Source: Methyloversatilis sp. RAC08
GTDB taxonomy: Bacteria > Pseudomonadota > Gammaproteobacteria > Burkholderiales > Rhodocyclaceae
Length of the DNA stretch: 64,000 nucleotides
Reading direction: 5' to 3'
Assembly: GCF_001713355.1 (NCBI RefSeq)
Contig: NZ_CP016448.1
Coordinates: 2,604,001 to 2,668,000 of the forward strand
The translations under genes were made by a program, and so were the position numbers. Of this stretch, positions 1 to 64,000 are shown piece after piece. The notes beneath the pieces are model-generated. The model was not told the DNA's origin, did not search any database, and saw only the letters and a list, made by a program, of their open reading frames with translations. The first letter of the stretch is position 1, and the number at the start of each line of letters is the position of its first letter.

Positions 1-1145
1 AGCACCAGCAGACGTTCGCGGTCGAGCGCCGGCGTCTCTGCGCCATCGGGGGTATCGGCGCGGTCCTGCGCGCACACATAGACGGTCGGCGCGTCGACGA
101 TGCTGCGCCGCTGGAACACCGCAGCGAATTCGTCCGGGTAGTTTTCGGCGAAGAACACATTGTGGTGGTGCAGCGGAAAGCCTCGCGTGCGGCCATGAAC
201 GCACCAGGTGATGGCCGACAGCGAGCGTTCCGCCGGTTTGATGACCGGTGCGGCCGGCCGCACGGACGGCCCGAGCAGGCCGGTGGCCAGCGCCGACACG
301 TCGCCGTTGAACACCACGCGTTCGCAGTCGATGACTTCGCCACCGGCCAGCCGGACGCCAGCGACCCGACCGCCGCGCACGACGATCTCCTCCACCTGGC
401 AGTCGAAGCGGAAGCGGGCGCCGTGCCGCTCGGCCAGCGCCTGCAGCGCGTCGGCGACGCGGCGCATGCCACCTTCGACGATCCACACGCCGTCCTGTTC
501 GACGTGCGCGATCAGCATCAGCGTGGCCGGCGCGCGCAGCGGCGACGAACCGACATAGGTGGCGTAGCGGCCGAACAGCTGGCGCAGGCGCGGATCGCGG
601 AAGTACTCGCCGAGCGCGCTCCACAGCGTGCTCAGCGGCTGGGTGCGCCACAGCGCGCCGAGGTTGGCGAAACCGACGCGCTGCGTGAGCTCGATCGCCG
701 ACGGCCGCTGACCATCGATGAAGGGGCCGCGCAGGGTCTGGTAGATCTCGCGGCTGCGCGCGCAGAAGGCGCGGTAGCCGGCGGCGTCGTGCGCGCCGGC
801 GAAGTCGCCGATCGCCTCGACGCTGCGTTCGATGTCGGCAAACAGGTCGAGCCGGCCGCCTTCGCGCCAGGCGTGGCGCGCAAGTACCGAGGTGGTGTGC
901 AGGGTGAGTGCGTCGGTCAGCGAGGCGCCGGCGTCGGCGAACAGGGATTCGAAGGCCCAGCGCATCGTGAATACGGTCGGGCCGCCGTCGATGGCAGCGC
1001 TGCCCACCTTCACCTCGCGCATCTTGCCGCCGGGCGCAGGGGCGCGTTCGAGCAGCTGCACGTCGATACCGCGACGCGCCAGATCGACCGCGGCCGACAG
1101 TCCGCCCATGCCGGCGCCGATGACCACCACCCGTTCAGACGCCAC
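1..1145 (-). CDS. crtD: Methoxyneurosporene dehydrogenase CrtD, 3' end outside window
   Basis: FAD-dependent carotenoid desaturase acting on 1-hydroxy/1-methoxy carotenoids, introducing the 3,4 double bond in the spheroidene branch. The GTG start at 1145 is followed at once by the Rossmann dinucleotide motif (VVVIGAGMGGLSAA), then GPTVFTMRW and ARHAW, which I recognise as CrtD-like rather than CrtI-like. The frame stays open to position 1, so the C-terminal part lies outside the window. It starts 9 bp after the stop of the membrane protein gene at 1155-1904, so the two are probably one transcript. CrtI versus CrtD is a family judgement; the nearby crtC and crtF support CrtD. Confidence 0.85.
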   Translation of the reverse strand, partial: MASERVVVIGAGMGGLSAAVDLARRGIDVQLLERAPAPGGKMREVKVGSAAIDGGPTVFTMRWAFESLFADAGASLTDALTLHTTSVLARHAWREGGRLDLFADIERSVEAIGDFAGAHDAAGYRAFCARSREIYQTLRGPFIDGQRPSAIELTQRVGFANLGALWRTQPLSTLWSALGEYFRDPRLRQLFGRYATYVGSSPLRAPATLMLIAHVEQDGVWIVEGGMRRVADALQALAERHGARFRFDCQVEEIVVRGGRVAGVRLAGGEVIDCERVVFNGDVSALATGLLGPSVRPAAPVIKPAERSLSAITWCVHGRTRGFPLHHHNVFFAENYPDEFAAVFQRRSIVDAPTVYVCAQDRADTPDGAETPALDRERLLV

Positions 1146-1154
1146 GCCCGCCCT

Positions 1155-1904
1155 TCACGCGCGTTGCCCGGCCGGCAGCGCGGCACGCGGGCGCGCCAGC
1201 TTGCGCCACTGATACAGGATGATGGCCAGCCCTACAGTCAGCGGAATTGCCCACAGCACCGGATGCAGCGCCAGCGTCGGGAAGGTGCGCACCGCGCCGA
1301 AGGCAAAGAAGGCCGTGTAGACCGAAATGCCGGCGCCGACCAGCGCCTTGATGTGTTCGCGCAGCCAGTCATTGGCCGCCGGCTGGCGCTTGTACAGGAA
1401 CCACAGATTGGTGCCGACCGTCGCCCAGCCGATCAGTGACACGCCGAGCATCAAGGGCTGACCGATCAGCAGACCCTGCACGGCGCAGTTCGTGGCGGTG
1501 ATGAAGGTTGCGGCCTGCAGGCCGAGATTCACCGATTCCCGGTTGGCCGTGTGGTCGCGCCGGTTGCGGATGCACTGCCAGCCGTACCAGGCCAGGTTCA
1601 GCGTCAATGTGGCCAGTGCCAGCATCATCCAGCCGAAGATCGCCCGCACCAGTGCCGGGTCGCGGAAATCGGCGTGTTCGGTCAGGTGCGGGTGGGTCGA
1701 CACCGGGTCGGCCAGCGTGCACAGGCTGATGCCGATCGCCGCCGTGCCGGTCAGCAGCATGGTCACCGTGAACACCTTGCCGACAGTGCGATGCGCGGTG
1801 CCGCCCTTCTTCGCGAATACCGGCACCCAGAACGCGAGCAGGCCGGTAGCGCCGGTCACGATGTGACTGGCGACGAAGAGGTGGAACAGCTCGGACACGG
1901 ACAT
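1155..1904 (-). CDS. DUF2306-like polytopic membrane protein upstream of crtD
   Basis: Predicted 249-residue inner-membrane protein with about seven hydrophobic segments. An N-terminal pattern HIVTGATGLLAFWVP followed by HRTVGKVF resembles the DUF2306 family of predicted membrane proteins, whose function is unknown. I chose the ATG at 1904 (MSVSELF) over an upstream in-frame codon at 1931. It is transcribed away from the P450 gene and is followed after 9 bp by crtD, so it probably shares crtD regulation. Nothing in the sequence assigns a role; the conserved histidines in the first loop could bind a cofactor, but that is speculation. Confidence 0.75.
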   Translation of the reverse strand: MSVSELFHLFVASHIVTGATGLLAFWVPVFAKKGGTAHRTVGKVFTVTMLLTGTAAIGISLCTLADPVSTHPHLTEHADFRDPALVRAIFGWMMLALATLTLNLAWYGWQCIRNRRDHTANRESVNLGLQAATFITATNCAVQGLLIGQPLMLGVSLIGWATVGTNLWFLYKRQPAANDWLREHIKALVGAGISVYTAFFAFGAVRTFPTLALHPVLWAIPLTVGLAIILYQWRKLARPRAALPAGQRA

Positions 1905-1993
1905 TGTTGCGCGCTCGACAGGCCTTGCCAAAGGTGAGGGGCGGGATCCACATGTCGACTCAGGCGGGTGCTTGAGACATTGACACTTCGCAC

Positions 1994-2011
1994 TGTAACC
2001 TCAGGCGGACA
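1994..2011. promoter_or_regulatory. Putative PpsR/CrtJ operator in P450/crtD divergent region
   Basis: TGTAACCTCAGGCGGACA matches TGT-N12-ACA, the consensus bound by PpsR/CrtJ. It sits between the divergent genes starting at 1904 (minus) and 2170 (plus). The inner bases are less symmetric than at the bchI or crtB sites, so this is a weaker call. No convincing -35/-10 pair was seen around it. Confidence 0.45.
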
Positions 2012-2169
2012 GATTCGGTATCGTGCAGTGCGGCAAGCCGGATCCGGGTCCCGCACCTATACTCGGGCCGCAACGCGGAGCGGGCTGCCCGTCCGGGCGT
2101 CGTCTGCACCGCCGGACCGACCGACAGACCCAGCAACGTACACACCAACGCACACGGACAGCGGCCGAA

Positions 2170-3582
2170 GTGACAGCTTTTCCTGCGGGCATCGATGCCC
2201 GCCCGACCTACATTCCGCCACGGCCGCAGGCGCTGTCGCCCATCATTTCGCTGTTCCGGCTGATCGCGCAGGGCGATGGCGACCTGCTGAGCCTGCTGCC
2301 CGCCGACGCCTACCGCGTGCCGGTCGGCCACCTGGGCTATTCGCGGCGGCAGATACTGATCGTCAATGATCCGCAGCTCTACCGCAACATCCTGACCGAT
2401 CCGACCGACATCTATCCGAAGAACGACCTGATGGTGGGCGCGCTGGAACCGCTGGTCGGCAACTCGATCTTCGTGTCGTCCGGCGACACCTGGCGCAAGC
2501 AGCGCCGCATGATCGATCCCGCCTTTTCGCACATGCGTCTCGGTCAGGCCTTTCCGTCGATGGCGGCCGGCGTCGATGCGTATGAAGACAAGCTGCGCGA
2601 GCATGCGCTGACCGGCGAAGCCTTTTCGCTCGATCTGGCGATGAGTCACCTGACGGCCGACATCATCTGCCGCACAGTGTTTTCGACCTCGTTCGACACC
2701 CGGGCGTCGCGCGAGGTGTTCGACGCCTTCACGCTGTTCGAGCGCAGCGTGGCCCAGGTCGAGTGGAAGCGGCTCATTTTCGATCCGGCGTGGCAGCGCG
2801 TCGATCAGCGCCCGGACGTCGAAGCGGCCTGTCACATCATCCGCGAGCGGCTGGGCGAGCTGGTCGATACCCATCTGACCGGTCCGATCACGCGCTGGAA
2901 CGACATCGCCGCCGAAATGGTGAATGCCGAAGATCCGGAAACCGGCTACCGATTCGACCGCAAGGAGCTGATCGACCAGCTGGGCGTGATGTTCCTCGCC
3001 GGCCACGAAACGACGGCCAGCGTGCTCACCTGGGTGTTCTTCATCCTGAGTTCGCAGCACGACACGGTGGCGCGCATGCGCGCCGAGGTCGATGCCGTGG
3101 TGGGCGAAGGCGACATCGGCTTCGAGCACATCCGCCGGCTCACCTTCACGCGCAACGTGTTCCGCGAAACCATGCGGCTGTACCCGCCGATCACTTTCAT
3201 TCCGCGCGTCGCGGCCGAGGCGACGCAGATCGGCAAATACCGGGTGAAGCGGGGCGCGATGATCATGATTTCGCCGTGGACCATCCACCGCAACGAGAAT
3301 TACTGGCGCAACGCCCACCATTTCGATCCCGACCGTTTCAGCACCGAACGCGAGCACGAACTGGTGCCCGGCGCCTATCTGCCATTCGGGCTCGGACCGC
3401 GCGTGTGCGTCGGCGCCGCCTTCGCGACCACCGAAGCGACGCTGATCCTGGCGCGCCTGGTACGCCGTTTCGATTTCAGCGCGCTCGACGCCGATGCGGT
3501 GCGACCGGTGGCGCGCCTGACGACGCGGCCGAAGCACCAGATCATGTGCCGCGTGCGTCTGCGCGAGCGGGCCGGCACATGA
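2170..3582 (+). CDS. Cytochrome P450 embedded in the photosynthesis cluster
   Basis: 470-residue soluble cytochrome P450 monooxygenase if started at the GTG at 2170; the open frame extends to 2023, but the upstream part is low-complexity and unlike the family. Visible family features: I-helix AGHETT at residues 277-282, K-helix ExxR (E333, R336) and the heme loop FGLGPRVCVG with the axial cysteine at 413. There is no N-terminal membrane anchor. Its stop overlaps the start of the ATP-grasp gene (ATGA), so the two are translationally coupled. A TGT-N12-ACA site lies about 160 bp upstream. I know of no P450 in the standard photosynthesis gene set. Carotenoid, tetrapyrrole or lipid substrates are all possible; none can be chosen from sequence. 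A redox partner gene is not adjacent. Confidence 0.9.
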   Translation: MTAFPAGIDARPTYIPPRPQALSPIISLFRLIAQGDGDLLSLLPADAYRVPVGHLGYSRRQILIVNDPQLYRNILTDPTDIYPKNDLMVGALEPLVGNSIFVSSGDTWRKQRRMIDPAFSHMRLGQAFPSMAAGVDAYEDKLREHALTGEAFSLDLAMSHLTADIICRTVFSTSFDTRASREVFDAFTLFERSVAQVEWKRLIFDPAWQRVDQRPDVEAACHIIRERLGELVDTHLTGPITRWNDIAAEMVNAEDPETGYRFDRKELIDQLGVMFLAGHETTASVLTWVFFILSSQHDTVARMRAEVDAVVGEGDIGFEHIRRLTFTRNVFRETMRLYPPITFIPRVAAEATQIGKYRVKRGAMIMISPWTIHRNENYWRNAHHFDPDRFSTEREHELVPGAYLPFGLGPRVCVGAAFATTEATLILARLVRRFDFSALDADAVRPVARLTTRPKHQIMCRVRLRERAGT

Positions 3583-4847
3583 AACCGGTCGTGCTGATCA
3601 CGCTCGGCCGCCTGCCCAAGGGGCTGGATCTGGCGCGCAGCTTTCACCGGCTCGGTTGGCGCGTCATCGTGGCCGAACCTTTCAGGTGGCATCTGAGCGC
3701 GATGTCGAATGCGGTGGCGCGGCGCTACACGGTGAGCGCGCCGGCGCTCGGCCGCGAACGCTATCTGGACGAGTTGCGCGACATCGTGCTGAAGGAAGGC
3801 GTCGACCTCGTGGTGCCGGTGTCGGAAGAAATCATGCACGCCAGCCATCTGGCCGGTCGGCTGCCGGTCGGTGTGCAGCTGTATGCGATGCCGCCCGAGG
3901 TGCTGATGCCGCTGCACGACAAGCTGCAGTTCATCGGCCGCTGCCGCGATTACGGTGTGGCCGCGCCGGCCACCTGTGCGCTGGGCACACCGGGCGCTGT
4001 CGACCTGGCCGAGGCGGGCGACCACATCGTGAAGCCGGTCTATTCCTGCTCCGGTCGGGGCGTGCTGTTCCGCCGGCAGGGCGAGGCGCTGCCCGAGGTC
4101 GCGCCTGGCCAGCCCGCCATCGTGCAGCGCTGGGTCAAGGGCAATGTGCTGAGCACCTTTTCGATCGCTGCCGCCGGCCAGCCGCTGGTGACCGTGGTGT
4201 ATCGCGGCGCGGTCATGTCGGGCACCGTGTCCGTGTGTTTCGAGCGTGTCACCGAAGCCGACCCGCAGCACCGGCCGGTCATCGACTGGGTCAGCCGGTT
4301 CATCGCCGCAGCGGGCTTCACCGGCTTCATTTCCTTTGACCTGGTGGTGGATGCCGACGGCCAGGCGCACGGCATCGAGTGCAATCCGCGCGCCACCAGC
4401 GGCCTGCATTTCGTCGATCCGGACGACCTGGCGCGCGCCGTGGTGGCGCCGGACGGGGTGTTGGCAGGGACGCAGCCGGTTCGTTTCCGCCGGCAGCTGC
4501 TGATGCAGCAGTTCTACCCCTGCCTGACCGAAGTGCAGAAGTCGATGTTCAGCCCGAAGGCCTTCGGGCCGGACTTCAGGCGCAACCTTTCGCGCTTCCT
4601 GCGCGCGCGCGACGTGACCTGGCGCTGGCGCGATCCGCTGCCCTTCATCACGATGCCGCTGACCGCGTCGCAGATCATCTGGCTGTCGATCCGCAGCGGT
4701 GCGACCTTCGGCGAAGTCGCCACGCTCGACGTCGGGCTGTATGCGCCGGACGAGACGACGGCGACATCCGGAACCCTGCCGGACACGACCGAAGGGACCG
4801 CCCCGGGATCCTCATCCGGCCCCGCTTCGCCTTCCGCAGTGTCCTGA
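3579..4847 (+). CDS. ATP-grasp ligase-like protein coupled to P450
   Basis: 422-residue protein with an ATP-grasp fold like carboxylate-amine ligases and carbamoyl-phosphate synthase domains. Seen: an N-terminal pre-ATP-grasp region (VVLITLGRLPKGLDLAR), a DKLQF segment near residue 110, the nucleotide-binding HIVKPVYSCSGRGV stretch near 150, and the metal-binding ECNPR at 267-271. The C-terminal 130 residues are unlike a standard ATP-grasp domain and end in a Ser/Thr/Pro-rich tail. The start overlaps the P450 stop by 4 bp. Family knowledge predicts an acyl-phosphate intermediate and formation of an amide, ester or thioester bond. Substrate unknown. bchI follows 107 bp later with its own PpsR-type site. 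Confidence 0.85.
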   Translation: MKPVVLITLGRLPKGLDLARSFHRLGWRVIVAEPFRWHLSAMSNAVARRYTVSAPALGRERYLDELRDIVLKEGVDLVVPVSEEIMHASHLAGRLPVGVQLYAMPPEVLMPLHDKLQFIGRCRDYGVAAPATCALGTPGAVDLAEAGDHIVKPVYSCSGRGVLFRRQGEALPEVAPGQPAIVQRWVKGNVLSTFSIAAAGQPLVTVVYRGAVMSGTVSVCFERVTEADPQHRPVIDWVSRFIAAAGFTGFISFDLVVDADGQAHGIECNPRATSGLHFVDPDDLARAVVAPDGVLAGTQPVRFRRQLLMQQFYPCLTEVQKSMFSPKAFGPDFRRNLSRFLRARDVTWRWRDPLPFITMPLTASQIIWLSIRSGATFGEVATLDVGLYAPDETTATSGTLPDTTEGTAPGSSSGPASPSAVS

Positions 4848-4868
4848 GTGCGCTGGACAGCCCTCAGG

Positions 4869-4886
4869 TGTCACTCTAAAGTGACA
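4869..4886. promoter_or_regulatory. PpsR/CrtJ operator upstream of bchI
   Basis: TGTCACTCTAAAGTGACA is a nearly perfect dyad matching TGT-N12-ACA with TGTCAC/GTGACA arms. It lies 68 bp before the bchI start and just after the ATP-grasp stop. This indicates that bchID have their own repressible promoter rather than depending only on the P450 transcript. Confidence 0.75.
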
Positions 4887-4954
4887 CGCCGCGACGCAGG
4901 CGCGTCATTCAATCCGGGTGCGCGCAGCGCGCGGCCCTGACCCGAGGTTTGTCG

Positions 4955-5974
4955 ATGTCACAACCCTTCCCGTTCTCGGCCATTGTCGGCCAGGACGAAA
5001 TGAAACTGGCCATCCTGGTCGCCACCGTCGATGCGTCCATCGGCGGCGTGCTGGTATTCGGCGACCGCGGTACCGGCAAGTCGACCGCGGTGCGCGCGCT
5101 GGCGGCACTGCTGCCGAAGATGCGCGCGGTCGTCGGCTGCCCCTATCAGTGCGATCCGGCCGACGGTGCGCCGTGCTGCGTGCAGTGTGCGGCCGGCAAG
5201 GGCACGCTGAAGAGCCACCTCGTGCCGGTGCCGGTGGTCGACATGCCGCTCGGCGCGACCGAAGACCGGGTGGTCGGCGCGCTCGATCTCGAGCGCGCGC
5301 TGACGCGCGGTGAAAAGGCCTTCGAGCCCGGCCTGCTGGCGCGTGCCAACCGCGGCTTCCTGTACATCGACGAGGTCAACCTGCTTGAAGACCACCTCGT
5401 CGACCTGCTGATCGACGTTGCCGCGTCGGGCGAAAACCTGGTCGAGCGCGAAGGCCTGAGCGTGCGCCATCCGGCGCGCTTCGTCATCGTCGGCAGCGGC
5501 AATCCGGAAGAGGGCGAATTGCGTCCGCAGCTGCTCGACCGCTTCGGCCTGTCGGTCGAGGTGACGACGCCGACCGACCTGCCGACCCGGGTCGAGGTGG
5601 TGCGCCGGCGCGATGCGTACGAGCGTGACCGCGATGCCTTCGTCGCGCACTGGAAGAAGCACGACGACAAGCTGCGCAAGAAGATCGTCGCGGCGCGCGA
5701 ACGCCTGCCCGGCGTGCAGGTGCCTGATGGCGTGGTCGAGCAGGCAGCCCGTCTGTGCATGGCACTCGGTACCGATGGCCTGCGTGGCGAACTGACGCTC
5801 ATTCGCGCCGCCCGCGCGCTGGCGGCCTTCGACGGCGATGACGCGGTGAGCGACGCCCATCTGCGCCGCATCGCGCCATCCGCGCTGCGCCACCGCCTGC
5901 GCCGCGATCCGCTGGATGACGCCGGTTCCGGCGCGCGTGTCGATCGCGCGGTGGAAGAGCTGTTTGGAAAATAG
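4955..5974 (+). CDS. bchI: Magnesium chelatase subunit BchI
   Basis: AAA+ ATPase subunit of Mg-chelatase that, with BchD, drives Mg2+ insertion into protoporphyrin IX bound to BchH. 339 residues, normal for the family. Walker A GDRGTGKST at 36-44, Walker B LYIDEVNLL, and the sensor region SGNPEEGELRPQLLDRF are visible. The ATG at 4955 is preferred over a TTG six bases upstream because it sits at proper distance from GAGG at 4944. The bchD frame opens before the bchI stop, indicating coupling. Confidence 0.97.
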   Translation: MSQPFPFSAIVGQDEMKLAILVATVDASIGGVLVFGDRGTGKSTAVRALAALLPKMRAVVGCPYQCDPADGAPCCVQCAAGKGTLKSHLVPVPVVDMPLGATEDRVVGALDLERALTRGEKAFEPGLLARANRGFLYIDEVNLLEDHLVDLLIDVAASGENLVEREGLSVRHPARFVIVGSGNPEEGELRPQLLDRFGLSVEVTTPTDLPTRVEVVRRRDAYERDRDAFVAHWKKHDDKLRKKIVAARERLPGVQVPDGVVEQAARLCMALGTDGLRGELTLIRAARALAAFDGDDAVSDAHLRRIAPSALRHRLRRDPLDDAGSGARVDRAVEELFGK

Positions 5975-7787
5975 CGCCACACCCGGCGCCGAGCAGGCGA
6001 CGGTCGTCGATGACCCCTGGTTGCGCGCTGCGCTGGCCTGTGCGCTGTGTGCGGTCGATCCGGTCGGCACCGGCGGTGTGCGCCTGCATGCCCAGGCAGG
6101 ACCGGTGCGTGACGCCTGGCTCGCGCAATTGCGCGACATGCTGCCGCCCGGTACGCCGATGCGCCGCGTGCCCTTCAACGTCACCGACGGTCGTCTGCTG
6201 GGCGGGCTGGACCTCACCGCCACGCTGCGTGCCGGCCGGCCGGTCGCCGAGCGCGGCCTGCTGGTCGACGCGCACGGCGGGTTCGTGTTGCTGGCGATGG
6301 CCGAGCGCCTGCCGCCCGGAACCGCCGCCCGTGTCACCGCGGTGATGGACGCGGGCGAAGTGGCATTGGCGCGTGACGGCATTGCGCTGACCAGCGCGGC
6401 GGCGTTTGCCGTGATTGCGCTCGACGAAGGGCTGGAGGACGAGCCGCTGTCGACAGCGTTGTGCGACCGGCTGGCCTTCCATCTCGATCTCGATGGCTTG
6501 CGCGCGCAGACCTGTACGCTACTGCCGGTGAGCGCCGCCGACATCGAACAGGCGCGTGCGCGTCTGCCGGTGGTCATCGTGCCGCCGGGTGCCACCGAAG
6601 CACTGGCGGCGACTGCACTCGCACTTGGCGTCACGTCGATGCGCGCGTTGCTGCAGTCGGTGCGGGTGGCGCGCGCGGCCGCGGCGCTCGATGGCCGCGA
6701 TGCGGTGGCCGCCGACGATGTGACGCTGGCCGCCCAGCTTGTGCTCGCGCCGCGTGCCACGCAGTTTCCGACCAGCGAAACGGCGCCCGAACAGGCCGAT
6801 GCCTCGCCGCCGGAGCCGGACGACACGCCCCCCGAAGACACGCCGCCGCCCGAACCCGAGGCGGAGCAGGATGCATCGGACAGCGACGCGCAGCCACCGG
6901 CCGACCGGCCGCTGGATGACGTGGTGCTGGAAGCTGCACAGGCGGCCATTCCACCGGGACTGCTGGCGCGTCTGCAGGCGGCGGCCGGGCGCCTGCCGCG
7001 CGCGCGCAGCGCCGGACGTGCCGGTGCGCTGCGCGCCGGCGGTCTGCGCGGCCGGCCGGCCGGCATCCGCCGCGGCACACCCGGCAACGGCGCGCGCCTG
7101 AACCTGATCGAAACGCTGCGCGCGGCCGCGCCCTGGCAGCCACTGCGTCGTGCCGCCCGCGCTTCTGCGCCGTCGAACTGCCTGATCGATGTACGGCCGG
7201 ATGACTTCCGCATCACCCGCTTCGCACAGCGCTCGGAAACCACGACCATCTTCCTGGTCGACGCCTCCGGGTCGTCGGCGCTGAACCGGCTGGCCGAAGC
7301 CAAGGGTGCGGTCGAACTGCTGCTGGCGGACTGTTATGTGCGGCGCGACCGCGTCGCCTTGATCGCCTTCCGCGGCACCGGCGCCGAGGTGCTGCTGCCG
7401 CCGACCCGTTCGCTGGTGCGCGCCAAGCGCAGTCTGGCCGGTCTGCCCGGCGGTGGCGGCACGCCGCTGGCCGCCGGCATTGATGCCGGCTGGCTGCTGG
7501 CCGACGCGGTGCAGCGCCGGGGCGACACGCCGACGCTGGTGCTGCTGACCGACGGTCGTGCCAATGTGGCGCGCGACGGTGCAGGTGGTCGTGCCCGCGC
7601 CGAGGAGGATGCGCGCTCGGCCGCGCGCCGGGTACGCGCCAGCGCCTTCCGTGCGCTGTTCATCGATACGTCGCCACGGCCGCAGCCTGCCGCGCGGGAA
7701 CTGGCACTCGACATGGCGGCGATGTACATGCCGCTGTCGGCGGCCGACGCGGTCAGCATTTCGAAGATCGTCCGCGCGATCGGCTGA
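5964..7787 (+). CDS. bchD: Magnesium chelatase subunit BchD
   Basis: Mg-chelatase D subunit, about 607 residues: an AAA-like N-terminal half without a good Walker A, an acidic proline-rich linker near residues 270-310 (PPEPDDTPPEDTPPPEPE), and a C-terminal von Willebrand A domain with the MIDAS motif DASGSS and a TDGRAN loop. The start is uncertain. The TTG at 5964, overlapping bchI by 11 bp with GGAAGAG before it, gives a product beginning LENSATPG; the open frame extends to 5916, and later GTG codons are also possible. It forms the hexameric platform with BchI. A 234-bp gap with a promoter separates it from crtB. Confidence 0.93.
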   Translation: MENSATPGAEQATVVDDPWLRAALACALCAVDPVGTGGVRLHAQAGPVRDAWLAQLRDMLPPGTPMRRVPFNVTDGRLLGGLDLTATLRAGRPVAERGLLVDAHGGFVLLAMAERLPPGTAARVTAVMDAGEVALARDGIALTSAAAFAVIALDEGLEDEPLSTALCDRLAFHLDLDGLRAQTCTLLPVSAADIEQARARLPVVIVPPGATEALAATALALGVTSMRALLQSVRVARAAAALDGRDAVAADDVTLAAQLVLAPRATQFPTSETAPEQADASPPEPDDTPPEDTPPPEPEAEQDASDSDAQPPADRPLDDVVLEAAQAAIPPGLLARLQAAAGRLPRARSAGRAGALRAGGLRGRPAGIRRGTPGNGARLNLIETLRAAAPWQPLRRAARASAPSNCLIDVRPDDFRITRFAQRSETTTIFLVDASGSSALNRLAEAKGAVELLLADCYVRRDRVALIAFRGTGAEVLLPPTRSLVRAKRSLAGLPGGGGTPLAAGIDAGWLLADAVQRRGDTPTLVLLTDGRANVARDGAGGRARAEEDARSAARRVRASAFRALFIDTSPRPQPAARELALDMAAMYMPLSAADAVSISKIVRAIG

Positions 7788-7868
7788 GCAGTCGGCTGCG
7801 GCGGGCCCATGCGGTATACCCGCGCACGATTGGGCGGGCTGACGAGTGTCAATCTTTCGAGAAATTTA

Positions 7869-7897
7869 TTGTCAATTCAAATTGACATACCTATACT
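7869..7897 (+). promoter_or_regulatory. Putative sigma70 promoter for crtB
   Basis: TTGTCA (7869-7874), 17-bp spacer, TATACT (7892-7897). The -35 lies inside the PpsR-type palindrome, so repressor binding would occlude polymerase. The predicted transcript leader before the crtB ATG is about 115 nt. Confidence 0.55.
7870..7887. promoter_or_regulatory. PpsR/CrtJ operator upstream of crtB
   Basis: TGTCAATTCAAATTGACA is a perfect 18-bp dyad of the TGT-N12-ACA type. A degenerate half-site copy (TGTCAATC at 7847) lies 5 bp upstream, compatible with cooperative paired binding. The palindrome overlaps the -35 of the promoter at 7869-7897. Confidence 0.8.
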
Positions 7898-8021
7898 CGA
7901 TCCACAATGATGTCCCCGTCCGCCCTGTCAGGAATTGCCGTGTTCATCGGTCGCCCGTCGTCGCGCATCGTGGCCGCTGAAGCGTCGTCTATCCCCGGCG
8001 GTGCGTCGCAGCGTGACCTGC

Positions 8022-9077
8022 ATGGCTGAGCCGACGCATGCGCAGGACATGCTGGCCTGCCGCAAATTGCTGCGCAACGGCTCGAAGTCCTTTTTCGCGG
8101 CTTCGTTGCTGCTTCCGCGCGCCGTGCGCGAGCCGGCCTGTTCGCTGTATGCCTTCTGCCGCATCGCCGACGACCTGGTTGATGACAGCCAGGCGGACGA
8201 GAACGCGGTTGCGCATCTGCGCTGGCGGGTAGAGCAGGCCTGCGCCGGACATCCGCATCCCGAACCCGCCGACCGCACGCTGGCCCGCGTGGTGGCCCGC
8301 TTCAACATTCCGGCGTCGCTGCTGCTGGCACTGATCGAAGGCTTCGAGTGGGACGCACGTGGCCGTCAGTACATGACGCAGTCCGAACTGTTCGAGTACT
8401 GCGCCCGCGTCGCCGGCACGGTCGGCGCGATGATGGCGCTGCTGATGGGCGTGCGCGACCGTGAAATCGCGGCGCGCGCCTGCGATCTGGGGCTGGCGAT
8501 GCAGCTCACCAACATCGCGCGTGATGTCGGCGAAGACGCCCGGCGCGGCCGGCTCTATCTGCCGCATGACTGGATGATCGAAGCCGGGCTCGATCCGGCG
8601 GGCTGGCTGGCCGAACCGGTATTCGACGACCGGCTCGCGAATGTGGTGCGCCGCCTGCTGCAGTGTGCCGACCTGCTGTATGCGCGTGCCGCGCCCGGCA
8701 TCGAAAAGCTGCCGTCAGGCTGCCGACCGGGCATCCGTGCGGCGCGCAGCGTCTATGCCGAAATCGGCCGCGGTGTCGAACGCCGCGGCTACGACTCCGT
8801 GTCGTCGCGCAGCATCGTGTCGTCCTGGCGCAAGAGCGTGCTGCTGGCCGAAGCGCTCAGCGGCGCGCCGACCCTGTCCGCCACGGCGCATTACCACGTG
8901 CTTGATGAGGTGTCGGCGCTGGCTGACGCGGTGGCCGCTGCGCCGACCGTCGACATGTCGGCACTGATCGGCATTCCGCGTCGCACGCCGCAGCAGCGCA
9001 TCGAGTGGCTGATCGACCTGTTCGAGCGGCTCGAACGCGAAGAACGCAATCGCAATACCCAGGGCACGCCCGGCTGA
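8022..9077 (+). CDS. crtB: Phytoene synthase CrtB
   Basis: Condenses two geranylgeranyl diphosphates to phytoene, the first committed carotenoid step. 351 residues from the ATG at 8022 (MAEPTHAQ); the longer open frame from 7935 is untypical of the family and covers the promoter leader. Both aspartate-rich regions are present: YAFCRIADDLVDD and NIARDVGEDARRGRLYLP, together with YCARVAGTVG. Its promoter carries a perfect PpsR-type palindrome. crtI, its usual partner, is not in the window. It converges with bchO, 134 bp away. Confidence 0.95.
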   Translation: MAEPTHAQDMLACRKLLRNGSKSFFAASLLLPRAVREPACSLYAFCRIADDLVDDSQADENAVAHLRWRVEQACAGHPHPEPADRTLARVVARFNIPASLLLALIEGFEWDARGRQYMTQSELFEYCARVAGTVGAMMALLMGVRDREIAARACDLGLAMQLTNIARDVGEDARRGRLYLPHDWMIEAGLDPAGWLAEPVFDDRLANVVRRLLQCADLLYARAAPGIEKLPSGCRPGIRAARSVYAEIGRGVERRGYDSVSSRSIVSSWRKSVLLAEALSGAPTLSATAHYHVLDEVSALADAVAAAPTVDMSALIGIPRRTPQQRIEWLIDLFERLEREERNRNTQGTPG

Positions 9078-9211
9078 GCCCAACCTGAAAACCTCAGCTG
9101 ATCGACGTTGCAGGCACGGCTCGCAGGGTGCCATCCTGCCGCGTCCCCGTGCCTTGCCAGCGTCGCCCTCCATCCTCAACACGCGCCGATCAACTGAAAC
9201 TTTCGGGTCAT

Positions 9212-10096
9212 TCAGCGGTGCGCGATGCCGTCGCTTTCATCCGCTTCGAAGATGTGCCGCGCGGCGAGCGCGGGTGCTTCCTCGTGCGCCAGATGACCCA
9301 GACCGTCCAGTTCCACCAGACGCGAGCCCGGGATCATGCGGTGCACCCGTCGCGATTCTTCCGGCGACACCGTTTCATCGCCCTTGCCGACCACCAGCGT
9401 CAGCGGTGCGCGCAGCGACGGCAGGTCGCGCACCAGCGGCGCGACATCCCAGTTGGCCATCATGGCGAGTGCGCCGGCGACATGGCCGGGCGTGCTGACC
9501 AGCTTGTGATACAGCGCGACGCCAGCCGGATCGAGCGCCGAACCGGTGCTGCGGATCAGCCGGTTGACCGCGTCGCGCTGCGTGGCGCGCCAGGCGAACG
9601 CCTGCGGCGCGAAGGGCAGGGCGGACAGCAGTCGTGCCGCCGGCGGGAACAGCAGTCCGGCCAGCCCGGGCAACGGCAGCATCGCGCCATTGAGACTGAC
9701 CAGCGTGCGTGCCGGCAGCAGGCCGTCGATGTTCATGCGCAGCATGATGGCCGCGCCGGCCGAATGCCCGGCGACCACCTGTGGCTCCGCCTTCAATGCC
9801 GCCAGCAGGCCACCCAGTGCGCGCGCAATGCCCTGCAGCGTCAGCCGGTGCGACGCGGCTGTGGCACTGAAGCCATGACCGGGCAGGTCAGGCGCGACCA
9901 CGGTGTAGCGTGTCGCCAGCTCGGGCAGCAGCGCACGCCACGAATGCGTGGCCGCGCCGGTGCCGTGCAGCAGCAACAGGACAGGTCCGTCGCCGGCGAC
10001 CTGCACATGCCAGCGCAGCCCGCCGGCCTCGACGAAGCGGCTGGCTGTGCGGTTGGGCCAGTCGCCGCCGTCGCGTGTCCAGTCGAGCGCCTTCAT
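9212..10096 (-). CDS. bchO: BchO, Mg-chelatase-associated alpha/beta hydrolase
   Basis: Alpha/beta-hydrolase fold protein of the BchO family, usually next to bchID; its catalytic role in bacteriochlorophyll synthesis is unproven. 294 residues. Seen: the N-terminal WPNR-S-FV motif typical of BchO, the oxyanion region LLLHGTGAATHSW, nucleophile elbow GHSAG, an acidic residue in VVGKGDE and the C-terminal histidine in LDGLGHLAHEE. Unlike the common bchI-D-O order it is on the opposite strand and separated from bchD by crtB, so it has its own promoter or shares one with the divergent small ORF at 10186. Confidence 0.92.
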   Translation of the reverse strand: MKALDWTRDGGDWPNRTASRFVEAGGLRWHVQVAGDGPVLLLLHGTGAATHSWRALLPELATRYTVVAPDLPGHGFSATAASHRLTLQGIARALGGLLAALKAEPQVVAGHSAGAAIMLRMNIDGLLPARTLVSLNGAMLPLPGLAGLLFPPAARLLSALPFAPQAFAWRATQRDAVNRLIRSTGSALDPAGVALYHKLVSTPGHVAGALAMMANWDVAPLVRDLPSLRAPLTLVVGKGDETVSPEESRRVHRMIPGSRLVELDGLGHLAHEEAPALAARHIFEADESDGIAHR

Positions 10097-10185
10097 GACA
10101 GTGCGGCAGCCGAACCTGTGCCGGGGGGCGGGGTCAGCACCACCGGGACAAGGACCGAGAATGAAGGGCCGAAGGAGGGCAGGAC

Positions 10186-10341
10186 ATGAGTTCCACGATG
10201 TTGAAACTGATCGAAGCGTTGCTGGTGATCGGCGGCGTGCTCGGATTCGCCATCTATCAATTGGTGTCGGTACGACGCCAGATCAGGGCCGATCGCGCGC
10301 GGGCCGATGCGACCGACGAGGACAACGGCGCCGCGCACTGA
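10186..10341 (+). CDS. 51-residue single-pass membrane protein
   Basis: Short ORF from an ATG at 10186 preceded by GGAGGGCAGGAC, a strong ribosome binding site. The product begins MSSTMLKLIEALLVIGG, has one hydrophobic segment (about residues 6-26, LIEALLVIGGVLGFAIYQLVSV), then a basic stretch RRQIRADRARAD and an acidic end. This positive-inside pattern suggests an N-out, C-in membrane protein. It is divergent from bchO and its stop lies 2 bp from the crtC stop on the other strand. No family recognised. The good ribosome binding site, tight packing and clean TM profile argue it is real. Confidence 0.65.
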   Translation: MSSTMLKLIEALLVIGGVLGFAIYQLVSVRRQIRADRARADATDEDNGAAH

Positions 10342-10343
10342 GC

Positions 10344-11300
10344 TTACAGCGCCGCACGTACCCGCGTGCCGCTGCGACGCGGCATGCGGAAGGGCAGCAG
10401 GGTCTGCACCCAGCGGCTGCGGAAGCGGTCGAGGTCCAGGCTTTCATGCATGCTGCCGACCGATTCGCCGAGCAGCTGCGTGCGCACCATCGACCGGGCG
10501 TAGAACGGTGTGTCTTCCAGCGTTTGCGCCTGCGGCGACGCATGCTCGCTGCGCGTGGCGCGGCCGACGCGCCACATCGTGGTCGGCAGCACCTGTTCGG
10601 GCGGCGGTTCGAAGGTGCTGAAGCCGCCGTCGGCATCGAAGCGCAGCGCGAGCGAGGCGCTCGATGCATCGCGCCGGGTCACGTCATACAGCACGGCCGT
10701 GTCGCCGCCGTGCAGGCTGGCGCGCGACCAGTGCCAGCGGACGAAGGCCTCTTCGAGTGAAGTTTCCCCGGCATTGCTGTCGAGATAGCCATCGCCCTGC
10801 CAGTTCAGCGAGGGCTGATCGAGCTGCACGCTGACCCGTGCGCAGGGCGCGATCGGCGACCACAGGTGCCGCCCTTCGGCATCGAGCGCGAAGGCATTGC
10901 GCGACAGCACCGGTGACTGCACGCGCACCTGTCCGCGCAGGCGCTGCGGCATCGGCGTCGTGATTTCGTCCAGATCGATCACCAGCATGTCACCGTCCCA
11001 GTGCAGGCGGCTCGGGCCGATGGCCAGTTCACGGGCCGAACGGCGCAGCGCGCCGACGCCGCGCTCGGTCATCGCCCAGCGCCGGCAGTCGCCGTAAAGC
11101 GCGACATTGACCGAACAGAAATCCTGCGGATCGGCGGCGCCCGGCGCGCGTCGCCGCGCCGCCGCGTAATAGGGTGAAAACACGCTGCCGATGAAGGCGA
11201 TGATGGTCAGGCCGTAGCGGCCGTCATCACTCATCGCATCCACATACCACCACTGGTAGCCACCGGGCGGCACGCGAGCAGAGAAGTCGCGCGCGTTCAT
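10344..11300 (-). CDS. crtC: Carotenoid 1,2-hydratase CrtC
   Basis: Hydroxyneurosporene synthase: adds water to the psi-end group C1,2 double bond of neurosporene or lycopene. 318 residues beginning MNARDFSARVPPGGYQWWYVDAMSDD, with the CrtC signatures GYQWWYVDA, FIGSVFSPYY, HLWSPIAPCARV and GDGYLDSNAGETSLEEAF. CrtF (12436) methylates the hydroxyl made here and CrtD (1145) desaturates, so the window encodes the methoxylated-carotenoid branch. It is divergent from crtE with a 203-bp shared region holding PpsR-type sites. Confidence 0.93.
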   Translation of the reverse strand: MNARDFSARVPPGGYQWWYVDAMSDDGRYGLTIIAFIGSVFSPYYAAARRRAPGAADPQDFCSVNVALYGDCRRWAMTERGVGALRRSARELAIGPSRLHWDGDMLVIDLDEITTPMPQRLRGQVRVQSPVLSRNAFALDAEGRHLWSPIAPCARVSVQLDQPSLNWQGDGYLDSNAGETSLEEAFVRWHWSRASLHGGDTAVLYDVTRRDASSASLALRFDADGGFSTFEPPPEQVLPTTMWRVGRATRSEHASPQAQTLEDTPFYARSMVRTQLLGESVGSMHESLDLDRFRSRWVQTLLPFRMPRRSGTRVRAAL

Positions 11301-11401
11301 CGGCTGGCCGTCATGGCGCAGGCGCGTTCGCCTGTTGCACGCCGGCTGCGCTCCGCATCCCGCCTGTTCCGAACCTTGTCATGCGCGCTCACGGAAGCTC
11401 C

Positions 11402-11450
11402 TGTAAATCGTGATTGACGTTGCCGTATGTAATGTCTACATTACATGACA
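11402..11450. promoter_or_regulatory. Clustered PpsR/CrtJ operators between crtC and crtE
   Basis: Three overlapping or spaced elements. TGTAAATCGTGATTGACG (11402-11419, last base off consensus) is 8 bp before TGTAATGTCTACATTACA (11428-11445, perfect dyad), which overlaps TGTCTACATTACATGACA (11433-11450). The 8-bp spacing matches the paired-site layout known for cooperative CrtJ/PpsR binding. Confidence 0.75.
11414..11442 (+). promoter_or_regulatory. Putative sigma70 promoter for crtE
   Basis: TTGACG (11414-11419), 17-bp spacer, TACATT (11437-11442). Both hexamers lie inside the PpsR-type palindromes. The leader to the crtE ATG at 11504 would be about 55 nt. Confidence 0.6.
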
Positions 11451-11503
11451 CTACTACGCGACAAGCAAGCTTGACAGTCGCGACGACAACAAAGGAGACG
11501 GAC

Positions 11504-12397
11504 ATGGACGGCATGAAGCGTATCGAGCAGGCCCTGAGTGCTGCAGTCGAACAATCGCTGGAAGCCGCACTGTCGCATGCCGACGGTCCGACCTGCCCGC
11601 CGCTGCTCGCATCGGCCATCCGCTATGCCGTGTTCCCCGGTGGTGCGCGCATCCGTCCGCGGCTGTGTCTCGCCGCCGCCTGCGCCTGCGGCGAAGACGA
11701 CACCTCGGTCGCCGATCACGCCGCGGCCGCCATCGAGTTGCTGCATTGTGCTTCGCTGGTGCACGACGATCTGCCCTGCTTCGATGATGCACCGATGCGC
11801 CGCGGCAAGCCTTCGGTGCACAGTGCCTACGGCGAACGCATTGCGGTACTGGCCGGCGATGCGCTGATCGTGCTCGCCTTCCAGACGCTGGCGCGTGGCG
11901 GTGCGAACGCGCCCTATCGCCTGGTGCCGCTGCTGTCGATCATCGGTCGCGGTGTCGGCGTGCCGTCGGGCATCGTGGCCGGTCAGGCGTGGGAATGCGA
12001 GTCCGACGTCAATCTGCGCGAGTACCAGCAGGCCAAGACCGGTTCGCTGTTTGCGTCGGCCACGATGGCGGGTGCCGCCGCTGCCGGCGCCGATCCCGGC
12101 CCCTGGCGTGCGCTGGGCGACTGCATGGGTGAAGCCTTCCAGGTCGCCGACGACATCCTTGACGCGGCGTCCGATGCGTCCAAGATCGGCAAGCCAGTGG
12201 GTCGTGATGTGGCACTCGGTCGTCCGAGCGCAGTGCGCGAACTGGGTCTGCACGGCGCGATCCGCCGCCTCAACCTGCTGGTGGCCGAAGCCATCGATTC
12301 GGTACCGGTGTGTTCGGGTGCCGACGGTCTGCGCGCAGTGATCGCGATGGAAGCATCGCGGCTGATTCCGCGCGAACTCGCCGACAGCGTCCTGTGA
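11504..12397 (+). CDS. crtE: Geranylgeranyl diphosphate synthase CrtE
   Basis: Trans-isoprenyl diphosphate synthase that makes GGPP for carotenoids and for the bacteriochlorophyll tail. 297 residues from the ATG at 11504, which has AAAGGAGA eight bases upstream; the open frame from 11414 overlaps the promoter and is rejected. First Asp-rich motif HDDLPCFDDAPMRRGK, second QVADDILDA. The family pattern GGARIRPRLCLAAA precedes the first motif. crtF follows after 38 bp in the same direction. Confidence 0.95.
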   Translation: MDGMKRIEQALSAAVEQSLEAALSHADGPTCPPLLASAIRYAVFPGGARIRPRLCLAAACACGEDDTSVADHAAAAIELLHCASLVHDDLPCFDDAPMRRGKPSVHSAYGERIAVLAGDALIVLAFQTLARGGANAPYRLVPLLSIIGRGVGVPSGIVAGQAWECESDVNLREYQQAKTGSLFASATMAGAAAAGADPGPWRALGDCMGEAFQVADDILDAASDASKIGKPVGRDVALGRPSAVRELGLHGAIRRLNLLVAEAIDSVPVCSGADGLRAVIAMEASRLIPRELADSVL

Positions 12398-12435
12398 AGC
12401 CGGGTCTTCCCGCTTCCTGACCGCGCACAGACGAA

Positions 12436-13611
12436 ATGAGTACCCCGTTCAGCATGGATTCGTCGGCCTTCGACGGCGATCGCAAGCCCGGTCTCGCCGA
12501 ACGCCTGCGTAACGCCGCCGATCGCCTGCTCAGCAGCCCGCGCTTTCATCACTGGGCGTCCGCGTTTCCGCTGACCCGCTGGAAAGCCCGGCGCGAGGCG
12601 CGTGCGCTGTTCGATCTGTGCGGCGGCTTCGTCTATTCGCAGATATTGCTGGCCTGCGTGCGGGTCGATCTGTTCCGGTTGCTGGCTGGCGGTCCGATGG
12701 ATGTGCGTCGCATCGCGACCCGCATCGGCATGTCGGACGAAGCGGCCACCCGCCTGCTCGATGCAGCGGTCGCGCTGCGCCTGGTGACCCGTCGTTCCGG
12801 CGGCCGCTACGGTCTGGGCATGCTGGGCACGGCCATGGTCGCCAATCCGGGCATCTCGGCGATGGTGGAACACCACGGTCGCATCTATCGTGATTTCGAA
12901 GATCCGCTGGCGCTGCTGCGCGGCTTGTCGCAGCGCACCGCGCTGTCGCAATACTGGCCGTATGCCGGCAACGAACAGGCGTCGGCGCTGGAAGGCGAAC
13001 GCATCCGCGACTACACCGCGCTGATGGCGGCATCGCAGCCGATGGTGGCGTCCGAGGTGCTCGACGCCTATCCGGTCGCCATGCATCGCTGCCTGCTCGA
13101 CATCGGCGGTGGCGACGGCAGCTTCCTTGCCGCAGCGGCGCAGCGCGCGCCCGATCTGAAACTTCAGCTGTTCGATCTGCCGGCGGTCGCCGAGCGCGCA
13201 CGCATGCGTTTCGATGCGGCCGGTCTCGCGGCGCGTGCCACGGCCTTCGGCGGTTCCTTCCAGTCGGGCGAACTGCCGACCGGTGCCGATCTGGTGTCGC
13301 TGGTGCGCGTGCTGCACGACCACGACGACGAAGATGTCATGGCGCTGCTGCGGGCTATCAATCGTGCGCTGCCGGACGACGGCGTGCTGCTTATTGCCGA
13401 ACAGATGTCCGGGGTGCGCGGCGCCGAGCCGGTGGGCGATGCCTACTTTGGCTTCTACCTGATGGCGATGGGCCGCGGCCGTCCGCGCTCCGAAGCCCGT
13501 CTGACCGAAATGCTGCGTGCCGCAGGCTTCTGCCAGATCGGCCTGATTCCGACCCGTATTCCTTTGCAGACATGCGTGCTGGTCGCGCGTCCGAAACATT
13601 TACAGACATAA
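12436..13611 (+). CDS. crtF: Hydroxyneurosporene O-methyltransferase CrtF
   Basis: SAM-dependent O-methyltransferase converting the 1-hydroxy group of carotenoids made by CrtC into methoxy. 391 residues, ATG at 12436. The N-terminal half is a winged-helix dimerisation domain (LFRLLAGGPMDVRRIATRIGM); SAM motif LLDIGGGDGSF near residue 220, then LVRVLHDHDDEDVMALL and GVLLIAEQM, typical of the plant-type O-methyltransferase family. Its stop overlaps the PpsR-type operator of the next operon. Confidence 0.93.
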   Translation: MSTPFSMDSSAFDGDRKPGLAERLRNAADRLLSSPRFHHWASAFPLTRWKARREARALFDLCGGFVYSQILLACVRVDLFRLLAGGPMDVRRIATRIGMSDEAATRLLDAAVALRLVTRRSGGRYGLGMLGTAMVANPGISAMVEHHGRIYRDFEDPLALLRGLSQRTALSQYWPYAGNEQASALEGERIRDYTALMAASQPMVASEVLDAYPVAMHRCLLDIGGGDGSFLAAAAQRAPDLKLQLFDLPAVAERARMRFDAAGLAARATAFGGSFQSGELPTGADLVSLVRVLHDHDDEDVMALLRAINRALPDDGVLLIAEQMSGVRGAEPVGDAYFGFYLMAMGRGRPRSEARLTEMLRAAGFCQIGLIPTRIPLQTCVLVARPKHLQT

Positions 13612-13612
13612 A

Positions 13613-13630
13613 TGTAATGATTAGTTGACA
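13613..13630. promoter_or_regulatory. PpsR/CrtJ operator upstream of bchC
   Basis: TGTAATGATTAGTTGACA matches TGT-N12-ACA and begins 1 bp after the crtF stop. A degenerate second element (ATGACACTCAAGGTGACA, 13651-13668) follows. It controls the bchCXYZ-puf superoperon by inference. Confidence 0.7.
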
Positions 13631-13652
13631 CTAATCAGAGTAAGCCTAGAAT
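13625..13652 (+). promoter_or_regulatory. Putative sigma70 promoter for bchCXYZ-puf
   Basis: TTGACA (13625-13630), 16-bp spacer, TAGAAT (13647-13652). The -35 coincides with the right arm of the PpsR-type palindrome. The leader to the bchC ATG is about 56 nt. Confidence 0.6.
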
Positions 13653-13714
13653 GACACTCAAGGTGACAAGCCGTCGCGACACATGAACGACGGGGTCCTC
13701 AACGCGGAGGCGCG

Positions 13715-14650
13715 ATGAACAGTATTGCCGTAGTACTGAAGCAGCCGGAGCAGTTGGAGCTGAGCCAGCTCGAACTGACGCCGGCAGGCGATGCCGACGT
13801 CGTGGTCGACGTCGAGTGGAGCGGCATCAGTACCGGCACCGAGCGCCTGCTGTGGTCCGGCCGCATGCCGCCGTTCCCCGGCATGGGGTATCCGCTGGTA
13901 CCGGGCTACGAATCGGTGGGGCGCGTCAGCGCCGCCGGTGCCACGTCCGGTCTGAATGTCGGTGATCACGTATTCGTGCCGGGCGCACGCTGCTTCGGCG
14001 AAGTGCGCGGTCTGTTCGGCGGTGCGGCCTCCCGTCTGGTGGTGCCGGCTGCCCGCACCGTCACGCTGGACGACAGCTTCGGCGAACGCGGCATCCTGCT
14101 GGCGCTTGCGGCGACCGGGCAGCATGCGATCGCCGACGGCGATCACCTGCCCGACCTGATCATCGGCCACGGCGTTCTGGGTCGCATGATCGCCCGCCTG
14201 ACCGTTGCCGCAGGTGGCGACCCGATCGTGTGGGAACGCAATCCGGCGCGCGCCGATGGCGCAGAAGGCTATCGCGTCATCGACCCCGCCACCGACGAGC
14301 GCCGCAATTACCGCTGCATCTGCGATGTCAGCGGCGACGGCAGCCTGCTCGACGCACTCATTGCCCGGCTGGCCCCGCACGGAGAGATTGTGCTGGCCGG
14401 TTTTTACGAGGACGCACTGTCCTTCAACTTCCCGCCGGCCTTCATGCGTGAAGCCCGTCTGCGCATCGCCGCGCAGTGGCAGGAAGCCGATCTGGTGACG
14501 GTGCGCGACATGGCAGCCGCCGGGCGGCTGTCGCTCGAAGGTCTGATTACCCACCGGCAGAGTGCGACCGATGCGGATGCGGCTTACCGCACGGCGTTCT
14601 CCGATCCGGCCTGCCTGAAAATGATTCTCGACTGGAGATCCATGTCATGA
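13715..14650 (+). CDS. bchC: 3-hydroxyethyl bacteriochlorophyllide a dehydrogenase BchC
   Basis: Oxidises the C3 hydroxyethyl group made by BchF to acetyl. 311 residues, medium-chain dehydrogenase fold with the family start AVVLKQPEQLEL, WSGISTGTERLLWSGRMPPFPGMGYPLVPGYE and a Rossmann region IIGHGVLGRM. ATG at 13715 with GGAGG eight bases upstream. First gene of the bchCXYZ-pufBALMC superoperon; its TGA overlaps the bchX ATG. Confidence 0.96.
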   Translation: MNSIAVVLKQPEQLELSQLELTPAGDADVVVDVEWSGISTGTERLLWSGRMPPFPGMGYPLVPGYESVGRVSAAGATSGLNVGDHVFVPGARCFGEVRGLFGGAASRLVVPAARTVTLDDSFGERGILLALAATGQHAIADGDHLPDLIIGHGVLGRMIARLTVAAGGDPIVWERNPARADGAEGYRVIDPATDERRNYRCICDVSGDGSLLDALIARLAPHGEIVLAGFYEDALSFNFPPAFMREARLRIAAQWQEADLVTVRDMAAAGRLSLEGLITHRQSATDADAAYRTAFSDPACLKMILDWRSMS

Positions 14651-15669
14651 GCGACGCCTGCGGAACATCGTCCGGCACTTCGCCGATCAAGTTCGACCTG
14701 AACAAGGTGCTGCGTGCGGAAGCCGCCATCGATCCGGATCCGGTCCCGACCGGTGAAGCGACCAAGACGACGCAGATCATCGCGATCTACGGCAAGGGCG
14801 GCATCGGCAAGAGCTTCACGCTCGCCAACCTGAGCTACATGATGGCGCAGCAGGGCAAGAAGGTATTGCTGATCGGCTGCGACCCGAAGAGCGACACCAC
14901 CAGCCTGCTGTTCGGCGGCAAGGCCTGCCCGACCATCATCGAAACCAGCAGCAAGAAGAAGCTCGCCGGTGAAGAAGTGAAGATCGGCGACGTCTGCTTC
15001 ATTCGTGACGGCGTGTTCGCGATGGAACTCGGTGGACCCGAGGTGGGCCGAGGCTGCGGCGGTCGCGGCATCATCCACGGCTTCGAAACGCTCGAAAAGC
15101 TCGGTTTCCACGACTGGGGCTTCGACTACGTGCTGCTCGACTTCCTGGGCGACGTGGTGTGCGGCGGCTTCGGCCTGCCGATCGCCCGCGACATGTGCCA
15201 GAAGGTCATCGTCGTCGCCAGCAACGACCTGCAGAGCCTGTACGTCGCCAATAACGTGTGCAGTGCGGTCGAATACTTCCGCAAGCTCGGTGGCAACGTC
15301 GGTGTGGCCGGCGTGGTGATCAACCGCGACGACGGCACCGGCGAGGCCGCTCAGTTCGCCGAAGCAGCCGGCATTCCGGTGCTGGCCACCATTCCCGCCA
15401 ACGACGACATCCGCCGCAAGAGCGCCAGCTACGAAATCATCGGTCGGCCCGGCTCGCAGTGGGCGCCGCTGTTCGAGGAACTGGCGATGAATGTGGCCGA
15501 AGCGCCGCCGGTACGGCCGAAACCCATGACGCAGGACGGCCTGCTGGGCCTGTTTGCTGCCGATGTCACGGGGCGTGACTACGTGATGACGCCGGCTACC
15601 GTGGCCGACATGCTGGGCAAGGATGAAGTGATCAAGCCCACGCTCGAAGTGGTGTACGACACCGTTTGA
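14647..15669 (+). CDS. bchX: Chlorophyllide a reductase iron protein BchX
   Basis: ATP-hydrolysing [4Fe-4S] reductase component of chlorophyllide a oxidoreductase, NifH-like homodimer that feeds electrons to BchYZ to reduce ring B. 340 residues from the ATG at 14647 (ATGA overlap with bchC). P-loop GKGGIGKS at 49-56; cluster-binding cysteines in GRGCGGRG and DVVCGGFG. Distinguished from BchL by the about 45-residue N-terminal extension and the GKSFTLANLSYMMAQ segment. Confidence 0.97.
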   Translation: MSDACGTSSGTSPIKFDLNKVLRAEAAIDPDPVPTGEATKTTQIIAIYGKGGIGKSFTLANLSYMMAQQGKKVLLIGCDPKSDTTSLLFGGKACPTIIETSSKKKLAGEEVKIGDVCFIRDGVFAMELGGPEVGRGCGGRGIIHGFETLEKLGFHDWGFDYVLLDFLGDVVCGGFGLPIARDMCQKVIVVASNDLQSLYVANNVCSAVEYFRKLGGNVGVAGVVINRDDGTGEAAQFAEAAGIPVLATIPANDDIRRKSASYEIIGRPGSQWAPLFEELAMNVAEAPPVRPKPMTQDGLLGLFAADVTGRDYVMTPATVADMLGKDEVIKPTLEVVYDTV

Positions 15670-15679
15670 GGTGGCCACC

Positions 15680-17206
15680 ATGTCCAACATATCCGACATC
15701 AAGGTCATCAACGCCGACGCGCTGAAAAGCGACGGTCTGGGTTGTCATGCCGGCCGCGACCAGCTGGAAGGCGCCGCCCGCGCCGCCGGCAAGAGCGGTG
15801 TGCTGGATCAGTACGCGGTGGATTATCCGAAAGGTCCGCACGATCAGCCCCAGTCGATGTGTCCGGCCTTCGGCTCGCTGCGCGTCGGTCTGCGCATGCG
15901 CCGCACCGCGACCGTGCTGTCGGGTTCGGCCTGCTGCGTGTATGGACTGACCTTCACCTCGCATTTCTACGGCGCGCGCCGCAGCGTGGGTTACGTGCCG
16001 TTCAACAGCGAATCGCTGGTGACCGGCAAGCTGTTCGAAGATATCCGCGAAGCGGTGTTCAAGCTGGCGGATCCGGCGCAGTACGACGCGGTGGTGATCA
16101 TCAACCTGTGTGTGCCGACCGCCAGTGGTGTGCCGCTGCAGCTGTTGCCGAAGGACATCAACGGCGTGCGCATCATCGGCATCGACGTGCCGGGTTTCGG
16201 CGTGCCGACCCATGCCGAGGCAAAGGATGTACTGGCCGGCGCGATGCTGCGTTACGCACGCACCGAAGCCGAGCAGGGCCCGGTGCAGGCGCCGCGCAAC
16301 GGCATCAGCGACAAGCCCACGGTCGCTCTGGTGGGTGAAATGTTTCCGGTGGATCCGGTCGGCATCGGCGCGATGCTGGAACCCCTTGGCCTGGCGGCTG
16401 GTCCGGTGGTCCCGACGCGCGAGTGGCGCGAGTTGTATGCAGCCCTCGATTGCGCTGTGGTGGCGGGGATCCATCCTTTCTACACCGCGAGTTTCCGTGA
16501 ATTCGAAACCGCAGGGCGCGCCATCGTCGGTTCGGCGCCGGTCGGGCACGACGGCACAGACGCCTGGCTGCAGGCCATCGGCAACGCATGCAATGTCGGA
16601 CAGGCGCAGATCGACGCGGCCAGAAACCGTTTTCTGCCCGCCATCCGTGGCGCGCTGTCTGCCAATCCGATCAAGGGTCGCATCACGCTGAGCGGCTACG
16701 AAGGATCGGAACTGCTGGTCGCCCGCCTGCTGGTCGAAAGCGGCGCCGATCTGCGCTACGTCGGCACGGCCTGCCCGCAGACGGTGCACAGCGCGGCCGA
16801 CCTCGACTGGCTGAACGCGCGCGGCGTGCATGTGCAGTACCGCGCGTCGCTGGAGCAGGATCTGGCGGCGATGCATGAATTCAAGCCCGACCTCGCGATC
16901 GGCACGACGCCCATCGTGCAGGCGGCGAAGGAGGCCCGCATTCCGGGTCTGTACTTCACGAACCTCATTTCCGCCCGTCCGCTGATGGGACCGGCCGGTG
17001 CCGGCTCGCTGGCCACGGTGATCAACAGCGCCATCGCCAACAAGGCGCGCTTCGACACCATGAGCGACTTCTTTGAAGGGGTCGGCGCCGGGCACACCGC
17101 CGGTGTCTGGCAGGAATCGCCGAAGGACCATCCCGAGTTCCGCACCGCCTACAAGGCGAAAATGGCCAAGCTGGCCAAGGCGCGCAGCGTGGAGGAGGCC
17201 ATATGA
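15680..17206 (+). CDS. bchY: Chlorophyllide a reductase subunit BchY
   Basis: NifD-like catalytic subunit of chlorophyllide a oxidoreductase, forms the heterotetramer with BchZ. 508 residues from the ATG at 15680, which has GAGGTGG just before it; an in-frame GTG at 15671 is less likely. Recognisable stretches: [32 protein letters not shown] and [14 protein letters not shown]. The cysteines in the N-terminal segment contribute to the shared Fe-S cluster. An 85-bp gap precedes bchZ. Confidence 0.97.
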
Positions 17207-17291
17207 GGCCGAATCGGAGCCCCCTCGCCAACCATCGGCAGCCCCTCGAAGCGGCAGTCGCCCTCCTTCGGACGGCCGGGCGGAGGACGAC

Positions 17292-18740
17292 ATGCTAGTC
17301 CTCGATCACGATCGCGCAGGCGGCTACTGGGGTGCGGTGTACGTCTTCACCGCCATCAAGGGCCTGCAGGTGGTCATCGACGGCCCGGTCGGGTGCGAAA
17401 ACCTGCCGGTCACTTCGGTGCTGCATTACACCGACGGCCTGCCGCCGCATGAACTGCCCATCGTGGTCACCGGACTGGCCGAAGAGCAGCTCGGACGCGA
17501 AGGCACCGAAGGGGCGATGAAGCGTGCCCACGCGGTGCTCGATCCCGACATGCCGGCCGTGGTGGTGACCGGCTCGATCGCCGAAATGATCGGCGGCGGC
17601 GTGACACCAGAAGGCACGAACATCCAGCGCTTCCTGCCGCGCACCATCGACGAGGACCAGTGGCAGTGCGCAAACCGCGCCATCAACTGGCTCTGGACGC
17701 AGTACGGCACGAAGAAGATTCCGGAGCGCAAGCCGCGCGCCGAAGGCGACAAGCCGCGTGTGAACATCATCGGGCCGATCTACGGCACCTTCAACACGCC
17801 CAGTGATCTGGCCGAAATCCGCCGCCTGGTCGAAGGCATCGGCTGCGAGATCAATATGGTGTTCCCGCTCGGGAGTCACCTGGCCGACGTGCCGAAGCTG
17901 GTCAATGCCGACGTCAATGTCTGCATGTACCGGGAGTTCGGTCGCCTGCTGTGCGAAACGCTGGAACGTCCCTACCTGCAGGCGCCGATCGGCCTGCACA
18001 GCACCACCCTTTTCCTGCGCAAGCTGGGCGAACTGACCGGTGTCGATCCGGAGCCCTTCATCGAGCGCGAAAAGCACACCACGATCAAGCCGATCTGGGA
18101 CCTGTGGCGCTCGGTCACCCAGGATTTCTTCGGTACCGCCAGCTTTGCCGTGGTCGCCAACGAAACCTACGCGCGCGGCCTGCGCCACTTCCTCGAGGAA
18201 GACATGGGCCTGCCGTGCAACTTCTCGGTGTCGCGCTGCCCGGGGCAGAAGACCGACAACGCGGATGTGCGTCGTCTGGTGCGCGAGAAGACGCCACTGG
18301 TGATGTTCGGCAGCTACAACGAACGCATGTACATGGCCGAATGCGGCGCCCGCGCGAGCTATATCCCTTCGTCCTTCCCGGGCGCCATCATCCGTCGCCA
18401 CACCGGGACGCCCTTCATGGGCTACGCCGGTGCGACGTATGTGGTGCAGGAGGTGTGCAACGCGCTGTTCGACGCGCTGTTCCACATCCTGCCGCTGGCC
18501 ACCGACATGGACCGGGTGGATCCGACACCTGCCCGCATCTCGCGCGCCGATACGCGTCCGTGGGACGACGAGGCGCAGCGCCTGCTCGACCAGTACGTGA
18601 ATGAAAAACCCTTCCTGGTCCGCATCTCGGCAGCCAAGCGCCTGCGCGACCGGGCGGAAGAAGACGCTCGCCGCGCCGACGAAGCGCGCATCACGGCGGA
18701 GCGGGTAATGAATGCGCGCCTTGCGCTCGAGCCGACATGA
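17292..18740 (+). CDS. bchZ: Chlorophyllide a reductase subunit BchZ
   Basis: NifK-like partner of BchY. 482 residues from the ATG at 17292, preceded by CGGAGGACGAC; the product starts [19 protein letters not shown] as in known BchZ. The open frame upstream (to 17073) overlaps bchY and is not family-like. Motifs [19 protein letters not shown] and [20 protein letters not shown]. The C-terminal end is charged. The puf genes follow after 157 bp, so puf mRNA can be read through from the bchC promoter. Confidence 0.96.
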
Positions 18741-18892
18741 GTGCGGCCGGCCGCGAAGGCGCAGTGACAGAAAACGAAAATGCGTCCGGTCTGACCGGAA
18801 CACGATCTTCCGGGGTGCGGTCTGCCTCGAAAGTCCCTGCCGCGCGGGGTTTGCGCGGTGGTAATACGGCCGAAAGGCCCATCAGGAGGTAA
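18737..18892 (+). CDS. Possible 51-codon leader ORF between bchZ and pufB
   Basis: An ORF whose ATG overlaps the bchZ stop (ATGA) and whose TAA overlaps the pufB ribosome binding site (AGGAGGTAA). The product would be a Ser/Gly/Arg-rich basic peptide starting [13 protein letters not shown], without a hydrophobic segment. It occupies the place of pufQ in Rhodobacter but does not look like PufQ. Codon use (AGG, CGA) is unlike its neighbours, so it may be a chance frame or a translational coupling leader. Confidence 0.22.
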
Positions 18893-18897
18893 ATGTT

Positions 18898-19128
18898 ATG
18901 GCTGATGCCAATAGCGGATCCCTGTCAGGACTGACAGCTTCCGAGGCGCGTGAATTCCACGCCATTTTCATGACGAGTTTCATCGTTTTTCTCGTCGTCG
19001 CAATCGTTGCACACATCCTCGTCTGGAACTGGCGTCCGTGGCTGCCGGGTTCGGAAGGTTATGCGTCACTGATTGAAGGCGTCCGGGCAGCGACGTACTC
19101 AGTCATCCCCTACATCTATCAGGCATAG
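18898..19128 (+). CDS. pufB: LH1 antenna beta polypeptide PufB
   Basis: Beta subunit of the core antenna ring around the reaction centre. 76 residues, with the signature [17 protein letters not shown], one TM helix and the bacteriochlorophyll-ligating histidine H39 ([15 protein letters not shown]); H21 is the second conserved histidine. A tail of about 25 residues after RPWLPG makes it longer than classical about 50-residue beta chains. Very strong ribosome binding site AGGAGGT, fitting high expression. pufA follows after 10 bp. Confidence 0.96.
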
Positions 19129-19138
19129 GAGCATAAAT

Positions 19139-19339
19139 ATGTGGCGTATATGGATGTTGTTCGATCCGCGCAGATCACTGGTGGCTCTGGCCGTCTTTCT
19201 GTTCGTGCTCGCGATCGTGATTCATTTCATTCTTCTCAGTACCGATCGCTTCAACTGGATCGAAGGACCGAGCAAGAAGCCGATGGCTGCGGCAAGTGTC
19301 GCGATGCCGGCACCGGTTGCACTGAATCAGGTGCAGTAA
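19139..19339 (+). CDS. pufA: LH1 antenna alpha polypeptide PufA
   Basis: Alpha subunit of LH1. 66 residues beginning [20 protein letters not shown], single TM helix, bacteriochlorophyll ligand H29 in [18 protein letters not shown] lies eight bases before the ATG. A stable hairpin follows in the spacer to pufL, as expected for excess LH1 over reaction-centre mRNA. Confidence 0.96.
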
Positions 19340-19358
19340 AGAGGAAGGCGCAAGTCTG

Positions 19359-19385
19359 GCGAGGACCGGGCCTGCCCGGCCTCGC
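19359..19385 (+). other. Intercistronic mRNA hairpin between pufA and pufL
   Basis: GCGAGG-a-CCGGGC ct GCCCGG-CCTCGC folds into a 12-bp GC stem with a single bulged A and a very short loop. There is no T run, so it looks like a 3' stabilising or processing structure rather than a terminator. In Rhodobacter a hairpin at the same place protects pufBA mRNA and sets the antenna:reaction-centre ratio. Confidence 0.75.
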
Positions 19386-19444
19386 TTGTTGCGAAGCCAA
19401 GTTTGAAAAGTGGAGGCCCGAAGGCTTCCCAAAAGGGGGTTGGC

Positions 19445-20269
19445 ATGTCCATGCTCAGTTTTGAAAGAAAGTACCGCGTCCGCGGTGGCACGCTGATAGG
19501 CGGAGACCTGTTCGATTTCTGGGTAGGCCCCTTCTATGTAGGATTCTTCGGCGTCACCACGATGTTCTTTTCCCTCGTGGGAACGCTGCTCATCGTCTGG
19601 AGTGCCTCGCAGGGACCGACCTGGAATCTGTGGCAGATCAACGTTGCGCCGCCCGACCTGAGTTACGGGCTGGGCATGGCGCCGCTGATGGAAGGCGGGC
19701 TCTGGCAGTTGATCACGGTGTGTGCAATCGGTGCCTTTGTGTCCTGGGCGCTGCGTGAAGTTGAAATATGTCGCAAGCTTGGCATCGGTTATCACGTTCC
19801 GGTGGCATTCGGTTTCGCGATCCTGGCTTACGTGACCCTGGTCGTGTTCCGGCCCATCCTGATGGGTGCGTGGGGCCACGGATTCCCTTACGGCATCATG
19901 AGTCACCTGGACTGGGTTTCGAATACCGGTTACCAGTATCTGCACTTCCATTACAACCCGGCGCACATGCTGGCGGTGAGCTTCTTCTTTGCCACCACTC
20001 TCGCACTGTCGCTGCACGGCGCGCTCATCCTGTCCTCGACCAACCCTGCCAAGGGCGAAGTGGTCAAGACGCCGGATCATGAAAACACTTTCTTCCGCGA
20101 TGCGATCGGCTACTCGATCGGCACGCTCGGTGTGCACCGTCTCGGGCTGTTCCTTGCGCTGTCGGCGGTCTTCTGGAGTGCCGTGTGCATCATCATCAGC
20201 GGCCCGTTCTGGACGCGCGGCTGGCCCGAATGGTGGAGCTGGTGGCTCAACCTCCCCGTGTGGCGCTAA
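19445..20269 (+). CDS. pufL: Photosynthetic reaction centre L subunit PufL
   Basis: Type II reaction-centre core subunit with five TM helices binding special-pair and accessory bacteriochlorophyll, bacteriopheophytin, quinones and the non-heme iron. 274 residues from the ATG at 19445, giving [20 protein letters not shown], the standard L N-terminus; the frame is open upstream to 19403. The histidine ligands fall in [13 protein letters not shown] and [18 protein letters not shown] precedes the start. pufM follows after 23 bp. Confidence 0.98.
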
Positions 20270-20292
20270 CAGAAGAAAGAGAGGGTAGAGTC

Positions 20293-21270
20293 ATGGCGGA
20301 ATACCAGAATATTTTCACCCAGGTCCAGGTACATGGACCCGCCTTCCCGGGCGTCTCGATCGGTCGCGACGACCGTGAGCGGATGGGCAAACCCACGGAT
20401 GTGCATCTGTTCGGCAGGCTGGGCGATGCACAGATCGGCCCGATCTATCTGGGCTGGCTGGGTATCGCATCGATCGTCTGTTTCCTGGTCGCGTTCGAGA
20501 TCATCGGCCTCAACATGCTGGCGTCGGTCAACTGGAGTCCGATCGAGTTCGTGCGCCAGCTGTTCTGGCTGGGGCTCGAGCCGCCGCCGCCGGAATACGG
20601 ATTGAAGTTGCCGCCGCTCAATCAGGGTGGCTGGTGGCTGATGGCCGGCTTCTTCCTGACGCTGTCGATCATGCTGTGGTGGCTGCGCATGTACCGCCGC
20701 GCCAAGGCGCTCGGCATGGGCACTCACGTGGCCTGGGCCTTCGCCGCGGCGATCTGGCTCTATCTCGTGCTCGGCTTCATCCGTCCGCTGCTGATGGGTT
20801 CCTGGTCGGAAGCGGTGCCATTCGGCATCTTTCCCCACCTTGACTGGACGGCTGCGTTCTCGATCCGCTACGGCAATCTGTTCTACAACCCGTTCCACAT
20901 GCTGTCGATCGCCTTCCTCTACGGTTCGGCGCTGCTGTTCGCCATGCACGGTGCAACCATCCTTGCGGTGAGCCGCTTCGGTGGCGAACGCGAAATCGAA
21001 CAGATCGTCGATCGCGGTACGGCATCGGAACGTGCCGCACTGTTCTGGCGCTGGACGATGGGTTTCAACGCGTCGATGGAATCCATCCACCGCTGGGCCT
21101 GGTGGTTCGCAGTGCTGTGCCCGCTGACCGGCGGCATCGGCATCCTGCTCACCGGCACCGTGGTCGACAACTGGTATCTGTGGGCGGTCAAGCATCACGT
21201 CGCCCCGATGTACCCCGCGGTATTCGGCGTCGTTGTCGATCCCGCAACGCTGCAAGGAGCGCAACAATGA
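20293..21270 (+). CDS. pufM: Photosynthetic reaction centre M subunit PufM
   Basis: Second core subunit of the reaction centre, 325 residues from the ATG at 20293 ([16 protein letters not shown]). Five TM helices; ligating residues in [24 protein letters not shown] and the iron ligand region [12 protein letters not shown]. The TGA overlaps the pufC ATG (ATGA). The open frame upstream of 20293 overlaps pufL and is not used. Confidence 0.98.
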
Positions 21271-22361
21271 TGAAGTCCTACACAGCGATACGCATCGCAC
21301 TGTTGCTGGCGGCCGGCGTACTGGTGTCGGCATGCGAAAAGCCGCCGATCACCACCGAGCAGCACGGCTTCCGCGGCACGGCGATGGTCAAGGTGTCCAA
21401 CCCGCGCATCGTCGCCGAGCAGGCCGGCATCCATGCCGTGCCTGCGGCACTGCCCGCAGCACCGCAGGAAGGGCAGAAGGCGTCGGAGGTGTATCAGAAC
21501 GTCAAGGTACTGGGCGACGTCAGCGTGGCGGAATTCACCCGCATCATGGTTGCCATGACGCAGTGGGTGTCGCCCGAGCAGGGCTGCGGCTACTGCCACA
21601 ACCTGCAGAATCTGGCCGATGACTCGCTCTACACCAAGGTCGTGGCGCGGCGCATGATCCAGATGACGCAGACCATCAACAGCGACTACAAGACCCACGT
21701 CGCGGACACCGGCGTCACCTGCTACACCTGCCACCGCGGCATGCCGGTTCCGGCCAATGTGTGGTTCGCACCGGAGCCGCAGAAGCACGCGACGCGCATG
21801 GTCGGCAGCAAGGGCGGGCAGAACACCCCGGCCGAGTCGGTGGCTTATGCATCGCTGCCCTACGATCCTTTCACCCCGTATCTGAGCAAGGCAAACACGA
21901 TCGCCGTGAATGCGAAGACCGCGTTGCCGAACGTGCGGGTGGGATCGATCCAGGCGACCGAGGACACCTACGCGTTGATGATGCACATGTCGGATGGCCT
22001 CGGCGTGAATTGCACCTACTGCCACAACACGCGTGCCTTCTCGTCGTGGGAAACCAGCACGCCGCAGCGCGTGACCGCCTGGCACGGCATCCGGATGTCG
22101 CGTGACCTGAACAACACCTATATGGAACCGCTGACGCAGACCTTCCCGGTCCATCGTCTTGGCGCCGTGGGTGACGTGGCCAAGGTCAATTGCGCAACCT
22201 GCCATCAGGGAGCCTACAAGCCGCTGTACGGTGCGCCGATGCTCAAGGACTACATGGCGCTGAGTGCAGCGGGTGCGCTGGCAGCGATGCCGGCTGCGGC
22301 CGCTCCCGAGGCACCGGCCGAGCCGGCTTCGGAAATGCCGGCTGAAGCCGAGAAGCCGTAA
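21267..22361 (+). CDS. pufC: Tetraheme reaction-centre cytochrome subunit PufC
   Basis: Membrane-anchored periplasmic cytochrome that re-reduces the special pair. 364 residues. The lipoprotein-type signal ends [11 protein letters not shown] with the lipobox cysteine C23. Four CxxCH heme sites: CGYCH, CYTCH, CTYCH, CATCH. An Ala/Pro/Glu-rich C-terminal tail ([19 protein letters not shown]) is unneeded for heme binding. Starts inside the pufM stop with AGGAGC upstream; an adjacent second ATG (21270) is equally possible. Confidence 0.97.
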
Positions 22362-22740
22362 GCTCGGTCGCCGGCTGCGTGCCGGTGGTCGGCAAAGATC
22401 GTCCGGCCGCTCCTGCATCACCCCCGCCGTGCCAGACGGCGTTTGCGGGGGCGGATCCGGACCCTCGCAGCACCCTTCGGGCCCCACGGGGCCCGAAGCC
22501 GTTCACGCAGCGCTGTCGCGCGTTTGCTTCACCTGAGGTGCTGCAGTGCAACAGGGGCTGCACTGCACCAGGGTGATGACAGCAGGGGTTCGCGGCCGAG
22601 CACGAACCTGCGAGAATCTGTCGCCGGGGAGCGTCGCCGGACTGCAACCTTTCCGTTCCGTGTTCCCACTAATGCATGGCCTCGCCAGTGCCCGCAGCGC
22701 TGCGACCAGAGCCCACACCTGAAAACAGAAGGATCCACCG
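22362..22740. other. Non-coding region between pufC and the parvulin gene
   Basis: 379 bp without a convincing gene. It holds two inverted repeats (22475-22498 and 22542-22567) that may end or stabilise the puf transcript, and a GAAGGA ribosome binding site for the next gene. No PpsR-type palindrome seen. Confidence 0.5.
22475..22498. terminator. Strong hairpin downstream of pufC
   Basis: CTTCGGGCCCC ac GGGGCCCGAAG, an 11-bp perfect GC-rich stem. No T run follows, so it may stabilise the 3' end of puf mRNA or terminate only weakly. A second dyad, TGCAGTGCA acaggggc TGCACTGCA, follows at 22542-22567. Confidence 0.45.
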
Positions 22741-23553
22741 ATGAACCACACTTTGAGCTGTCTGGCCGCCGCGATCGCGATCGCCACAGCACTCCCCGCT
22801 TTGGCGCAGGAAGCAGCCGCGACGGCCCCTGCGTTCACCGACCAGGTCGCCAAGGTCAACGGCGTGCAGATACCGTCGGAACTTGGCAATGTTTTCATCA
22901 AGGAACAGGTGGCGCAGGGAGCGCTCGACAGCCCGGATCTGCGTTCGCGCGTGCGTGATCACCTGGTGCGTCGCGAGGTGCTGCTGCAGGCGGCGCGTGA
23001 AGGCAAGGTCGACAAGGACCCCGCACTGCTTCAGCGCATCGAGTACGCGCGCGACGAGATGGTGATCAATGCCTACCTCGACGGATGGTCGAAGGATCAT
23101 CCGGTCACCGACGCGCAGATCACGGCCGAGTACGACCGCGCCGCGGCCAAGATGGGTACCGGTATGGAATACAAGGCACGGCACATCCTGGTCGATCAGG
23201 AGGGCGCGGCGAAATCCATCATCGACAACCTGAACAGCGGCATCGATTTCGGTACGCTGGTCGTGTATTCGAAGGACACCGGCAGCCAGGAACGGGGCGG
23301 CGATCTTGGCTGGGCCGATCCGGCAACCTACGTCAAGGAATTCAGCGACGCGATGACCAGGCTGGAAAAGGGCAAGTACACGACCGAGCCGGTGAAGACG
23401 CAGTATGGCTACCACGTCATCCTGCTCGATGACGTGCGCAAGAAGGGTCCGCCGCCGCTCGAACAGGTGAAGGAGCGGATGGTCCAGCACCTGCAGCAGC
23501 AGGCCGTGCAGGAGCATGTCACCACCCTGCTGGGCAAGGCGAAGGTCGAGTAG
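22741..23553 (+). CDS. Periplasmic parvulin-type peptidyl-prolyl isomerase
   Basis: 270-residue PpiC/SurA-like protein with a Sec signal peptide (LAAAIAIATALPALAQ, cleavage after about residue 22), a SurA-N-like helical region, and a parvulin domain at about 140-235: YKARHILVDQEG, SKDTGSQERGGDLGW, and YGYHVILLDDV are the family landmarks. It would assist folding of exported proteins. It lies between the puf operon and convergent puhE, which is unusual; a role in folding PufC or other photosynthetic proteins is inference from position only. Confidence 0.88.
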   Translation: MNHTLSCLAAAIAIATALPALAQEAAATAPAFTDQVAKVNGVQIPSELGNVFIKEQVAQGALDSPDLRSRVRDHLVRREVLLQAAREGKVDKDPALLQRIEYARDEMVINAYLDGWSKDHPVTDAQITAEYDRAAAKMGTGMEYKARHILVDQEGAAKSIIDNLNSGIDFGTLVVYSKDTGSQERGGDLGWADPATYVKEFSDAMTRLEKGKYTTEPVKTQYGYHVILLDDVRKKGPPPLEQVKERMVQHLQQQAVQEHVTTLLGKAKVE

Positions 23554-23608
23554 TGAATTGTGGGGCCCGGCCGGGCGCGCAGCGCTCGCGTCCGGCCGAC
23601 CCGGCGGA

Positions 23609-24466
23609 TCAGGGCTTGGCAGCGTCCGCGGTGGCGATGCGATGCGCATGCACCGCTGTTGTACATTCATGAACCCGCATAACGGTCGGAGCGGATTTCA
23701 CTTGGCGTGACTTCAGGCCCCATTTCCACAGCGCATTGAACGGCAGCGGCAGCACCATGAACCAGTGTTCGATCACAGCCAGGCCGGACATCGTGGCCAG
23801 CAGCGTGAAGCACACGGTGGTCGCCTCGCTGTTGCCGGCCGCCCCGATCTGCTGGATCAGCAGCACTGTCACGATCGTTCCGGCGGTCACCGAGAACGGA
23901 AACAGCAGGTTCATGCGCCGGCGGCGGAAGAAGCTCTTCAGGTAGGTCAGGTGAGGCGGCAGGAATTCCTCGCTGAAATTGCGCACGCCGAAATGCAGGT
24001 TCAGCTTGGCGCTCAGCCGCATGCCCCAAAGCAGCATGAAGGTCCAGGTGCCGGTCTGGTTCGGGTCGCCCCAGGTGATGGCAGCGATCGCGATGGCGGC
24101 GACGAGTATCGACAGCTCATGATGGATGATGGCTTCCGTAGCGTGCCAGAAATGTGCCGGTCCGCCGCAGCCTTCCGGGCATCCCTGCTTGCGCGGGCCG
24201 GTGATGAAGCCCATCAGGAAGGTCATTTCCAGCCAGCCCCATACGATGAGCGCGCTGGTGAAGCTGCAGTAGGTCATCGCGACCGACTGATCTGCCGCGC
24301 TGTGGTTCAGCGCGAACAGTGCCGCCACCATCAGCAGGCTGGCTGCCAGCAGGCTGTGGCGGAAGGTGCGCCGCGGCAGACCGTCCAGATAGAGGATGGC
24401 GCCGGTAGCGAACCACCACAGGCCGAGTGCAAACAGCGCTGGCGTCATCCAGTCGCTCATCGGCAT
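23609..24466 (-). CDS. puhE: Photosynthetic complex assembly protein PuhE
   Basis: DUF3623 membrane protein of the puh operon that influences bacteriochlorophyll supply and reaction-centre assembly. 285 residues with about seven TM helices; family stretches HFWHATEAIIHHE and LWGMRLSAKLNLHFGVRNFSEEFLPPHLTYL. ATG at 24466 sits inside the acsF stop (TGATG). Last gene of the long minus-strand operon. Confidence 0.93.
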   Translation of the reverse strand: MPMSDWMTPALFALGLWWFATGAILYLDGLPRRTFRHSLLAASLLMVAALFALNHSAADQSVAMTYCSFTSALIVWGWLEMTFLMGFITGPRKQGCPEGCGGPAHFWHATEAIIHHELSILVAAIAIAAITWGDPNQTGTWTFMLLWGMRLSAKLNLHFGVRNFSEEFLPPHLTYLKSFFRRRRMNLLFPFSVTAGTIVTVLLIQQIGAAGNSEATTVCFTLLATMSGLAVIEHWFMVLPLPFNALWKWGLKSRQVKSAPTVMRVHECTTAVHAHRIATADAAKP

Positions 24467-25542
24467 CACCAGGCCGGTTGCATGCGCACGGATTGGGGAA
24501 TGTCGTTGCGCTTCACCGGGTGCAGGTAGAGCCGGGCAAAGGTACCGAAAGCCGCCACTGCGCAGGCGCCGCGCTTGACCAGTCCGATCACGCCGCCCTG
24601 TGCCTTGGCGCGCTCGTTCGCCTGGGCCAGCGCGAACAGACGCTCGAAACCGGCGCGGAACACGGCGCTGTCGGTATCCAGCGTCAGCGGGAAGACCTGT
24701 TTGGAAATTTCCGACGTGATGCGGAAAACTTCGTAATCATAGTTGTCGGCATCCAGACCCATGGCCTGATGCAGTTGCGGCCGCATGTGATCGCGTACGT
24801 ACATCGTGGCATACACGGCGAGCAGGAAGAACCTGACCCACAGCAGATTGCCGCCGCGCAGCAGGTGCGGATTGGCGCGCATGATAAGCGCGAACGATTC
24901 GCCGTGGCGGAATTCGTCGTTGCACCAGCGCTCGAACCACCGGAAGATCGGGTGGAAGCGCAGTTCCGGGTGACGTTCCAGCTGGCGGTAGATCGTGATG
25001 TAGCGGGCATAGCCGATCTTCTCCGACAGATAGGTCGCGTAGAAGATGTATTTCGGCTTGAAGTAGGTGTACTTCTTCGTGCGCTTCAGGCCGCCCAGAT
25101 CGACACCCAGGCCGTAGTCCTTCAGCGACATGTTCAGGAAGTTGGCATGCCGGGCTTCGTCACGTGCCATGTAGGACATCAATTCCTTGATGTCCGGATT
25201 TTCGATGTTCTTCTTGATTTCGTTGTACAGCACGCAGCCGGAGAACTCCGACGTGATCGAGCTGATCAGGAAGTCCATGAATTCCTGGTGCAGTTCAGGC
25301 GGCAGCTGCTTGATCTGCTCTCCGAAATCTTCCGTGCGCTGGAAGTGGTCGTGATTGTTGTCGCCTTCATACTCGGCCATCATCACGTCCCATTCCGCGC
25401 GTACCGGACTGACGTCGATGCGTTCCATCGCCGCGAAGTCCGTCGTGTAGAAGCGCGGGCTGAGCATGGTGCTCACGCGCGCCTTGGCGGTGGATTCCTC
25501 GGATACGGCAGCCGCGGCTGGGGTGTGGGTGGCGGTGGTCAT
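24466..25542 (-). CDS. acsF: Aerobic Mg-protoporphyrin IX monomethyl ester cyclase AcsF
   Basis: O2-dependent di-iron enzyme forming ring E. 358 residues, rubrerythrin-like fold with iron ligands in the two motifs [13 protein letters not shown] and [10 protein letters not shown]. Oxygen-dependent closure suits an aerobic or facultative phototroph; the O2-independent BchE is not in the window. The start overlaps the puhC stop by 4 bp and the stop overlaps the puhE start, so it is tightly coupled with assembly factors. Confidence 0.96.
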
Positions 25543-26018
25543 TGCGAGGCTCCTGAGGCGTGCATTTCGGGCGACCGGGCAACGTCGAGCAGCTTGACGA
25601 AGGCGCCGGCATTGGTCGGGCCGAACGAATCGAGGTCGACGCGACGGCTGGTGGCGGGATCGATCAGGGTCAGTCGGCCATCGGCACGCCCGATCAGCTG
25701 GAAGGCCACGTCTGCACCGATGCCCTGACGCTTGCGCTCGCGTGCGAGCCCGCGCAGCGTGCCGCGGATGAAGCCCTGCTCACCGACGATGGATTCGAGC
25801 TCGGCGCCGCTTCGGGCATCGATGACGGCAATGCTGCCGTCGGGCCTGTCCTCGAAGCGCAGATCGCGTGTTGCCACGGCGGCGGCATCGGGCACGCTGA
25901 TGTTCATGCCCGACAGCCTGACCGTGGTGACTGCCAGCAGCACGACCAGCAGCATGGCGCCGATGGCGATGAGCGGGCCGCGTGACAGCGGGTGATGCGA
26001 GACAACTTGGGCTTCCAT
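25539..26018 (-). CDS. puhC: Photosynthetic complex assembly protein PuhC
   Basis: 159-residue protein with one N-terminal TM segment ([21 protein letters not shown]) and a periplasmic domain typical of PuhC ([35 protein letters not shown]). Helps build the reaction centre-LH1 core. 10 bp after puhB and overlapping acsF by 4 bp. Confidence 0.9.
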
Positions 26019-26028
26019 GATCCTGACC

Positions 26029-26751
26029 TCAGTCGATCGCGAGTTGCGGGGTGCTGCCGTTCAGGCTGCGTGCAGGCTGCGTCGCTTCGCTGCTCGCGCC
26101 ACGTACCGGCGACGCGGCCGATGCCGCTGATGCAGCCACTTCGCCGGCAGCAGCCATCCATGCAGTTTGCAGCACCTGAGCCACATGGGCGGCGTCCGGC
26201 ACACAGCACAGCATGGGTTCCGGCTTCGTCACCCGCCACGGACGGGCATGCGGCCACAGGTGCAGCACTGCGATGCGTTCGCTGCCGCCGAGGGTCAGCG
26301 GAATGTTGCCGTGACCGTCCTTGTGCAGCTTGAGCCCGGCCGATTCGATGCGCCGCAGCGGCAGGTTGAACGTGAGGCTCAGCACGATGCCCACGCGCAT
26401 CACGACGCGCTTGTCGGTGATCGTGTAGACGGTGGTGCGCGCCGACAGCCAGGCCAGCAGCGCCAGCGAACCGAGCGCGAACACCACCAGCGGCAGCAGC
26501 ATGACGACGGCCATCACCGCATCGCCGACACTGCCTTCGCCGGACAGGATGAAGCCGGCTCGCAGGATCAGGATGGCGGTGAAGTAGCCGGTGAGCGCCG
26601 GCAGATGGAAGCGCTCGCGCGCCATGCGCTTCCAGTCCGGCGCGCCCTGCCACAGCACCCGTTCATCCTGCGGCAGCCGTTCCGGCAGCCCGAGCTGCGG
26701 TTCGAACTCGTGTTCGTGCCCGGTGTTGGGCACGGCCTTGAGCGTGCTCAC
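26029..26751 (-). CDS. puhB: Reaction-centre assembly protein PuhB
   Basis: 240-residue PH-domain-like membrane protein needed for reaction-centre assembly. It shows LPQDERVLWQGAPDW near the N terminus, three hydrophobic helices and a TVYTITDKRVVMRVG segment, all typical of PuhB. The C-terminal 40 residues are Ala/Ser-rich and poorly conserved. Start overlaps the puhA stop. Confidence 0.93.
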   Translation of the reverse strand: MSTLKAVPNTGHEHEFEPQLGLPERLPQDERVLWQGAPDWKRMARERFHLPALTGYFTAILILRAGFILSGEGSVGDAVMAVVMLLPLVVFALGSLALLAWLSARTTVYTITDKRVVMRVGIVLSLTFNLPLRRIESAGLKLHKDGHGNIPLTLGGSERIAVLHLWPHARPWRVTKPEPMLCCVPDAAHVAQVLQTAWMAAAGEVAASAASAASPVRGASSEATQPARSLNGSTPQLAID

Positions 26752-27518
26752 AGCCAGGGCTCCTTGCGGCTGGCTTCGGCGTAAAGCGTGCCGCCGCCGT
26801 AGTAGGCCATGACCTTTTCTTCCTCGAGGAAGGTGATCTGATCGGGCGATGCAAGACTGGGCACGCTGGAGAACTGGTGACCCAGGATGGACGCCACCTT
26901 GACCTGGCGGGCGCCGATGCGGCTGAAGTTCATCGGCAGCATCACGCGACGCGTGCCTCCTCCGACCGGCACGTCAAGTTCGAGGTAACGGAACATCGCT
27001 TCCGAACGGTCGACCCACAGGTCGCGCACCACGCCGCCCACCTTGCCGTCGGCACCGACCACCGGGAGGCCGCGCGGATCGGTGTCCTGATGCGCGACGC
27101 CGTAGGCGGTGTCGGCACGCAGCGGCACGATGCGCAGGCGACCGTCGTAGGTCACGTCAGGAATGTCGGCCCGGTCTGCATACGCACCCGGCCCGACGCC
27201 ATCGAGCATCGGATTGCCGGTCGGATTCAGCGGCGCACCCGGGAACTTGGCACTCGGCACCGCCTTCAGCGTCTGCGGTGACACGGCGAAGTTCGGGGCG
27301 GTGACGGTACGGCCATCCTGCAGCTTGTAGGTCTTCGGATCCGGAATCGCCGGGAAGCCCTGCACCTTGATGCTGCCCGAACGATCGGATTCAAGCGGGT
27401 AGCCTTCCCGCTTGCTCTCCTGGTGCAGGTAATAGATCAGGCCGGCGAAAAAGGCCCAGAACACGTAGAGCGTGATCTGCGCGACGTCGATGTATGCAGT
27501 GATGGCACCAGTACCCAT
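26748..27518 (-). CDS. puhA: Photosynthetic reaction centre H subunit PuhA
   Basis: H subunit capping the cytoplasmic side of the L/M core and shaping proton transfer to QB. 256 residues: one TM helix (IDVAQITLYVFWAFFAGLIYYL), then a PRC-barrel-type cytoplasmic domain (GLPVVGADGKVGGVVRDLWVDRSE, YLELDV). A ribosome binding site, GAGGGAG, precedes the ATG at 27518. lhaA lies 25 bp upstream on the same strand. Confidence 0.97.
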   Translation of the reverse strand: MGTGAITAYIDVAQITLYVFWAFFAGLIYYLHQESKREGYPLESDRSGSIKVQGFPAIPDPKTYKLQDGRTVTAPNFAVSPQTLKAVPSAKFPGAPLNPTGNPMLDGVGPGAYADRADIPDVTYDGRLRIVPLRADTAYGVAHQDTDPRGLPVVGADGKVGGVVRDLWVDRSEAMFRYLELDVPVGGGTRRVMLPMNFSRIGARQVKVASILGHQFSSVPSLASPDQITFLEEEKVMAYYGGGTLYAEASRKEPWL

Positions 27519-27543
27519 TTTGATCTCCCTCTTGGAATGACGA

Positions 27544-28992
27544 TTAGCCGGGAAACTCGGCCAGTCCGAACTTCGTGCTGCTTGGTGTGGATGAATGATG
27601 CGCAGAGCGGACCAGAGGGCCGATCGCGATCAGGCTTGCGAACAACATGTAAATCTCGCAGTGGTAAACGAAGCTGTAGCCGGTCGCCGGACTGCTCAGC
27701 GCGGAACCGAGCGCGCCCGACGTGGCCAGTCCCGATACGACGTCGCGCAGTGCGCCGCCCAGTGCAATTGCCAGACCGGTACTGGTGGCATGCACGGCGC
27801 CCCAGGCGCCGAGTGCGAGCCCGTGCAGGCCGCCACTTTCCAGCCCCATGGCGGCAGTCAGCGTGCCGACCGAGAACAGCCCGCCGCCGAAGCCGATCAG
27901 CGCCACGCCGACGCGGAACAGCGGCACCGAATGCAGCGGTTCGGCGAACACGACGGCCGAAAAGGCGATGATGCCGGTGAGCGCGCCAAGTGCCGCCAGC
28001 CGGTAGGGATCGAAGCCGCGCGCCAGCACGCGCGCGGCCAGTGCAAAGGCAGCGATCGCGCCGAGCGCCATCATGGCGGTCAGCGACGTGGTGGCACCGA
28101 CGCCCATGCCGAGGATTTCGCCGCCGTAGGGTTCGAGAATGATGTCCTGCATGCTGAAGGCCGCGCTGCCCAGGCCGACCGCGCACAGGTAGCGCGTGGC
28201 GCGGGCATGCTGCGAAAAGCTGCGCCATACGTCGCGGAACGGCAGTCGCGGCGTCTGCTGCGCCTGTGTGCGCATGCCGCGCGGTTCCTGCTTCCACAGC
28301 GCGATGACGTTCAGCACCATCGTGAGCATGGCCGAACCCTGCACTACCTGGATCAGTTTCAGCTGCGTGAAGTCGGCCAGCAGCAGGCCGAACACGATGC
28401 CGCTGACCACCATGCCGACCAGCAGCATCAGGTACATCATGGCCACCACACGCGGCCGGTTCGCCGGCGCAGCGAGGTCGGTGGCCAGTGCAAGACCTGC
28501 GGTCTGCGCGGTCTGCATGCCGGCACCGACCATCAGGAAGGCCAGTGCGGCGCCGGCCTGACCGATCCATGCCGGCCCCTGGGTATCGCCGGACAGCAGG
28601 ATGAGCGAGAACGGCATGATGGCCAGACCGCCGAACTGGATCAGCGAACCCATCCAGATATAGGGCACGCGCTTCCAGCCCAGCACTGAACGATGCGTGT
28701 CCGAGCGGTAGCCGATCAGCGCACGGAAGGGGGCGAACAGCAGCGGCAGCGCCACCATCAGCGCGACCAGCCAGGCGGCCATGCCCATCTCGACGATCAT
28801 CACGCGGTTCAGCGTGCCGATCAGCAGCACGGTGGCCATGCCGACCGACACCTGGAACAGCGACAGACGCAGCAGACGCCCGAGCGGCAGCTCTGCGGTC
28901 GCCACATCGGCGAACGGCAAGAAGCGCGTGCCCACCCCCGTCCACAGCTTTGCAGCGCGGTCGTTGAGCGAGCGGGCGGACAGCGTTTTCAT
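27544..28992 (-). CDS. lhaA: LH1 assembly factor LhaA (PucC/BCD family)
   Basis: 482-residue, about 12-TM protein of the PucC/LhaA branch of the major facilitator superfamily, needed for LH1 assembly and possibly bacteriochlorophyll delivery. Motifs LGRLLRLSLFQVSVGMATVLLIGTLNRVMI, FAPFRALIGYRSDTH and QDIILEPYGGEILGMGV. The ATG at 28992 overlaps the bchM stop; an in-frame codon at 29001 is less likely. A homologue, Bch2, lies at 41870. Confidence 0.93.
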   Translation of the reverse strand: MKTLSARSLNDRAAKLWTGVGTRFLPFADVATAELPLGRLLRLSLFQVSVGMATVLLIGTLNRVMIVEMGMAAWLVALMVALPLLFAPFRALIGYRSDTHRSVLGWKRVPYIWMGSLIQFGGLAIMPFSLILLSGDTQGPAWIGQAGAALAFLMVGAGMQTAQTAGLALATDLAAPANRPRVVAMMYLMLLVGMVVSGIVFGLLLADFTQLKLIQVVQGSAMLTMVLNVIALWKQEPRGMRTQAQQTPRLPFRDVWRSFSQHARATRYLCAVGLGSAAFSMQDIILEPYGGEILGMGVGATTSLTAMMALGAIAAFALAARVLARGFDPYRLAALGALTGIIAFSAVVFAEPLHSVPLFRVGVALIGFGGGLFSVGTLTAAMGLESGGLHGLALGAWGAVHATSTGLAIALGGALRDVVSGLATSGALGSALSSPATGYSFVYHCEIYMLFASLIAIGPLVRSAHHSSTPSSTKFGLAEFPG

Positions 28993-29687
28993 CTGCGGCA
29001 CAGCTCCAGCGCCTTCGATTTGTAGAAGCCGCTCGACACGTGCTGCGAACGGCCGATGGCCATGCAGTCGAGTGCCGGCTCTTCGTCGATCAGCCGGTGC
29101 AGCAGCGTTTCGCGCACCGGTTCGATCGATGGTGCGCGATCACCGCGCGGGAAGAACTTGCCGATGAAGCGCATCGCTTCGAGCGCATGCGTGCTCGGCG
29201 GAAAGGTGAACTGGATCGAATGTTCGGTGCGCGCAGCGAGCCCGGACAGCACGCGCACGGCGTCGTCGGCCCGGTAGTGGATCAGCGAATCCATCGCGAC
29301 CACGTGGTCGAACCAGCCCAGCGCCGGGTCCAGCATGTCGCCCGAACGGAAGTCGATCTCGCCACCGTTGAGGTCTTCAGGCATGCGTTCGCGCGCCAGC
29401 TGCACCAGCGTGGGCGACAGGTCGATGGCCACCACATGCGCGCCGCGCCGTGCCGCCTCGACCGCCAGTGCACCGGTGCCGCAGCCGGCGTCCAGCACCT
29501 TGCGGCCACGCAGATCCTGCGGCAGCCAGTCGAGCAGTGTTGCGCGCATGCGGTCGCGTCCGGCGCGTACCGTTGCCCGCACGCGGCCCACCGGCGCGTC
29601 CGAGGTCAGACGTTTCCAGGCGTCGACTGCGGTGCGGTCGAAGTAGGTCTGGATCTGGCCGCGGCGATCAATGTATGAGCTGTTCAT
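28989..29687 (-). CDS. bchM: Mg-protoporphyrin O-methyltransferase BchM
   Basis: Transfers methyl from SAM to the ring C propionate of Mg-protoporphyrin IX before AcsF acts. 232 residues from the ATG at 29687 (MNSSYIDRRGQIQTYFDRTA), which matches known BchM starts. The open frame runs to 29720, where a TTG overlaps the bchL stop, so a longer form is possible. SAM motif VLDAGCGTGALAVEAARRG. Confidence 0.95.
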   Translation of the reverse strand: MNSSYIDRRGQIQTYFDRTAVDAWKRLTSDAPVGRVRATVRAGRDRMRATLLDWLPQDLRGRKVLDAGCGTGALAVEAARRGAHVVAIDLSPTLVQLARERMPEDLNGGEIDFRSGDMLDPALGWFDHVVAMDSLIHYRADDAVRVLSGLAARTEHSIQFTFPPSTHALEAMRFIGKFFPRGDRAPSIEPVRETLLHRLIDEEPALDCMAIGRSQHVSSGFYKSKALELCRR

Positions 29688-29712
29688 GGTGTCATCGGTC
29701 CCGTTCGAAAAC

Positions 29713-34507
<4,795 letters not shown>

Positions 34508-34546
34508 GCTTCGATCACCCTGTCGTGGCGTGCGGCGGACACGAAT

Positions 34547-36187
34547 TCAGCGTCCATAGTGAGCTTTGGCATCGTAGAGCGTCTCCACCGTGATCGTTGC
34601 CAGCCCGTGTTCGCGTGCGAAGGCTTCGGTATTGCGTTTGGCCTTGCCGCGCACGAAGAAAGGAATCTTTTTCAGCTCGCGTTCCCCGTCCTCACTCCAG
34701 ATCGGCTCGCCCGAGGCGGCGATGACGGGTTCGGGTGTCGCAACCGCAGCCGCAACCGGTTCGACGGGGGCGACGGCATCAGGTGCTGCCGCGTGCCGTG
34801 CATCGCGGGCGACGGCCGGCAGATGGGACGCCGCGGCATCGTCGTGGAACTCGAAGTCATCGCGGAACATCTGCAGCAGATGCTCTTCAAGACCCATCAC
34901 CAGCGGATGGACCCAGGTGTCGAAAATGACGTTGGCGCCTTCGAAGCCGTACACCGGGCTGTAGCGCGCCGGTACGTCCTGCACGTGGATCGGGATCGAA
35001 ATTACCGCGCACGCCACGCCGAGGCGTTTGGCGATGTGGCGTTCCATCTGGGTGCCGAGCACCAGTTCCGGTGCCGCGGCACCGATGGCCTGTTCCACTT
35101 CCAGGTAGTCATCGCTGATCAGCGCTTCGACATCGTAGAGTTTCGCGGCATCGCGCACGTCGCGTGCGAATTCGCGGCTGTAGGTGCCCAGGCCGACGAC
35201 CGTGAAGCCCATTTCTTCCTTGGCGATGCGTGCGGCGGCGATGGCGTGTGTGGCATCGCCGAAGATGAACACGCGCTTGCCGGTCAGGTAGGTCGAATCG
35301 ACCGAGCGTGCATACCAGGGCATGCGCGACAGCGAGGATGAAAAGCCGGCAACGCCAGGCTGTTCGGCAGCCAGCAAGGCCGATGCGTCTATGCCCGCCA
35401 GTTGCGCGACTTCGGCGATGAAGTCGCGCGTGGCGCCGACGCCCATCGGAATGGCGCGGGTGGCCGGCATGCCGAAATTGCGCTGCAGCCACGAAGCCGT
35501 CGTGCGCGACACTTCGGGGTAGAGGTCGATGTTGAAGTCGGCTTCGGGCAGGCGCCGGATGTCGTCCGGCGATGCACCGAGTGGCGCGATGACATTGACG
35601 TCGATGCCCAGCAGGTCGAGCAGACGGCGGATTTCCTGCACGTCGTCGCGGCAGCGGAAGCCGAGCACCGTCGGGCCGAGCAGGTTTGCGCGCGGGCGGC
35701 GACCTTCGGCGCGTGCCGGAAGCGGCGTACCCGGCGGCGGCACCTGATCGGCGAGCAGCGCGCGGACCACGTGATAGAAGGTTTCGGCTGCGCCCCAGTT
35801 TTCCTTCTTCGAATATGACGGCAGTTCGAGCGGGATGACCGGGATCGGCAGGTTCATGCCGCAGGCCAGCGAGCCGGATTGATCCTGAATCAGTTCCGCA
35901 GTGCATGACTCACCGACCAGCAGCGCCTTGGGTTTGAAGCGTTCATACGCTTCCGCAACGGCGGTCTTGACCAGATCGGCCGTGCTGCCGCCCAGATCAC
36001 GCGCCTGGAAGGTGGTGTAGGTCACCGGCGGGCGGCGGTCCTGACGCTCGATCATTGTGAACAGCAGGTCGGCGTAGGTGTCGCCCTGCGGGGCGTGCAG
36101 CACGTAATGCACGTCGCGCATCGAGGTGGCGATGCGCATGGCGCCCACGTGAGGCGGTCCTTCGTAGGTCCACAAGGTCAGTTGCAT
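34547..36187 (-). CDS. bchB: Protochlorophyllide reductase subunit BchB
   Basis: NifK-like subunit of dark-operative protochlorophyllide reductase. 546 residues from the ATG at 36187 ([18 protein letters not shown]), preceded by GAGGAGC. A segment of about 50 residues rich in Ala/Pro/Val, around 430-480 ([17 protein letters not shown]), separates the catalytic core from the conserved C-terminal helical part ([14 protein letters not shown]). The linker is longer than I expect for the family. Confidence 0.96.
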
Positions 36188-36197
36188 CGGTTGCTCC

Positions 36198-37993
<1,796 letters not shown>

Positions 37994-38029
37994 CGGTAAC
38001 GTCTCCTTGGTCTTTCTTCTTTGACTGAA

Positions 38030-38058
38030 AATCTAGACGTCTGGAGACAGAGTGTCAA
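38030..38058 (-). promoter_or_regulatory. Putative sigma70 promoter for the bchF operon
   Basis: On the minus strand TTGACA (38058-38053), 17-bp spacer, TAGATT (38035-38030). The -35 is one arm of the PpsR-type palindrome at 38053-38070. This single promoter could drive the whole bchF-to-puhE run. Confidence 0.6.
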
Positions 38059-38070
38059 TATAAATTGACG
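38053..38070. promoter_or_regulatory. PpsR/CrtJ operator of the bchF promoter
   Basis: TGTCAATATAAATTGACG matches TGT-N12-ACA except for the final base and has TGTCAA/TTGACG arms. A looser relative, TGACAAGTAAACTTGACA, lies at 38162-38179. Confidence 0.65.
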
Positions 38071-38360
38071 TACATCATGGTTGACATGCGTAGAGCCCTG
38101 CAGCTAAGTTGTCATCACGGGAAGTGCGTGGTCGCCGCAAAGCGTTGATGGCTCTCGATACTGACAAGTAAACTTGACAGTTGCCCTCGCTGCGAACTAT
38201 CTCTATAAGCTGGTTGCTCTTGTGATTGGTGCCTTTATGGGCTGCGCGCTGGGGTAAGCGCTGTACGAAGTCATAAAAAGCACGGCCGTTCCTTGCTTCC
38301 CAGCAGTGCCGCGGGAAGCCTGAGTCGGAGCCGGCACACACAAACACCAAAGGACGAGAG

Positions 38361-39275
38361 ATGGCCGGAAGAGCGCAGGAAGACGCCGGCAAGGCGCGCA
38401 CGACAGGAGAGTACTGGTCCGACACGGATGCACTTCAGCGAAGCCATCCGCAATCAGGCAATCACAACGGCGGGGAACTTGTGTTCCCGGCGGACGACTG
38501 GATGGGTGATCTTGCCCGTACCATCGAAGCCGAAATCATCCCGCGCCTCATGCTCGCGCACGGTGGCGCCGACCCGTCGGCAGCACAGGTCACCTGTGAA
38601 ATGCGGGCGCCTTCGTCACCGGAAGTGGTCGAGTTCGCGAATCTGGTTCTCGCGCAGGACGCGCGCGTCGCGCGCACGTGGGTAGAGGCGGTACGCGCGC
38701 GCGGTGCCTCACCCGAAACGATTTTCCTTGAGTTGCTCGCGCCGGCCGCACGGCGACTCGGGGAATTGTGGGAAGCTGACCTGTGCGATTTCACGCAGGT
38801 CACGCTCGGTCTGTGGCGGATTCAGCAGGTGGTGCACGAGCTGGGGCCGAGCTTTCGCTCGGATGCCCCGTTCGCGCCGAATGGCCGTCGGGTGTTACTG
38901 TCGGCAGCACCGGGTGACCAGCACACGCTGGGCCTGTTGATGGTTGGCGAATTTTTCCGCAACAGCGGCTGGGAAGTCTGTGCCGAAGCATCCGGCCGCA
39001 GCCTCGATCTGGTGCTGGCGGCGCAGAACGAGTGGTTCGATGTGCTGGGGTTTTCGGTCGGCAGCGAAGCACGCATTGAACCGCTTAAGCGGCTGATCGA
39101 GGCCGTGCGTCTGGCGTCCCGCAATCGCGACCTGATCGTTATGGTGGGCGGCCCCATCTTTGTCGAACACCCGGAGTGGGTGTCACTGGTCGGTGCGGAC
39201 GCGACCGCAAGTGACGCAAAAGACGCTGTGCGGCGCGCTGACGCCATGGTGCCGCTGCGATGTACGCAGGGCTGA
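38361..39275 (+). CDS. ppaA: B12-binding antirepressor AerR/PpaA
   Basis: Cobalamin-binding regulator that antagonises PpsR/CrtJ in a redox- and light-dependent way. 304 residues if started at the ATG at 38361; the conserved part begins near residue 40 (ELVFPADDWMGDLA), so a shorter form from an internal start is possible, as reported for AerR in Rhodobacter. Helical region (ARRLGELWEADLCDFTQVTLG) then a Rossmann-like domain with DQHTLG (D186, H188, G191), a DxHxxG-type cobalamin motif. Immediately upstream of ppsR, the conserved arrangement. Confidence 0.9.
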   Translation: MAGRAQEDAGKARTTGEYWSDTDALQRSHPQSGNHNGGELVFPADDWMGDLARTIEAEIIPRLMLAHGGADPSAAQVTCEMRAPSSPEVVEFANLVLAQDARVARTWVEAVRARGASPETIFLELLAPAARRLGELWEADLCDFTQVTLGLWRIQQVVHELGPSFRSDAPFAPNGRRVLLSAAPGDQHTLGLLMVGEFFRNSGWEVCAEASGRSLDLVLAAQNEWFDVLGFSVGSEARIEPLKRLIEAVRLASRNRDLIVMVGGPIFVEHPEWVSLVGADATASDAKDAVRRADAMVPLRCTQG

Positions 39276-39360
39276 ATTGGTTTGACGAGGTGAACGATTG
39301 GGATCGGAGCAGGAGCGCAGTGAGTTTTCCAGAATCGACGGGAAGTGGGGGGCTGCCAAC

Positions 39361-40785
39361 GTGAAGCCGTTCGAATCGCCCCTTCTTTCTTTCGGAGGCG
39401 TCGATGCCAACTCCACAGCAAGACTCATCGCCGCCGCGTCGGATCTGGCGCTGGTGGTGGACAAGCAGGGCATCATCCGCGATGTAGCCTTCGGCAACGA
39501 CGAACTGGTGCCCGATGGGTACGAGGGCTGGGTCGGCCGACGCTGGACCGACATCGTGACGGTCGAAAGTCGCGCCAAGGTCGAGGCGCTGCTGATCGAC
39601 GCTTCGGCCGAGGCAGCCCAGAAGTGGCGGCACGTGAATCACCCTGTGTCCGGCGGCATCGACATGCCGGTGCTGTATTCGGCCATCAAGGTCGGCCACG
39701 AAGGCCGGGTTGTCGCGTTCGGCCGCGACCTGCGGTCCCTGTCGTCACTGCAGCAGCGGCTGGTCGATGCGCAACAGTCGATCGAGCGTGACTACGCCAA
39801 GCTGCGGCAACTGGAAACCCGCTATCGCCTGCTGTTCCAGATGACCTCGGAAGCGGTGCTGATCGTCGAGGCCGGCAGTCAGCGCGTCATGGAAGCCAAT
39901 CCGGCAGCGCTCAGGCTGCTCGGTCCGTCTCCGAAGGCGCTTGTCGGTCGCACCTTCCCGGAAGGTTTCGACGAAGCAGGCATGCAGTCGGTACAGGATC
40001 TTCTGGCCAGTGTGCGCGCGGCCGGTCGCGCTGACGACGTTCGCGTGCGGCTCGCGGACGACGGGCGCGAGCTGCAGGTTGCCGCATCGCTGGTCAGGCA
40101 GGACAACGCTGCGCTTTTTCTCGTGCGCCTGTCGCAACGTGCCGTCGAACACACGACCTCAGGCCTTCATCAGGCCCTGCTGGACGTGATGGAGCACGTC
40201 CCGGATGGCTTTGTACTGACGGACGAATCGGGCCGCATCCTGACCGCCAACCACGCCTTTCTCGATCTGTCCCAGCTGGCTTCGGTCGAGCAGGCGCGTG
40301 GCGAGCCGCTCGAACGCTGGCTGGGTCGCCCCGGCGTGGACTTCAAGGTATTGATGGTCAACCTGCGCCAGCACGGCTCGGTCAGGCTTTTTTCCACCCT
40401 GGTTCGCGGCGAACATGGTTCGGATGTGGAAGTCGAGATTTCTGCCGTGTCGGTCCCGCATGGCGAAACGCCCTGTCTTGGCTTCACGGTGCGTGGCATC
40501 AGCAGGCGGATCGAGGCCGATCCGCGCCTGGGTCGCGAACTGCCCAGGTCGGTCGAACAGCTGACCGGACTGGTCGGCCGTGTATCGCTGAAGGAGCTGG
40601 TGCGCGAATCGACCGACCTTATCGAGAAGCTGTGCATCGAGGCGGCGCTCGAACTGACGCACGACAACCGCGCATCGGCGGCTGAAATGCTCGGCCTGAG
40701 CCGGCAAAGTCTGTACGTGAAACTGCGCCGCTACAGCATCGGCGATCTCAACGCCGAGCACGAAGACATCGAAACGGAAGATTAG
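39361..40785 (+). CDS. ppsR: Photosynthesis repressor PpsR/CrtJ
   Basis: Redox-responsive repressor of bch, crt and puf genes. About 474 residues from the GTG at 39361 (VKPFESPLLSFGG). A TTG at 39298 with a good GAGGTGA site would add 21 residues, so the start is unsettled. Domains: N-terminal PAS, Q-linker (LQQRLVDAQQSIERDY), PAS1, PAS2, and a C-terminal FIS-type helix-turn-helix (NRASAAEMLGLSRQSLYVKLRR). Presumed to bind the TGT-N12-ACA sites listed here. It follows aerR/ppaA in the same direction. Confidence 0.94.
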   Translation: MKPFESPLLSFGGVDANSTARLIAAASDLALVVDKQGIIRDVAFGNDELVPDGYEGWVGRRWTDIVTVESRAKVEALLIDASAEAAQKWRHVNHPVSGGIDMPVLYSAIKVGHEGRVVAFGRDLRSLSSLQQRLVDAQQSIERDYAKLRQLETRYRLLFQMTSEAVLIVEAGSQRVMEANPAALRLLGPSPKALVGRTFPEGFDEAGMQSVQDLLASVRAAGRADDVRVRLADDGRELQVAASLVRQDNAALFLVRLSQRAVEHTTSGLHQALLDVMEHVPDGFVLTDESGRILTANHAFLDLSQLASVEQARGEPLERWLGRPGVDFKVLMVNLRQHGSVRLFSTLVRGEHGSDVEVEISAVSVPHGETPCLGFTVRGISRRIEADPRLGRELPRSVEQLTGLVGRVSLKELVRESTDLIEKLCIEAALELTHDNRASAAEMLGLSRQSLYVKLRRYSIGDLNAEHEDIETED

Positions 40786-40915
40786 GGTCCGTGGACTGCA
40801 GGTCGGAGGTCCGTGCTGCGCGACCTGTCGACACGAGCACTCCGGACTTCGTCGCGCCCGGGCCTTGGCGTGCGTACGGAAAATGCGGTTCGCGAACGGA
40901 AGCCGAGAGACCGTA

Positions 40916-40957
40916 AGTCAATCTAGGCTGACACTGTAGTGTAAGTTTGTCTTGACG
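40916..40957. promoter_or_regulatory. Paired PpsR-type sites and promoter before bchG
   Basis: AGTCAATCTAGGCTGACA (40916-40933) and TGTAAGTTTGTCTTGACG (40940-40957), each one base off TGT-N12-ACA, 6 bp apart. The second overlaps a -35 TTGACG (40952-40957), with TACTGT (40975-40980) as -10 after 17 bp. The predicted start of transcription falls on or next to the bchG ATG. Confidence 0.6.
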
Positions 40958-40986
40958 CATTGGGGCGTCGAGCCTACTGTTACTGC

Positions 40987-41868
40987 ATGAGTCGCCCATC
41001 CCTATCCGTCGTCGCCGAGTTCCTCAAGCCCATCACGTGGTTTCCGCCGATGTGGGCTTTCGGTTGCGGTGTCGTTGCCTCCGGATTGCCCGCTTCCGAG
41101 CGCTGGCAGGTGGTCGTGATCGGCATCCTGCTGGCCGGGCCGCTGGTCTGCGCCACCAGTCAGGCGGTCAATGACTGGTTCGACCGCCACGTCGACGCCA
41201 TCAACGAACCCAACCGCCCGATACCGTCCGGTCGCATGCCCGGCTACTGGGGGCTGTACATCGCCATCGGCTGGACCGTGCTGTCGCTGCTGGTCGCGGC
41301 GACGCTGGGTGTATGGGGTTTCGGCGCTGCAGTGATCGGCCTGCTGCTGGCCTGGGCCTACAGTGCGCCGCCATTCCGTCTGAAACAGAACGGCTGGTGG
41401 GGCAATACCGCTTGTGCCATCTGTTACGAGGGGCTGGCCTGGGTCACCGGTGCAGCCGTGATGGCCGGCGGCGCCATGCCGGACATGCGCAGCCTGCTGC
41501 TGGCCGGTCTGTACAGCGCGGGTGCCCACGGCATCATGACGCTGAACGATTTCAAGTCGGTCGAGGGCGATACCCGCATGGGCATCGGTTCGCTGCCGGT
41601 CAAGCTCGGTGTTGTGAACGCCGGACGCGTCGCCTGTGTGGTCATGGTGGTGCCGCAACTGTTCGTCGTTGCCCTGCTGTCCCACTGGGGTGCCATGGGC
41701 CACGCGATGGTGGTCGGTCTGCTGCTGGCGATACAGGTGATGCTGATGGTGCGCCTGCTCGACAGTCCGCGCGAACTCGCTCCCTGGTACAACGGAACCG
41801 GCATCACGCTGTATGTGACCGGCATGCTGGTCAGCGCGTTTGCGCTGCGCGCGGTCGCGGAGGTCTGA
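40987..41868 (+). CDS. bchG: Bacteriochlorophyll synthase BchG
   Basis: UbiA-family membrane prenyltransferase that esterifies bacteriochlorophyllide a with a geranylgeranyl or phytyl tail. 293 residues from the ATG at 40987 (MSRPSLSVVAEFLKPITWFPPMWAF). Asp-rich substrate motif NDWFDRHVDAINEPNRPIPSG and a second one, NDFKSVEGD; about eight TM helices. Only 1 bp separates its stop from bch2. No clear Shine-Dalgarno sequence is seen. Confidence 0.96.
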   Translation: MSRPSLSVVAEFLKPITWFPPMWAFGCGVVASGLPASERWQVVVIGILLAGPLVCATSQAVNDWFDRHVDAINEPNRPIPSGRMPGYWGLYIAIGWTVLSLLVAATLGVWGFGAAVIGLLLAWAYSAPPFRLKQNGWWGNTACAICYEGLAWVTGAAVMAGGAMPDMRSLLLAGLYSAGAHGIMTLNDFKSVEGDTRMGIGSLPVKLGVVNAGRVACVVMVVPQLFVVALLSHWGAMGHAMVVGLLLAIQVMLMVRLLDSPRELAPWYNGTGITLYVTGMLVSAFALRAVAEV

Positions 41869-41869
41869 C

Positions 41870-43273
41870 ATGGCCCAACTCGGCTGGCTCGGCATCTTTC
41901 GTCTCGGTCTGGTCCAGACCGCGCTCGGCGCCATCGTGGTGCTGACCACGTCGACGCTGAATCGCGTCATGGTGGTCGAGTTGGCGCTGCCGGCAATGCT
42001 GCCGGGTGTGCTGGTCGCGCTGCACTACATGGTGCAGATGCTGCGCCCGCGCATGGGGCATGGCTCGGATGTCGGCGGGCGGCGCACACCCTGGATCATC
42101 GGTGGCATGGCGGTGCTCGCTGTTGGCGGCACGCTGGCCGCAGTCGCGACGGCCTGGATGGCGACCGAACAGGTGGCCGGCGTCGTGCTGGCGGTCTTTG
42201 CCTTCCTGCTGATCGGTGCCGGCGTCGGCTCGGCCGGCACGTCGCTGCTGGTGCTGCTCGCCAAGCGGGTCGATCCGACCCGTCGCGCCGCCGCGGCAAC
42301 CGTGGTGTGGATGATGATGATCCTCGGTTTCGCACTGACGGCCGGCATTACCGGAAAACTGCTCGATCCCTTCACCACGCTGCGACTGGTGCAGGTCGTC
42401 GCAGCCACTTCGCTGATCGCCTTCGTCGTCGCGCTGCTGGCGGTACGCGGTGTCGAAGGCCGCCCGGAAGCATCCCGCGATGCGGCGTCACCCGACCCGA
42501 CCGCTGCATCGTCCCGAAACCCCGAACTGTCCAGCACCCCCGGAAGCTCCACCCAAAGAACCCCATTTCGCGCTGCGCTCGCCCAGGTCTGGGGCGAGTC
42601 GCAAGCGCGTCTTTTTACGATATTCGTATTCGTATCGATGCTGGCCTACAGCGCGCAGGATCTGATACTCGAACCCTTCGCAGGAACGGTGTTCGGCTAC
42701 ACGCCCGGTGAATCCACCCAGCTCGCCGGGTTGCAGCATGGCGGCGTGTTCGCCGGCATGTTGCTGGTCGCCCTGATGGGCAGCGTATTCGGCGGTCGGC
42801 AGATCGGTTCGCTGAAGGTATGGACCGTCGGCGGCTGCATCGCTTCGGCGCTTGCGCTGTTCGGTCTGGCGGCCGGTGGTTTCATGAATGGCGCCTGGCC
42901 GCTGCGCGAAACGGTGTTTGCACTCGGCGTGGCCAATGGCGCCTTCGCCGTCGCCGCGATCGCGTCGATGATGAGTCTGGCTGGCGCCGGCGGTGCCGGA
43001 CGCGAAGGCGTGCGAATGGGTCTGTGGGGGGCCGCGCAGGCGATCGCATTCGGCCTCGGCGGCTTTGCCGGCACCGTGGCGATCGACGTCACGCGCGCGT
43101 TCATCGAATCTCCGGGTTTTGCCTACGCGCTGGTGTTTGCCTGCGAAGGCGTGCTGTTCGTCGTATCTGCCGTCATGGCGCTGCGCATCGTCGCTGCGCC
43201 AGCGAGGCGTGCGGCGCGTGATCCTCTGGTGGCAGAACCGCCATTCATGTCCGGTATCGAAGGGAAGGCTTAG
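41870..43273 (+). CDS. bch2: PucC/BCD-family transporter Bch2
   Basis: 467-residue, about 12-TM protein homologous to LhaA and PucC, found between bchG and bchP in many clusters (also called orf428). Seen: LNRVMVVELALPAMLPGVLVAL, RPRMGHGSDVGGRRTPWI and SAQDLILEPFAGTVFGYTPGEST. A hydrophilic loop of about 40 residues near the middle is Ser/Pro-rich. Probable role in delivering bacteriochlorophyll to antenna proteins. GAGGT before the ATG lies within the end of bchG. Confidence 0.9.
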   Translation: MAQLGWLGIFRLGLVQTALGAIVVLTTSTLNRVMVVELALPAMLPGVLVALHYMVQMLRPRMGHGSDVGGRRTPWIIGGMAVLAVGGTLAAVATAWMATEQVAGVVLAVFAFLLIGAGVGSAGTSLLVLLAKRVDPTRRAAAATVVWMMMILGFALTAGITGKLLDPFTTLRLVQVVAATSLIAFVVALLAVRGVEGRPEASRDAASPDPTAASSRNPELSSTPGSSTQRTPFRAALAQVWGESQARLFTIFVFVSMLAYSAQDLILEPFAGTVFGYTPGESTQLAGLQHGGVFAGMLLVALMGSVFGGRQIGSLKVWTVGGCIASALALFGLAAGGFMNGAWPLRETVFALGVANGAFAVAAIASMMSLAGAGGAGREGVRMGLWGAAQAIAFGLGGFAGTVAIDVTRAFIESPGFAYALVFACEGVLFVVSAVMALRIVAAPARRAARDPLVAEPPFMSGIEGKA

Positions 43274-43275
43274 TC

Positions 43276-44460
43276 ATGGCAAGCATGGAAAGTTTCGACG
43301 TGGTGGTGGTGGGCGGCGGACCTGCAGGTTCGACCGCAGCGACCGATCTCGCTCGTCTGGGTCACACGGTGCTGCTGCTCGATCGCGCCGGGCGCATCAA
43401 GCCCTGCGGCGGGGCGATTCCGCCGCGTCTGATCGAGGAATTCGCGATTCCCGACGAGCAACTGGTCGCCAAGGCGCGATCGGCGCGGATGATTTCGCCG
43501 TCAGGGCGCAAAGCTGACATGCCGATCGAGGGTGGATTTGTCGGCATGGTCGATCGCGAGCAGTTCGACGAATACCTGCGTTGCCGCGCCAGTCTGGCCG
43601 GTGCGCACCGCCGGACAGGCACTTTCGACCGGGTCGCACGCGACGACGACGGCCGGGCCATCGTTCATTTCCGCAGCGATGAGGCAGAAGGCGAAACGGT
43701 GGGGGTGCGTGCCCGCGCCATCATCGGCGCCGACGGCGCATTGTCTGCCGTCGGCCGCCAGTGCGTGCCCGGTGCCGACGAGGTGCCGTGCGTGTACGCG
43801 TATCACGAAATCGTCCGTTCGCCGAAGCAGGACTTCGACGGCAGCCGCTGCGACGTGTATTACCAGGGCCAGCTGTCGCCGGATTTCTACGGCTGGGTGT
43901 TTCCGCACGGTGACACGACCAGTATCGGCACCGGCACGGCGACCAAGGGCTTCTCGATCCGTCAGGGCACCACCGCGCTGCGTGAGGCAGCCGGTCTGGC
44001 CGGTGCCGAAACCATCCGCCGCGAAGGCGCCCCGATTCCGATGAAGCCGCTGCGCAAGTGGGACAACGGCCGCGATGTCGTGCTCGCAGGCGATGCAGCA
44101 GGCGTTGTGGCGCCGGCGTCCGGCGAGGGGCTGTATTACGCGATGACCGGCGGCCGGCTGGCTGCCGAAGCGGTCGACAGCTTTCTCGAAACAGGTGACG
44201 CGCGTGCGTTGGCAACGGCTCGCAAGCGTTTCATGAAGGCGCACGGCCGGGTGTTCATGATTCTCGGCATCATGCAGCGCTTCTGGTACGCCAGCGACAA
44301 GCGGCGCGAGCGCTTCGTCAGCATCTGTCGCGATCCGGACGTACAGCACCTGACGTGGCAGGCCTATATGCACAAGAAGCTGGTCAAGGCGAAGCCGATG
44401 GCGCATGCGCGCATCTTCTTCAAGGATCTGGCTCACTTGTGCGGCATCGTATCGCCGTGA
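43276..44460 (+). CDS. bchP: Geranylgeranyl (bacterio)chlorophyll reductase BchP
   Basis: FAD-dependent reductase converting the geranylgeranyl tail to phytyl. 394 residues. FAD dinucleotide motif VVVVGGGPAGSTAATDLAR, the DRAGRIKPCGGAIPP loop and the second FAD motif VVLAGDAAGVVAPASGEGLYYAM are clear. It is 2 bp after bch2, and its stop overlaps the tspO GTG. Confidence 0.96.
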   Translation: MASMESFDVVVVGGGPAGSTAATDLARLGHTVLLLDRAGRIKPCGGAIPPRLIEEFAIPDEQLVAKARSARMISPSGRKADMPIEGGFVGMVDREQFDEYLRCRASLAGAHRRTGTFDRVARDDDGRAIVHFRSDEAEGETVGVRARAIIGADGALSAVGRQCVPGADEVPCVYAYHEIVRSPKQDFDGSRCDVYYQGQLSPDFYGWVFPHGDTTSIGTGTATKGFSIRQGTTALREAAGLAGAETIRREGAPIPMKPLRKWDNGRDVVLAGDAAGVVAPASGEGLYYAMTGGRLAAEAVDSFLETGDARALATARKRFMKAHGRVFMILGIMQRFWYASDKRRERFVSICRDPDVQHLTWQAYMHKKLVKAKPMAHARIFFKDLAHLCGIVSP

Positions 44461-44954
44461 ACACGATCGCCGCCCCGCGCTGGCCGCCGGTGGTTGCGGC
44501 TGCTGTGGCGGCATTGCTGGTGGCCGGTCTGGGCGCGGCTGCAACCGATCTGAGCCCGTGGTACGAAGCCTTGCGCAAGCCGGCCTGGCAGCCGCCTGCC
44601 TGGCTGTTCGGCCCTGCCTGGACGCTGATTTTCGGTCTGGCCGCGATGGCGGGTGTGCTGGGATGGGTGCACGCACCCCACGCCAGTGCGCGGCGCCGGA
44701 TGCTTTACCTGTTTGCGCTCAATGGCGGGCTCAATGTGTTGTGGAGCGCGCTGTTCTTCCATTTCAAGCGGCCCGACTGGGCGTTGTATGAAGTCGGCCT
44801 GCTCTGGCTGTCGGTGGCCTGGCTGGCGCTGCATCTCCACGCGTCGTCACACACGGCGGCCCGCCTTTTGTTGCCTTACCTCGCGTGGGTGGCATTCGCG
44901 GCAGCACTCAACTTTGCGGTGGTCGATCTGAATGCGCCATTCGTGGCAAATTGA
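44457..44954 (+). CDS. tspO: TspO/MBR tryptophan-rich sensory protein
   Basis: Outer-membrane or membrane tetrapyrrole-binding protein of the TspO/PBR family, which modulates photosynthesis gene expression in Rhodobacter in response to oxygen. 165 residues, five TM helices, family signature ALRKPAWQPPAWLFGPAWTLIF and GGLNVLWSALFF. Starts at the GTG at 44457, overlapping the bchP stop (GTGA), so it is coupled to bacteriochlorophyll synthesis. Confidence 0.93.
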   Translation: MNTIAAPRWPPVVAAAVAALLVAGLGAAATDLSPWYEALRKPAWQPPAWLFGPAWTLIFGLAAMAGVLGWVHAPHASARRRMLYLFALNGGLNVLWSALFFHFKRPDWALYEVGLLWLSVAWLALHLHASSHTAARLLLPYLAWVAFAAALNFAVVDLNAPFVAN

Positions 44955-45269
44955 CCGGATCAATATCGATGTTTTCGATCGTTCATACACTCTGACATGT
45001 ATTTTTTGATGAGTTACCGTAGCATACGAGGATGTGGTTTGACGAAGTAAGGGGCACCGTCTTGTCGGACATGACATCAGGCCGCCGGGCAGGCTGCGCA
45101 ATGGCGCGCGCCGCATGCGGAAAACGCTGATGCAGTGTGCGGGTGTTTCTGTGCAGACTTCTGCAACCCGTCGATGTGACATGCCGTGCCCCCCGGTAGG
45201 CGCCGGGTTTTGCAATTCAAGCAGGTTCGCACGCTGTGCTTTGCGACTGCGTTCATCCGGTTCTGTACT
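44955..45269. other. Non-coding region before the PpsR-like gene
   Basis: 315 bp, its first 100 bp more AT-rich than surroundings. I see no gene, no clear TGT-N12-ACA palindrome and no convincing promoter or terminator. Confidence 0.4.
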
Positions 45270-46460
45270 ATGAACAAGCTACCGAACGACCCGGGCGATC
45301 TGAGCGCATTCTCGGAGGTCGCCCCCGAACTGGCCGACATGCTGGTGTCGGTCACCAGTGACATCGCGCTCGTACTCGACGACAAGGGTTTCATCCGCAG
45401 CGTGGCGCTGGGCGGTGCGGAACCTGTCAGCGCGACCGCCAGCGAGTGGCTGGGCCGTCAGCTGGTGGATACAGTGACGCGCGACACCCGTCGCAAGGTC
45501 GAGGAATTGTTGCGCGAAGCCAATGTGGCCGGCGTGTCGCGCACGCGGCACATCAATCATCCTTCCGCTGCCGGTGCCGACATTCCGGTTGCCTACACGG
45601 CAGTGCGGCTCGGCCAGTCCGGCCCGCTGCTGGTCGCCGGGCGTGACCTGCGCGCGGTATCGGTCATGCAGCAACGCCTGGTCGACGCGCAGCAGTCGAT
45701 GGAACGCGACTACTGGCGCATGCGCCAGGCGGAAACCCGCTATCGCCTGCTGTTCCAGATCGCAACCGACGCGGTCCTGATCATCGACGCCGACACCTTG
45801 CACGTGATCGACGCCAACCGCGCTGCGGCGCGCATGTTCGGATGCTCGGTGTAGGACATGCCGGGACGTCAGGCCACCGACGGGGTCGCGCCGGCGTCGC
45901 TCGGCGCGCTGGAAGAACTGCTCGGCACGGTACGCGTGTCGGGTCGCCCGGGCGAAGCCCATGTCACCCTTTCGGGACTTGGTGGCGCCATCCATGTATG
46001 GGTATCGCCGTTGCGTGGCGAAGGACAGAGCCTGCTACTGCTGCGTGCCACGCCCGATGGCAGTTCGCCGCTGACCGCACCCGACGACCCGTTGCTGCCG
46101 GAACTGATGCGCCTCACCCCGGACGCCATCGTGTTCACGAACGAACAGGGCATGTTGCTGAGCATGAACGCTGCGTTCGCCGAGCTGGTCAAGATTTCGG
46201 CTGACAGGGGTGTGCAGGGTCGTTCGCTCGGCGACTGGCTGGAACGCGACGGCGGTGGGTTCACGAATCTTCTCGCCAGCGTATGCCGCTCAGGCGTAAA
46301 ACGCATGGGTGCGCGCCTGTGGGACGAGAAGGGCATGTCCACGGATATTGAACTGTCGGCCGTCTTGATCCATAACGGAGATTCGAACAGTATCGGTTTC
46401 ATCATTCGCGCGGTGCAGCCGCGTGGCCCGGGTGCGCCGCACGCGGGCAGCGTGCACTGA
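45270..46460 (+). pseudogene. HTH-less PpsR paralogue split by in-frame TAG
   Basis: One continuous frame from the ATG at 45270 to the stop at 46460, interrupted only by TAG at 45852-45854 (codon 195). It aligns by eye along its length with the PpsR at 39361: N-terminal PAS (SDIALVLDDKGFIRSVAL), Q-linker (MQQRLVDAQQSMERDYWRMR), PAS1 (TRYRLLFQIATDAVLI) where the TAG falls, then PAS2 (LTPDAIVFTNEQGMLLSMNAAF). It ends at GFIIRAVQ, exactly where the HTH domain should follow. Either a pseudogene or, if the TAG is read through, suppressed or a sequencing error, a natural PpsR without DNA binding. Translation stopping at TAG would give 194 residues (PAS plus Q-linker). bphP starts 32 bp downstream. 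Confidence 0.85.
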
Positions 46461-46491
46461 ACACCGCCCAGCCCGCGGTGGCGGGAGATCA

Positions 46492-48684
46492 GTGTTGAAC
46501 GATCCGACATTCAGCCCGGCTTTCGGTCAGGCTGACCTGACCAATTGCGAACGCGAGCTCATCCACCTGGCCGGATCGATCCAGCCGCACGGTGTGCTGC
46601 TGGTCGTCCGCCGTGCGGATGGCCTGATTGTCCAGGCGAGCGACAACGTTGCCCGCTGGCTGGGCGTGGCCCACGATCAGCTGCTCGGCCGCACGCTCGA
46701 TGCGCTGGGCGGCTCGCTTGCCCGGCGTGTCACCGAACTGGCGGACACGCTCGTTGCGGATGAACTGACCGCCTTTCACTGCGATATCGGTGGCACGGAT
46801 TCGACTGCCGGGAGCGTGTTCGAGGGCATGGCACACCTCGGTCAGTCGGACACGGTAATCGTCGAACTGGAATCCGCCGAATCCGGTACCGAATCGATCG
46901 ACCAGGAAGCGCAGACTCTGCTCGCGTCGTCGGTGCGGCGCTTCAGCGAGGCGCTCAGCATCGCCGCGTTGTCCGATGCCGTTGTTCAGTCGGTCCGCGA
47001 CCTGACCGGGTACGACCGCGTGATGGTGTATCGCTTCGACGACGAGGGCCACGGCGAAATCGTCGCCGAGGCGCGTGAGGCGAAGCTTGATTCCCTGCTC
47101 GGCCACCGCTATCCGGCTACCGACATCCCTCAGCGGGCGCGCGAGCTCTATGTTCGCAACAGGGTGCGTGTGCTCGTCGATGCCAGCTACAAGCCGGCGG
47201 CCATACTGCCGCGCTGCCTGCCGGAAACCGGCGAAGAGCTCGACATGTCGAGTTGCCATCTGCGCAGCATGTCGCCGCTGCACATCCAGTATCTGCAGAA
47301 CATGGGCGTGACCGCCACCCTCGTGGTGTCGCTCGTGCGCGAGGGCAAGCTGTGGGGGCTGATCGCCTGTCATCACTACTCGCCGCGGCACATCCGCTAT
47401 GCGCAGCGTGCGGCGGTCGACCTGCTGGCCGAAGTGGTGTCCACCCGGATTGCCGCGATCGAGAACTACGTGCGCACCCAGGTCGATGTAATGGTGCGCA
47501 GCCTCGAACTGCGCCTGATCGAAGCCACCTCGACCGAAGGCGACTGGCGCCTTGCGCTGGTGCGCAACCCGCGCACCTTGCTGCAACCGCTCGATGCGAG
47601 TGGGGCCGCACTGTTCCATGAAGGTGAATTGCTGACTGTGGGCGACGTGCCGTCGACCGCCGAATTGCGTGCGCTGGCGCGCTGGGTTGCCGGCGAAATG
47701 CAACAGTCGCTGTTCAGCTGCGCGTCGGTCGCCCGCGTGCATCCGCCGCTGGCATGCCTGGCACCCGTGGTATGCGGTGTGCTTGCGATCGAACTGTCGT
47801 CGTCCGGCCAGGACTTCCTGATGTGGTTCCGGCGTGAACAGTCGGCCACGATCATCTGGGCGGGCGATCCCGCAAAACCCTTCGTCGACAACGATCCGCT
47901 CACGCTGTCGCCCCGGCGCTCCTTTGCCGCCTGGTCGGAAATCGTGCGCGGTACAGCGGCCTCGTGGAGCCGCGCCGATCTTGCACTTGCGCGTGCCATC
48001 GGTACGACGCTGCGCGACGTCATCCTGCAGACACAGGCCGTGAGCCTGTTGATCGCGCAGCACCAGCTCGATCGCTTCCGCGGTGCCGTAGAGACGTCGG
48101 ACGAGCCGGTTCTGGTGGCGAATGCGCAGGGGCGCGTGCTGTTCCAGAGTGTGGCCTTCGCTGCGCTGTTCAATACCTCGCCGCCTCGCGTACGCGCACT
48201 CGACGACATGTGCGACCTGTTCGTCGTACCGGCCCAGGTGCGCGAAGTGATCGGCAACCTCATTCGCGAGCGCGACTCCTGGCGCGGCGAATGGCGACTG
48301 CGCGCCGGCGCGGGCCAGACCGTGGCGCTCGGGGTCAGGGCGGACACGATTCCCGGCGCCGGTGGATCGGTGCTGGGCTACATCATCATCTTCACCGACC
48401 TGACCGACACCAAGCGCACGGAAGCCGCGCGGCGGCATCTCGAACAGTCGCTCAGTGAAGCCGGACGTGCCGGCATCGGCCTTGATCCGGCGATGCCGCT
48501 GCGGCGTGAGCCCGATGAGGTGGTGGGCGCCATTCTGGCCAATGCGAGTGTCGCTGCCATGGAGCTGACCGACACCGCCGCTTCGATGCCGGTGGCGACG
48601 CTCATCGAGGAACTGGAAGCCTCTGCGACGCGCGCCGCCGCGCTGTACGGCAAGTTGCGCGCCTTCACGCGCGAGCACGGATAG
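46492..48684 (+). CDS. bphP: Bacteriophytochrome without histidine kinase
   Basis: Biliverdin-binding red/far-red photoreceptor, 730 residues from the GTG at 46492 (GGGAG upstream). Chromophore cysteine C19 in LTNCERELIH. PAS (about 20-120), GAF (about 140-310) with YPATDIPQRARELY and SSCHLRSMSPLHIQYLQNMGV, PHY (about 320-520) with the tongue motif SPRRSFAAWSE, then a PAS domain (about 540-650) and a short helical C terminus. No H-box or HATPase domain. The same layout occurs in Bradyrhizobium and Rhodopseudomonas BphP proteins that antagonise PpsR by direct binding, so a similar role is inferred here. Follows the PpsR-like gene and converges with the heme oxygenase. Confidence 0.93.
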   Translation: MLNDPTFSPAFGQADLTNCERELIHLAGSIQPHGVLLVVRRADGLIVQASDNVARWLGVAHDQLLGRTLDALGGSLARRVTELADTLVADELTAFHCDIGGTDSTAGSVFEGMAHLGQSDTVIVELESAESGTESIDQEAQTLLASSVRRFSEALSIAALSDAVVQSVRDLTGYDRVMVYRFDDEGHGEIVAEAREAKLDSLLGHRYPATDIPQRARELYVRNRVRVLVDASYKPAAILPRCLPETGEELDMSSCHLRSMSPLHIQYLQNMGVTATLVVSLVREGKLWGLIACHHYSPRHIRYAQRAAVDLLAEVVSTRIAAIENYVRTQVDVMVRSLELRLIEATSTEGDWRLALVRNPRTLLQPLDASGAALFHEGELLTVGDVPSTAELRALARWVAGEMQQSLFSCASVARVHPPLACLAPVVCGVLAIELSSSGQDFLMWFRREQSATIIWAGDPAKPFVDNDPLTLSPRRSFAAWSEIVRGTAASWSRADLALARAIGTTLRDVILQTQAVSLLIAQHQLDRFRGAVETSDEPVLVANAQGRVLFQSVAFAALFNTSPPRVRALDDMCDLFVVPAQVREVIGNLIRERDSWRGEWRLRAGAGQTVALGVRADTIPGAGGSVLGYIIIFTDLTDTKRTEAARRHLEQSLSEAGRAGIGLDPAMPLRREPDEVVGAILANASVAAMELTDTAASMPVATLIEELEASATRAAALYGKLRAFTREHG

Positions 48685-48706
48685 TCCGGTCGGCGAACAA
48701 CGCGGC

Positions 48707-49357
48707 TTAGCCGGGCATCGCCGCAGCCAGTTCGTCGAACATCGCGATGTGTCGCCGGAACCCGGATTGCGCCTCGGCGACCAGTGCGTCGATCCGCGCC
48801 GCATCCTGTGGCAGCGTGTCGAGTCCGTCGCGGTAGCGACGGATCAGACTGCCCACTTCGCCGTCGAACGCGTAAAAGCGCGTGCCCCGGCCATCCTGCA
48901 GCTGCAGTGCTCCGGACACAACACGCCCGAGCACCTGACCGCCGTGCAGATCTCCCAGATGGCGCACATAGGAGTGCGAGGCGAGCAGCGCTGGCTGTTC
49001 GACCGACAACGCCTTCAGGCGGGCCGCGTATTCGATCGCCGCTTTGGTGGGCAGGATGTCGTCTGACCAGCTGCTGCCATGCAGCGCGCACAGGTCATCG
49101 TGCAGCGCCGCGGTGCGCGGCAGTTCAGGCAGGCACAGCGGTGCAATGTCCGGTCGTCCGGCGTGCAGCGCGAGCCCGCTTTCGAGCGCGTCGTAGATCA
49201 GGTGAAGGCTGCGCAGCAGACTGCAGTAGGCGCGCGTCTCGATGCGGCCCTGCAGCAGCCGGGCCATCAGGCCGCTGCGTTCCGCATGCCGATGCAGCGG
49301 CGCGGTTTCAGTACGCAGGCGCGCTGCGAGACCTGCGGTGATGGAAGCTCCATGCAT
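48707..49357 (-). CDS. bphO: Heme oxygenase supplying biliverdin (BphO/HmuO-like)
   Basis: Cleaves heme to biliverdin, the chromophore of the neighbouring phytochrome. 216 residues from the ATG at 49357 (MHGASITAGLAARLR). Heme ligand histidine in ETAPLHRHAE; distal helix segment YVRHLGDLHGGQVLGRVV. The frame is open upstream to 49663 without family-like sequence. Convergent with bphP, 22 bp between stops. Placement next to bphP supports the chromophore role over iron acquisition. Confidence 0.9.
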   Translation of the reverse strand: MHGASITAGLAARLRTETAPLHRHAERSGLMARLLQGRIETRAYCSLLRSLHLIYDALESGLALHAGRPDIAPLCLPELPRTAALHDDLCALHGSSWSDDILPTKAAIEYAARLKALSVEQPALLASHSYVRHLGDLHGGQVLGRVVSGALQLQDGRGTRFYAFDGEVGSLIRRYRDGLDTLPQDAARIDALVAEAQSGFRRHIAMFDELAAAMPG

Positions 49358-49401
49358 CCGGAAATGATAACGTGCGCGGCCGGCACAGTTGCGGAGGAAA
49401 A

Positions 49402-49677
49402 ATGGCGGAGTGGATGTCCGATGGACGATTGATCGATCTGATCGTGGTGCTCGTGCTGATCGAGTGGCTGGCGTTCGCCGCCTGGCATCGCCACACCGGC
49501 AAGGGCTTGTCGGGCGGAAAGCTGCTGCCCAATCTCGCAGCCGGGCTGTGCCTGATGCTGGCGCTGCGCGCGGCATTGACCGACGCGTCGTGGATGTGGG
49601 TTGCGCTGTTCGTCGCGCTGTCAGGCGTGGCGCATGTCGCCGATCTGTGGTGCCGCTGGCCACGCCGGTCGGTCTGA
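49402..49677 (+). CDS. Hypothetical 91-residue membrane protein
   Basis: ATG at 49402 with GGAGGA nine bases before. The product has three hydrophobic segments (LIDLIVVLVLIEWLAFAAW; LLPNLAAGLCLMLALRAAL; MWVALFVALSGVAHVADLW). Divergent from bphO, 44 bp between starts. I recognise no named family. Confidence 0.7.
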   Translation: MAEWMSDGRLIDLIVVLVLIEWLAFAAWHRHTGKGLSGGKLLPNLAAGLCLMLALRAALTDASWMWVALFVALSGVAHVADLWCRWPRRSV

Positions 49678-49735
49678 CCCGCGTGGCCGGCCTTTGGGTG
49701 CGACGGCCGGCGGGTGCCGGGCTGTCGCGGTCGGC

Positions 49736-50245
49736 TTACTCCTTGCCGACCTGCCAGACTTCGACCGCCTGCGACACGATGGCGCCGCTCTCGGTATCGA
49801 CTTCCAGCTTCACTTCCTTGCCGTCCGCGGTCTTGATGTCGAATTCGTAGGACGCCTTGCCGTCCGGTTCGATCTCGTACTCGACTTCGACGATTTCGCC
49901 CGGCACCTTCTTCAGCGCGATTTCGCGTGCTTGCGCTTCGGTCACCTTGGCGCCCGAGAACTTCGCGTGGTCCTTGGTCACTTCCTCTTCGACTTCGACG
50001 ATCTTGCCGGTCTTGCCGCTGCACTCGACGTCCCATGCCTTGCCGTCGGCGGTTTCGATGTCGAACTCGTACACGTGGCCTTCGCCTTCTTCCTTCTTCA
50101 ACTCGACCTTGACGATGTTGCCGTCCTTGGCTTTCAGGGCAGCCTTCATGCATTTTTCAAAACCGGCGGCGGTTTTCGGCATGTCCGCGGCCTGGGTGAT
50201 GCCGGCAAAGGCCAGCAGGGCGACGGCGAGTGCAGTCAGTTTCAT
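49736..50245 (-). CDS. Exported PepSY-domain protein
   Basis: 169 residues with a signal peptide ending in GITQAAD (about residue 19). Two PepSY-like repeats: [18 protein letters not shown] and [19 protein letters not shown], each followed by a GKI/GAI turn, with ITxxxA-type helices ([12 protein letters not shown]). Highly charged, mostly Glu and Lys. Related proteins are periplasmic and may bind metals or inhibit proteases; function here is unknown. Confidence 0.8.
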
Positions 50246-50348
50246 GGTTTTCTCCTGAAGGATGGGTAAAGCCGGTCAGCATGTTGCGCTGCGACAATCG
50301 GAGTTTACCCACGGCCGGGAGGAATTCCCGGAGGCGTGGCGAAAATGG

Positions 50349-50371
50349 AAAAAATCCCGTAAAAAACGGGA
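50349..50371 (-). terminator. Intrinsic terminator of the 50431-50898 gene
   Basis: Read on the minus strand: TCCCGT, 5-nt T loop, ACGGGA, then six T residues. A 6-bp stem plus U tract located about 60 bp after the stop at 50431 is a standard rho-independent terminator. Confidence 0.7.
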
Positions 50372-50430
50372 AAGTTTCCCTGTATCAAAGAGGCTGATGT
50401 GGTCCATCAGTCGCTGTTGCGAAGCAGCAA

Positions 50431-50898
50431 TCAATCGTGGCCGCGACCGTTGCCCTTGCCGTGACCGTGAGAGCCCTTGTCGGGTTTGCCGCCACGGCGG
50501 TCGTCATCATGGTCGTGACGATCCCCACGCCGGTCGTCATGGCGCGATGCGCCGCCGCGATTGCGTTCCCGCTCCTGGTAGCGCGGCACATAAACCGTGT
50601 TGTACCAGCTGTCCTGCACGAAATAAACCGGCCGGCCGCAGGCATCGTAGCGACCGCAGTGCTTGCGCCAGTTCTTTGCATGGCCCGGCGGAACATGCAT
50701 GTAAACCGGCGGTGCAACCGCCGGTCCGCGCACGATGATCCGGGGCTCGGCGTAGATCAGACGCGGTCTCGGAAAGTCGCCGATATCGATATGGCCGTAG
50801 AAGCCCGGCTGTCCGATCGTGACCGACACGCCGACATCGGTCGCCCGGGCGGATGTGGCCGAAACCGCGAGTGCGGCAGCCAGCAATAACGTTTTCAT
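50431..50898 (-). CDS. Secreted protein with His/Asp/Arg/Gly-rich tail
   Basis: 155 residues from the ATG at 50898. Signal peptide MKTLLLAAALAVSATSARA, then a compact region with GQPGFYGHIDIGDFPRPRLIYAEP, VYMHVPPGHAKNWRKHC and PVYFVQDSWY, and a disordered tail rich in Arg, His, Asp and Gly (ERNRGGASRHDDRRGDRHDHDDD). The pattern is common in small exported proteins of Betaproteobacteria; no function is assigned. The tail might bind metal. Confidence 0.7.
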   Translation of the reverse strand: MKTLLLAAALAVSATSARATDVGVSVTIGQPGFYGHIDIGDFPRPRLIYAEPRIIVRGPAVAPPVYMHVPPGHAKNWRKHCGRYDACGRPVYFVQDSWYNTVYVPRYQERERNRGGASRHDDRRGDRHDHDDDRRGGKPDKGSHGHGKGNGRGHD

Positions 50899-51224
50899 GA
50901 TGTGCAACTCCTTTTGTGATCGTGCTCTGTCAACGATCGTGCCGTCGCAAGGGCTGGCCGGCTTTTGTTAATCGCCTGCTTCGATTCGTAACCGAAGCGC
51001 GTACGCGGCTCGCGCGCTATGAGTACAGTGTGTTGTGTGCGCTCGCCGCAGGCTGTAGGACAAGATGAGGACGCCGTGCAACGCGCACTGACGCTGCAAC
51101 CCGCAACACTTCGATACCTTTGCGCCAAAGTGTGTATCGGGCGCAAGTGTTGAATTTGTCGCTCATTGCTTCAGGCCCGAAGTCCGTACTCTCGGTTCAT
51201 GCAGATTACGGATCAGAGGCTTTC
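50899..51224. other. Non-coding region before the PEP-CTERM gene
   Basis: 326 bp without a supported gene. It contains an interrupted inverted repeat at 51104-51152 and an AGAGG ribosome binding site before 51225. Confidence 0.4.
51104..51152. repeat. Interrupted inverted repeat upstream of PEP-CTERM gene
   Basis: CAACACTTCGATAC (51104-51117) pairs with GTATCG and AAGTGTTG (51134-51139, 51145-51152), with five extra bases in the right arm. A nested TTTGCGCC/GGGCGCAA pairing gives an alternative fold. Could be an operator or a leader structure. Confidence 0.35.
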
Positions 51225-51935
51225 ATGAAACAACCGCTCATCAACACCCTTCGCACCTCGCTGGCCCTCGCGCTGATGGCTGCGCTGCCGGCACAGGCTG
51301 AACCCATTCTGGTTACCGGCTGGGCGTCGCCCGGGCCGACGGCCGTGGTCCGGATTACCAACACCGTTCCGGCCATCGATTCGCGGGTGTATGCCGGTGC
51401 GTTCGCGACGACCGAAAGCGGCAGCAATACGTTCGCGTCGTGGTGCATCGACATCTTCCAGCGCACACAGATCGGCACCACTGTGACCAATTTTTCGCAG
51501 GTCACCGGTGAAGCCTACTTCGGCACCCAGGCCACACGTTTCGACCAGCTCGGTCAGCTGGCGACGCTGGCCTACGCCGATGCGCTGAGCAGCGTCACCC
51601 ACGCAGCGGCCTTCCAGCTCGCGATCTGGGAAATCACCAACGAAACCAGCGGTACGCTCAATGTCGGCGGCGGCAGCTTCAAGGCATCCAATGCCAATGA
51701 CGCCATGGTGCTCGCACAAAGCTGGCTCGATGCATTGCCCGATGAGTCGCTCTACGGCTTCAACGTATGGGCGAGCAGCACCCACCAGGATCTGGTCGTG
51801 TTCGCAGCGCTTCCGCCGCGACTGCCGCAGCCCGCGCAGGGCGTTCCCGAACCGGGCAGTCTGGCGCTGGCCGCGCTGGGTTTCGGTGCGCTGTTTGCCG
51901 CCCGCCGTCGCAGGTCGTTCAGCGCTGCCGTCTGA
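51225..51935 (+). CDS. PEP-CTERM sorting-domain protein
   Basis: 236 residues with an N-terminal signal peptide ([14 protein letters not shown]) and a C-terminal PEP-CTERM signal: [24 protein letters not shown], that is PEP box, TM helix and Arg cluster. Such proteins are processed by exosortase and linked to extracellular matrix. The body is Ser/Thr-rich with one cysteine region ([10 protein letters not shown]). The 3' end overlaps the uvrA 3' end by 17 bp, convergent. No exosortase in the window. Confidence 0.88.
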
Positions 51936-54900
51936 AGCTGAACTGCGCCAGCGCGCGGGCGGTGTGCGAATGCTTGACGTGCGCCGCCTGCGCGACCAGC
52001 GCCTCCGGTGAGCCGGCGGTCACCACCTGACCGCCGCCGCCGCCGCCTTCCGGACCGAGGTCGATGATCCAGTCGGCTTCGGCCATCAGATCCAGGTCGT
52101 GTTCGATCACCACCACGCTGTGACCGGCATCGACCAGCCGGTGCAGCACCCCGATCAGTTTCGCGATATCGGCCATGTGCAGGCCGGTCGTCGGTTCGTC
52201 CAGCACATACAGCGTGTGCGGGTTGCCGCGCCCGCGCCGGGCGTTCGCCGGGTCCGTGGCATCGGCGGGTGACTTGGCCAGTTCCGTCACAAGCTTCATG
52301 CGCTGCGCCTCGCCGCCGGACAGCGTCGGGCTGTGCTGACCCAGCGTCAGATAGCCCAGCCCCACCTCCTGCATCAGCCTGAGCGTGGCCGACAGCGTGC
52401 GGTGCGCGGCAAAGAAATCCACCGCTTCGTCCACACTCATCGCCAGCACATCGGAAATCGACTTGCCGCGCCAGATGACCGCGCGCGTTTCGCTGTTGAA
52501 GCGCGCGCCGCCGCAGGCTTCGCATGGCACCCGCACGTCGGGCAGGAAGGACATTTCGATCTGGCGCAGTCCCTGGCCTTCGCACAGCGTGCACCGGCCG
52601 GGGCCGGTGTTGAATGAAAAGCGCGCGGCCGTGAAGCCGCGCTCGCGCGCATCCTGAGTTTCGGCGTAGATCCTGCGGATGCCGTCCCAGAAGCCGATGT
52701 AGGTCGCCGGGCAGGAACGCGGCGTCTTGCCGATGGGTGTCTGGTCCACCTCCAGCACGCGGCCGAGCGCGCCCCAGCCCTCGATGTCCGCGCAGCCGAT
52801 GCAGTGGCCGTCGTGGCCGGCCAGTTTCGCCGCCACATTGTCGCGCAGCACGTCGCGCGCGAGCGACGACTTGCCGGACCCTGACACACCCGTCATCACG
52901 ACCAGCCGGCCCAGCGGCACGCGCACGTCCATGCCCTTGAGGTTGTGCAGCGTCGCTGCACGTACGACGAGCGAAGGCGTGTCGTCATCGACCGGACGCC
53001 GCGGCACGAAGCTGTGCGGCAGCGGGCGCGCGAGATACTGGCCGGTGATCGATTTCGGCTGCTGCGCGAGCACCGATGAATGGCCCTGCGCGATCACTTC
53101 TCCGCCCAGCCGGCCGGCGCCCGGCCCGAGGTCTATGACGTGATCGGCGCGCAGGATCGTGTCTTCGTCGTGTTCGACCACCAGCAGCGTGTTGCCCTTG
53201 TCGCGCAGCTTCACCAGCGTGTCCAGCAGCACCTGGTTGTCGCGCGGGTGCAGGCCGATGGTCGGTTCATCGAGCACGTAACACACGCCGCGCAGGTTCG
53301 AGCCGAGCTGGGCGGCCAGCCGGATGCGCTGTGCTTCGCCGCCGGACAGCGTGGGTGCGGCACGGTCCAGCGACAGATAACCCAGGCCGACTTCGCCCAG
53401 GAAACGCAGCCGGCTGTTCAGTTCACTGACCACATCGCGCGCAATGTCGGCGTCCCGTCCCGCCAGCGTCCAGTGGCCGATCGCCGCCGACAAGGTGCTG
53501 ACAGGCTGCGCCGTGAGCTGCGCGATCGACTGGCCGAACAGCTTCACATGGCGCGCCACCGGGTTCAGCCGTTCGCCGTCGCAGGCCGGACAGGCTTCCG
53601 GTTCGTCCTGCTGCCACTCGTTCCAGGTCGCTTCTTCGCCCGTCTGCTCGGCGTCGAAACCGGTCAGCTTCAGCCCGGTGCCCATGCACTTCGCACACCA
53701 GCCATGCTTCGAATTGAACGAGAACAGCCGCGGGTCGAGTTCCGCGAAACCGGTGCCGCAGCTCGGGCAGGCACGCTGGGTCGAATACACCTCGACGGTC
53801 GGTGCCGGCGCGTCCGGCTCGCCCAGTCGGTCCAGCGGCGCCAGCAGGTGCAGCACGCCCTTGCCGTGTTCGAGCGACTGGCGCACCGCGTCGCGCAGCG
53901 TCTTTTCGTCGCGCTCGCTGACCACGAAGTCGCGGATCGGCAGTTCTATCGTGTGTTCCTTGAAGCGATCCAGCCGCGGCCAGGGCGAGGTCGGCAGGAA
54001 TTCGCCATCCACCCTCAGGTGGGTGTGGCCGTGTGATTTCGCCCAGCGCGCCAGTTCGGTGTAGTAACCCTTGCGGCTGATCACCAGCGGCGCCAGCAGG
54101 CCGATGTGCTGGCCGCGCCGCTCGCGCAGGATGCGCGCCACCATGGCGTCCTCGGACTGCGGCGCGATCGCGCAGCCGCAGTCCGGGCAGTGCTGCACGC
54201 CCAGCTTCACGTACATCAGGCGCAGGAAGTGATAGATCTCGGTCTGCGTCGCCACCGTGCTCTTGCGCCCGCCGCGGCTGGTGCGCTGGGCGATCGCCAC
54301 GGCCGGCGGAATGCCGAATACGCCGTCGACGTCCGGCTTGCTTTCCGGCTGCACGAACTGGCGCGCGTAGGCATTCAGCGATTCGAGATAGCGACGCTGG
54401 CCTTCGCCGAAAACGATGTCGAAGGCCAGCGTGGACTTGCCCGAGCCGGACACGCCGGTCACCACGGTGAAGCGGTCGCGCGGAATGTCGACTTCGATGT
54501 TCTTCAGATTGTGCTCGCGCGCGCGATGAACAACGATGCTGTGGGCGGCACGGGCGCGCAGGGCGCTGTGCGCGGCATCGGTCGGGTTGATCATCGGCAC
54601 ATCGCGCACGCCGGGCCCGAAGGTGTCGGTGATGCGATATTCGGCGAGCGCCCGCCCGGTGTGCGAGGCGGCGCAGGAGACGATCTGCGCCGGCGTGCCT
54701 TCGAACACGAGCTGGCCGCCGTCCTCGCCGGCCTCCGGGCCGAGGTCGATCAACCAGTCGGCGGCGGCGATCACGTCCAGATTGTGTTCGATCACCAGCA
54801 CCGTGTGGCCGGCATCCAGCAGTTTCGAGAAGGCGCCGAGCAGTCGCGCGATGTCATCGAAGTGCAGGCCGGTGGTCGGCTCGTCGAGCAGGAACAGCTT

Positions 54901-57492
54901 GCTGCCCGCGGCCTTGTTCTTCTTCGTCGTCGCGGCCTCGGCGAGGAAGCCGGCCAGCTTCAGCCGCTGCGCCTCACCGCCGGACAGCGTCGGCACCGGT
55001 TGGCCCAGCGTCACGTAGTCGAGGCCGACATCGACCAGCGCCTGCAGGCCGGCCATCGCGCTGTCCGCGTAGCGACGGAGTTTGGGTTCAAGGTCGGCGA
55101 GGTCGCGCAGCCAGTCCAGCGCATCGTGCACCGTCATCGCCAGCAGGTCGGAAATGCTGCGGCCGTCGAGCGTGATTTCGCGCACCTCGGCGCGGTAGCG
55201 CGTGCCGTTGCAGTCGGCGCAGCGCAGATACACGTCGGACAGGAACTGCATTTCGACGTGCTCGAAGCCGGTGCCGCCGCAGGTCGCGCAGCGCCCCTTG
55301 CCGGCGTTGAACGAGAAGGTGCCTGCGGTATAGCCGCGCTGCTTCGCCTCGGCCTGCAGTGCGAACAGTTCGCGCATCGGGTCGAAGGCGCCCACGTGCG
55401 TGACCGGATTCGAGCGCGCGCTCTTGCCGATGGCGGACTGGTCCACCATCACCACGTCGGCGATCTGTCCGACCCCTTCCAGCGCGTCGTGCTCGCCCGC
55501 GCTTTCGGTCGGCCGGCCGAAGTGCTTCAGCAGCGCCGGATACAGCACATCCTGGATCAGCGTGGACTTGCCCGAACCGGATACGCCAGTCACGGCGACC
55601 AGATGGCCGAGCGGGATCGCAATGTCGATCCGCTTCAGGTTGTGCGCCCGGGCGCCGACCAGCCTGAGCGTCGGGCCGGTGGTCTTCACCGCCCGCCGGG
55701 TGGTGAGCGCGGCATCGACCGTGCGGCGGCCGGCAAGGTAATCGGCGGTCAGCGTGTTGGCGGTCGCGATACCGGCCGGCGGGCCGTCGAACACCACTTC
55801 GCCGCCGCGCGAGCCGGCGCCCGGGCCGATGTCGAGCAGGCGGTCGGCGTGGCGCATGATCTGCGGATCGTGCTCGACCACGACCAGCGTGTTGCCGGCG
55901 TCCTTCAGGCGCCTCATCACGCCGATCACGCGTTCCATGTCGCGCGGGTGCAGGCCGATCGACGGCTCGTCGAGCACGAACAGCGTATTCACCAGCGAAG
56001 TGCCGAGTGCCGTCGTGAGGTTGATGCGCTGCACCTCGCCGCCGGACAGCGTGCGCGACTGGCGGTCGAGATTCAGGTAGCCGAGCCCGACGGTGCACAG
56101 ATAGCCGAGCCGGGTGCGGATTTCCGCCAGCAGCTCTGCGGTCGCGGTATCGAGCGGCGGTGGCAGCTGCAGCGCATCCATCATCGCGCGCAGCCGGGAG
56201 GCCGGCCACTGCATCACGTCGTGGATGCCGTGCCCTTCGATCTTCCACAGCGCGGCGTCGGGCTTGAGCCGGCTGCCGCCGCAGGCGGTGCACGGGGTGT
56301 AGGCGCGGTAGCGCGACAGCAACACCCGGATGTGCATCTTGTAGGCCTTGGTTTCCAGCCACTCGAAGAAATGGCGCACGCCGTACCAGGTGCCCGGCCA
56401 CGACTTCTGCCAGGTCTTCCACTTCACATCGCCTTCGAGCACCCAGCGGCGATGTTCGGCGCTCAGTTCGGCGAACGGCACGTCCATCGGCACGCCGTGT
56501 TTCGCCGCCATCTTTTCCAGGTCGGTCTGGCATTCGTTGTACGACTCGGTCTGCCACGGCTTGATCGCGCCACCGGCGAGCGTCTTGCGCTCGTCCGGAA
56601 CGACCAGTCCGAAGTCGATCCCGATGACGCGCCCGAAACCACGGCAGGTTTCACAGGCGCCGAGCGGCGAGTTGAACGAGAAGTGCGCCGGCAGCGCCGG
56701 GCTGTAGGCGATGTCGCAGTCGGCGCAGTGCAGGCGGTTGGAGAACGCCCAGCGCGCGGCGGTGGCACCTTCGGCATCGAGCACCTGTACATGCATGACG
56801 CCCTGACCGAGTCGCAGAGCGGCTTCGACCGCCTCGGCCGCGCGCGCACCTGCGGCGCTCGCCGCGCGAAAGCGGTCCTGCACCACCTGCAGCGTGCTGC
56901 CGTCGCGCGCGTGAATGCGCGTGTAGCCCTGACGCTCCAGCCAGCCCTGGATTTCCGCGTCGCTGAAATTGTCCGGCACGGCGACCGGTGCGGTGATCAC
57001 CAGGCGCGGGTCGCCCGCTTCGGCCGCGCGGGCGGCGATCTGCCGCGCGATGTCGTCGGCCGACTGTTCATGTACCGGCTGGCCGCAGCCGCGGCAGTGC
57101 AATGTGGCGATGCGCGCGAACAGCAGCTTCAGGTGATCGTTCAGTTCGGTCATCGTGCCGACCGTCGAACGCGACGTGCGCACCTGGTTGCTCTGGTCGA
57201 TGGCGATGGCCGGTGGCACGCCGGAGATCGAATCGACCTGCGGCGCATCCATGCGGTCGAGGAACTGGCGCGCGTACGGCGAGAAGGTTTCGACGTAGCG
57301 CCGCTGGCCTTCGGCGTACAGCGTGTCGAACACCAGCGAGGACTTGCCGGAACCGGATACGCCGGTCACCACGGTCAGCAGGCCGAGCGGGAAATCGACG
57401 TCGATGTTCTTCAGGTTGTTCTGCCGCACACCGCGCAGGCGGATGGCGTCGTTCGGCGCGAGGCCGACGGGTCGATAACTTGGGTGCGTCAC
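51919..57492 (-). CDS. uvrA: Tandem double UvrA (excinuclease ABC subunit A fusion)
   Basis: 1857 residues, about twice normal UvrA, containing two complete UvrA units in one frame. Four Walker A motifs of the GVSGSGKS type and four ABC signatures are seen: [33 protein letters not shown] and [11 protein letters not shown], in that order. Zinc-finger cysteine pairs occur in both halves ([50 protein letters not shown]). The junction is near residue 960 ([23 protein letters not shown]). Starts at GTG 57492. Similar double UvrA proteins exist in some Proteobacteria, so this is not a local assembly artefact by itself. Whether it acts with UvrB or in drug resistance is unknown. Confidence 0.93.
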
Positions 57493-57579
57493 GGGCGGGC
57501 GGTCTGGCGGAAGAGGTTTTCAGGTTGAAGGGTATCAGCGCTCGGGGCAGCGCAGCAGCCGCGCGTCTGCGTCAGTGGC

Positions 57580-58233
57580 TCACGGACGCAGGAAAGCCGG
57601 CAGTCGGTCCGCGTCGCCCTTCCAGAACGGCATTTTTTTCGCCGCTTCGATGTCGGCGTCCAGCCATTCGACCGGAATAGCGTAGCGCTTCTCGCCCGGC
57701 GTGCTGGAGATGAAGGCGAGCAGGCCGATCAGTTCGCCTTCGTTGTTGAACAGTCCGCCGCCGCTGTCGCCGACCACGAAGGGCACGCTGGTTTCGATCA
57801 CCGCGCCGCCATCCATCGGGTGCACAGCGCTCACTTCACCGATCATCAGGCGGACGTCGTTGCCGTAGGCGCCGCTGAAGGCCAGCAGGCGGTCACCGGT
57901 CTTCAGGTCGGTACTGCGCGCAAGTTTCGCCGCCGGGGCCGCGAGGCCGGGTGCGGCCAGCACGCACAGATCGCGTGCGCGGTCCTGCCGGGCGAGCGTG
58001 GCCGGTGAAGCAACGTACTTGTAGCTCACCTTGATTTCGGTTGCGCCCTCGACCACGTGGCAGGCGGTCGCCACGCGTTCACCCGGCAGCACGACGCCGC
58101 TGCCGACCGACACCGACCCGTCGGGCTGAGTGGCCAGTATGCGCATTGTGGTCTGGATGGCCGTGGCGATGCCCTGGGCCAAAGCCCCCGTGCTGCATGT
58201 CAGGCAGGCGAGAAGGATGATCAGAATCTTCAT
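57580..58233 (-). CDS. Exported trypsin-like serine protease
   Basis: 217 residues with signal peptide (ILIILLACLTCSTGALAQ). Chymotrypsin-fold catalytic triad: His in ATACHVV, Asp in RARDLCVLA, Ser in VGDSGGGLF. Resembles short periplasmic S1/HtrA-type proteases but lacks a PDZ domain. Divergent from the DAACS transporter gene. Confidence 0.82.
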   Translation of the reverse strand: MKILIILLACLTCSTGALAQGIATAIQTTMRILATQPDGSVSVGSGVVLPGERVATACHVVEGATEIKVSYKYVASPATLARQDRARDLCVLAAPGLAAPAAKLARSTDLKTGDRLLAFSGAYGNDVRLMIGEVSAVHPMDGGAVIETSVPFVVGDSGGGLFNNEGELIGLLAFISSTPGEKRYAIPVEWLDADIEAAKKMPFWKGDADRLPAFLRP

Positions 58234-58297
58234 GGCAACTCCACTGGGTTCGGTGTGTCTCGGACTTGAGGGGCTGCGCTTGGTTGCACCGGGGTGG

Positions 58298-58318
58298 CAT
58301 TCTGTGCCGTACAGAATG
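58298..58318. repeat. Inverted repeat, possible operator before DAACS gene
   Basis: CATTCTGT gccgt ACAGAATG, 8-bp perfect arms with a 5-bp spacer, in the 122-bp divergent gap between the protease and transporter genes, about 38 bp before the transporter ATG. Confidence 0.4.
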
Positions 58319-58355
58319 GTATGGTCGGAGCGGATTTCAGTTCGGGAGAGCAGGC

Positions 58356-59636
58356 ATGCGGATGTCGATCAATGTCCAGATTCTGGTGGGCGCAGCCGCA
58401 GGCGTGGCGCTCGGCATGCTGCTGGGCGCGCTGCCGGCGGATGCGGCACTGCGCGTGCAGGGGCTGTACGTCGCGTCGCTCGTCGGCGGGCTGTTCATCG
58501 CATTGCTGAAGATGGTGCTGGTACCGCTGGTGTTCGCGTCCATCGTGGTCGGCATTGCCGGCCTGCGCAGGCAGCAGAACATGCAGTGCGTGTGGGTGAC
58601 CACCTTGCTGTTCTATGGGGCCACACTCGCCATTGCAGTGTTGCTGGGGCTGCTGGCGGCCAACATCTTCCGGCCCGGCGCCGACATGCAGGTTGAAATG
58701 TTCGCCGATGCGATGGCGGCCTTCGAAGCGAAGCGGCTGCCGTTTCCGGAGTTCCTGACGCAATTCGTCACCGGCCTGTTCCAGAATCCATTTGCCTCGC
58801 TGGCCCAGGGGGCGATCGTGCCGCTGGTGGTGTTTGCATTGATCCTCGGCGTGGCGCTGGTGCAGGGTGGTGAGCGCTACGCGACGATCAACCGGCTGAT
58901 GGAAGAGATGCTTGACCTGTCGCTGAAACTCGTCGGCTGGGTCATGGTGCTGGCACCGTATGGAGTCGCTGCGCTGCTCGCGCGCCTCATCGCCACGCAG
59001 GATGTGGCCCTGCTCGGCACCATGCCGACCTTCGTGCTGGTCGTGCTCGGCACCACGCTGTTCCACGGCGTTGTCGTGCTGCCCGGCCTGCTGTGGCTGA
59101 TTGCCCGCGTCAGCCCGCTGGCGCTGTGGCGCGGCGGGCGCGAATCGCTGATCACCGCCTTTGCGACCAGTTCCAGCGCCGCCACCATGCCGATCACGCT
59201 GCGCGTGGTCGAGAAGAACTTCGGTGTGCGACCGGCCACGGCGGGTTTCGTGGTGCCGATCGGCACCACGATGAACATGGATGGTACGGCGCTGTACGAG
59301 GCGGCAGCGGCGCTGTTCATCGCCAACCTGGTCGGCATCGAACTGAGTCTGGGCCAGCAGGTCGTCGTGTGTTTCATGTCGATGCTGGCTGCCGTCGGTG
59401 CGCCCGGCATCCCGAGCGCCGGCATGGTGACGATGGCCATGGTGCTGCAGTCGGTCGGTCTGCCGGTGGAGGCGATCGCCATCCTGCTGCCGATCGACCG
59501 CCTGCTCGATGCGGTGCGCACGACGGTGAATGTTGAAGGCGACATCGTCGGCAGCATCGTCGTCGAAGCCCTCAACCCGCCGACGGCCGATGCAACGGCC
59601 GTGGTGCACCAGCAAACCCTGCCGACCCGGACCTGA
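58356..59636 (+). CDS. Dicarboxylate/amino acid:cation symporter (DAACS)
   Basis: 426-residue sodium- or proton-coupled transporter of the glutamate/C4-dicarboxylate family (GltP/DctA-like). Serine-rich reentrant loop TAFATSSSAATMP, the VPIGTTMNMDGTALYEA motif and the LLPIDRLLDAVRTTVNV C-terminal motif are diagnostic. About eight TM helices. ATG at 58356 with GGGAGAG upstream; the open frame to 58266 is unused. The ZIP gene follows 4 bp after the stop. Confidence 0.93.
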   Translation: MRMSINVQILVGAAAGVALGMLLGALPADAALRVQGLYVASLVGGLFIALLKMVLVPLVFASIVVGIAGLRRQQNMQCVWVTTLLFYGATLAIAVLLGLLAANIFRPGADMQVEMFADAMAAFEAKRLPFPEFLTQFVTGLFQNPFASLAQGAIVPLVVFALILGVALVQGGERYATINRLMEEMLDLSLKLVGWVMVLAPYGVAALLARLIATQDVALLGTMPTFVLVVLGTTLFHGVVVLPGLLWLIARVSPLALWRGGRESLITAFATSSSAATMPITLRVVEKNFGVRPATAGFVVPIGTTMNMDGTALYEAAAALFIANLVGIELSLGQQVVVCFMSMLAAVGAPGIPSAGMVTMAMVLQSVGLPVEAIAILLPIDRLLDAVRTTVNVEGDIVGSIVVEALNPPTADATAVVHQQTLPTRT

Positions 59637-59640
59637 GCGC

Positions 59641-60573
59641 ATGTCGATGGATTCGCCTCCCGCCCCCGTCCCCAACCCCGAAACCCGGGTCGATGCTCCG
59701 GCATCGCGCCTGCGCATCGACCCGACGTTGCAGTTCATGCTGATGATCGGTGTCGCGGTGCTGGCAGCCGCGCTCGCCTATGCGCTCAGCAGCCCGCGCA
59801 ATCCGCTCGCCTGGCAGTGGGGCGTACTGGCCGGCCTCGCCGGCTTCGGCGCAACCGCGATCGGTGCGGCACCGGCCCTGGGTCTTCGTTCGCTCGGTCA
59901 GCGGGGTGAGGACATCCTGCTCGGCTTCGGCGCCGGCATGATGCTGGCGGCTTCGTCGTTCTCGCTCATCCTGCCCGGGCTGGACGCGGGCGAGTCGCTG
60001 ACCGGATCGCGCGCGCTGGGTGCGGCGGTGGTCGTCACCGGCATGGCGATCGGCGTCTGGCTGATGATGGTGCTCGACGCGCTGACGCCGCATGAGCATG
60101 CGCATTGCGGCACGTGCGGGCCGGAAACCCGCATGGGACGCGTGTGGCTGTTCGTCAACGCGATCGCGCTGCACAACCTGCCGGAAGGCATGGCGATGGG
60201 CGTGTCCTTCGCGCAGGCCGACATGTCAGTCGGGCTGCCGCTGTCGACCGCCATTGCGATTCAGGATATTCCGGAGGGCCTGGCCGTTGCGGTGGCACTG
60301 CGGGGGGTGGGCATGTCGCCGTGGAAGGCGGTGGGCATTGCAGCGCTGAGCGGTTTCATGGAGCCGCTCGGCGCGCTGATCGGTCTGGGTCTGTCGAGCA
60401 GCTTCGAACTGTTCTATCCGGGCGGCCTCGGGCTGGCTGCCGGCGCGATGATTTTCGTCGTGTCACACGAGGTGATACCGGAAACCCATCGCAACGGCCA
60501 TCAACGGGCCGCCACGCTGGGGCTGATGGCCGGTTTCATGGTGATGATGGTGCTGGATACCACCCTGGGCTGA
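59641..60573 (+). CDS. ZIP family metal transporter
   Basis: 310-residue ZIP-family divalent metal importer (ZupT-like). Metal-binding helices show ALHNLPEGMAMGVSF and IAIQDIPEGLAVAVAL; a cytoplasmic loop has PHEHAHCGTCG, a likely metal-sensing His/Cys cluster. Eight TM helices. Co-transcribed with the DAACS gene (4 bp gap). Convergent with the FecR gene, 12 bp between stops. Confidence 0.9.
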   Translation: MSMDSPPAPVPNPETRVDAPASRLRIDPTLQFMLMIGVAVLAAALAYALSSPRNPLAWQWGVLAGLAGFGATAIGAAPALGLRSLGQRGEDILLGFGAGMMLAASSFSLILPGLDAGESLTGSRALGAAVVVTGMAIGVWLMMVLDALTPHEHAHCGTCGPETRMGRVWLFVNAIALHNLPEGMAMGVSFAQADMSVGLPLSTAIAIQDIPEGLAVAVALRGVGMSPWKAVGIAALSGFMEPLGALIGLGLSSSFELFYPGGLGLAAGAMIFVVSHEVIPETHRNGHQRAATLGLMAGFMVMMVLDTTLG

Positions 60574-60585
60574 CCCACTGCCGGC

Positions 60586-61368
60586 TCACTGCACCGTGCA
60601 CGAGGCGTCCGCGTCGCTGCCCAGACCGGTGCTGCCGCCCAGCCCGCCCGGCCCGGGACGTGCCGCGGTAGACGACGGCAGGACCTTGTCCAGCCCGGGG
60701 TTCTCCGACAGCGTTGCCGGCGCGCTGTCCTTGCTCGATACGACACCAGCCTGACCGACCTCGAAGGTTTTGGATCCGGCATCGTTCTTCACTTCGATGC
60801 TGCCTTCCTCGACGTCGAACACCAGCGCCGGTTCGCCCGGCTTGCGGTCCTTGGCTTCTTCCAGCGCCTTGATGCAGGCCGGGTCTTCCTTTTCGGCTTC
60901 GTCGCACAGCAGCATGCCGAAGCGCGTGCCGCGGATGCCGATGGTCGCGGTGACCGTGCTGGCGCGGTAGCCTTCGCGGTTGCGTTTGCCGATGAGCCCG
61001 GTCACGGCGCGCAGGCCGCCCTTGAGCAGGCTGTACAGCAGGCTGTCCTTTTCCGGTTTGGCTTCGTCGAAGGCGAAGCCGTCGATCTTCACCTTGCTGC
61101 GCGGGCGCAGCGCCAGCGACGAGCCATCACCGAATTCGATCCGTGCCACCGTGCTCTTTTCGGTCGTGATCACGTCGCCGTTGTAGATCGACGAATCGCG
61201 TCCGAGGATGCGCGTCTTGTTGTCGGGCGTCTGCACGTACATCGTGCCCGACACATAGCTGACGCGACCGGCGGTGGGTACCGGCGTGGCCTGCGGATCT
61301 TCGGCCTGGGCCAACGGCACCATGACGAGTGCTGCGGCGAGCGTGCTGAGGTGACGTGCGTAAGACAT
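60586..61368 (-). CDS. Exported FecR-domain protein
   Basis: 260 residues from the ATG at 61368 with AGGAG upstream. Signal peptide ends at VPLAQA; then a FecR domain: GRVSYVSGTMYVQTPDNKTRILGRDSSIYNGDVITTEKSTVARIEFGDG is the recognisable type, shown here only in part by GDVITTEKSTVARIEF and VTATIGIRGTRFG. It lies 11 bp after the adhesin gene on the same strand, and FecR proteins of this kind often accompany FhaB-like adhesins. A Pro/Gly-rich C terminus ends with a lone Cys. Confidence 0.85.
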   Translation of the reverse strand: MSYARHLSTLAAALVMVPLAQAEDPQATPVPTAGRVSYVSGTMYVQTPDNKTRILGRDSSIYNGDVITTEKSTVARIEFGDGSSLALRPRSKVKIDGFAFDEAKPEKDSLLYSLLKGGLRAVTGLIGKRNREGYRASTVTATIGIRGTRFGMLLCDEAEKEDPACIKALEEAKDRKPGEPALVFDVEEGSIEVKNDAGSKTFEVGQAGVVSSKDSAPATLSENPGLDKVLPSSTAARPGPGGLGGSTGLGSDADASCTVQ

Positions 61369-61379
61369 GACAGGACTCC

Positions 61380-64000
61380 TTATCTGCACTGCAGACGGCT
61401 GGCGCTGAATTCGCGCAGCGGCTGTTCGAAAGTCGGGCCCGACGCGGTGACGATTTCGCTCAGCGCGTCGATGCCTGCGATGTTCACAATCGGCGCCGGC
61501 GTGAAGCTCGGGGTGGAAGGCAGTGCTATGCGCGGCGGCTGGAAAATTTCAGGCAGCAGCGTAGTGGTGATCACCTGCACTTCGGGTTGCGTGACGGCCG
61601 GCGCCGACGTCACCGCGAAGTTCACATTGATCTGCGCCGTTCCACTGCCCAGACTGAGCGTGAAGCGTGCCGAATCGTTGCCATTGAAGCCGGCGTTCGC
61701 CGTGTATTGCCACGCCGACTGCTGGCCATCCAGCACACCATTGTTTGGACCGCTGGACAGCGTTGCACCGCTGCGCAGGCTGAACAACAGCGGCGTGCCC
61801 CCGGTCGCGGCAAACGTCTGATTGATGACCGGCGCCGACGTGGGCGAGAAGCTCAGCGTGCCGTTGCCACCGATGCGGTTGAAGATGTCCGGTGGCAGGT
61901 CGCCGCCCAGTTCCATCGTCGCGTTGTCGCCGATGACGAACAGACCGCCACCGCCGATGCCGCCGGTCAGGCCGAGATTGCCTGCACTGGCCTGCACGTT
62001 GCCGTCATTGACCAGGCGCACTGCGACGTTCGAAGTGCCGCCGCCCAGTGTGCCTTCCAGCGTACCGCGATTGACCAGGCTGCCGGTGCCGCCGACGCTG
62101 GTATTGCTGCCCAGTCCGAGCGACGCCCCGTCACTGACGATCAGTTGCGAACCGCCGTTCAGCGCGAGTTGCGTACCGGTGTCGAGCAGACCGGAGCCGC
62201 CGATGTTCAGCACGGCCCCGTTTAGCGCCAGGTTGCTGCCATCAAGCACCGTGTCGCCGCGTACCACGATGGCGCGCCCGTTGCCGCCGATCGAACCGGA
62301 CGTCCAGATCAGGTCGTCGGTCATGGTCAGCGCGCCGTTGCCGCCGATGTTACCGGCGACACGCAGGTCGCCGAAGGTGGCGTTGCTGTTGAAATTGACC
62401 AAGGTGTTGCCGCTGACGCGCGTTTCGCCACCGACGTTGTAGCTGCCATTGACATTGAACACGCCGCCGGAGAAAGCGGTGAATTCGACGTCGCCGGGAC
62501 CGGTGATCGACGAGCCCGGCCCGAAGTCGCGGAAGGCGTCGCGGAAGCGCAGCGTCGCGCCCGAATCGACCGAATAGGCGCCGCTGTCGGCACCCGGTCC
62601 GGCGGCATCGGTGTCATGAGCCAGTACCGACAATGTGCCGCTTTCGACATCGACCGAGCCGTTGTTGGCGAAGATCATGCCGCCACCGTTGCCGAACTCG
62701 AATGTCGCACCGCTATCGATGATGACGCTGCCGTTGTTGTTCAGGCGGGTGGTCGTCAGGTTGCCGACACTGCCGGACAGCACGTTCAACGTACCGTTGT
62801 TGGTGAACACGTTGCCGCTCATCGTGCCGCCGTTGTAGTTGAGCGTGCCGTTGTTGAGCAGGGCGTTGCCGAAGTTCAGGTTGCCGCCATCGAGGCTGAG
62901 CGTGCCGCCCGGCTGCACGGTGGTCGGTGCATTGAGTACGCCACCGGTCAGCGTCAGCGAATTCGCGTTGCCGATGGTCAGTCCGGCAACCGTGACGGTC
63001 GGGATCGCGTTCAGCACCACGTTCGCACCGCCGGCGAGCGTGATGAACACGAGGTCATTTACGCCGGGCAGCACATCGCCGGTCCAGTTTGCGGCATCGG
63101 TCCACAACTGGCTGCCGGCGCCACCGTCCCAGCAGATGCCGGTGGTGCAAGCGGTGTAGCCCAGACTCAATGAACTGCCGAGCGTGCGTGTCGTGAAGCC
63201 GGTCGGTGCCACCAGCTGAAGTGCGCCCGTGTCCAGCGTACCGCTTGCGGTGATGACAGGCAGTTGCATGCCTTCGACCGGAACCGCTGCGCCAAGCGAC
63301 TGCACCTCGAGCACGCCATCCAGCAAAGTGTCGCCGCGTACGTCGAGCACATCGAACTGGTTGGTCGCGGTGCCTGCAAATTCCGCTTCGATACGTCCGG
63401 CAGCGGTCTGCGTGACGTTGCCGAGCACGGTCAGACGGCCGATCTGGTCGTCGCCACCCGGGCGCACGGTGCCGCTGTTGGTGAGTGTGCCGCCACCGAC
63501 ATCCAGCGTGCCGCTGCCTTCGATGACGCCGGTGTTGGTCAGTGCCGAGGCGGTGGTGATGGAGGCGCCGGCAGCAATATGCATGACGCCGCTCACGGTG
63601 CCGAGCGACGCAAGCTGCAGCGTGCCGGTTTCGCCGCGGTAGCTGCCGCCCTCGTCCACGAGGCGTGCCTGACTGGCGAAGCCACTGCTGCCGGTGCCGC
63701 CGGTCTTGGCCAGCGTGCCGCTGTTGTTGAAGGTGCCGCCGTTGCCGGAATTCTCGCTGACCACGCCATCGGACGCGAAGTTGAATCGGCCGGTGTTGTT
63801 GAAGCGTGTATTGTCGTTGATCAGCAACTCGCGGCCGGCACTGATGTAATCGACCGTGCCGGCGTTGTTCACCGTGACGCTACTGAGCACCAGATTGCCG
63901 CCATTGGTGCTGGCATTGAAGGTGCTGGCGCTGCCGGACGCGAGGTTAAGCGTGCCGCCGGAGATCGTCGCGCTGCTGGCCCAGTTCAGTCCGCTGCCCA
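61380..64000 (-). CDS. Large repetitive FhaB-like adhesin, 5' end outside window
   Basis: Open frame from beyond position 64000 to the stop at 61380; at least 873 codons are visible. Composed of Gly/Asn/Thr/Ser-rich degenerate repeats such as NNGTLN, GGNGTLS, TLDVGGGTLTNSGTV, typical of beta-helical hemagglutinin/adhesin passengers. No C-terminal beta-barrel is present: the end is LREFSASRLQCR. This fits a two-partner-secreted or surface-associated exoprotein rather than a classical autotransporter. Followed by the FecR gene in one operon. Confidence 0.8.
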   Translation of the reverse strand, partial: GSGLNWASSATISGGTLNLASGSASTFNASTNGGNLVLSSVTVNNAGTVDYISAGRELLINDNTRFNNTGRFNFASDGVVSENSGNGGTFNNSGTLAKTGGTGSSGFASQARLVDEGGSYRGETGTLQLASLGTVSGVMHIAAGASITTASALTNTGVIEGSGTLDVGGGTLTNSGTVRPGGDDQIGRLTVLGNVTQTAAGRIEAEFAGTATNQFDVLDVRGDTLLDGVLEVQSLGAAVPVEGMQLPVITASGTLDTGALQLVAPTGFTTRTLGSSLSLGYTACTTGICWDGGAGSQLWTDAANWTGDVLPGVNDLVFITLAGGANVVLNAIPTVTVAGLTIGNANSLTLTGGVLNAPTTVQPGGTLSLDGGNLNFGNALLNNGTLNYNGGTMSGNVFTNNGTLNVLSGSVGNLTTTRLNNNGSVIIDSGATFEFGNGGGMIFANNGSVDVESGTLSVLAHDTDAAGPGADSGAYSVDSGATLRFRDAFRDFGPGSSITGPGDVEFTAFSGGVFNVNGSYNVGGETRVSGNTLVNFNSNATFGDLRVAGNIGGNGALTMTDDLIWTSGSIGGNGRAIVVRGDTVLDGSNLALNGAVLNIGGSGLLDTGTQLALNGGSQLIVSDGASLGLGSNTSVGGTGSLVNRGTLEGTLGGGTSNVAVRLVNDGNVQASAGNLGLTGGIGGGGLFVIGDNATMELGGDLPPDIFNRIGGNGTLSFSPTSAPVINQTFAATGGTPLLFSLRSGATLSSGPNNGVLDGQQSAWQYTANAGFNGNDSARFTLSLGSGTAQINVNFAVTSAPAVTQPEVQVITTTLLPEIFQPPRIALPSTPSFTPAPIVNIAGIDALSEIVTASGPTFEQPLREFSASRLQCR

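Follow-up and report, generated by a model that had tools for sequence, protein, structure and literature searches.

A probable carotenoid-tailoring module linked to crtD and added to the spirilloxanthin-type pathway in aerobic anoxygenic phototrophs

Several described systems resemble, in part, a locus that we analysed in Methyloversatilis sp. RAC08. The plant carotenoid ring hydroxylases CYP97A3 and CYP97C1 are cytochromes P450 that act on cyclic carotenoids, whereas the crt genes neighbouring the P450 gene studied here point to an acyclic one. In phototrophs, spheroidene monooxygenase (CrtA) carries out an O2-dependent modification of the CrtC/CrtD product, as we propose for the present locus, but CrtA is not a P450 and has no link to a ligase or to the membrane protein described below. 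Staphyloxanthin-type clusters oxidize and then conjugate an acyclic carotenoid, which is also the order of events proposed here, although they do so with other enzymes and contain neither a P450 nor an ATP-grasp protein. The second enzyme of the locus shares the ATP-grasp signature with ECNPR with PRK06849/ATP-grasp_3 proteins, 2pn1 and the L-amino acid ligase 30vh. The membrane protein resembles DUF2306 proteins only weakly, in part and below the cut-off.

The locus lies between crtD and bchI in the photosynthesis gene cluster of the window, by which we mean the whole 64,000-nucleotide stretch that was analysed. The relevant features are as follows.

1..1145, minus strand: crtD, 1-hydroxycarotenoid 3,4-desaturase (NF045637), its C-terminal end outside the window
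1155..1931, minus strand: module membrane protein, 249-258 aa with 6-7 predicted helices (hydropathy, alignment)
1994..2011, no strand: PpsR/CrtJ-type box TGTN12ACA in the divergent promoter of the membrane-protein and P450 genes
2170..3582, plus strand: cytochrome P450, 470 aa, GTG start at 2170, stop at 3582 (Pfam p450 match)
2998..3015, plus strand: P450 I-helix motif AGHETT, residues 277-282
3166..3177, plus strand: P450 ExxR motif, E333-R336
3385..3414, plus strand: P450 heme-cysteine loop FGLGPRVCVG with Cys413, residues 406-415
3579..4847, plus strand: ATP-grasp ligase-like protein, 422 aa, ATG at 3579 (ATP-grasp_3 over cut-off)
4377..4391, plus strand: ATP-grasp ECNPR motif, residues 267-271
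4869..4886, no strand: PpsR-type palindrome between the ATP-grasp gene and bchI
39298..40785, plus strand: PpsR, the presumed regulator (TIGR02040, 521.6 bits against 275.4)

A preliminary description of this DNA had reported a P450 with AGHETT, ExxR and Cys loop and an ATP-grasp protein with ECNPR, overlapping by 4 bp between crtD and bchI. Coordinates, motifs and Pfam matches confirm these genes and the overlap (3579-3582, ATGA), but the account of their position had missed that crtD is encoded on the opposite strand and that a membrane-protein gene separates it from the P450 gene. CrtD, taken as the full gene (L041:9640-11145), scores 685 bits against an NCBIfam cut-off of 580. Neither the P450 nor the ATP-grasp protein matches any bch or crt model, in agreement with the earlier view that both fall outside the known set of such enzymes. 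Across four Methyloversatilis genomes dN/dS is 0.056-0.089 for the P450 gene and 0.11-0.20 for the ATP-grasp gene. These low values show that both genes are real and under strong purifying selection.

The P450 is intact in its motifs and is predicted to act as a monooxygenase with a redox partner. It matches PF00067 at 244.7 bits (cut-off 22.8; 2.2e-72) and has the heme Cys loop, the ExxR motif and the I-helix acid/Thr motif of that family; AGHET, E333, R336 and Cys413 are unchanged in all 16 aligned P450s. The window P450 and 12 other block P450s form one clade (support 100/99), outside which falls the P450 of G037 (41% identical), a genome in which PufLM is encoded on a different contig. Another P450 match, at 32%, occurs in G057, a genome without PufLM. 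Compared with solved structures, the window P450 is nearest to CYP97A3 (200.6 bits, a local match over residues 55-447), with a 47-bit lead over the next other P450 (153.5 bits), and CYP97C1 is among the next; both enzymes act on carotenoids. However, one of two control P450s, from a polysaccharide locus on a Polaromonas plasmid, also places CYP97A3 first (175.6 against 175.0 bits for the next other P450), whereas a Paracoccus P450 does not. We therefore dropped the CYP97 match as proof of substrate.

The membrane protein is 47-63% identical to 13 aligned block members, with His14, His38 and His184 invariant (numbered from the Met at 1904). Its DUF2306 match reaches 20.5 bits, under the Pfam cut-off of 31.6, and covers only about the first 60 residues; such a match at E 0.1 or better is seen in 8 of 16 members. 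A PDB profile search with the alignment gave no match at E 1, and none was found among 72,556 plasmids at E 0.01. Weak relatives occur in six PufLM-free genomes, and in the two neighbourhoods that were read the adjacent genes are of two-component type and none is a crt gene.

The ATP-grasp protein is a predicted ligase, with carboxylate-amine (or thiol) ligation as its putative reaction. It scores 37 bits with ATP-grasp_3 (cut-off 23.2), and K152, P153 and the ECNPR residues, including E267, N269 and R271, are invariant in the 15 aligned members; we take Lys-Pro to be ATP-binding and ExNPR to be Mg-binding. Its best NCBIfam model is PRK06849, at 231.5 bits and thus under the equivalog cut-off of 406. 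That model carries the name hypothetical protein. By sequence profile the nearest solved structures are 2pn1 (at 5.9e-10 only), carbamoyl-phosphate synthase and L-amino acid ligase; a PDB profile search with the alignment gave no match at E 0.01. Plasmid relatives (27-34% identical) have KASIII-like, CoF-synthetase and Rieske genes as neighbours in clusters unrelated to this one, and given the different clusters and this level of identity we did not transfer a function from those neighbours.

The position of the module, its PpsR-type boxes and the presence of PpsR in the window place it within the photosynthesis cluster, the boxes being candidate sites. The box at 1994..2011, which fits what we take to be the PpsR/CrtJ-type consensus (TGTN12ACA), is aligned and kept in all four Methyloversatilis carriers; at the places checked, a PpsR-type box is absent from 10 of 12 Halieaceae regions.

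Reading the gene order elsewhere shows that the unit is not the P450/ATP-grasp pair alone, but crtD, the membrane-protein gene, the P450 gene and usually the ATP-grasp gene. These four lie side by side in Methyloversatilis, UKL13-2 and a MAG of the UKL13-2 genus, HTCC2080 and a Luminiphilus MAG, and the module occurs in five families, with the ATP-grasp gene present in members of all five. The P450 and ATP-grasp genes are co-directional in the betaproteobacterial members read, where they touch, nearly touch or overlap, and convergent in the 15 gammaproteobacterial blocks read with both genes, with two genes between them in one. Among 12 Halieaceae regions, the P450 gene adjoins the membrane-protein gene in all 12, with crtD in 11, and the ATP-grasp gene is adjacent or two genes away in 10; it was not found in the fetched stretches of the other two (G902 and G869). 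The pairing of oxygenase and ligase claimed earlier thus reappears alongside photosynthesis genes in distantly related lineages and in most blocks, but it is neither strict nor the whole unit. Distance matrices of the four module proteins correlate (r 0.49-0.87, with P values inflated by the relatedness of the genomes), and ATP-grasp and P450 give r 0.87.

The module is also associated with reaction-centre genes. A contig scan with two short peptide patterns found at least 11 loci, and the membrane-protein search showed many more carriers. With this protein as a proxy for the module, it was found in 47 of the 53 PufLM genomes of the marine HTCC2080 family (140 genomes) and in 9 of the 87 without PufLM (six genomes with PufLM only, 78 with neither; Fisher 2e-21, a value inflated by genome relatedness). 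By the same proxy, all three strong matches in a class sample of 369 genomes lie among its seven PufLM genomes, four of which lack the protein. The module-type ATP-grasp protein was found only in PufLM genomes, both among relatives (4 of 61) and across the order (4 of 399), and in Methyloversatilis the module is present in four of nine PufLM-bearing genomes and none of the four others, numbers too small to discriminate. Alphaproteobacteria make up hardly any of these samples. The suggested tie to the photosynthetic apparatus, and the co-occurrence expected from it, therefore hold as an association but not as a general rule, with some related clusters lacking the module.

The P450 and ATP-grasp genes are absent from five of the nine PufLM-bearing Methyloversatilis. 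Of the module-free congeners, G001 has crtC, crtD and crtE (the stretch ends before crtF) and G002 has crtC, crtD, crtE and crtF, labels assigned by eye except for G001 CrtD, which is 55% identical to the window CrtD. The module is thus not a core requirement of the spirilloxanthin pathway, to be found wherever crtCDEF occurs, but an addition to it. For Luminiphilus syltensis and relatives, compared here by pigment description rather than gene content, the available part of the published account describes the absorption of spirilloxanthin and names no additional pigment (PMC3679898), so any change to the carotenoid must spare the chromophore or be minor. Carotenoids of such phototrophs were identified, in the parts of the literature available to us, by absorption spectra or by HPLC with a diode-array detector, methods that can miss end-group conjugates. 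For Methyloversatilis, the accessible portion of a review states that there is no proof of expression of the photosynthesis cluster (PMC12654162).

The recurrence of the module beside crtD in several groups suggests that it provides an undescribed last step in light-harvesting carotenoid synthesis. We consider it probable that in aerobic anoxygenic phototrophs the module tailors carotenoids, as an addition to a pathway of the spirilloxanthin type. The literature searched held no description of the module or of such a pathway, as the preliminary description had supposed. For the substrate, the position of oxidation, the ligation partner, the role of the membrane protein and the regulation, we infer the following route. 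The ordinary CrtE/B/I/C/D/F set would make a spirilloxanthin-type carotenoid, and the P450 would use O2 to oxidize the end group prepared by CrtC and CrtD, most likely at C-2 or a geminal methyl. The membrane protein may aid the P450 as an electron donor, a carotenoid-binding partner or a membrane enzyme. Activating a carboxylate through an acyl phosphate, the ATP-grasp protein would then couple it to a second small molecule, which would make the carotenoid more polar or anchor it. The module genes would be expressed together with the photosynthetic apparatus under PpsR. In its full form this proposal is tentative: it is possible that the P450 and membrane protein convert the end group left by CrtC/CrtD to an acid or alcohol, which the ATP-grasp protein couples to an amino acid or another small compound, in aerobic anoxygenic phototrophs including most reaction-centre-bearing HTCC2080-family genomes, and that the product was overlooked because the spirilloxanthin spectrum is kept.

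The same genes could instead mean that the P450 does no more than stand in for CrtA, as a 2-ketolase or hydroxylase that depends on O2, with the ATP-grasp protein a bystander. Against this, a conjugated 2-keto carotenoid should shift the spectrum. For Luminiphilus no such shift is reported in the available part of the description (PMC3679898). The two Halieaceae blocks in which the ATP-grasp gene was not found would fit this explanation, as would the absence of crtA from the NOR5 clade given in the accessible part of PMC3176799. However, the remaining 10 of the 12 Halieaceae blocks do contain the ATP-grasp gene, as do members of each of the five families, ECNPR is invariant in the aligned proteins and ATP-grasp distances track those of the P450, and we find CrtA replacement doubtful.

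It is unlikely that the module acts on another compound required alongside the apparatus, for instance a quinone, a lipid or the tail of bacteriochlorophyll, and that it sits beside crtD through inherited gene order. In keeping with another substrate, the three module genes have no crtD next to them in G851, where PufLM was not found either, a Granulosicoccaceae MAG carries them without crt genes and away from its puf contig, and the plasmid ATP-grasp relatives lie in unrelated clusters. In G823, however, the block including crtD lies outside the photosynthesis cluster, 2.56 Mb from puf by coordinates and at least 1.8 Mb, on a contig of 4.35 Mb, and in G558 the three genes are placed differently, between crtD-crtC-crtB and crtI; these differing arrangements make inherited order less likely than shared function. 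A crtD outside the cluster is likewise reported for C. litoralis KT71 in the part of PMC3176799 available. Where crtD has moved out of the cluster the block has gone with it, so the module follows crtD and not the bch genes. We accordingly set aside a tetrapyrrole role, and the substrates first suggested (carotenoid, tetrapyrrole, quinone or lipid) narrow in favour of a carotenoid. That the P450 and ATP-grasp genes simply ride along in the cluster and have nothing to do with pigments is highly improbable, since their patchy occurrence in Methyloversatilis is set against strong purifying selection, the same module in five families and PpsR-type boxes in some.

A conserved three-gene, crtD-linked module of this kind predicts an unrecognized pigment, for which Methyloversatilis offers a natural comparison, with and without the module, in one genus. 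If the proposal is true, its ligase would be a carotenoid-conjugating ATP-grasp enzyme, and functions would follow for the P450 clade as well as for the ATP-grasp family and the membrane protein, both of which are unnamed.

The preliminary description placed an overlapping pair of P450 and ATP-grasp genes between crtD and bchI. Both genes are present there with intact motifs and a 4-bp overlap (ATGA), in a genome assembled as one contig of 3.94 Mb. The overlap is real, but the real unit is larger than the pair, because it also takes in a membrane-protein gene and crtD.

1155-1931, minus strand: membrane protein, upstream of and divergent from the P450
next gene after the membrane-protein gene: crtD (685 bits with the CrtD model against a cut-off of 580)
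2170-3582, plus strand: cytochrome P450
3579-4847, plus strand: ATP-grasp protein
39298-40785, plus strand: PpsR, the presumed regulator

Low pairwise dN/dS among four Methyloversatilis genomes (0.056-0.089 for the P450, 0.11-0.20 for ATP-grasp) makes it very likely that both genes encode functional proteins; those of genome G012 are 98% and 97% identical to the window's, respectively. No membrane helix is predicted for the P450, and 6-7 are predicted for the membrane protein, in which three histidines are invariant; the nearest structures to the ATP-grasp protein by profile are carbamoyl-phosphate-synthase-like and L-amino-acid ligase. Distant membrane-protein relatives (L106, L107; 25-30% identical), in genomes without PufLM, adjoin genes for histidine kinases and response regulators of two-component systems. 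ATP-grasp proteins 27-34% identical are encoded in plasmid clusters of Roseateles, Paraburkholderia and Rhizobium (L036, L037, L040), together with KASIII-like, MBL-fold and NAD(P)-dependent oxidoreductase genes; CoF/F390-synthetase-like and GNAT genes are annotated in two of the three, as are Rieske genes in two, and the set is a putative pathway.

The four genes adjoin one another in UKL13-2 (L057), HTCC2080 (L080), a Luminiphilus MAG (L078) and a MAG of the UKL13-2 genus labelled Nitrosomonadaceae (L077, matched to genome G435 by coordinates), where the contig end cuts the ATP-grasp gene. ATP-grasp and P450 are the last genes before the end of another Luminiphilus contig (L079). The gammaproteobacterium G558, which belongs to a different family, carries ATP-grasp, P450 and membrane protein with crtD-crtC-crtB on one side and crtI on the other. 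The three module genes also occur in a Granulosicoccaceae MAG (L076), there without crtD and on a different contig from puf. The P450 adjoins the membrane protein in all 12 Halieaceae regions read; crtD is in the block in 11, and ATP-grasp adjoins the P450 or lies two genes off in 10; the G902 and G869 stretches yielded no ATP-grasp gene. The second gene past the P450 in these two (L145 6757-7644; L147 6380-7267) is of the fatty-acid-hydroxylase/sterol-desaturase family, as assigned by Pfam on the L145 copy only. In L144 (G905) the P450 frame stops early, at 424 aa, and the convergent ATP-grasp frame continues over the P450 end (5860-5944), so that one of the two is frameshifted, in the genome or in the assembly; this P450 was excluded from the alignment. 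The CrtD assignment rests on the model for three blocks (window, L080 and L140), on alignment for eight others (L057, L105, L143-L146, L149, L150), and on inspection by eye for L077, L078, L141, L147, L148 and L151. Inspection by eye also gave the crt labels in G001 and G002 and, apart from crtD, those in G558 and UKL13-2.

The 13 block P450s entered in a tree, from which further block P450s read were left out, form one clade (support 100/99) separate from three other P450s. Distance matrices correlate at r 0.87 for P450 and ATP-grasp, 0.75 for P450 and membrane protein, 0.72 for P450 and crtD, and 0.49 for membrane protein and crtD.

Within Methyloversatilis, PufLM is present in nine of 13 genomes. 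Four of these nine, the window's included, have both P450 (at E 1e-60) and ATP-grasp (at E 1e-20), and none of the four genomes without PufLM has them. Across 399 genomes of the order, ATP-grasp (E 1e-25) was found in four, namely the window's and three of the UKL13-2 genus, all three with PufLM and with the P450 adjoining. Among 369 genomes of the class, seven of which have PufLM, the membrane protein gave nine matches at 1e-6; the three strong ones (below 1e-100) are all in genomes with PufLM and the six weaker ones all in genomes without. Of the 140 genomes of the HTCC2080 family, 58 have a membrane-protein match at 1e-20. With the weak matches G821 and G943 left out and G880, cut by a contig end, kept, 47 genomes have both membrane protein and PufLM, 9 the protein only, 6 PufLM only (G874, G883, G911, G919, G947, G948) and 78 neither (Fisher 2e-21, a value inflated by shared descent); including the weak matches gives 47, 11, 6 and 76. 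Some of the nine protein-only genomes are possibly incomplete drafts: in G809 (the MAG of L078) and G819, bchI adjoins the block or is close to it, yet PufLM was not found. G851, at 3.2 Mb, is a genuine candidate for a non-photosynthetic carrier.

The window has 19 copies of TGTN12ACA, the PpsR/CrtJ consensus, where 7.9 are expected. One of them falls in the interval between the membrane-protein and P450 genes and is conserved in all four Methyloversatilis carriers; L077 has one in the same interval, provided that its membrane protein starts near 1786. Sites lie directly upstream of the ATP-grasp gene in HTCC2080, two Luminiphilus MAGs, G558, L142 and L148. We infer that PpsR may bind these predicted sites, but the lack of a site in the UKL13-2 interval, and in either position in 10 of the 12 Halieaceae regions, counts against PpsR regulation of the module. 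A second PpsR-like protein lacking the DNA-binding end is encoded in two consecutive frames (45186-46460, plus strand; model positions 1-169 and 176-365 of 442), adjoining a bacteriophytochrome gene (46423-48684).

Of the carotenoid, tetrapyrrole, quinone or lipid products first suggested, attachment of the block to crtD, which adjoins it in nearly all cases read, favours a carotenoid. In G823, with a 4.35-Mb contig, block and crtD are 2.56 Mb away from puf by coordinates (1.8 Mb in the other direction, should the contig be circular), and a large surface-protein-like gene flanks the block on its crtD side. The separation from puf fits the location of crtD outside the photosynthesis cluster in C. 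litoralis KT71, reported in PMC3176799. Block and puf are 126 kb apart in G822 and on different contigs in G824. The module-free Methyloversatilis genomes have crtC, D and E (G001, whose stretch stops before crtF) or crtC, D, E and F (G002), in orders differing from the window's, which makes the module an addition to the carotenoid pathway that is dispensable for it.

Methyloversatilis has two or more cluster types. The first runs crtD-membrane protein-P450-ATP-grasp, then bchI; the second (G001, G002; L045, L048) has crtI between bchD and crtB, and crtD adjoining crtC. CrtD is just 55% identical between them (G001 against the window), which suggests replacement or horizontal transfer. According to a review, proof that Methyloversatilis expresses its photosynthesis cluster is lacking (PMC12654162).

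The P450 would oxidise a carotenoid end group, and ATP-dependent conjugation of the oxidised product would follow; sequence similarity of the P450 to CYP97 is suggestive and no more. Published descriptions give spirilloxanthin as the carotenoid of Luminiphilus syltensis (PMC3679898) and of KT71, which has a further polar yellow-orange pigment judged not to be a carotenoid (PMC2654016), and any modification must therefore leave the chromophore intact or be minor. The open-access literature, as far as it was searched, holds no recognised account of these phototrophs using a P450 or ATP-grasp enzyme to make carotenoids; against that literature, the parts are of known kinds, and both the module and its presumed product are new. 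HTCC2080 (PMC3176799) and UKL13-2 (PMC5248499) are described as aerobic anoxygenic phototrophs, a way of life that suits an O2-dependent P450.
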